DNA from: a virus
Length of the DNA: 23,091 bases
Reading direction: 5' to 3' (one strand)
IMG/VR virus record: IMGVR_UViG_3300005436_000039
Span: 1-23,091 of that record
Below the pieces are notes generated by a model, which saw only the letters and a program-made list of their open reading frames with translations, did not search any database and was not told the DNA's origin. Of this stretch, positions 1-23,091 are shown one piece after another. The translations under genes and the position numbers were made by a program. Position 1 is the stretch's first letter; every line of letters starts with the position of its first letter.

Positions 1-141
1 TGGACGTGGCACGACGCTCATCACGAGCCCGCACGGTACGCCGTGTGCGTGATCTGCTGCAACGAGATGGAAGAGTGGTACGCTAAGGACCTGGAGGAAA
101 AGGCGGCAGTCTACAACCTTGCCGCTGAGCTGGGGCTCTAG
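1..141 (+). CDS. Hypothetical protein, C-terminal fragment
   Basis: The reading frame is open from the first base of the window to a TAG stop, giving the last 46 residues of a protein whose start lies upstream. It contains a cysteine cluster (CVICC) followed by a charged, probably helical tail rich in Glu, Lys and Ala. I do not recognise the family. A CxxC pair could bind a metal, but one cluster in a fragment is not enough to say so. The codon pattern and position just ahead of two other small rightward genes support a real gene. Function unknown. Confidence 0.5.
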   Translation, partial: WTWHDAHHEPARYAVCVICCNEMEEWYAKDLEEKAAVYNLAAELGL

Positions 142-154
142 TGTGATCATAGTG

Positions 155-175
155 AGGGACAGGCTTCCTGTCCCT
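155..175 (+). other. Perfect 9-bp hairpin between small genes
   Basis: AGGGACAGG and CCTGTCCCT form a perfect 9-bp stem with a 3-base loop (CTT) just after the stop of the first gene. No T-run follows, so a classical intrinsic terminator is doubtful. It may be an RNA-stability or processing hairpin ahead of the next gene. Confidence 0.4.
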
Positions 176-213
176 TGCCATGTCCACATTGGACTAGAGA
201 AAGAGGTAGGAGA

Positions 214-597
214 ATGTTCTACGAGTACGACCAGAACAATTCCGGTGGCAGCTTTGAGCTGACGGAAAACCTCGGCAAGCACGTGTGGATAGAGGCGGAC
301 AGCCAAGAGCTGGCGAACTACCGCGCGGTGCAGATCGGGATCTACTTCGACGGTGTCGAAAAGGGTTACGACTGCGAGTGCTGCGGGGACCGCTGGTACG
401 AGCCCTGGGGTTCGCGCCACGGCGCGGAGACTCTGGCCGAACTAGTCGAGCCTCACCGCGAGTTCCAGAAGCGCTGGCCTGCCCGTTGGGACGGCAACCG
501 CATCGGTGTCGTCCACTACAAGGACGGGAGACGTGCGAACGTCTGGTACGACGATGACACCTGGGACGCTCACGAGGTGAAGGAGTTGGAAGCGTGA
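214..597 (+). CDS. Small conserved phage protein (MFY..QNNSGG type)
   Basis: A 127-residue protein starting at the ATG preceded by GTAGGAGA. An in-frame ATG at 175 has no ribosome site and adds an unlikely arginine-rich leader. The N-terminus MFYEYDQNNSGGSF, the IEADS..ANYRAVQIGIYFDG stretch and the DCECCGDRW motif match, from memory, a small protein widespread in Streptomyces-type phages (possibly DUF7296; not checked). The CxCC cluster may bind metal. Function is not known for that family as far as I know. The stop overlaps the GTG of the next gene, indicating translational coupling. Confidence 0.75.
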   Translation: MFYEYDQNNSGGSFELTENLGKHVWIEADSQELANYRAVQIGIYFDGVEKGYDCECCGDRWYEPWGSRHGAETLAELVEPHREFQKRWPARWDGNRIGVVHYKDGRRANVWYDDDTWDAHEVKELEA

Positions 598-743
598 CGC
601 ACACAACCACGGTCAACTCCAAGGTTGAGGACGGGATGACGAAGTACTACGCCGTGTGCTCTTGCGGCTGGTTTTCCCTCAACTACAACAACAGCTATTA
701 CGCTGAGCTGGCCGGGAACCTGCATGAGGGTGACTTCGCCTAA
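594..743 (+). CDS. Small hypothetical protein with CSCGW motif
   Basis: A 49-residue ORF starting at a GTG that overlaps the previous stop by 4 bases (GTGA). The central segment YYAVCSCGWFSLNYNN has a CxCGW motif of the kind seen in small zinc-ribbon-like phage proteins, but only two cysteines are present, so metal binding would need a partner or a dimer. It is the last gene of the rightward unit and ends 11 bases before the terminator hairpin. Function unknown. Confidence 0.6.
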   Translation: MTHTTTVNSKVEDGMTKYYAVCSCGWFSLNYNNSYYAELAGNLHEGDFA

Positions 744-753
744 ACGCAGAAAA

Positions 754-773
754 GCCCCCTCTCACGAGGGGGC
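754..773. terminator. Bidirectional intrinsic terminator between convergent units
   Basis: GCCCCCTC and GAGGGGGC form an 8-bp GC-rich stem with a TCAC loop. Read leftward it is followed by CTTTTC, and read rightward it is preceded by AAAA, so it best terminates the leftward replication operon but can serve both. It lies in the 34-base gap between the two convergent units. Confidence 0.75.
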
Positions 774-777
774 AATC

Positions 778-1071
778 CTACGGGACGTATAGTCCTGCTG
801 GTGTCTGGTTGTCCATATAGGATTCCCAGGCATTGGCAAGTGTATACGTCAGCTCTAGAGCCTCCTCATAGGAGGCCATGAGCCTAGGAACGAGACTTAC
901 AACGGTGTCCCAAGCCCATTCAAGCTTAGGGTTCGCCTCAAAACCGTCTGGATTCTCCAGCCTCTCCGACCAGATGCGGAGCTTTCTCAGGAAGCTGATG
1001 GCTTCCGCTAGCTCTGCCTTGTCATTGATCAGTTCGAAGGTAGGAGAATGATCAGTAGTCAGGGTCATCAT
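778..1071 (-). CDS. Hypothetical protein, last gene of replication operon
   Basis: A 97-residue, mostly acidic and helical protein with no motif I recognise. It contains a long helical stretch (ELAEAISFLRKLRIWSERL) and a second one in the C-terminal half. The start is one of two adjacent ATGs (1071 or 1068). No good ribosome site precedes them, and the start overlaps the end of the upstream gene by 20 bases, so translation is probably coupled. The stop lies 4 bases before the terminator, making this the distal gene of the leftward unit. Function unknown. Confidence 0.6.
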   Translation of the reverse strand: MMTLTTDHSPTFELINDKAELAEAISFLRKLRIWSERLENPDGFEANPKLEWAWDTVVSLVPRLMASYEEALELTYTLANAWESYMDNQTPAGLYVP

Positions 1072-1438
1072 ACATGCACTTTTCGTCTAGATCGGCGAGC
1101 TCCTGAATCACTTCCGGCATGCTCCATGGCGATAGTTCCTTGACCATCTCGGCCACGATCCCGTGAGCGCAGCGGATGTAAGCATGGACAACCCACGAAT
1201 CGTCGCGGGTGTACTCACTGTAGCATCCACAGGACCACTCATGATTCGGGATAGCATAGATCTTTGGTCCGCAGTGGAGAATGTGCTCAACTGTCGCACC
1301 CTTGATCTTGTTCGCCATATGGCCCAGCGTGTTGATCTGGGGAATACCCCTGATGTTATTATAATGTCGTACCTGTTCCTCAAGCCATTCAGGAGCCTTC
1401 TCCTGAGCCCACGCTAGCAGCAATTCATCTGCATTCAT
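1052..1438 (-). CDS. Hypothetical Cys/His-containing protein
   Basis: A 128-residue protein. The ATG at 1438 overlaps the stop of the upstream small gene as ATGA and has GGGAAG 5 bases before it, so I prefer it over the upstream in-frame ATG at 1450. The middle contains HCGPKIY, HEWSCGCYSEY and IRCAHG, giving several Cys and His residues that could form a zinc site. The N-terminus (ADELLLAWAQEKAPEWLEEQ) resembles small phage proteins of unknown role that begin with a short helix. I cannot assign a function. Confidence 0.65.
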   Translation of the reverse strand: MNADELLLAWAQEKAPEWLEEQVRHYNNIRGIPQINTLGHMANKIKGATVEHILHCGPKIYAIPNHEWSCGCYSEYTRDDSWVVHAYIRCAHGIVAEMVKELSPWSMPEVIQELADLDEKCMYDDPDY

Positions 1439-1575
1439 GAAACTTCCCATCCATTCACATTTGCTAGGCCGTCCATAAGGCCAATCAAATCCTCAGCATC
1501 ACGCTGAGGAATGGACTCTCCGTCGATTGCATATCGACGCATGAGAAGTGCAATCAGCATTTCGTGGTCACTCAT
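1435..1575 (-). CDS. Small hypothetical protein (46 aa)
   Basis: Found by reading the gap between larger ORFs. It starts at ATG 1575, overlapping the upstream stop by 8 bases, and its TGA overlaps the next ATG (ATGA). The protein starts MSDHEMLIALLMRRYAIDG and continues with a helical segment (DAEDLIGLMDGLAN). The tight coupling on both sides is the main evidence that it is real. No known domain. Function unknown. Confidence 0.6.
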   Translation of the reverse strand: MSDHEMLIALLMRRYAIDGESIPQRDAEDLIGLMDGLANVNGWEVS

Positions 1576-1849
1576 GAGGCGACTCCAGCATGTCTGGAGT
1601 GAGCACAGTCACGTTGCTCTTGAGCACACGTGCATGGTTGGCATAGCCTCCGCTGTGCTCGATGAGGTCAACAATGATCCATACGTTGCCGTATGTGTAC
1701 CCATTTGGGGTAGTTTTCTGCTCGCTGGCGTCCACCTTACGGACGGTACCAATCCCCCTCTTCGGGGTGTAGCCCTTGCTGAGCGGGTGCGTAAGCACCC
1801 TGACTCCGGGCTCGATTGGCGTTCCTCGCCAATCCTTAAATCCATCCAC
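1568..1849 (-). CDS. Small SH3/KOW-like hypothetical protein
   Basis: About 93 residues from GTG 1849, starting (M)DGFKDWRGTPIEPGVRV. An ATG at 1873 would add eight residues. The open frame reaches 1954, but that upper part is explained by the overlapping 51-residue gene in another frame. The pattern W-x-G-T-P-I-x-P-G-V followed by GIGTVRKVD, GNVWIIVDL and ARVLKSNVTVLTP suggests an all-beta SH3-like barrel as in several small phage proteins; this is a fold guess from the pattern of Gly and hydrophobic residues. Function unknown. Confidence 0.6.
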   Translation of the reverse strand: MDGFKDWRGTPIEPGVRVLTHPLSKGYTPKRGIGTVRKVDASEQKTTPNGYTYGNVWIIVDLIEHSGGYANHARVLKSNVTVLTPDMLESPHE

Positions 1850-1991
1850 CGGTGAGCAGCCTTTCGATGTCATAGAGTAGGAATCTTTTCCACTTCGCGA
1901 TGTACCAATCATCGCAATTGTACTTGACAGCACGAACCAGGTTATGCACTTCATGATGCAATCTTTCTTCGTGCTTATCCAGATCTATCAC
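1836..1991 (-). CDS. Small hypothetical protein (51 aa)
   Basis: Found by hand. The GTG at 1991 overlaps the TGA of the sigma-like gene (GTGA) and has GGAG four bases upstream. The product is charged and helical: MIDLDKHEERLHHEVHNLVR, then a segment with AVKYNCDDWYIAKWKRFLL, ending TGGWI. Its composition looks more protein-like than the competing frame over the same bases. It overlaps the start of the next gene by 14 bases. Function unknown. Confidence 0.6.
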   Translation of the reverse strand: MIDLDKHEERLHHEVHNLVRAVKYNCDDWYIAKWKRFLLYDIERLLTGGWI

Positions 1992-2620
1992 CCTTCTCCA
2001 TCCCAGACTTGTCGGGTCTCTGCGAGAGCGGCTGCATTACTAGAACGGTGCGGCCTTCTAGGCGACGGATTCTCGCCTCCCAAAAGCTCTTGTAGACGCC
2101 TAAGCACGCGGTCCACGCGACCACGAGCGGCACCGACAGTAAGGGAAAGATGAGCAGCCACATTAGCGTATCCTGCCTCCTCTTCGGGGTCCCCATGGAA
2201 TGCCCACCAGACCAGTTGCCACTCGGCCCCTGACAGGCTCTCCAGAGCCCGGGTGATGTCCATGAAGGCGTCGGACTCTGTGTAGCTCTCCGGAGTCTCC
2301 AGACCCTCTAGAACCAGCGGGAGTACCCGCCGTAGAGTCTTGAGGCTGTAGAAGTAGAGATCTTCCGTGCGGTATCCCAGAGCAGAAGCTTTCTGCTTCT
2401 GGCCGTACAGTGAGCAAGCCTTGTAGACCATGCCGTAGAGACGCTTGACGTCTCCCTCGTCCACATGGCGCTGATACTTGCGAGGGTGCTCTAGCGTGGC
2501 CAGATGGCCTTGTTGGACCATGTCCTCAACCGGCACGTAGCCATAGAACGAGCTGGCTGCCTTGCGGGCAGCCGAGCTAATCGTCCTAGCGACTCTATCC
2601 GGTGACAGTGGTTCCGGCAA
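1988..2620 (-). CDS. Sigma-70-like / helix-turn-helix transcription factor
   Basis: About 210 residues if the TTG at 2620 is the start. The frame is open to 2839, but that part overlaps the exonuclease gene and looks like out-of-frame sequence. The N-terminal part has a sigma region-2-like pattern: DRVARTISSAARKAASSF, then VEDMVQQGHLATLEHP, resembling the (D)DLVQEG.L signature. The C-terminal part (about residues 130-175) has LSGAEWQLVWWAFHG, then GYANVAAHLSLTVGAARGRV and DRVLRRLQELL, a region-4-like helix-turn-helix. By family it would redirect RNA polymerase or bind promoter DNA, perhaps for late genes. The start is uncertain: no ATG or GTG lies just upstream, and the next ATG would delete the region-2-like part. 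Confidence 0.6.
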   Translation of the reverse strand: MPEPLSPDRVARTISSAARKAASSFYGYVPVEDMVQQGHLATLEHPRKYQRHVDEGDVKRLYGMVYKACSLYGQKQKASALGYRTEDLYFYSLKTLRRVLPLVLEGLETPESYTESDAFMDITRALESLSGAEWQLVWWAFHGDPEEEAGYANVAAHLSLTVGAARGRVDRVLRRLQELLGGENPSPRRPHRSSNAAALAETRQVWDGEG

Positions 2621-3344
2621 AGCTTCGGGTGTCTCGGAACCAGGAGCGACAGTCGTTACACTGGTACTGCTGGTATACTCTAGTGTTGGCAACCTTGAAT
2701 CCTTCCTTGTGGTAGCTCGTAGAAGCGCAGCGCGGGCATGCGATGCCAACCCTGTCATCCTCGTACAGCAACACGTTAGGATGTCCTGGGATCCACGGCA
2801 GTAGCTTGTCGTAGAGCTGTTCTGTGGTGACAACGTCACCCTTGTTGTACTCGGTCATCTTCTCCCAAGCGTCCGGGTCGCCGGACATACACTTGGTCCA
2901 AAGATCAAAGCCTTCGTGCTGAACCTTACCGTGGCCGAGATACTTCTGGGCCACGTACTCAAGACTGTTCTTAACCTCTCCGAAAGTCTTGCGGATGACC
3001 GTATAGAGGTCAACCTGCTGATACGGGCTCGGAGGCCCTAGACCGGCTTCAAGGAATGCGCTGTTCAATCGTGGGATATCGTACTTCTTACCGTTGTACG
3101 TGACAACGACATCAGCATCGTCGATGGCGTACCACAGCCTTTGCAGGCTGTCGCTCTCCTCAGCGGTGCGGTAGCGTTCGGCTCTGCCGAAGCGCACCAA
3201 GTCGTCGCCGTGCCACTTCCACGCGAAACATAGAAGGTGACCAGCCTCAACGATCTGGTTTACCGCTGTAGTGTCGTTGCCGTAGAGCTGCCATCGGTAC
3301 GCCTTCGTAGGCGCCGACTCGATGTCCAGCGTTAGGATCTTCAC
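2595..3344 (-). CDS. DnaQ-like 3'-5' exonuclease with C-terminal zinc ribbon
   Basis: A 249-residue protein with the DEDD exonuclease signature: D7-x-E9 in LTLDIESAP, VVTYNGKKYDIPRLN (motif II, about residues 79-93), and YNKGDVVTTEQL (motif III, about residue 168). It resembles RNase H-like predicted exonucleases (YprB/RNase_H_2 type). The C-terminus adds a zinc ribbon, CPRC and CNDC about 28 residues apart. The GTG start at 3344 overlaps the upstream TGA (GTGA) and has GAGG seven bases before it. The phage polymerase has its own exonuclease domain, so this second exonuclease probably acts in recombination, repair or RNA/DNA end trimming. Its 3' end overlaps the sigma-like gene. Confidence 0.8.
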   Translation of the reverse strand: MKILTLDIESAPTKAYRWQLYGNDTTAVNQIVEAGHLLCFAWKWHGDDLVRFGRAERYRTAEESDSLQRLWYAIDDADVVVTYNGKKYDIPRLNSAFLEAGLGPPSPYQQVDLYTVIRKTFGEVKNSLEYVAQKYLGHGKVQHEGFDLWTKCMSGDPDAWEKMTEYNKGDVVTTEQLYDKLLPWIPGHPNVLLYEDDRVGIACPRCASTSYHKEGFKVANTRVYQQYQCNDCRSWFRDTRSFAGTTVTG

Positions 3345-3511
3345 CTAAACACCTCGGGTTCCGCATTGTCGTTTCTAATGCGCCGCTTGACCCAAGCACG
3401 CGCACCCCTTCGGGTGAAACACCAAGTGAGACAAACTGTGTAGGGTTCGTTCTCAGGGAGTCCTGAAAAGACTGCGAAACCACCACTTGAGGGCTTGATA
3501 TAGTAGCTCAC
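3341..3511 (-). CDS. Small basic hypothetical protein (56 aa)
   Basis: Found by hand in an apparent gap. The GTG at 3511 overlaps the upstream stop (GTGA), and its own TGA overlaps the GTG of the exonuclease (GTGA), so the coupling is exact on both sides. The protein runs MSYYIKPSSGGFAVFSGLPE, then YTVCLTWCFTRRGARAWVKR, with a strongly basic second half. Many phages carry short proteins of this form (YxIxxxxxGFxVxxxxxxE); no function is known to me. It removes the only gap in this part of the operon. Confidence 0.65.
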   Translation of the reverse strand: MSYYIKPSSGGFAVFSGLPENEPYTVCLTWCFTRRGARAWVKRRIRNDNAEPEVFR

Positions 3512-3768
3512 TTGATCCCCAAATTCTTCTCCAGCCGGTCAACGTGGCGCTGTCGGGCTGCCTCGTTCTTCTCCTGTCGAGAAATGACACGGCCTCCGGG
3601 GTGGTTCTCCCACATCTCGTGTTCGGCGAAAGACCGAACGTTGTACCAGATGCTATAGCGGGTCTCCCCGTAGCTCTCATACTCAATGTACCAGATGCCA
3701 AGGCCGCAAGCCTTAGCGGCTCTCCAGAGGATCAGAACGCTGGCTACCAAACACGCCAAGACTACCAT
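3508..3768 (-). CDS. Small membrane-anchored hypothetical protein
   Basis: An 86-residue protein with a hydrophobic N-terminus (MVVLACLVASVLILWRAAKA) that should form one membrane helix or an uncleaved signal anchor. A polar, charged tail follows, ending in a helical basic segment (RQEKNEAARQRHVDRLEKNL). The ATG overlaps the end of the upstream gene by 7 bases (ATGGTAG). Such early membrane microproteins can act in superinfection exclusion or host takeover, but nothing in the sequence proves this. Confidence 0.6.
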   Translation of the reverse strand: MVVLACLVASVLILWRAAKACGLGIWYIEYESYGETRYSIWYNVRSFAEHEMWENHPGGRVISRQEKNEAARQRHVDRLEKNLGIK

Positions 3769-4175
3769 GCGCTTGTGGTCCCCTTCCCGATCGTACGGAG
3801 CTCAAGGCTCTCGTAGTTGTCATCCTCACGGTCGAACCAGTTCGCGTTAGCGAGCACCTTGGCAGCCTTGGCTGCCAGGGCTTGACGAGACTCCTCTTCC
3901 GTGATAGGCTTCTTCTGCTGAAGCTCTGCAAGCTCCTCAGCGTCTACCGTACGGACAGTCTCGATCATTGGGACACCGTCCCAGCGGTTCTTCTCCAGAT
4001 CCCAGTCAGCGCGGTCCCAAAGGGCCGAAGCAACTTCCTGAAGCATGTTACAGATCGTGTTGTTCTGCTGACGTGGCTTCACTGTCCACGTGGTGGTCTT
4101 ATCTCCGTCAGTTACGCGGAGCAGGAGGGAGCCCCCGTCAAGAGGCTCCCAACTGAACTTAGGCTTGGGCATCAT
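3762..4175 (-). CDS. Hypothetical protein with long C-terminal helix
   Basis: A 137-residue protein starting MMPKPKFSWEPLDGGSLLLR (either of two adjacent ATGs; GGAG lies just upstream). The N-terminal half looks like a beta domain (SLLLRVTDGDKTTTWTVKPR), then a helical part rich in Glu, Ala and Lys (ELAELQQKKPITEEESRQAL), ending in a short conserved-looking tail. The start overlaps the upstream gene by 17 bases. A promoter-like sequence lies inside that upstream gene and may boost this one. I do not recognise the family. Confidence 0.6.
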   Translation of the reverse strand: MMPKPKFSWEPLDGGSLLLRVTDGDKTTTWTVKPRQQNNTICNMLQEVASALWDRADWDLEKNRWDGVPMIETVRTVDAEELAELQQKKPITEEESRQALAAKAAKVLANANWFDREDDNYESLELRTIGKGTTSAW

Positions 4176-4362
4176 GCTCCATCTGCACTAGGTCCCAGGC
4201 GATTTCAGCGTAGCCGATATCCGGCTCGCTGAGCCATAGGCGGGCCTGCGCCATCCACTGGTTCTTGTTACCGTGGTAGGCTGCGAAACCATCTCTAGCC
4301 CTAGCGTACCACAGTCCCCCTGGACTGTCAAGGGGGAAATCATCCTCAAGCAAGGATGTCAT
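4159..4362 (-). CDS. Small hypothetical protein (67 aa)
   Basis: The ATG at 4362 has GAGAGGA eight bases upstream; the longer ATG at 4380 has no ribosome site. The product begins MTSLLEDDFPLDSPGGLWYA and is Trp- and acid-rich, with an amphipathic C-terminus (GYAEIAWDLVQMEHDAQA). It overlaps the end of the TOPRIM gene by 17 bases and the next gene by 17 bases. The coding sequence contains the TTGACA-N17-TACGCT promoter-like element. Function unknown. Confidence 0.55.
   Translation of the reverse strand: MTSLLEDDFPLDSPGGLWYARARDGFAAYHGNKNQWMAQARLWLSEPDIGYAEIAWDLVQMEHDAQA
4303..4331 (-). promoter_or_regulatory. Promoter-like element, intragenic, with spacer dyad
   Basis: CTTGACA, a 17-base spacer ending TGG, then TACGCT (leftward). 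It fits the host-type -35/-10 consensus with an extended TGn. ACAGTCC and GGACTGT form an inverted repeat over the -35 and spacer, a possible operator. It lies inside the 67-residue gene, co-directional with it. Confidence 0.45.
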
Positions 4363-4990
4363 GAAAGTAGTCCTCTCCATACAGGAGGAACGAGCTGTTT
4401 ACGTCCTCCTTTTCGTCCATCTGCGCGATTTCGACCGAGCGCGGGAAGAGCCCCGACCACGTCGTGGCAAAGCCTGCACCAGCGTTATCTCCATCGGCGA
4501 AGACAACAATTCTGTTGAAGTCCTCGAAGAGGCGACGGTAGTGCGGCTTCCAAGTTCCGGATCCCGGAAAACCAACAGTGGGATAGCCCAGTTGACGGAG
4601 AATGAGACGGTCCATTTCTCCCTCAGTGACGCAAATTGCGGAGCCCGCGTCGATAAGGTCCTCAACACCATAGATCCGAGAGCGCTGGCCAGTTCGGGTG
4701 AGGTACTTACCACATCCCTCTGCCTTGCAATCGTGGTCCCGAATGCATCGGTAACGGAGATCGACAACTCCAGACCGTGTGATGTAGGGGATGCTGAGAT
4801 AATTACCTGCTGTTGCAAGGTTCGGCCACTCTTCTAGCTGTTCATCGACTACGCCGAGGCGAGCCATATCGGCTGTTTCCTCGGTAATTCCTCGCCCCAC
4901 CAGATAGTCGGCTGCCGCCTCTAGATTGGCGTGGAACCTCTCCGTCTGGTTCTCCAGCGAGCTCCTTTGCAAGGGCGTAAGCTTCTGCAA
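4346..4990 (-). CDS. DNA primase, TOPRIM catalytic part
   Basis: A 214-residue protein from a TTG with GGGAGG eight bases upstream. The N-terminal helical linker RFHANLEAAADYLVGRGITE is typical of DnaG/phage primases ahead of the TOPRIM fold. The TOPRIM motifs are AICVTEGEMDRLIL (the conserved Glu) and IVVFADGDNAG (the DxD metal site). CKAEGCGKYL may bind zinc. It should synthesise RNA primers with the DnaB-like ATPase encoded upstream. The zinc-binding domain is in a separate overlapping ORF (4842-5210) in another frame. A +1 shift would join them, but the TTG with a good ribosome site also allows separate translation. Confidence 0.8.
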   Translation of the reverse strand: MQKLTPLQRSSLENQTERFHANLEAAADYLVGRGITEETADMARLGVVDEQLEEWPNLATAGNYLSIPYITRSGVVDLRYRCIRDHDCKAEGCGKYLTRTGQRSRIYGVEDLIDAGSAICVTEGEMDRLILRQLGYPTVGFPGSGTWKPHYRRLFEDFNRIVVFADGDNAGAGFATTWSGLFPRSVEIAQMDEKEDVNSSFLLYGEDYFHDILA

Positions 4991-5210
4991 AGTCCATACC
5001 TCCCTGCCTTACTAGAAGGCCCACGGCGTCCCCACGGACGCCACATTCACCAGACATGCACTTGAAATAGTAGTCGTTGTGCCACGCCGAAGGATTCTCA
5101 TCGGTGTGGAAGGGGCATCTCATCTTGGACCTGTTGGCGTCCACTCTTGCGTTGAAATGCCCCTCTAGCACGGGAATGATCTTAAAGCGGGCCTCCTGGC
5201 CCTCAGGCAC
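4842..5210 (-). CDS. DNA primase, CHC2-type zinc-finger part
   Basis: A 122-residue ORF from GTG 5210 (GAGG upstream, overlapping the previous stop). The motif MRCPFHTDENPSAWHNDY followed by FKCMSGECGVRGD gives Cys32, His35, Cys50 and Cys55, the template-binding zinc ribbon of DnaG-type primases. DFAEAYALAKELAG follows as expected. After that the frame degenerates to an Arg/Ser/Gly-rich tail (SRGGSRLSGGARN) while the TOPRIM continues in the overlapping frame. The tail may be real, or the primase may be made by frameshifting. Split primases in two overlapping ORFs are known from other actinophages. Confidence 0.75.
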   Translation of the reverse strand: MPEGQEARFKIIPVLEGHFNARVDANRSKMRCPFHTDENPSAWHNDYYFKCMSGECGVRGDAVGLLVRQGGMDFAEAYALAKELAGEPDGEVPRQSRGGSRLSGGARNYRGNSRYGSPRRSR

Positions 5211-5499
5211 TTACAACCTCGTTGACGTGCATGGTAACGTAGGTAGAAGCGTTGTTAAGGTAGCGCAGCCACACACGGTCCTTGTCTCGGGCCACAACCA
5301 CGTAGCGGAGACCACTCTGCTTGACCATGACGTAGTCGCCCTTCTGAGGGTCGAACTTCTTAGTCAGGATGACCCTGACGTCATACTGGCTGCTGGACAG
5401 CCACAGGGTGTCCTTGTCTTCCTGTCGGATGGCCCAATCGCCATCCTCATCGAGCTCAACCATCTCAGGGTTGATAAACTCGTAAATGGACTCATTCAT
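5203..5499 (-). CDS. Hypothetical protein
   Basis: 98 residues from the ATG at 5499, which has CGGAG ahead of it and overlaps the upstream stop by 8 bases. The open frame extends to 5541, but that part has no ribosome site. The protein starts MNESIYEFINPEMVELDEDG and has an acidic N-terminus, then a beta-rich body (KGDYVMVKQSGLRYVVVAR). It could be an SH3/KOW-like small fold. Placement between the resolvase-like gene and the primase suggests a replication role, but no motif proves it. Confidence 0.6.
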   Translation of the reverse strand: MNESIYEFINPEMVELDEDGDWAIRQEDKDTLWLSSSQYDVRVILTKKFDPQKGDYVMVKQSGLRYVVVARDKDRVWLRYLNNASTYVTMHVNEVVSA

Positions 5500-5854
5500 T
5501 GTTTTCTCCGCTGATAAAGTCCTCAAGGTACATGACCACAAAGGACTTGCTGATGCTGTGGTTGGGGTTTTTGATCACCAGGATCGGCACTGGCGCGGAA
5601 TCGAGATTTCTCGCCTTCCGGTAAGCCTCGGACTCTCTTCGGGCTTCGTCGAGCCACGCTCTAAGGTTGAGAGACGACTTTGCATCTCGTCGAGCTTTGA
5701 GCTCAGCGACAAATTCTCCTCCACCAAGTACGAGATCACCTTCGTCAAGTGATCCAGCGCGCGCCAAGCGTTCGACAGCAACCGAGGACTCTCGTAGATA
5801 TCCCATCGTGTCTGTCTCAAACTTGCTTCCAACTCTTCTGGCGTCACTTGTCAT
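5492..5854 (-). CDS. PD-(D/E)XK nuclease, Holliday-junction-resolvase-like
   Basis: A 120-residue protein with the compact resolvase pattern: GSKFETDTMGYLR with Glu13, then DEGDLVLGG with Asp40, and FVAELKARRD with Glu51-x-Lys53 (the E-x-K of PD-(D/E)XK enzymes), followed by a helix (LRAWLDEARRESEAY) typical of Hjc-like phage enzymes. It would cleave branched DNA during replication and recombination. The ATG overlaps the stop of the ATPase gene (CTATGA), with GAGGAG two bases before it. Size matches small Hjc/RecU-like proteins. Restriction-like nucleases share the fold, so the exact substrate is an inference. Confidence 0.75.
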   Translation of the reverse strand: MTSDARRVGSKFETDTMGYLRESSVAVERLARAGSLDEGDLVLGGGEFVAELKARRDAKSSLNLRAWLDEARRESEAYRKARNLDSAPVPILVIKNPNHSISKSFVVMYLEDFISGENNE

Positions 5855-6630
5855 AGCTCCTCAAAAATGGCATACTCTGGGGTCACCATCAAGGTGATAT
5901 AGGTTTCTCCGGTGTAGTCCGACCAACCGTCCCGGTTCTTCACCGGGGCGATGTAGAAGCTCTCACCATCCGTAGCCACGGTCAAGGCCAGTGCAGCCAT
6001 CTTAGTGATCTTGTTCAGGAAGGACTTCTTCGCCTGAGTCGGGCTCCCATTGGTGCCCGGGTCGTTCTCACTGGTGTGGCAGGCGATGATGATGCAGGAG
6101 TTCGTCTCACGAGCAAGCTTGTCAAGGTAGCGGACGATAGACTCGTCCGTACCACTGCCCTCTTCGACGTAATCTACCTTCATCAGAATGTCCACGACTA
6201 CAAGGTGCGGATACTCGCCCCACAGCTCTTCGAAGGCTTCCATCTCCTCTTCGATCTCCTCAAGAGTCGGAGCGGGAGAGAAGTTCCAGCGGACGTAGTC
6301 TAGATCCTCAAGCTGCTCCGCAGCCCATTCGGGATCCTCAATTAGACGTTCACGAACGTCCTTACTGTCCTCCTGGATTCGCCTAGCGATGAACCGTGAG
6401 GCGATTGTCGCCTCGTTGGAGTCGTTGCTGATATACAAGGTGGGGACCTTCATTCGGTCCACCAGATCACCAATAAACATGGTCTTCATAGACCCAGGGG
6501 TGCCTCCGATAAGGATCGCACCACCACGGTAGAATCGGACGCCGCGAGCGGCGAGTCCTTCGACGATGTCGGGAAGGGGCTCCCCAATGGAGAGCCCCCT
6601 AGCTACAGCACGGGCAAGCTTAAAGCTCAC
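5851..6630 (-). CDS. DnaB/RecA-type replicative ATPase (probable helicase)
   Basis: A 259-residue RecA-fold ATPase. Walker A is GGTPGSMKT (residues 42-50), the second strand carries LYISNDSNEATIASRF, the Walker B strand is LVVVDILMKVD, then a sensor strand CIIIACHTSE, and near the C-terminus KNRDG, like the KxRxG motif of DnaB helicases. It lacks the DnaB N-terminal primase-binding domain, so it is a minimal version (RepA/AAA_25-like). Encoded near the primase, it is best read as the replicative helicase or a RecA-like recombinase, with helicase preferred. The GTG start has AAGGAG five bases upstream. Confidence 0.75.
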   Translation of the reverse strand: MSFKLARAVARGLSIGEPLPDIVEGLAARGVRFYRGGAILIGGTPGSMKTMFIGDLVDRMKVPTLYISNDSNEATIASRFIARRIQEDSKDVRERLIEDPEWAAEQLEDLDYVRWNFSPAPTLEEIEEEMEAFEELWGEYPHLVVVDILMKVDYVEEGSGTDESIVRYLDKLARETNSCIIIACHTSENDPGTNGSPTQAKKSFLNKITKMAALALTVATDGESFYIAPVKNRDGWSDYTGETYITLMVTPEYAIFEEL

Positions 6631-6639
6631 TCAGGCTCC

Positions 6640-7173
6640 TTAGCGACGGTTGTTGCGCTGCTTGTTCTCGAAAACGCTCTTGCACTCTCGGTCAGGGCAG
6701 TCCCAACGGATCCACGAGCGCCCATTGGTCTCACCGGTCTCCCGGACCGCGTCACCGTGGTCACAGAAGTACTCTCCGTCTTCGACCTGGACGAGTGGCT
6801 TGTTGTCGTCGTTGTAACGACTGTTCGAGCGGTTGTTGGAGCTCTTGTTACCCCAAGAGCTGTTGGAACGACCGGAAGAAGCACGCGGAGTAGGCTTCGC
6901 ACTGCCACCGTAAGCCTCCTGAAGCTCGCTACCTCGCTCCACGGTCAGCTTGATCAGCTCCTCCCACTCAGGGTCGGAGAAGACGTCCACAGCCTCAGCA
7001 ACGCTGTTGAAATGGCCCACGATCCAAGCTTCCTTGCCGCTACCTCCCTTAAGGGAGACAGTGATCATGTCACGGTTCGGATCCACAGTGTGGAGGACCA
7101 GGGCATCGCCCTCGTCCCCATCCGCCCACACATCTGCTTCGGTGGGCGTGTCGTCAGTCTTCTTGACTGGCAC
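6640..7173 (-). CDS. Replication-region zinc-ribbon protein, possibly ssDNA-binding
   Basis: 177 residues from GTG 7173 (AAGGAG five bases upstream). Three parts are visible: an N-terminal beta/alpha domain (ALVLHTVDPNRDMITVSLKG), a Ser/Asn/Arg-rich linker of about 40 residues, and a C-terminal zinc-ribbon-like part (YFCDHGDAVRE, then WDCPDRECKSVF). The neighbours are the RecB-like nuclease and the helicase. A DNA-binding or SSB-like role fits the location and the flexible basic linker, but I see no OB-fold signature, so this remains a guess. Confidence 0.6.
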   Translation of the reverse strand: MPVKKTDDTPTEADVWADGDEGDALVLHTVDPNRDMITVSLKGGSGKEAWIVGHFNSVAEAVDVFSDPEWEELIKLTVERGSELQEAYGGSAKPTPRASSGRSNSSWGNKSSNNRSNSRYNDDNKPLVQVEDGEYFCDHGDAVRETGETNGRSWIRWDCPDRECKSVFENKQRNNRR

Positions 7174-7175
7174 TT

Positions 7176-8003
7176 TTACTCCTTGTAAAAGGGATTAAGG
7201 GAGTCGTACTCCCTGGTCACGGAAGTGTCACCTGACTGTAGGAAGCAAGCGTCTCTGACGCTGCACCTCTCGCAGTTCTTACCACGAACTGGCAGGAACA
7301 CCTTGTTGCTAACCCCACTGTACCACTGCTGGACGAGTTTGTCAACTGCCTGTAGATCCCAGTTCGAGACGTTCATCTCGTAGTACTCGGCATCCTTGAA
7401 CATGTAGTTGCTCGCCTGTACGATGTAGGGCTTGTCATGCATGCCTTCCTGAGTGCTCAGGAAGTTCCGGACCAGCACGCTGTAGATGCCGAGCTGCTGG
7501 TCACTGTCAGGTCTCGTAGATCCAGACTTCAAGTCCGTGATCTCGATGAACCCAACGTCTTCCCCGTGGTAGACCTTCACACGGTCTACGAAGCCCTTGA
7601 CTTCGATCCCGGAGGGCAGTACCATGGATACGTCGAGCTCTACCCAACGTAGGTCACCGTCGAGTGCCCACTCTTCACGCTCCCATTGGAGCGCGTAGTC
7701 CTGGACCTTCTGATACCAATGATCATAACGCTGCTGATTACGGCCGAAGCCACCAGCAAGCCACTTGCTCTCATCGGGCTCGATGAGTTCGGCCTTGGCA
7801 ATCTCTTGCTCAAGGGTGTCGATTGCCATGATATCAATGTAGTCCCACATCTCGTTCTTGTCAAGGGCCTCCGTCACTGCGTGAACGGCGGACCCACCAA
7901 TGAGGTACCACGCGGGTGTGGTAGGGTAGTTCTTGATCTTCTCCAGCTCGAACGCCTTCCCGCATCGCGTGTAGGAGCTGATCGCTGAGTGTGAGGCGTG
8001 CAT
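7176..8003 (-). CDS. RecB/Cas4-family PD-(D/E)XK exonuclease with Fe-S cysteines
   Basis: 275 residues from ATG 8003. The N-terminus MHASHSAISSYTRCGKAFEL matches the start of Cas4/AddB-like nucleases, with Cys14. The nuclease core is GFVDRVKVYHG, then ITDLKSGS (D-x-K) and QQLGIYSVL (the Q-x3-Y motif). Three C-terminal cysteines (NCERC, then Cys253) complete the four-cysteine set expected for a 4Fe-4S cluster. It should resect DNA ends, probably for phage recombination. The frame is open to an ATG at 8045, but a promoter lies between that ATG and 8003 and predicts transcription starting at 8003, so I chose 8003. Confidence 0.8.
   Translation of the reverse strand: MHASHSAISSYTRCGKAFELEKIKNYPTTPAWYLIGGSAVHAVTEALDKNEMWDYIDIMAIDTLEQEIAKAELIEPDESKWLAGGFGRNQQRYDHWYQKVQDYALQWEREEWALDGDLRWVELDVSMVLPSGIEVKGFVDRVKVYHGEDVGFIEITDLKSGSTRPDSDQQLGIYSVLVRNFLSTQEGMHDKPYIVQASNYMFKDAEYYEMNVSNWDLQAVDKLVQQWYSGVSNKVFLPVRGKNCERCSVRDACFLQSGDTSVTREYDSLNPFYKE
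7317..7345 (-). promoter_or_regulatory. Intragenic promoter-like element
   Basis: TTGACA, 17 bases ending TGG, then TACAGT, leftward and co-directional inside the exonuclease gene. The -10 equals that of the tRNA promoter at 10031. It could raise transcription of the downstream zinc-ribbon and helicase genes. Coding constraint could also explain it. Confidence 0.35.
7836..7864 (-). promoter_or_regulatory. Intragenic promoter-like element
   Basis: CTTGACA, 17 bases, TACATT, leftward, inside the exonuclease gene. It lacks the extended TGn. Weaker than the others and possibly a by-product of coding sequence. Confidence 0.25.
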
Positions 8004-8009
8004 GTTCCA

Positions 8010-8038
8010 ACCGTAGCACGGGAGTGCTCCGTTGTCAA
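8010..8038 (-). promoter_or_regulatory. Promoter of leftward replication operon (leaderless)
   Basis: CTTGACA, a 17-base spacer ending TGC (extended -10), then TACGGT. Six bases after the -10 comes ATG 8003, so transcription should begin at the A of the start codon, giving a leaderless mRNA. AGCAC-TCCC-GTGCT forms an inverted repeat in the spacer, a possible operator. Confidence 0.75.
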
Positions 8039-8053
8039 GCGTCATGATATTTC

Positions 8054-8069
8054 GGACACGTTAGTGTCC
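8054..8069. promoter_or_regulatory. Palindrome between divergent promoters
   Basis: GGACAC-GTTA-GTGTCC, a perfect 6-bp inverted repeat in the gap between the leftward and rightward promoters. A repressor or activator site that acts on both units is a reasonable guess; no binding protein is identified. Confidence 0.45.
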
Positions 8070-8101
8070 TGACTACTTCCACACGGAATCGTTACGACCC
8101 C

Positions 8102-8130
8102 TTGACAACACGCCCTAGCGTGTGTATACT
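8102..8130 (+). promoter_or_regulatory. Upstream promoter for DNA polymerase gene
   Basis: CTTGACA, 17 bases, TATACT: near-perfect consensus. ACACGC-CCTA-GCGTGT is an inverted repeat within the spacer. The predicted transcript has a leader of about 95 bases containing the hairpin at 8157-8175. Confidence 0.75.
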
Positions 8131-8156
8131 CAACTTAGAACCTAAACATCGACGTA

Positions 8157-8175
8157 GGAGTCCTGTTGGGACTCC
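8157..8175 (+). promoter_or_regulatory. Leader hairpin
   Basis: GGAGTCC-TGTTG-GGACTCC, a 7-bp stem with a 5-base loop in the leader between the two polymerase promoters. No T-run, so not a simple terminator. No small ORF is evident in this leader. Confidence 0.4.
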
Positions 8176-8196
8176 GAGGAGTTACACCACCTGCTC

Positions 8197-8225
8197 TTGA
8201 CAACACGGCACAGTCGTGCTAGTGT
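8197..8225 (+). promoter_or_regulatory. Second promoter for DNA polymerase gene (leaderless)
   Basis: CTTGACA, 17 bases ending TGC, TAGTGT. The ATG at 8233 is seven bases after the -10, so this transcript should be leaderless or nearly so. GCAC-AGTC-GTGC sits in the spacer at exactly the same place as GCAC-N4-GTGC in the divergent leftward promoter. Confidence 0.7.
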
Positions 8226-8232
8226 TGGGGAC

Positions 8233-10011
8233 ATGAGATACCTCGCTAACGGCAGTATCCGTGTCCCTGAGGACACAGCGGACCTGGTCGTGATGCTAGA
8301 GTGGATCGATCGCCAGCACACGCTGGCGCTTGACACTGAGACCACCGGTCTCGACATCTACTCTGATGATCACCGTATCCGCTTGATCGCGTTGGCTACG
8401 CCCAACGAAGCTTGGGTCTTCCCCGCAGAGAGGATGTGGAGTAGCGCTTTCAGAGTAACCGAGCGCTTGCGCGGCAAGCGTTTGATCATGCACAATGCAC
8501 CATACGACATCCCGGTGCTCGCCAGGCACGGCCTGGCTGACATCGAACGGATGTTTGCACAGACACGTGACACGAAGAATATGGCCCATCAGGTCGATCC
8601 TCGTGGACGTGATGAAGGTGGCATCGGCCAGTCGCTAGATGAGCTGGTCAAGCATTACATGCCCGAGTACAGCAAGCTCGGGGATGATCTCAAGGACGAG
8701 TTCAAGAGGCTGAAGGACCGGGGAGTCATCCCTAAGTCTACACCCATGTCCATGATGTGGGTCGTGATGCCTCTTGACAACGAAGTCTATAACGTGTATG
8801 CTGGTACTGACGCCATGCTCACCGCTCGACTCTTCAAGATCCTCAAGAAGAAGATCGATGTGAACAGTGAGCTCACACAGGCGGACAACAAGACTGCCAT
8901 GATCGCATCCCTCATGGATGCGAAGGGCTTCCTGCTTGATCGTGAGTACACCACTGAGCTGCGCAACACGCTGCTCAGAGATGAGCAGAAGTGGAAGAAT
9001 CGTGCATACGAGCACGGTCTTGAGAACATCAACTCGCCCCAGCAAGTTGCAGAGGCACTTGAGCGCATTGGCCTGGTCCCTAAGGAAAAGACCCCCAAGG
9101 GCAATCCGAAAGTTGACAAGGTCTTCCTGGGGCAGCACACTGATGTGCCCCTTGTGCAAGCAATCGTAGAAGGAAAGAAGGCTGGCAAGTGGAGAACGAC
9201 TTGGGTGGAGAAGTTTCTTGGAGCAGCAGACTCCGCTGGAAGAGTTCACCCCTCAACGAATACGCTACGTGCCCGCACTGCGAGGTTTTCGATTACTGGG
9301 ATTCCAGCGCAGACGCTCCCCTCTTCCGATTCGGTGGTACGTTCGTGCTTTGTAGCGGACACCGGAGAGATCATTGTTGGAGTTGACTATGCCCAGCAGG
9401 AGCTAAGGCTCACTGCTGCGTACGCCAAGGATCCACGTATGATCAAGGCGTTCAAGAACGGCGAAGATCTTCACTACATCACGGCTGAGACTGCCTGGCC
9501 TGGCCGTGGCATGGAGATGCGCAAGTACGGCAAGGGTGGAAACTTCGGCACCGTCTACGGTGCGAAGGAACGTGCACTTATGGATCAGTTCAACATGACC
9601 TATGACCAGGCTCGTAAGGTCATTCAGGCCATCCGCAAGGCGTACCCTGGCATTCAGCGGCTCTCTGACGCGCTAGCGGATGAGGCCACACGCTACGGCT
9701 ACATCACCACAGACTACGGTCGCAAGCTACCTGTGGACGACCACAGGCTGTATGCAGCTCTGAACTATAAGATTCAGAGCACGGGTCGTGACGTGACTGC
9801 TCAGGCCATGCATCGTCTGTACGATGCTGGCTACGTAGACTACATGCGCCTAGCCATCCACGATGAGCTCTTGTTCAGTCTGCCACAGGGTGAGCCGGAG
9901 CTAGTTGTAGAGATCGAACGGATCATGTCTACGAGTGTCGGCAGGGTAGAGATCCCTGCTGAAGCCAAGATCGGTGGCCGAGCTTGGGGCTCCCTGTACC
10001 CGGGGGGTTGA
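8233..10011 (+). CDS. Family A DNA polymerase with 3'-5' exonuclease domain
   Basis: 592 residues from ATG 8233; the longer frame from 8197 is excluded because it begins inside the promoter. The exonuclease part has LALDTETTGLD (DxE), LIMHNAPYDIPVL and YAGTDAMLTARL. The polymerase part has motif A VGVDYAQQELRLTAAYAKD, motif B MRKYGKGGNFGTVYGAKE and motif C LAIHDELLFSLP, all with catalytic residues present. No 5'-3' exonuclease domain is present, as usual for phage enzymes. It copies the phage genome with the primase and helicase encoded divergently. A promoter-like TTGACA-N17-TATGCT occurs inside it at 8774-8802. Confidence 0.95.
   Translation: MRYLANGSIRVPEDTADLVVMLEWIDRQHTLALDTETTGLDIYSDDHRIRLIALATPNEAWVFPAERMWSSAFRVTERLRGKRLIMHNAPYDIPVLARHGLADIERMFAQTRDTKNMAHQVDPRGRDEGGIGQSLDELVKHYMPEYSKLGDDLKDEFKRLKDRGVIPKSTPMSMMWVVMPLDNEVYNVYAGTDAMLTARLFKILKKKIDVNSELTQADNKTAMIASLMDAKGFLLDREYTTELRNTLLRDEQKWKNRAYEHGLENINSPQQVAEALERIGLVPKEKTPKGNPKVDKVFLGQHTDVPLVQAIVEGKKAGKWRTTWVEKFLGAADSAGRVHPSTNTLRARTARFSITGIPAQTLPSSDSVVRSCFVADTGEIIVGVDYAQQELRLTAAYAKDPRMIKAFKNGEDLHYITAETAWPGRGMEMRKYGKGGNFGTVYGAKERALMDQFNMTYDQARKVIQAIRKAYPGIQRLSDALADEATRYGYITTDYGRKLPVDDHRLYAALNYKIQSTGRDVTAQAMHRLYDAGYVDYMRLAIHDELLFSLPQGEPELVVEIERIMSTSVGRVEIPAEAKIGGRAWGSLYPGG
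8774..8802 (+). promoter_or_regulatory. Intragenic promoter-like element in polymerase gene
   Basis: CTTGACA, 17 bases, TATGCT, co-directional. It falls near the third exonuclease motif, where the protein sequence is constrained, so it may be fortuitous. Confidence 0.3.
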
Positions 10012-10036
10012 CAAGAAGCCCTGGGTGTGCTACAGT
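10008..10036 (+). promoter_or_regulatory. Promoter of the tRNA / cysteine-rich operon
   Basis: TTGACA, 17 bases ending TGC (extended -10), TACAGT. The -35 overlaps the polymerase stop codon. Start of transcription is expected near 10043, about 40 bases before the first tRNA. No other consensus promoter is seen before the terminator at 13711. Confidence 0.75.
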
Positions 10037-10049
10037 AGTAATACGAGGT

Positions 10050-10077
10050 GAGGGCGGGGCCTACGGGCCAAGCCCTC
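10050..10077 (+). other. Leader hairpin ahead of tRNA array
   Basis: GAGGGC and GCCCTC form an outer stem with GGCC/GGCC inside, ending 3 bases before the first tRNA. No T-run, so it is more likely a 5' cap or processing structure than a terminator. Confidence 0.45.
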
Positions 10078-10080
10078 CAT

Positions 10081-10160
10081 AGCGGAGTAGGGGAGTTCGG
10101 TCGTCCCCGTCAGTCTCATAAACTGAAGATCGTGGGTTCAAATCCCACCTGCCGCTACCA
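10081..10160 (+). tRNA. tRNA-Met(CAT)
   Basis: Cloverleaf with anticodon loop CTCATAA and T-loop TTCAAAT. The only tRNA in the array with an encoded 3' CCA (10158-10160). The anticodon stem TCAGT/ACTGA lacks the three G-C pairs of an initiator, so elongator Met is likely; a lysidine-modified Ile tRNA cannot be excluded. One acceptor mismatch (A6/G67). Confidence 0.85.
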
Positions 10161-10161
10161 A

Positions 10162-10238
10162 GTCGGTCAAGCTCATCCGGACGGTCCGGAGGGCGCCTGC
10201 AAAGCGCCTAGCCAGCAGTTCAAGTCTGCTGACCGATT
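10162..10238 (+). tRNA. tRNA-Cys(GCA)
   Basis: Acceptor GTCGGTC/GACCGAT, anticodon arm GGCGC-CTGCAAA-GCGCC, T-loop TTCAAGT. The D-arm is unusually large and contains TCCGGACGGTCCGGA. A cysteine tRNA is fitting in an operon that encodes cysteine-rich proteins. Confidence 0.75.
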
Positions 10239-10240
10239 TT

Positions 10241-10311
10241 CGATTCTTAGCTCAGGGGTAGAGCATCCGGTTGAAGCCCGGAATACGGTGGTTCGATTCC
10301 ATCAGGATCGG
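10241..10311 (+). tRNA. tRNA-Phe(GAA)
   Basis: Acceptor CGATTCT/AGGATCG, anticodon arm TCCGG-TTGAAGC-CCGGA, T-loop TTCGATT. All stems pair. Confidence 0.85.
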
Positions 10312-10329
10312 CGTAACAGGCAGAGCAAT

Positions 10330-10393
10330 CGCTGCTGACAGGCTCGTTCAGAGCCGGGATGCCAAACCCCGGGGACCTGTCAGACGGCCAGCG
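10330..10393 (+). ncRNA. Three-way-junction RNA element 1 (not a tRNA)
   Basis: A perfect helix CTGACAGG (10335-10342) with CCTGTCAG (10376-10383) encloses two hairpins: GGCTC-GTTCA-GAGCC and CGGG-ATGCCAAAC-CCCG. The helix extends by CGCTG/CAGCG across a 5-base bulge. No T-loop signature and no seven-base anticodon loop with T33, so it is not a tRNA. It resembles in plan the element at 11093-11152. Confidence 0.5.
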
Positions 10394-10420
10394 ACCACAG
10401 GGAGTCGGCAACTGTTGGAC

Positions 10421-10442
10421 CAGTCCTAACCGGGCTGGACTG
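10421..10442 (+). other. Hairpin in tRNA array spacer
   Basis: CAGTCC and GGACTG pair around a 10-base loop. It lies in the 187-base stretch without tRNAs between Phe and Pro, which otherwise holds the two structured elements on either side. Confidence 0.4.
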
Positions 10443-10451
10443 TTTGTGAAC

Positions 10452-10495
10452 TATAGCAACCTGCTAGAGCGACTTCTCAGGTAGGCTCTGCTATA
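10452..10495 (+). ncRNA. Structured RNA element, possible pseudoknot
   Basis: TATAGCA and TGCTATA form a 7-bp outer helix. Inside, ACCTG can pair with CAGGT, and AGAGC with GCTCT, in interleaved order, so a pseudoknot or two competing folds are possible. No T-loop or anticodon arm is present. It ends 3 bases before tRNA-Pro. Confidence 0.4.
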
Positions 10496-10498
10496 CAA

Positions 10499-10572
10499 CT
10501 GGATGTGGCCTAGTGGACTAGGGCGCCTGATTTGGGATCAGGAGAACGTGAGTTCGAATCTCACCTTCCGGA
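10499..10572 (+). tRNA. tRNA-Pro(TGG)
   Basis: Anticodon arm CCTGA-TTTGGGA-TCAGG, T-arm GTGAG-TTCGAAT-CTCAC. Acceptor CTGGATG/CTTCCGG has one T-T mismatch at 6-67. Confidence 0.8.
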
Positions 10573-10576
10573 CAAT

Positions 10577-10649
10577 GTGAACGTAGCTTAATTGGTAAAG
10601 CAGCAGTCTCCAAAACTGTTAGATGAAGGTTCGAATCCTTCCGGTCGCG
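10577..10649 (+). tRNA. tRNA-Trp(CCA)
   Basis: Anticodon arm GCAGT-CTCCAAA-ACTGT, T-arm GAAGG-TTCGAAT-CCTTC. Acceptor GTGAACG/CGGTCGC has one mismatch (A5/G68). Confidence 0.85.
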
Positions 10650-10652
10650 CTT

Positions 10653-10736
10653 GGTAAGGTCCGCCGATTGGCACCGGCAGCTCCCTGCTAAGGAGTAAGG
10701 GTAACACCTTTGCGAGTTCGACTCTCGCTCTTACCG
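10653..10736 (+). tRNA. tRNA-Ser(GCT)
   Basis: Acceptor GGTAAGG/TCTTACC, anticodon loop CTGCTAA, long class II variable arm (AAGGGTAACACCTTT), T-arm GCGAG-TTCGACT-CTCGC. Canonical serine type. Confidence 0.85.
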
Positions 10737-10737
10737 C

Positions 10738-10769
10738 ACTGTTCCTACACAGTCGTCCTGGGTATGACG
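10738..10769 (+). other. Two small hairpins between the serine tRNAs
   Basis: ACTGT-TCCTAC-ACAGT and CGTC-N8-GACG in the 47-base gap between the two serine tRNAs. Probably processing spacers. Confidence 0.35.
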
Positions 10770-10783
10770 TTAAACTGCTACAT

Positions 10784-10865
10784 GGAAGCTATGGCTAATG
10801 GTGGCCAACTGTCTAGAAAACAGCGAGGGGTAACACCCTAGAGGGTTCGATTCCTTCAGTTTCCG
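10784..10865 (+). tRNA. tRNA-Ser(AGA)
   Basis: Acceptor GGAAGCT/AGTTTCC, anticodon loop CTAGAAA (anticodon AGA), long variable arm GGGGTAACACCC, T-loop TTCGATT. A34 is unusual for a bacterial serine tRNA and would need deamination to inosine for wide decoding. The 27-43 pair is a mismatch. Confidence 0.75.
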
Positions 10866-10866
10866 C

Positions 10867-10938
10867 GCCATCATAGTATAACGGCAATTATTACTGCCTT
10901 CCAAGCAGAGGATGTCGGTTCGATTCCGACTGGTGGTT
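10867..10938 (+). tRNA. tRNA-Gly(TCC)
   Basis: Acceptor GCCATCA/TGGTGGT, anticodon arm CTGC-CTTCCAA-GCAG, T-arm GTCGG-TTCGATT-CCGAC, discriminator T as usual for glycine. Confidence 0.85.
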
Positions 10939-10940
10939 CC

Positions 10941-11011
10941 GCCTCTATAACATAGTGGTAATGTAGATGACTCTTAATCATCGAAGCTAGGTTCGATTCC
11001 TAGTGGGGGCA
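10941..11011 (+). tRNA. tRNA-Lys(CTT)
   Basis: Acceptor GCCTCTA/TGGGGGC, anticodon arm GATGA-CTCTTAA-TCATC, T-arm CTAGG-TTCGATT-CCTAG. All stems pair. Confidence 0.88.
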
Positions 11012-11015
11012 CTTT

Positions 11016-11088
11016 ACCCTTGTAGTTCAACGGACAGAACAGCGCGTTTCTACCGCGTAGGTTGAGGGTTCGAGTCCTTCCAAGGGTG
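11016..11088 (+). tRNA. tRNA-Arg(TCT)
   Basis: Acceptor ACCCTTG/CAAGGGT perfect, anticodon arm GCGCG-TTTCTAC-CGCGT, T-arm GAGGG-TTCGAGT-CCTTC. Reads AGA/AGG codons, typically rare in GC-rich actinobacteria. Confidence 0.88.
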
Positions 11089-11092
11089 CTAG

Positions 11093-11152
11093 TTACGACG
11101 CTACCTAAGACCCCCCGGTACTGGCTGTGGGTCAAATGTCAGCCCGTCGTAA
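11093..11152 (+). ncRNA. Three-way-junction RNA element 2 (not a tRNA)
   Basis: TTACGACG (11093-11100) pairs perfectly with CGTCGTAA (11145-11152). Inside are two hairpins: TACC...GGTA with a C-rich loop, and GGCTG...CAGCC. There is no T-loop and no anticodon arm. It occupies a tRNA-sized slot between Arg(TCT) and Asn(GTT). Confidence 0.5.
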
Positions 11153-11157
11153 CACAA

Positions 11158-11230
11158 TGGTCTGTAGCCTAACCGGTAAGGCACCATCCTGTTAAGTTGG
11201 TGAATGCAGGTTCGAATCCTGCCAGATCAG
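11158..11230 (+). tRNA. tRNA-Asn(GTT)
   Basis: Acceptor TGGTCTG/CAGATCA, anticodon loop CTGTTAA in stem CCATC/GTTGG (one T-T mismatch), T-arm GCAGG-TTCGAAT-CCTGC. Confidence 0.85.
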
Positions 11231-11234
11231 CAAT

Positions 11235-11309
11235 GCTTCAGTAACCCAATATGGTAGAGGTGCCGACCTCAAGAGTCGGAAGATGTGAGTTCGAGTCTCA
11301 CCTGAAGTA
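11235..11309 (+). tRNA. tRNA-Leu(CAA), short variable loop
   Basis: Acceptor GCTTCAG/CTGAAGT, anticodon arm CCGAC-CTCAAGA-GTCGG, T-arm GTGAG-TTCGAGT-CTCAC. The variable region is 5 bases (AAGAT), while bacterial leucine tRNAs normally have a long class II arm. The anticodon supports Leu; identity could differ in practice. Confidence 0.75.
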
Positions 11310-11313
11310 CTTA

Positions 11314-11386
11314 CGGACGTTAGCTTAGTGGTAAGAGCGCTACCCTGTCAAGGTAGTAGGCGCGGGTTCGACTCCCGTACGTCTGA
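11314..11386 (+). tRNA. tRNA-Asp(GTC)
   Basis: Acceptor CGGACGT/ACGTCTG, anticodon arm CTACC-CTGTCAA-GGTAG, T-loop TTCGACT. All stems pair. Confidence 0.88.
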
Positions 11387-11392
11387 CGCAAT

Positions 11393-11466
11393 GGTCCATT
11401 GGTGTAGCCAGGTAGCATATCTGACTCTCAATCAGAAGGTCGCCGGTTCAAATCCGGCATGGACTA
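11393..11466 (+). tRNA. tRNA-Glu(CTC)
   Basis: Acceptor GGTCCAT/ATGGACT, anticodon arm TCTGA-CTCTCAA-TCAGA, T-arm GCCGG-TTCAAAT-CCGGC. Confidence 0.88.
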
Positions 11467-11470
11467 CGTG

Positions 11471-11517
11471 CGGAGCCTGATCAGCTCCGAACTGCATACG
11501 ACGTCATGACTCGTATG
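11471..11517 (+). other. Twin hairpins in tRNA array
   Basis: CGGAGC-CTGATCA-GCTCCG (6-bp stem, 7-base loop) followed by CATACGA-N9-TCGTATG (7-bp stem). No tRNA features. They directly precede the tRNA-like relic. Confidence 0.45.
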
Positions 11518-11587
11518 AGTGGTATAGTGTAGTGAGTAGCACCCCGCCGCGAAGGCGGTAGAGTCAGTGCAAATCTGGCTGCCACGC
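11518..11587 (+). pseudogene. tRNA-like sequence without a usable anticodon
   Basis: Acceptor-like AGTGGTA/TGCCACG and T-arm-like GTCAG-TGCAAAT-CTGGC frame a middle arm CCGCC-GCGAA-GGCGG. This arm closes with a 5-base loop, leaving no seven-base anticodon loop and no T33. TGCAAAT replaces the TTCAAAT T-loop. Either a decayed tRNA (alanine is the only amino acid missing from the array) or a tRNA mimic. Confidence 0.45.
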
Positions 11588-11591
11588 TCAT

Positions 11592-11665
11592 CTCCATGTA
11601 GCTTAGTTGGTTAAAGCCCTCGTCTGATAAGCGAGAGATCGAAGGTTCAAGTCCTTCTGTGGAGA
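11592..11665 (+). tRNA. tRNA-Ile(GAT)
   Basis: Acceptor CTCCATG/TGTGGAG, anticodon arm CTCGT-CTGATAA-GCGAG, T-arm GAAGG-TTCAAGT-CCTTC. Confidence 0.88.
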
Positions 11666-11669
11666 CCTT

Positions 11670-11741
11670 GCCCTGCTAGCTCAATGGCTAGAGCTTCTGT
11701 TTAGTAATCAGATGATCGGGGTTCGACTCCTCGGCGGGGAT
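11670..11741 (+). tRNA. tRNA-Thr(AGT)
   Basis: Anticodon loop TTAGTAA in stem TCTGT/TCAGA (one T-T mismatch), T-arm CGGGG-TTCGACT-CCTCG, acceptor GCCCTGC/GCGGGGA with a G-A mismatch at 1-72. Second A34 tRNA besides Ser(AGA); unusual for threonine in bacteria. Confidence 0.7.
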
Positions 11742-11753
11742 CTTATTAACACC

Positions 11754-11768
11754 CGTGGCTTCGGCCAC
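11754..11768 (+). other. UUCG tetraloop hairpin spacer
   Basis: GTGGC-TTCGG-CCAC type stem capped by a TTCG tetraloop between Thr and Val tRNAs; likely a stabilising spacer or processing element. Confidence 0.4.
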
Positions 11769-11771
11769 TAT

Positions 11772-11843
11772 GCACTCATAGCTCAATGGGAGAGCAACTG
11801 CCCTACAAGCAGAAGGTTCAAGGTTCAAATCCTTGTGGGTGTA
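11772..11843 (+). tRNA. tRNA-Val(TAC), C33
   Basis: Acceptor GCACTCA/TGGGTGT, anticodon arm CTGC-CCTACAA-GCAG, T-arm CAAGG-TTCAAAT-CCTTG. Position 33 is C rather than the near-universal T, so decoding activity is uncertain. Confidence 0.7.
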
Positions 11844-11876
11844 CGAGTCCGGCCCTGCTATATGCTGGTCCGGCAT

Positions 11877-11949
11877 ACCTCTATAGCTCAGTGGATAGAG
11901 CAGCGGGCTACGAACCCGCGTGCCGGGAGTTCGAATCTCTCTAGAGGTG
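11877..11949 (+). tRNA. tRNA-Arg(ACG)
   Basis: Acceptor ACCTCTA/TAGAGGT perfect, anticodon arm GCGGG-CTACGAA-CCCGC, T-arm GGGAG-TTCGAAT-CTCTC. ACG is the standard bacterial A34 arginine anticodon. Confidence 0.9.
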
Positions 11950-11955
11950 CAGAAG

Positions 11956-12010
11956 CTAGGTCCAAGTTCGATAGCTGCTTTAAAAACTTCAAAACTTGGC
12001 ACTTGCCTAG
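11956..12010 (+). ncRNA. Long two-part hairpin between Arg and Gln tRNAs
   Basis: CTAGG (11956-11960) pairs with CCTAG (12006-12010), and CCAAGTT (11962-11968) with AACTTGG (11993-11999), around a 24-base A/T-rich loop. Further downstream GTCGG-GGCA-CCGAC can form a small hairpin. No tRNA signature in the 99 bases between the tRNAs. Confidence 0.4.
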
Positions 12011-12048
12011 GGTGAAGCTGGGTCGGGGCACCGACGCTTTGGTGCAAT

Positions 12049-12119
12049 TCTCCGCTGGTGTAATGGCAGCACGAATGGCTCTGAACCATTCGGTCGGGGT
12101 TCGAATCCTTGGTGGAGAG
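12049..12119 (+). tRNA. tRNA-Gln(CTG)
   Basis: Acceptor TCTCCGC/GTGGAGA, anticodon arm AATGG-CTCTGAA-CCATT, T-loop TTCGAAT. The T1-A72 pair is typical of glutamine tRNAs. Confidence 0.88.
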
Positions 12120-12123
12120 CAAT

Positions 12124-12195
12124 GGGTAGTTAGTTCAATGGCCAGAACCCTTGAATGTGACTCAAGAGAACTAAGTTCAATTCTTAGACTACCCT
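12124..12195 (+). tRNA. tRNA-His(GTG)
   Basis: Acceptor GGGTAGT/ACTACCC perfect, anticodon arm CTTGA-ATGTGAC-TCAAG, T-arm CTAAG-TTCAATT-CTTAG. Base -1 and base 73 are both T, so the usual G-1:C73 identity pair is not encoded. Confidence 0.82.
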
Positions 12196-12197
12196 CC

Positions 12198-12269
12198 GGG
12201 CGGTACGCTACAAGGTGTACATGGGGCCTGTAAAGCCCTCTCAGGCTGGTTCGATTCCAGCACCGACCC
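12198..12269 (+). tRNA. tRNA-Tyr(GTA), short variable loop
   Basis: Anticodon arm GGGC-CTGTAAA-GCCC, T-arm GCTGG-TTCGATT-CCAGC, acceptor GGGCGGT/ACCGACC with one mismatch. The variable loop is 5 bases, whereas bacterial tyrosine tRNAs are normally class II. The D-arm is irregular. Confidence 0.72.
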
Positions 12270-12271
12270 AC

Positions 12272-12346
12272 GGACGTATAGCCCAAATGGTAGGAGGCAA
12301 CTGCCTTAGAAGCAGTTCAGTGTGGGTTCGAATCCCTCTACGTCTA
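12272..12346 (+). tRNA. tRNA-Leu(TAG), short variable loop
   Basis: Acceptor GGACGTA/TACGTCT, anticodon arm ACTGC-CTTAGAA-GCAGT, T-loop TTCGAAT. Anticodon TAG reads CTA-type leucine codons. The variable loop is again 5 bases. Last tRNA; 28 bases later the cysteine-rich genes begin. Confidence 0.78.
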
Positions 12347-12374
12347 CGTAATGTAACCAACCCTTGGAGTGCCA

Positions 12375-12533
12375 ATGGGAAACCATTCTGCACCGCATGA
12401 CTCCGCACATTGCGGAGACGCCAACACCTGTGGCTGTTTTTCCTGTAACTCCTGTGCGGATAACAGAGGCCACTGTGGTAAGATCGGATGGGGCTGTCAC
12501 TTCTACTGCTCCTACCCGGGGCGTGGACAGTGA
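12375..12533 (+). CDS. Cysteine-rich microprotein A
   Basis: 52 residues, first of ten tandem paralogues. GGAG lies five bases before the ATG. Eight cysteines follow the family order: HC-x5-CGC-FS-C-NS-C, then HC-x6-CHFYC near the C-terminus. Histidines next to the last two cysteine groups suggest zinc or another soft metal. It has no signal peptide, so it probably acts in the cytoplasm, where disulfides are unlikely. This copy has the longest N-terminus (MGNHSAPHDSAH) and lacks the HCxxH histidine. The stop overlaps the GTG of the next copy (GTGA). Function unknown. Confidence 0.8.
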   Translation: MGNHSAPHDSAHCGDANTCGCFSCNSCADNRGHCGKIGWGCHFYCSYPGRGQ

Positions 12534-12658
12534 GATGCTATGACAGTGGGTTCTGTGTTTGTACCTGTGGTCCTTGCCTTGATGCTGTCAGGGGCGTTGA
12601 AGACGCCCGCCACTGCTGCGTTCACAAGAACGCCTGTCATAAGGCGTGTGCAATGTGA
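12530..12658 (+). CDS. Cysteine-rich microprotein B
   Basis: 42 residues from a GTG overlapping the stop of copy A by four bases. Pattern: RC-x5-CVCTC-GP-C, then HCCVH and CHKAC. It has one extra cysteine next to the HC motif. A competing ATG frame at 12540 would give a hydrophobic, signal-like peptide, but only this frame preserves the family motif. The stop overlaps the next GTG. Confidence 0.75.
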   Translation: MRCYDSGFCVCTCGPCLDAVRGVEDARHCCVHKNACHKACAM

Positions 12659-12771
12659 GTAAGTGTACAACCTTCGGTTGCTCGTGTTCGTGCAACTGGT
12701 GCAAGTCCGAACAGGACTACGCACACTGCCAGTACCATTCTCAGGGCTGCCATAAGGGGTGCCACTTCTAA
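12655..12771 (+). CDS. Cysteine-rich microprotein C
   Basis: 38 residues from GTG (GTGA overlap): MSKC-x4-CSCSC-NW-C, then HCQYHSQGCHKGC. It is one of the shortest copies and shows the core motif with almost nothing else, so it is a good minimal model of the family. Stop and next start overlap as TAATG. Confidence 0.8.
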   Translation: MSKCTTFGCSCSCNWCKSEQDYAHCQYHSQGCHKGCHF

Positions 12772-12908
12772 TGCCCAAGGATATTGAAGGTTGCCCGAAG
12801 GCACTCGAATGCGAGTGCCGTGCATGTGTCGGCTGTCGAGCCGACTTGACCACCATGGGCCACTGCTGGAATCACAGCAATGGCTGCCATCTAGGATGTG
12901 CCAAGTGA
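12771..12908 (+). CDS. Cysteine-rich microprotein D
   Basis: 45 residues from ATG (TAATG overlap). Pattern: GC-x5-CEC-RA-C-VG-C, then GHCWNHSNGCHLGC. The tail HCxxHSxGCHxxC is nearly the same as in copies C and J, showing shared ancestry although the rest differs. Next gene begins inside its stop (GTGA). Confidence 0.8.
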   Translation: MPKDIEGCPKALECECRACVGCRADLTTMGHCWNHSNGCHLGCAK

Positions 12909-13045
12909 GTCAAAGTATCAAGGGATGTGCAGAGCCCGGACAGTGTGACTGTGACAACTGCTATAACGGGATCTGCAACATGACCGGACCTTCGTGGCAT
13001 TGTAATGACCACGACTCCTACTGTCATATGGGGTGCTCAGGATGA
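12905..13045 (+). CDS. Cysteine-rich microprotein E
   Basis: 46 residues from GTG 12905; the frame is open further upstream to 12791, but that part overlaps copy D and lacks the motif. Pattern: GC-x5-CDC-DN-C, an extra cysteine in GIC, then WHCNDHDSYCHMGC. Stop overlaps the next start as ATGA. Confidence 0.8.
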   Translation: MSQSIKGCAEPGQCDCDNCYNGICNMTGPSWHCNDHDSYCHMGCSG

Positions 13046-13179
13046 GCCACGATCCTAACAACTGTCCCAAGGCAAAGAACTGCTACTGCTCTGGCTGCTT
13101 CACTGGTCAGTGCCGCAGCGGAAACTACATGCACTGTCAGGAGCCCGTCTACCGTGATTGTCATGTGGAGTGTAACTAG
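13042..13179 (+). CDS. Cysteine-rich microprotein F
   Basis: 45 residues from ATG (ATGA overlap). Pattern: NC-x5-CYC-SG-C, an extra cysteine (GQC), then HC-x7-CHVEC. The distance between HC and CH is one residue longer than usual and the HCxxH histidine is missing. TAGTG links it to the next gene. Confidence 0.78.
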   Translation: MSHDPNNCPKAKNCYCSGCFTGQCRSGNYMHCQEPVYRDCHVECN

Positions 13180-13310
13180 TGTGCCAGTGGCAGAATCGAT
13201 GCTTCTGTGATGATTGCCTTGATGATAAGCACACTGTCGGCTGGAACCGACATTGCAATCGTCACTCAAATAACTGCCACATGGAATGTGGCGAGGACTA
13301 TACTCTCTAG
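13179..13310 (+). CDS. Cysteine-rich microprotein G
   Basis: 43 residues from GTG within TAGTG. Pattern: MC-x5-CFC-DD-C, then RHCNRHSNNCHMEC and an acidic tail (GEDYTL). The first cysteine is residue 2, so there is no N-terminal extension. Downstream gap of 8 bases contains the ribosome site for copy H. Confidence 0.78.
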   Translation: MCQWQNRCFCDDCLDDKHTVGWNRHCNRHSNNCHMECGEDYTL

Positions 13311-13318
13311 GAGAGCCC

Positions 13319-13435
13319 ATGGCTAGTTGTTTGCCTTGGACCTGTTTTTGCAACTGCACCACCTGTAAGAAGGGTGAGCATCGGGCTCACACCTTCTGTA
13401 CCCACAATAGCGGATGTCACTGGGAGTGCAACTAA
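13319..13435 (+). CDS. Cysteine-rich microprotein H
   Basis: 38 residues from ATG with AGGAGAG five bases upstream, one of the best ribosome sites in the cassette. Pattern: SC-x4-CFCNC-TT-C, then FCTHNSGCHWEC. Phe replaces the His before the fifth cysteine and the spacing is one residue shorter. TAATG links to the next copy. Confidence 0.8.
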   Translation: MASCLPWTCFCNCTTCKKGEHRAHTFCTHNSGCHWECN

Positions 13436-13575
13436 TGCCTAGAGGATGCCAGTTCGCGAACACCTGCTGGTGCCCGGGAACGGGCCGCTATTGTAGCGAC
13501 TGCCAGAGTACAAACCCCGCGTTTAAGCACTGCTATGACCACTATGAAGGTTGTCACTTGAACTGCACGAGTTAG
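13435..13575 (+). CDS. Cysteine-rich microprotein I
   Basis: 46 residues from ATG (TAATG overlap). Pattern: GC-x5-CWC, a longer insert (PGTGRY), C-SD-C, then KHCYDHYEGCHLNC. The insert is after the CxC pair, showing that this loop tolerates length change. Six bases separate its stop from the next ATG. Confidence 0.8.
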   Translation: MPRGCQFANTCWCPGTGRYCSDCQSTNPAFKHCYDHYEGCHLNCTS

Positions 13576-13581
13576 GTAGAT

Positions 13582-13701
13582 ATGTCAAAGCATTGTGGCA
13601 GAGCACAGAACTGTGACTGCGATGGGTCTTGTATGCAGGGATGCACCACTGTCCACTGCTACAGCCACTCTAGCGGCTGTCACCTGACCTGTGACCCCTA
13701 A
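13582..13701 (+). CDS. Cysteine-rich microprotein J
   Basis: 39 residues, last copy, ATG preceded by TAGGTAGA. Pattern: HC-x5-CDC-DGS-C, an extra cysteine (GC), then VHCYSHSSGCHLTC. The terminator follows 9 bases after the stop, so the cassette ends here. Confidence 0.8.
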   Translation: MSKHCGRAQNCDCDGSCMQGCTTVHCYSHSSGCHLTCDP

Positions 13702-13710
13702 ACAAAAGTA

Positions 13711-13741
13711 AGCCCCCCTCTTTCGAGGGGGGCTATTTTTT
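13711..13741. terminator. Strong intrinsic terminator, bidirectional
   Basis: AGCCCCCCTC-TTTC-GAGGGGGGCT, a perfect 10-bp stem, followed by ATTTTTT on the rightward strand. On the leftward strand a shorter T-run (ACTTTTG) follows. It closes the tRNA/cysteine-rich unit and also faces the end of the leftward late genes, sharing bases with the stop codon at 13740. Confidence 0.9.
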
Positions 13742-13895
13742 ATGCCTTGATTGGACTGCGCACCTGAATTGATCCGGCGATGCTGGATAGAAGGAGCCAC
13801 CCGATGGGTAGCAACGCCAGCTCTGCTGGCAAGACAAGGAACACAGCCAAACTTACGACCATGTTCCAGAACTGAAACACCTGGTTACGGAACAT
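13740..13895 (-). CDS. Small membrane protein (51 aa)
   Basis: Found by hand; starts at ATG 13895, ten bases after the upstream stop. Sequence begins MFRNQVFQFWNMVVSLAVFL and continues hydrophobic (VLPAELALLPIGWLLLSSIA), giving one long or two short membrane helices and a short polar tail. Terminal gene of the late unit and close to the lysis genes, so a lysis accessory or second holin is possible. The ribosome site is weak. Confidence 0.55.
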   Translation of the reverse strand: MFRNQVFQFWNMVVSLAVFLVLPAELALLPIGWLLLSSIAGSIQVRSPIKA

Positions 13896-13905
13896 GGGCT
13901 ACTGC

Positions 13906-14241
13906 TTACAGTAGACCGGCGGTAGAGTTTCCGCCCACCCAGTTCGTTCCGTCGCAGAAGACGTCGAACTGACCAATCTTGCTCGCAGTGATAGCGATTC
14001 CGGTACCACCAGCGGTACCGTTGATAGTTCCACCGGCAGTCTTCAGGGTCATCTGACCAGCGTTGCTGACAGTCTGAATGAAGGTGTACTGGCGTCCCGC
14101 CAGAGCGGCACTGGCCGCTGGCAGGGTAATTACGTAGGCGTTGGTAGGGTCATAGAAAATGACGTAGTCATTCGCAGTGACAGTGTACGCAGCCGTAACA
14201 CCAGTCTTGATCGTAAAATTGATGTCGTCCATACCGGACAT
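13906..14241 (-). CDS. Small virion/tail-fibre-like beta protein
   Basis: 111 residues from ATG 14241 (AAGGAG six bases upstream). The pattern YTVTANDYVIFYDPTNAYVI, then TLPAASAALAGRQYTFIQ, GTING and FDVFCDGTNWVGG matches the beta-sandwich domain often found at the tips of phage tail fibres or on head decorations. Here the domain stands alone, so it may be an accessory tip protein or decoration protein. Its position after the lysis genes is unusual for a structural gene. Confidence 0.6.
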   Translation of the reverse strand: MSGMDDINFTIKTGVTAAYTVTANDYVIFYDPTNAYVITLPAASAALAGRQYTFIQTVSNAGQMTLKTAGGTINGTAGGTGIAITASKIGQFDVFCDGTNWVGGNSTAGLL

Positions 14242-14243
14242 GG

Positions 14244-14420
14244 TTACTCCTTCGGGGTAAGGAAGTTGTGAACAACCGCACCAAGTCCGGCGGATACCGC
14301 CGCTAGCAGGACGGTCTTATTGATGGATGCGCTGGTGTTGAGCACAGCTCCACCAGCAGTAACGAACACGACCAGTGCAGTGAGCAGGTCATGCAGGTTA
14401 GGCTTAGTGAACTTGAACAT
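14244..14420 (-). CDS. Putative holin (two membrane helices)
   Basis: 58 residues found by hand; ATG overlaps the endolysin stop (TAATG). The protein is MFKFTKPNLHDLLTALVVFV then TAGGAVLNTS and a second hydrophobic helix (TVLLAAVSAGLGAVVHNFL), ending in a short charged tail (TPKE). A small two-helix protein coupled directly to the endolysin gene fits a class II holin, which would form membrane holes to release the endolysin. No sequence-specific holin motif is known to me here, so the call rests on topology and position. Confidence 0.65.
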   Translation of the reverse strand: MFKFTKPNLHDLLTALVVFVTAGGAVLNTSASINKTVLLAAVSAGLGAVVHNFLTPKE

Positions 14421-15217
14421 TAGAGCTTCGCCTTCAGGTCAGCTAGCACGTCAGCCGCGATAGCGTTTGGATCGACACCACCGCTAGCGACCTTCGCAGC
14501 AAGGTCGGTTACAGCAGCAAGGATCTTGTCTGCCTTCGCGTTCGCCTGCTCTGCGTTAGTCTCAGCGTTCACAAGACGCTGGCGCATGTCGATTGGATCT
14601 AGGGTCAGGTTTCTCCATGCCCATACATCCACAGCATTCATGTTGTCTCCGTTAATAAGTGAGGCCAGCTCTTCGGCCGTCCCCTTGAACGCGTTAGTGT
14701 CTCGTGGTGATCCCTGGTACTGCCAGATGCGGGGCGTAGCCCCACCGTATGGCAACCATCCGTCTCCGGTGTCTGAATACGGCCCGTAGGACGAAGACAC
14801 GATGACGGCACCAGCGCGCTGCACAGCGCCCAGATCTCCACCGGTTAGCTGCCAGTACCACTTGGGGTAGTACACGCCCCACACACGCCCACCTAGGCCC
14901 TGTAGGGCCTTCATAAACCGTAGGACGAAGTCCACTCCTGGTCTGCTTCCACCCTCAGTCTCCACGTCGAGCATGCACGGGGTGTTCCCGGCAAAGCCGT
15001 GGTACCAAGCTGCCTGAGCCTCTGGCGAGGACTCAGACTTCAGGAAGTGATAGCCGCTGAACGGCACACCAAGTGCCGCAGCCTGCTGTTCAAAGTTGTG
15101 GTACTGCTTATCCATGTAGTAGATTCCCTCAGTGGCCTTAGCCACTACAGCGGGGGTGCCCGCTGGGACCTTGAATCCTACATCGTATCCACTTAGATCA
15201 TTATAGAACAGGGTCAT
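14420..15217 (-). CDS. Endolysin, GH25 muramidase
   Basis: 265 residues. The N-terminal domain (about residues 1-190) is a glycoside hydrolase 25 fold: YNDLSGYDVG with the conserved Asp, VVAKATEGIYY, GYHFLKS and CMLDVETEG with the catalytic Asp84/Glu86 pair, then IWQYQG. It should cut the MurNAc-GlcNAc bond of host peptidoglycan. The C-terminus has a helical, Ala-rich segment (VNAETNAEQANAKADKILAA) likely to mediate oligomerisation rather than wall binding. A separate PGBD-like ORF lies just upstream and may supply wall affinity. No signal peptide, so release depends on a holin. Confidence 0.9.
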   Translation of the reverse strand: MTLFYNDLSGYDVGFKVPAGTPAVVAKATEGIYYMDKQYHNFEQQAAALGVPFSGYHFLKSESSPEAQAAWYHGFAGNTPCMLDVETEGGSRPGVDFVLRFMKALQGLGGRVWGVYYPKWYWQLTGGDLGAVQRAGAVIVSSSYGPYSDTGDGWLPYGGATPRIWQYQGSPRDTNAFKGTAEELASLINGDNMNAVDVWAWRNLTLDPIDMRQRLVNAETNAEQANAKADKILAAVTDLAAKVASGGVDPNAIAADVLADLKAKL

Positions 15218-15458
15218 CGGACTCCATTCCCAGATACTTCAGGCTCTCCTGGTAGCTCATGGAAAGTGCGGGAAGCGCTCGAACCATCCCATCGGACCCA
15301 ATCTGTTCCGCTACCCGAATAGCGTCGCTTCTCAGGCGATTCCTCTCGGACCCAATGAAGTTCACCGAGTGATCTAGCTGTGATCTCGTCAACCATGCCC
15401 GAGGCCGGGAGTCCCCATAGTTGCTGCCACCCTCGGACCCCGCGTACTGTGGTCTCAT
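15201..15458 (-). CDS. Hypothetical protein overlapping PGBD frame
   Basis: 85 residues from ATG 15458, with AGGAG six bases upstream and an ATGA overlap with the stop of the membrane/coiled-coil gene. The C-terminal half (NFIGSERNRLRSDAIRVAEQ, then MVRALPALSMSYQESLKYLG) looks like a real helical protein. The N-terminal half covers the same bases as the PGBD domain in another frame and looks less natural. It may be the true C-terminal part of the PGBD protein reached by a +1 shift, or a separate gene. It overlaps the endolysin start by 17 bases. Confidence 0.55.
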   Translation of the reverse strand: MRPQYAGSEGGSNYGDSRPRAWLTRSQLDHSVNFIGSERNRLRSDAIRVAEQIGSDGMVRALPALSMSYQESLKYLGMESDDPVL

Positions 15459-15567
15459 CTAGTACTCCTGTTCTTGGTAGTTTTAGAATGAGCTGGACTG
15501 TCTCCACTCCATGACCCGTGGCTCCCAGCCACATGTCCTTCTCGAACCAGCTCGGGGTTTGCATCAA
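15214..15567 (-). CDS. Peptidoglycan-binding domain (PGBD1-like) protein
   Basis: 117 residues from ATG 15567 (GAGGAG about seven bases upstream). Residues 10-70 show the PGBD1 pattern: GATGHGVETVQLILKL, TGVLDETTVRGVRGWQQLWG, LPASGMVDEITARSLGEL. Such domains bind peptidoglycan and are common in endolysins. After about residue 75 the frame looks out of register, while the overlapping 85-residue ORF becomes protein-like there. Lies directly upstream of the GH25 gene, so it may target lysis. Its start sits inside the membrane/coiled-coil ORF. Confidence 0.65.
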   Translation of the reverse strand: MMQTPSWFEKDMWLGATGHGVETVQLILKLPRTGVLDETTVRGVRGWQQLWGLPASGMVDEITARSLGELHWVREESPEKRRYSGSGTDWVRWDGSSASRTFHELPGEPEVSGNGVR

Positions 15568-15745
15568 TGATCTCCTCTAGATGACAGATTCTTCGATCCT
15601 TCGCCTCTAGTTCAGCCTGAAGCACTTCGACCAGATCCTTCAGATCTGCGATAGTCTGCTTCTTGACGCTGCTTCGATTGATTGCCAGGGCTGCTCCCAT
15701 AGCAATGATGATAGTTACAATGTCGAGCATACTCTTGCCAAACAC
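15455..15745 (-). CDS. Membrane-anchored coiled-coil protein of lysis region
   Basis: 96 residues from GTG 15745 with AAGGAG four bases upstream. One N-terminal membrane helix (MLDIVTIIIAMGAALAIN) is followed by a coiled coil (TIADLKDLVEVLQAELEAKD), then a polar tail that overlaps the PGBD gene. The topology resembles holin-like or spanin-like accessory proteins in actinophage lysis cassettes. The tail may be an overlapping-frame product with little function. Confidence 0.6.
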   Translation of the reverse strand: MFGKSMLDIVTIIIAMGAALAINRSSVKKQTIADLKDLVEVLQAELEAKDRRICHLEEIIDANPELVREGHVAGSHGSWSGDSPAHSKTTKNRSTR

Positions 15746-15753
15746 GGCACTCC

Positions 15754-17841
15754 TTATTGGATGACGCGACAGACAAGAATCAGATACCCACCGTGCGCGT
15801 TAGAGTCTTGGTTGTTGGACGAGGCTGCCTTAGCAAGCTCAGGAGCCTGCTGTTCGAAATGGTAGTCGTCCACGATGACAAGGCTGGCATCGTTGTAGTT
15901 CAAGTCCTGGAACAGGACAATGTTTCCGCTTGCAGTGAGTGCTTCCACTGCCTTGATTCGCTGATAGGCGAATCCGTCGTCTCCATGGTCCACACCAAAC
16001 TTGTCCTCTTCATGGTCGAAACACAGAAGCGGAATTTGGATGAGAACCTGGCGACTCACTCCGGGAAGACCCCGAAGCTGGTAGCCGCTGAATACAGGGC
16101 TGTAACTAGCCTGTGAAGTTCCACGGTGAAGAACGAACTTGAACTGGAACCACTCCTGAGAGTTTCCAATATCAGCGATGAAGAACGGGGTCGTAGCACC
16201 AGCGGTGCTGGAACCAGTCAACCCCTGAGCGATGACATTCAGACCACTACTTGGGTTCTGTCCGTAGACATCGATAGAGCCATCAGTAATATCCTGATGT
16301 CTTGCATAGACGTACTTGAAGTGCTTAGGCTCAAGCGTGTTGAACCGGATCTTCGGAGTGTACAGAAATCCAGTAGGCATCTTCTGCCCGTTGTTACGAG
16401 TAGCAAACACCTGTCCGTTAATGGACCACGCAAGAGTTCCCTGTACGGGAACGATGGTAGAGCCGATAGTATTAACGGTACCAATGTTGGCGATGCTATT
16501 CACGAACGTTCCAAGAGCCCCAATAGGGCTCATGACATCGTTAGCGAAGGGCTGGCTACCTGTGGTAGTGACCTGGCTCAGGTCAATCCTGATCAGGCCA
16601 TCCGTGGTGGAAGCCTCAGGTGGGTTCACCCATCCCTGCTGTGGGACCATGGTGTTAGCCTGGTTCCCGATGAACAGGAAGCGATCGTAGCCGCCGATAG
16701 CATGGACTCCCACGCCCAGAGGATCCTGCACAATTAGAGGTCCGTAAGTCATGTTACCACTCACGTCCGTAATAGCGACTCTAAAACCTCGGTTAGTTCC
16801 GATACCAATGAACGTGCCGATGTACGCGTACATCGACTGGATAGTCTCACCGTACGGCATCGTTGCAGAGACGATACCCGAAGTAAGGGTGGGCATTACA
16901 CCCTGTCCGTCCAGCGTGAAACGGTGGATCTGAGAGAGTGCGTTACCAGCCTGTCCCGAAATAATGATCGCAGTTTCGATCTCGGAAATCGCGGTGTAAA
17001 CATAGGACGCATTTTGGTGCGTGAACTTCGGAGTCGGAAGTGCTGGACCAGCACCGACCAACTCATATACGTTGTTGTCAAGGCCCGCAACTAGGCGGCC
17101 CTTAATGAAGCCAAGGACATAGTTGCCAGACGTGCTGGGCACGTTCCAGATCTTAACGGCTGCCACACCAGGAGTCTTAATGACTCCCTTGTAAATACCA
17201 GTCTGGTCGGCGAAGTAGTAGTTCGTACCGTCGTCAGTGAACGTGTTGGCCATGCCGGTCAAACCACCCGGCATAGTGTAGGTGCTGTTAAGGCTACCAT
17301 AGCTGGTAGACGTAATAGTCCTTGCTCCCACATCGAGCACAAGGACACCATCAGCAGCGGTAGGGTTCTGGCTAGCGTAGATGCTGCGTAGCTGCATCGG
17401 CCCAGTGCCGCTGAGGAGTCCCTGTGTCTGTGGTAGAAGGGTGACCTGTCCTGGGGTTCCCAGGGTGTCAAGGCCCTCACTGTACGAGTAGCGGTATCCC
17501 AGAGTGGGATCCTGAGTCGTGTCTAGGAACTGAACTCCAGCACCCTGCGAGAAGGTGCTCTGTGATCTCAACCACCAGCCCCAAATAGACTGCTCACCAG
17601 GAGTCTGCTGGTTGTCAAACTGATCCTTACGGATCGGAGAGAACGAGCGAGTATAGATACGACGGAAGTAAGTACCACGACCACTCTCACCGGCAATGAA
17701 CGGGATTCCACCGATCGCGTAGTCGAACGCGATATCCGTCTTGATATACGGATTGGAGAACGGCCCCGGAAGGGGAGCAATTCCAGATGGCAATCCCTGA
17801 GCAATACCGTTGGTATTGTCGAGGAAAGCGGTTAGGGTCAT
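15754..17841 (-). CDS. Large tail protein, probable beta-propeller
   Basis: 695 residues from ATG 17841 (TAGGAG five bases upstream). The N-terminus contains DQFDNQQTPGEQSIWGWWLR, a signature I recall from tail proteins of actinophages. The middle shows repeated short beta units each with an aromatic/Gly turn (YYFADQTGIYKG, NYVLGFIKGRLVAGLDNNVY, YDRFLFIGNQ), consistent with a propeller. The C-terminal part is a beta-sandwich-like domain. In short-tailed phages a propeller-bearing nozzle or spike occupies this place; in long-tailed phages it would be a minor tail protein. Confidence 0.65.
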   Translation of the reverse strand: MTLTAFLDNTNGIAQGLPSGIAPLPGPFSNPYIKTDIAFDYAIGGIPFIAGESGRGTYFRRIYTRSFSPIRKDQFDNQQTPGEQSIWGWWLRSQSTFSQGAGVQFLDTTQDPTLGYRYSYSEGLDTLGTPGQVTLLPQTQGLLSGTGPMQLRSIYASQNPTAADGVLVLDVGARTITSTSYGSLNSTYTMPGGLTGMANTFTDDGTNYYFADQTGIYKGVIKTPGVAAVKIWNVPSTSGNYVLGFIKGRLVAGLDNNVYELVGAGPALPTPKFTHQNASYVYTAISEIETAIIISGQAGNALSQIHRFTLDGQGVMPTLTSGIVSATMPYGETIQSMYAYIGTFIGIGTNRGFRVAITDVSGNMTYGPLIVQDPLGVGVHAIGGYDRFLFIGNQANTMVPQQGWVNPPEASTTDGLIRIDLSQVTTTGSQPFANDVMSPIGALGTFVNSIANIGTVNTIGSTIVPVQGTLAWSINGQVFATRNNGQKMPTGFLYTPKIRFNTLEPKHFKYVYARHQDITDGSIDVYGQNPSSGLNVIAQGLTGSSTAGATTPFFIADIGNSQEWFQFKFVLHRGTSQASYSPVFSGYQLRGLPGVSRQVLIQIPLLCFDHEEDKFGVDHGDDGFAYQRIKAVEALTASGNIVLFQDLNYNDASLVIVDDYHFEQQAPELAKAASSNNQDSNAHGGYLILVCRVIQ

Positions 17842-17848
17842 GGTACTC

Positions 17849-19096
17849 CTAGACAGTCAGCCAAATCTCGGCAGAGGAGTTTGCACTCCAAGTTCCCGAG
17901 GTCTGGTTCAATAGTGTTACAGAAGTGATGGCTGCCGCACCAGACCATGCCCCAGCCCCAGTAACACTGAAGCTTGAAGTAGTCGCTGCAACGCTCTTGT
18001 GAACCTCGCCATTGTAAATGGCTCCACGAAGCGTTACCGCAGTCTTGTAGAACGGTACATCGATAACGAAGTTACCTCGTGCACCCGCAGTCAAAGATCC
18101 ACCAGATAGGCCGACAATCATAGAGGTGTCAGCAGCAGAAGCAAGGTTGCTCTGCACACCAGTGGAGAGCAGACCAGTGTACTCACTACAGTAGTTGGCC
18201 GCAGTGTCTCCGTTGAATCTCAAGCGAAGGTTCTCAAAGTCAACACCAGCGGAGCTGGTGCTTCCACCGAACACGATGCGCATGTTGTTGAAGTATGGAG
18301 TCAGTACAGTCGGAAGCGTAGCGGTTACAGTGTTCACACCAGACAGGGACAGCGTGTTCGCTAGAACAGTGCCGTTCAACGGCTTCCACGTGCCCGGAGT
18401 TCCGGCACCCGTGCATCCCCAGATGATGCCATACAGGACGTCGAATACGATGTCACCGACAGCGAACGTTCCGGTGGTCGGAGGACCACCATTGGTTCCA
18501 CCAGAGATGGTCAGCGGGTTGTTGGTTGCACCAGTCTTGCCGCTGGCATTGTGCCAGTTCATGGTGATGTTACCAGTGCCGCTCCATGCCCCAGAGCCCA
18601 TGGCCTGGTTACCACTAAACGTGGCAGTGGTGATCGTTGGGCTAGAGTATGTAGCGCCACCACCAACAGTACCAGAGATGGTAGGCGCAGTTAGCGCCTT
18701 GTTGGTAAGGGTCTGAGATTCCGAGGTTCCAACCACCTGACCTGTTAGCAATCCATGAACACTCTCGCTAGAAGCGTCCGTAGGGCCAGAAGCGTCAATG
18801 TGAGAGCGGAGCTCTCTGAAGTGCAAACCGATAGTGCCGTGGGTGATAGTCTGGTTGAGTGGCTGGTTCTGCGCCACAGTGCCGTCGTAACCACGAGTTG
18901 CGGTCCAAGTAGTTCCCGATACGTTCGTGACGTGAATGGCCTCCTGTAGGGAGGTACCAATTCCGAAAATCGCAGTGAAGGGGGTTGCTGGCCAGCTACT
19001 AGAAGACAGCACCGGAATACTGGTTGCTGCTGCTGCAACTGGTGAAGCTAGGAAAGTCTGCGGTACGTTAGTTGCAAACTGCTCGCCAGTAGGCAT
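17849..19096 (-). CDS. Tail-fibre-like protein
   Basis: 415 residues from ATG 19096 (AAGGA seven bases upstream). The N-terminal domain has a beta pattern with TWTATRGYDGTVAQNQ. A linker holds SESQTLTNKALTAPTISGTV, the TLTNKxLTxPTIS motif recurrent in phage tail fibres, then Gly/Thr/Ser-rich beta repeats. The C-terminal half (NNMRIVFGGSTSSAGVDFEN onward) is probably a globular receptor-binding or trimerising domain. Composition is typical of an external virion fibre. Confidence 0.7.
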   Translation of the reverse strand: MPTGEQFATNVPQTFLASPVAAAATSIPVLSSSSWPATPFTAIFGIGTSLQEAIHVTNVSGTTWTATRGYDGTVAQNQPLNQTITHGTIGLHFRELRSHIDASGPTDASSESVHGLLTGQVVGTSESQTLTNKALTAPTISGTVGGGATYSSPTITTATFSGNQAMGSGAWSGTGNITMNWHNASGKTGATNNPLTISGGTNGGPPTTGTFAVGDIVFDVLYGIIWGCTGAGTPGTWKPLNGTVLANTLSLSGVNTVTATLPTVLTPYFNNMRIVFGGSTSSAGVDFENLRLRFNGDTAANYCSEYTGLLSTGVQSNLASAADTSMIVGLSGGSLTAGARGNFVIDVPFYKTAVTLRGAIYNGEVHKSVAATTSSFSVTGAGAWSGAAAITSVTLLNQTSGTWSANSSAEIWLTV

Positions 19097-19104
19097 GTGT
19101 GTCC

Positions 19105-20010
19105 TTAGAAGTCGTAGTGTGATACAAGCGGGTAACGGTCACGAAGCTTGGCAGCTTCCTGCTCATAGCGCTGCAAGTATAGCTGTCCGAAGTACTGCGA
19201 TACGCGGCTGGCAGAGCCAGGCTGTACGTACTGCGCACGCTCGGAAGCTTCGATAGCAGAGATGGTCAGACGAGGTCCCTCAAGCTGTACAGACAGCTTG
19301 CTACAGGCGCCCCATACGATGACATCCTGGCAAGTGTCAGGCAGCCCCGTGACAGTCGCGAAGTCATCCGTAGGATTGGCTAGCGTAGTGGGCTCCTTGC
19401 GATAGGTTACAAAGATCTGTCTCCCGGGAACCACATCATCACCCAAATAGAGTGCCTTGCCAGTATTGCTAAGCTCTCCGGTGGCAATGTTGGCCTGGCC
19501 AACGAATCTCCAGCTACGGGCGAATGGCCATACATGGCTCGGTCCAATCAACTGATGCTGTACACTGATAACCTCTTCGGCTTCTGCCGGAAGAGAATAC
19601 TCGTAGACTACACTGTTCTTGGGGATGCTCACCTGGGCAACTCCGAAGAGGCCAGGATACACACCACGAATGGTGTCGTTGATCGCTTCCACGATGCGAA
19701 CATAGGGCCAGATTGGGTTGTTCTCAATCTTAGCACCGCTGTTATGTGCCCCAGCGGGGCTTCCATTGAAGCCCCTGCCGAATGGTGAGATCGTGACAGT
19801 TCCGTTGTTTGGGGACTTGCTGTCCACGTACATAAGCTCGTTACCATCAACCTCGATCTCCCCTCGGGAGATCTGGTTAACATCATTAACAGTGAAGGTC
19901 AAGTCAGCGTTAGTAATGTTCTGCGAGAGATAGGTAAGCTGCTGCTGGTTCTGAGAGAATCCAGCTACTTCCTGTCGAACTCGATCGACTAGGTTCTGTA
20001 GTGTTGGCAT
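19105..20010 (-). CDS. Putative head-tail connector / tail adaptor
   Basis: 301 residues starting MPTLQNLVDRVRQEVAGFSQ at a TAATG overlap. An N-terminal helix is followed by a beta segment with GRGFNGSPAGAHNSGAKI, a helix (VRIVEAINDTIRGVYPGLF), VYEYSLPAEAEEVISVQHQL, and a long C-terminal helix (YLQRYEQEAAKLRDRYP). The mixture of a helical N-terminus and the Y-LPA-A pattern resembles adaptor proteins between portal and tail in short-tailed phages. The call is tentative. Confidence 0.5.
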   Translation of the reverse strand: MPTLQNLVDRVRQEVAGFSQNQQQLTYLSQNITNADLTFTVNDVNQISRGEIEVDGNELMYVDSKSPNNGTVTISPFGRGFNGSPAGAHNSGAKIENNPIWPYVRIVEAINDTIRGVYPGLFGVAQVSIPKNSVVYEYSLPAEAEEVISVQHQLIGPSHVWPFARSWRFVGQANIATGELSNTGKALYLGDDVVPGRQIFVTYRKEPTTLANPTDDFATVTGLPDTCQDVIVWGACSKLSVQLEGPRLTISAIEASERAQYVQPGSASRVSQYFGQLYLQRYEQEAAKLRDRYPLVSHYDF

Positions 20011-20771
20011 TAGCCCACCTGAGTGATAGAGATGAATCCCTTGTAGATGCTACCAGCAGAGCCGTTGTTAATGACGTATACACTCACCTGATCGGAAGCC
20101 GACAGGCTGTAGTACACGGTGTAGGGCTGGCTCATCGTGTTCGCCACGTTGGCGAGAGGGATGGCAGTCTTGAAGGTGGCGTTGATCTTTACACCGATGT
20201 TGTCAAGCTGAGTACTTTCCGCAGTGGCTCCAAAGCCACCGGCGAACTGAATCTTGTACATACCCGTGTTGACAGCAGTAGCCGTGGTAATCGAGGTACC
20301 GGCGGTAGGTGCTGCTGCGGTGCTTCCAGCACCGGCCACAGACTGCGCAAGCACAGTGTCAGTGGTGCGAATTGGGTTGGAAGAAGTTCCGAACCCGGAG
20401 TTGGAGTTGGCGAATCCCGTAAGGGACACGGCAATCGTTGGGTTAGTTCCACCACTTGTAGTGCTAACATTGGCGCGGAGCACATTGAACTGTGCAGTCA
20501 AGTTGTTGAACTGAGTGTCACCAGTGGTGCTAGTAGACGTAGCCAGAACAGTCCAGTTGGTACCGTCCATAGAGCCCTGTAGCTGCACCACACAGGACAC
20601 CGGAGATCCGGTGACCACAGTAGTCATAGCAGCCGCAGAGAAGGCCGTTCCCGGCCCTAGGTCGAACACGAACGGACCACTGATTCCATCACCCCTCTGG
20701 ATTACACCAGAGGTGAGAGGAACCGCTGGGTTTCCAGCAGATACGTTGGTATAGACATTAGAAGTAGGCAT
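20010..20771 (-). CDS. Virion beta-structure protein
   Basis: 253 residues with Ser/Thr/Gly-rich beta composition. VVQLQGSMDGTNWTVLATST contains the GSxDGTNW motif common in phage decoration and tail proteins. A second beta domain follows after an Ala/Gly/Thr linker (VAGAGSTAAAPTAGTSITTA). Coupled to both neighbours by TAATG overlaps, placing it in the virion operon. The two similar-sized domains may be a duplicated fold. Confidence 0.6.
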   Translation of the reverse strand: MPTSNVYTNVSAGNPAVPLTSGVIQRGDGISGPFVFDLGPGTAFSAAAMTTVVTGSPVSCVVQLQGSMDGTNWTVLATSTSTTGDTQFNNLTAQFNVLRANVSTTSGGTNPTIAVSLTGFANSNSGFGTSSNPIRTTDTVLAQSVAGAGSTAAAPTAGTSITTATAVNTGMYKIQFAGGFGATAESTQLDNIGVKINATFKTAIPLANVANTMSQPYTVYYSLSASDQVSVYVINNGSAGSIYKGFISITQVG

Positions 20772-21157
20772 TACAGAATCCCCTTTGCAGTATCCCTAAT
20801 GGCCTGCATGTCACTGCCCTTGTCGATCTCAGCAGTTACCTTCTGGACCATCTCATGGGACACGGCATCAAAGCCACCCTTGCCGTCTGGCGCAACCTGG
20901 AAGTCGCGGCCATAGGCCATTCCAAACTGTTCGCTCATTCGATTGGCGAACTCAATCTTAGCCATTCCGGTACCGTCAGGCTGAATGCCATTTCGACGTG
21001 CGTCTGCATAGGCATCAAGCTCGGCGTTCCAGCGCTTATCACGGGTCTTATCGGCACCGCGAGCCGAAGCTGCGAAGCCAACCATTTGACGCTTACTGCG
21101 CATACATTCACCGTAGGTACGGTGGTCCTGAGTAGGGCAACCAGAAGAACAGGCCAT
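20771..21157 (-). CDS. Small protein with N-terminal cysteine motif
   Basis: 128 residues starting MACSSGCPTQDHRTYGECMR, where Cys3, Cys7, His12 and Cys18 could bind one zinc. The rest is charged and helical, with RWNAELDAYADARRNGIQPD and a C-terminal helix (HEMVQKVTAEIDKGSDM). I recall proteins with the CSSGCPTQDHxxYGxC start in Streptomyces-type phages, but no function. Genomic place among virion genes suggests a minor structural or assembly role. Confidence 0.6.
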   Translation of the reverse strand: MACSSGCPTQDHRTYGECMRSKRQMVGFAASARGADKTRDKRWNAELDAYADARRNGIQPDGTGMAKIEFANRMSEQFGMAYGRDFQVAPDGKGGFDAVSHEMVQKVTAEIDKGSDMQAIRDTAKGIL

Positions 21158-21540
21158 TAGTCAAACTTACCCTTGGTGCCGGACGGAGCTCGTCCGTTCG
21201 GGGACTCATCGGTGTACTCACACCCAATAGAGTAAATAGTGTTGGTCAGCACCTTGCGCTCATCTAGATTCGCGACAATGTTGCTACCCGCCATGTACCC
21301 ATCGTGATTGCACATGTAGTTGGCCTGATGCTCGATAGGCATCCACATCTGGCCTGGGGCTGCACCTTCAGTGCTGCCCATCTCACGAGAGCGCTGTACG
21401 GGGTTGTACAGGAAGTGCGTCTCAGTGAAGGTTCCACCACTCTTAGGCAGGTTCATGTGCGAGATGCCCTGAGAGTTGGTGTGGTCCGGAGTTGCATCCG
21501 GGTTCACGCCGAAGCGTGCGGTTCCTGGCGTACCAGACAT
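21157..21540 (-). CDS. Hypothetical virion-region protein
   Basis: 127 residues, no recognised domain, TAATG coupling on both sides. It is rich in Asn, Gly and Met (SREMGSTEGAAPGQMWMPIE), with conserved-looking cysteines in MCNHDGYMAGSN and IGCEYTDESP and no hydrophobic segment. Position between capsid and tail genes suggests a small structural protein. Confidence 0.55.
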   Translation of the reverse strand: MSGTPGTARFGVNPDATPDHTNSQGISHMNLPKSGGTFTETHFLYNPVQRSREMGSTEGAAPGQMWMPIEHQANYMCNHDGYMAGSNIVANLDERKVLTNTIYSIGCEYTDESPNGRAPSGTKGKFD

Positions 21541-21776
21541 TAGCTATATACTCCCTGTCCCATTGGCGCCGGACCTGCGAAAGGAATGGAGCCGCTTCCG
21601 TTACGTGCGCCCATTGGACCAGGACGCGTCTTGTCTGCCACAGCATGAGGCTTTCCGCCCTTAGTTGGCGGGCTCACAGTTCTCTTGGCAGCAGCCTTCT
21701 TCAAGGCTGGTACTGCCTTCTTAGCGGCAGTGATCTTCTTAGCCGACTGGACCGGCTTCTTTGGCTTCGGTGGCAT
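21540..21776 (-). CDS. Small basic Lys/Pro/Ala-rich protein
   Basis: 78 residues beginning MPPKPKKPVQSAKKITAAKK, then AVPALKKAAAKRTVSPPTKG, and a Gly/Pro-rich tail (GARNGSGSIPFAGPAPMGQG). The composition is like histone H1 tails or bacterial Lys/Ala-rich nucleoid proteins. It may bind DNA or RNA inside the head, or be a disordered tail of a structural assembly. TAATG coupling at both ends. Low complexity limits any homology claim. Confidence 0.6.
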   Translation of the reverse strand: MPPKPKKPVQSAKKITAAKKAVPALKKAAAKRTVSPPTKGGKPHAVADKTRPGPMGARNGSGSIPFAGPAPMGQGVYS

Positions 21777-22711
21777 TATGAAAGAGCTCTGAAATCTCCT
21801 CCGACACCGGAGGCTAGGAGATTGGTGCGATCAGTGGAACTGATCGGCTGGTTGTTTGTGAACACCTGTGTGGCCGCAGCAATCTGATCCGTAGACTGAT
21901 AGCGCTGTGCACTGAAGGTTCCAGTGTTGTTCAACACCGTGAAGAACCTGTTCACACGATAGCGGAACATCAGGCGGTTGTCCGCCATAGGACCCTCCTC
22001 GATATACGGGGGGTTGTAAATCTGGGGCAGAACGTCGGACACAGTGATGGCCGCAGTCATCAGTAGTTGTGCGCTCAGGGGCTTAGTAAACGTAGGTGCA
22101 TAGCCCGCTGGGGAGTTGGCTCTCTGGTACACAGAGAGCGTCAGGGCCGTAGGCCCATTGGGATTGGAGGACTGCTGAACAAGCGACGCCGTAGCGTCGC
22201 TATCAGACAGCGTGACGGTAGAACCGTCACAGAAACCGGCATTCAATGCCAGACTCGCAGGCAGCTTTAGGACTGCCGAGTTAATCGTGTTTACTGGGAC
22301 GCCATCCACACCAGCAATGTTGTTCTCCAGCACCGCAGTGCTGAGAGAGCCATCGAACACCACAGCAACAGCCGTTGCATTTGCCAGACTCAGATCCTTG
22401 TCTCCGATGCCCAGCGTTGGCGCTGGGATGAAGTTGAAGACTACAGAACTGCCACTGTCCGAAGCATTCCAGGTATGATACCAGGTGCTCAGGGTGGCTG
22501 TATTCTGGTTGCGCAGGATGTTGCCCTCGAACCAAGGGTTCGGGACAGCGGTGAACTCAGAAGCCCATCCGGGCTGATGGGTGATGATTTCATTGTTGGT
22601 ACCGAGGAAGACCACCACCAAGTCTCCCACAGCAGGAATACCGCCAAGTGCAACGGTAATAGACGTAGCAGTAGAAGCGATACTTCCGGCAGAAAACTTG
22701 ATGGTGGACAT
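21776..22711 (-). CDS. Large virion protein downstream of capsid gene
   Basis: 311 residues from ATG 22711 with GAGG four bases upstream. The first 240 residues are beta-rich and Ser/Thr/Ala-rich (FSAGSIASTATSITVALGGI, SVVFNFIPAPTLG), like decoration or fibre-like virion proteins. The last 65 residues change character (MFRYRVNRFFTVLNNTGTFS, then TNLLASGVGGDFRALS), suggesting a separate binding domain. The gene lies 8 bases after the capsid gene, typical for head decoration or head-fibre proteins. No exact family identified. Confidence 0.6.
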   Translation of the reverse strand: MSTIKFSAGSIASTATSITVALGGIPAVGDLVVVFLGTNNEIITHQPGWASEFTAVPNPWFEGNILRNQNTATLSTWYHTWNASDSGSSVVFNFIPAPTLGIGDKDLSLANATAVAVVFDGSLSTAVLENNIAGVDGVPVNTINSAVLKLPASLALNAGFCDGSTVTLSDSDATASLVQQSSNPNGPTALTLSVYQRANSPAGYAPTFTKPLSAQLLMTAAITVSDVLPQIYNPPYIEEGPMADNRLMFRYRVNRFFTVLNNTGTFSAQRYQSTDQIAAATQVFTNNQPISSTDRTNLLASGVGGDFRALS

Positions 22712-22719
22712 AAGACCTC

Positions 22720-23091
22720 TTACGTGTTGTGGATGCTCGAAGTAGTGCAGACGCGGTAAAGCGCTGCCTCACGGTAACGGGACCAACCAGCGACACCGTA
22801 CCACCCGATAGGGCGAGCACGCATCAGCTTGTCAACAACCGGTCCGACTACAACGTGGAACTCCTCGCTCACGGCCTCGGCAAGAGCCTGCTGACCAGCG
22901 AATAGGGTGTAGAACACACGAGTAGTACCACCAGAACCAGTCAGGTCGTTGAAGGCACGCGGGGTCTCCACGAAGAAGGCGCCCTCGTACTCACCGATCT
23001 CACCGGCCCAGATAGAACCAGGCGCAGAGTAAACGTGCGGTGCACGCCAACCCGCGATGGATCCGGACTCGGAGCGTAGGTCGTAGCTAAC
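22720..23091 (-). CDS. Major capsid protein, C-terminal part (N4-gp56 type)
   Basis: The frame is open from the right edge; the first 124 visible codons end at TAA 22720. The segment SGSIAGWRAPHVYSAPG, then IWAGEIGEYEGAFFVETPRA, and near the end IGWYGVAGWSRYREAALYRV match the C-terminal pattern of N4-gp56-like major capsid proteins (E-G...VETP, then GxxGW). An internal GTG at 22971 is not the start. The rest of the gene lies outside the window, so the full length is unknown. Confidence 0.75.
   Translation of the reverse strand, partial: VSYDLRSESGSIAGWRAPHVYSAPGSIWAGEIGEYEGAFFVETPRAFNDLTGSGGTTRVFYTLFAGQQALAEAVSEEFHVVVGPVVDKLMRARPIGWYGVAGWSRYREAALYRVCTTSSIHNT

Follow-up and report, generated by a model that had tools for sequence, protein, structure and literature searches.

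A tandem array of ten cysteine- and histidine-rich microproteins in an uncultured phage and the undescribed, multicopy viral family to which it belongs

Introduction

Ten consecutive genes for cysteine-rich proteins of 38–52 residues, lying directly downstream of a phage tRNA array, raise the question of what these proteins are and what they might do for the virus. We addressed this question on a stretch of 23,091 nucleotides, hereafter referred to as the window, which is the virus record IMGVR_UViG_3300005436_000039, from a soil virus. An initial annotation of the array (12375–13701) had proposed that it arose by repeated duplication with divergence around a constant metal-binding core, and had listed metal buffering, adaptors directed at host targets or defences, and nucleic-acid-binding zinc knuckles as possible roles.

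Results

The DNA polymerase I of the window shares about 47% identity with mycobacteriophage enzymes, the helicase, primase and exonuclease all have matches among phage families, and a 695-residue protein is 33% identical to its counterpart in Streptomyces phages of the Beephvirinae, which are by this protein the nearest isolates. From the Beephvirinae-like protein, together with the matches of the phage replication genes, we infer an actinomycete host. The Beephvirinae phages Immanuel3, Olicious and FlowerPower resemble the window in their replication, tail and lysis genes and in having an array of 21–22 tRNAs; unlike the window, Olicious and FlowerPower do not encode any member of the microprotein family. 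The window primase (4346–5210, minus strand) is split over two overlapping ORFs, one with the TOPRIM part and another, upstream, whose cysteines resemble those of a zinc finger, an arrangement comparable to that of genes 58/59 of the Streptomyces phage Olicious.

ARAGORN detected 21 tRNAs on the plus strand (10081–12347), the last ending 27 bp before the first microprotein gene. A promoter-like site, TTGACA-17-TACAGT (10008–10036, plus strand; a consensus match only), lies upstream of the tRNA array, and a hairpin with a 10-bp stem including 8 GC pairs, followed by a T-rich stretch, lies at the end of the microprotein array (13711–13734, plus strand), in agreement with the strong terminator previously proposed there; this hairpin is terminator-like on both strands. 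The tRNA array and the microprotein array are probably one transcription unit. The tRNA array includes Ser and Thr tRNAs whose A34 anticodons (AGA and AGT, respectively) are unusual; such anticodons are implied in Beephvirinae isolates as well. No tRNA-Cys is found among its 21 members, though the genes that follow encode about 18% Cys. An additional tRNA-Gly called by ARAGORN on the minus strand (13227–13317) was discarded as false: it overlaps the seventh microprotein gene and was not confirmed by Rfam.

All ten ORFs were confirmed on the plus strand. Microprotein 1 (12375–12533; 52 aa; CGDANTCGC...HCGKIGWGCHFYC) is overlapped by 4 bp by microprotein 2 (12530–12658; 42 aa), which starts with GTG, as do microproteins 3 (12655–12771; 38 aa), 5 (12905–13045; 46 aa) and 7 (13179–13310; 43 aa); the array is completed by microproteins 4 (12771–12908; 45 aa), 6 (13042–13179; 45 aa), 8 (13319–13435; 38 aa), 9 (13435–13575; 46 aa) and 10 (13582–13701; 39 aa). 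Exactly as annotated, C-x4,5-C-x-C and C-H-x2-C both occur in ten out of ten proteins and HCxxH in seven, so that the motif common to the whole array reads C-x4,5-C-x-C...C-x5-7-C-H-x2-C; the spacing from the cysteine to the CH pair is 6 residues in eight copies, 7 in copy 6 (an HCxxP variant) and 5 in copy 8. A further near-invariant cysteine (C22), located shortly after CxC, had been overlooked. With regard to the junctions, the annotated 4-base overlaps (four) and gaps (two, of 8 and 6 bases) were found, but the remaining three junctions are 1-base overlaps (TAATG/TAGTG). The starts, ATG or GTG, are preceded by short GGAG/AAGG-like sites, several of which fall within the codons of the CHxxC end of the preceding gene, and the best anti-SD match averages 4.0 at these starts, compared to 2.5 at random positions.

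Because the first motif cysteine is located at residues 2–13, the array proteins have no room for a signal peptide, consistent with what had been noted previously. This bears on the idea that such small, Cys-rich, tandemly encoded proteins are precursors of modified peptides or secreted disulfide-rich peptides. Considering the lack of a leader or signal peptide, the conserved histidine adjoining a cysteine, the copies scattered among ordinary genes in some viruses, and the fact that inspection of ORFs close to the array revealed no recognisable maturation enzyme, we regard this idea as very improbable.

A six-frame search for the motif returned ten matches in the array region and none in the rest of the window, and no match was obtained in 1000 dinucleotide-preserving shuffles of the array region. 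These shuffles, together with the selection pattern among orthologues described below, led us to reject a chance or artefactual origin of the array.

Two related viruses, G015 and L056, whose polymerases are 63% and 67% identical to that of the window, carry 8 and 6 copies, respectively, compared to 10 in the window. The three arrays contain common paralogue types in a conserved order, with gains and losses. Specifically, a protein tree of the copies, built from few columns, groups with strong support W1 with G015_1, W5 with L056_4, W4 with G015_3 and L056_3, W8 with G015_7 and L056_5, and G015_8 with L056_6 (W, window); microprotein 1 has an orthologue in G015, and microproteins 4, 5 and 8 have orthologues in both viruses.

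Over 15 orthologue comparisons, not all of them independent, pN at Cys and His codons was 0.048 with synonymous change saturated, which bears out the suspected selection on the cysteines; at the other codons, pN was 0.24 versus a pS of 0.61 (JC dN/dS about 0.2). Examples are copy 7, which is identical to its G015 orthologue at 42 of 42 residues with six synonymous and no non-synonymous differences, and copy 8, whose orthologues are about 93% identical despite many synonymous changes (dN/dS about 0.05–0.07). This pattern supports translation of the array ORFs, which these substitution data identify as real genes evolving under purifying selection, and shows that the loops are constrained copy by copy. 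Therefore, the earlier description of the loops as freely varying holds between paralogues but not within them: judging from these alignments, the loop typical of a given paralogue is retained in phages that have diverged from one another. Such conservation makes copy-specific partners more plausible relative to metal buffering by interchangeable copies, although selection on the loops could instead reflect folding or the tuning of metal affinity.

A near-full-length relative of 44,969 bp (G028), with a polymerase 68% identical to that of the window, has no copy at all, which shows that the module is dispensable; copy number per virus ranges from 0 to 10.

We then extended the analysis to other viruses. 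A DNA pattern for HCxxHxxGCHxxC matched 47 stretches in IMG/VR, many of which proved to be true full-motif homologues by regular-expression and profile analysis. Full-motif homologues are present in more than 20 IMG/VR contigs, with 1–10 copies each, including unrelated viruses of 80–166 kb and 46–68% GC; the paired motifs are thus kept outside the window, as the duplication-and-divergence proposal implied. Searching whole virus records with the profile gave matches in 17 out of 31, with eight in a 166-kb virus and seven in a 116-kb virus, and a survey at a looser threshold, in which a few contigs are near-duplicates, counted 90 copies over 24 contigs. Among 73 members, C.C is present in 72, HC in 71, HC..H in 64 and C-x5-7-CH-x2-C in 72; 48 contain eight cysteines, most carry 3–4 histidines, and the median core length is 36 residues. 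The pattern CxC...HC-x5-7-CH-x2-C is therefore kept across unrelated viruses and is under purifying selection, and the array proteins belong to a previously undescribed family. This family is multicopy and dispensable, and it occurs widely among uncultured tailed phages.

Several arrangements differ from that of the window. In another soil phage contig (L025:2471–6822), eight copies are interspersed with ordinary genes and with seven tRNAs arranged in the same order as in the 116-kb virus in L027, while the 166-kb virus (G001, in L292:1268–9967) has about 40 tRNAs in one array with one microprotein copy inside. A shorter relative, CxCxCxxC...HC-x4-7-C, lacks the final CHxxC and is sometimes tandem; in L057:5187–5587 and L036:3614–3868, tandem six-Cys forms (CxCxCxxC...HC-x5-GC) lie beside tRNA arrays.

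The vicinity of tRNA genes is relevant to the possibility that the proteins are RNA- or tRNA-binding zinc knuckles, protecting or assisting the phage tRNAs encoded upstream. Every cluster in the lineage of the window adjoins a tRNA array, and single copies lie in or beside tRNA arrays in four unrelated viruses (G001, G002, G008 and L025). However, beyond the lineage of the window, most of the copies that large genomes carry are 40–120 kb from any tRNA (G001, G002), so there is no clear general tRNA enrichment, and the Streptomyces relatives with 21–22 tRNAs have no copy; we therefore discarded a tRNA function as a general explanation. As for the nucleic-acid-binding knuckles suggested initially, the knuckle spacing CX2CX4HX4C differs from the motif of all ten copies, and, rather than a basic surface, the members have a net charge near zero that is not conserved (mean 0.3, range −5 to +9). 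Overall, we consider an RNA- or tRNA-binding role quite unlikely. The neighbourhoods also bear on virion-packaged or structural metal proteins and on regulators of phage transcription, since some single copies adjoin terminase or lysin genes; with no consistent neighbour, a dispensable module and extreme paralogue diversity, these roles appear improbable.

In line with the statement that no such phage system had been described, array proteins and family gave no significant HMM match in Pfam, NCBIfam and PHROGs, the family profile had no match among PDB sequences, and a literature search, incomplete in its coverage, did not turn up any published phage family with such a form. Phage isolates gave no convincing match (hits only at E 0.2–10; the two examined, MT836650 and XacN1, failed the profile check), nor did plasmids. 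No family match was found in profile scans of 1,174 cellular genomes sampled from three phyla, carried out without a cellular positive control and with the same profile that does find the virus copies; in a pattern scan of cellular genomes, the matches listed were mostly due to chance. Weak family-like single ORFs appeared in two Saccharibacteria MAGs (L162:1489–1623, E 0.0007; L130:6588–6704, E 0.011), which could be viral or chance, and a weak single match appeared in a gammaproteobacterial MAG. A cellular origin of the family was set aside, as these weak MAG matches are not backed by the profile scans.

Discussion

All together, these data point to an accessory set of putative metal-binding microproteins. 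Eight cysteines and 3–4 histidines in a median of 36 residues are denser than in ordinary zinc fingers, and metal binding by the array proteins is strongly implied by their sequences. Based on this ligand density, each protein would be cytosolic and fold around a compact thiolate/imidazole cluster of several metal ions, most likely zinc, with C-x4,5-C-x-C-(x-C)-x2-C and HC-x2-H-x3-CH-x2-C as ligands; the two AlphaFold predictions were of low confidence (pLDDT 58 and 55).

The explanation we tentatively prefer, giving it somewhat less than an even chance, is that the copies have specific targets in host takeover or counter-defence. The cluster would be a scaffold common to all copies, and partner binding would fall to the loop that separates the motifs, with a different partner for each copy, as suggested by the copy-specific constraint on the loops and by copy turnover. 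Coupled translation of the ten copies from a single mRNA, which probably also carries the upstream tRNA array, would provide at once a panel of small host-directed adaptors, single copies being gained and lost by phages as hosts change. No defence or anti-defence gene was recognised beside the array, and PADLOC profiles gave no match. A more specific version, in which a phage-restricted scaffold of about 36 residues is used in up to ten copies, each loop neutralising or redirecting a different host protein, is more doubtful; if true, 1.3 kb of DNA would encode a combinatorial counter-defence kit.

The main rival of copy-specific adaptors is a metallothionein-like role, in which the proteins would be small buffers made at high dose to store or withhold zinc or copper, or to protect from metal or redox stress. 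The conserved cluster is compatible with this role too: the proteins appear cytosolic, their dosage is tandem, a six-Cys mini form exists, and 11–12 Cys and His candidates in about 36 residues are typical, as in bacterial metallothioneins, in which about as many Cys/His ligands coordinate 3–4 Zn (PMC7387436, PMC10612145). Nevertheless, no member matches Pfam, which includes a bacterial metallothionein family, and the profile has no match in the PDB; no metal-responsive regulator gene was recognised beside the array; and paralogue-specific loops kept in fixed order over saturated synonymous divergence would be unexpected for interchangeable buffers. Hence, we consider a buffer rather unlikely.

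The array introduces a microprotein family that none of the searched libraries contains, and selection on its individual paralogues is directly documented. Should the copies act on different host targets, the array would amount to a compact collection of natural inhibitors; should they buffer metal, it would exemplify metallothionein-like proteins encoded by phages.

Among known systems, SmtA, itself of zinc-finger-like fold, and the PflQ2 metallothionein are likewise tiny, cytosolic and Cys/His-rich, and their metal ligands, histidine included, are about as many as those predicted for the array proteins. The array proteins differ from them in their spacing (CxCxCxxC...HCxxHxxxCHxxC), shorter length, lack of a sequence match in Pfam or PDB and occurrence as multi-paralogue phage arrays. 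RING, LIM and MYND domains and zinc knuckles also combine paired Cys/His ligands with variable loops able to carry specificity, but they place 8 ligands in 40–70 residues, whereas the array family usually has 11–12 in about 36 and shows no profile match to these binuclear zinc-finger microdomains. Finally, anti-CRISPRs and T4 Stp-type peptides are, like the array proteins, small, accessory and clustered, with copies that vary between close phages; unlike the array family, they usually have no common metal core.
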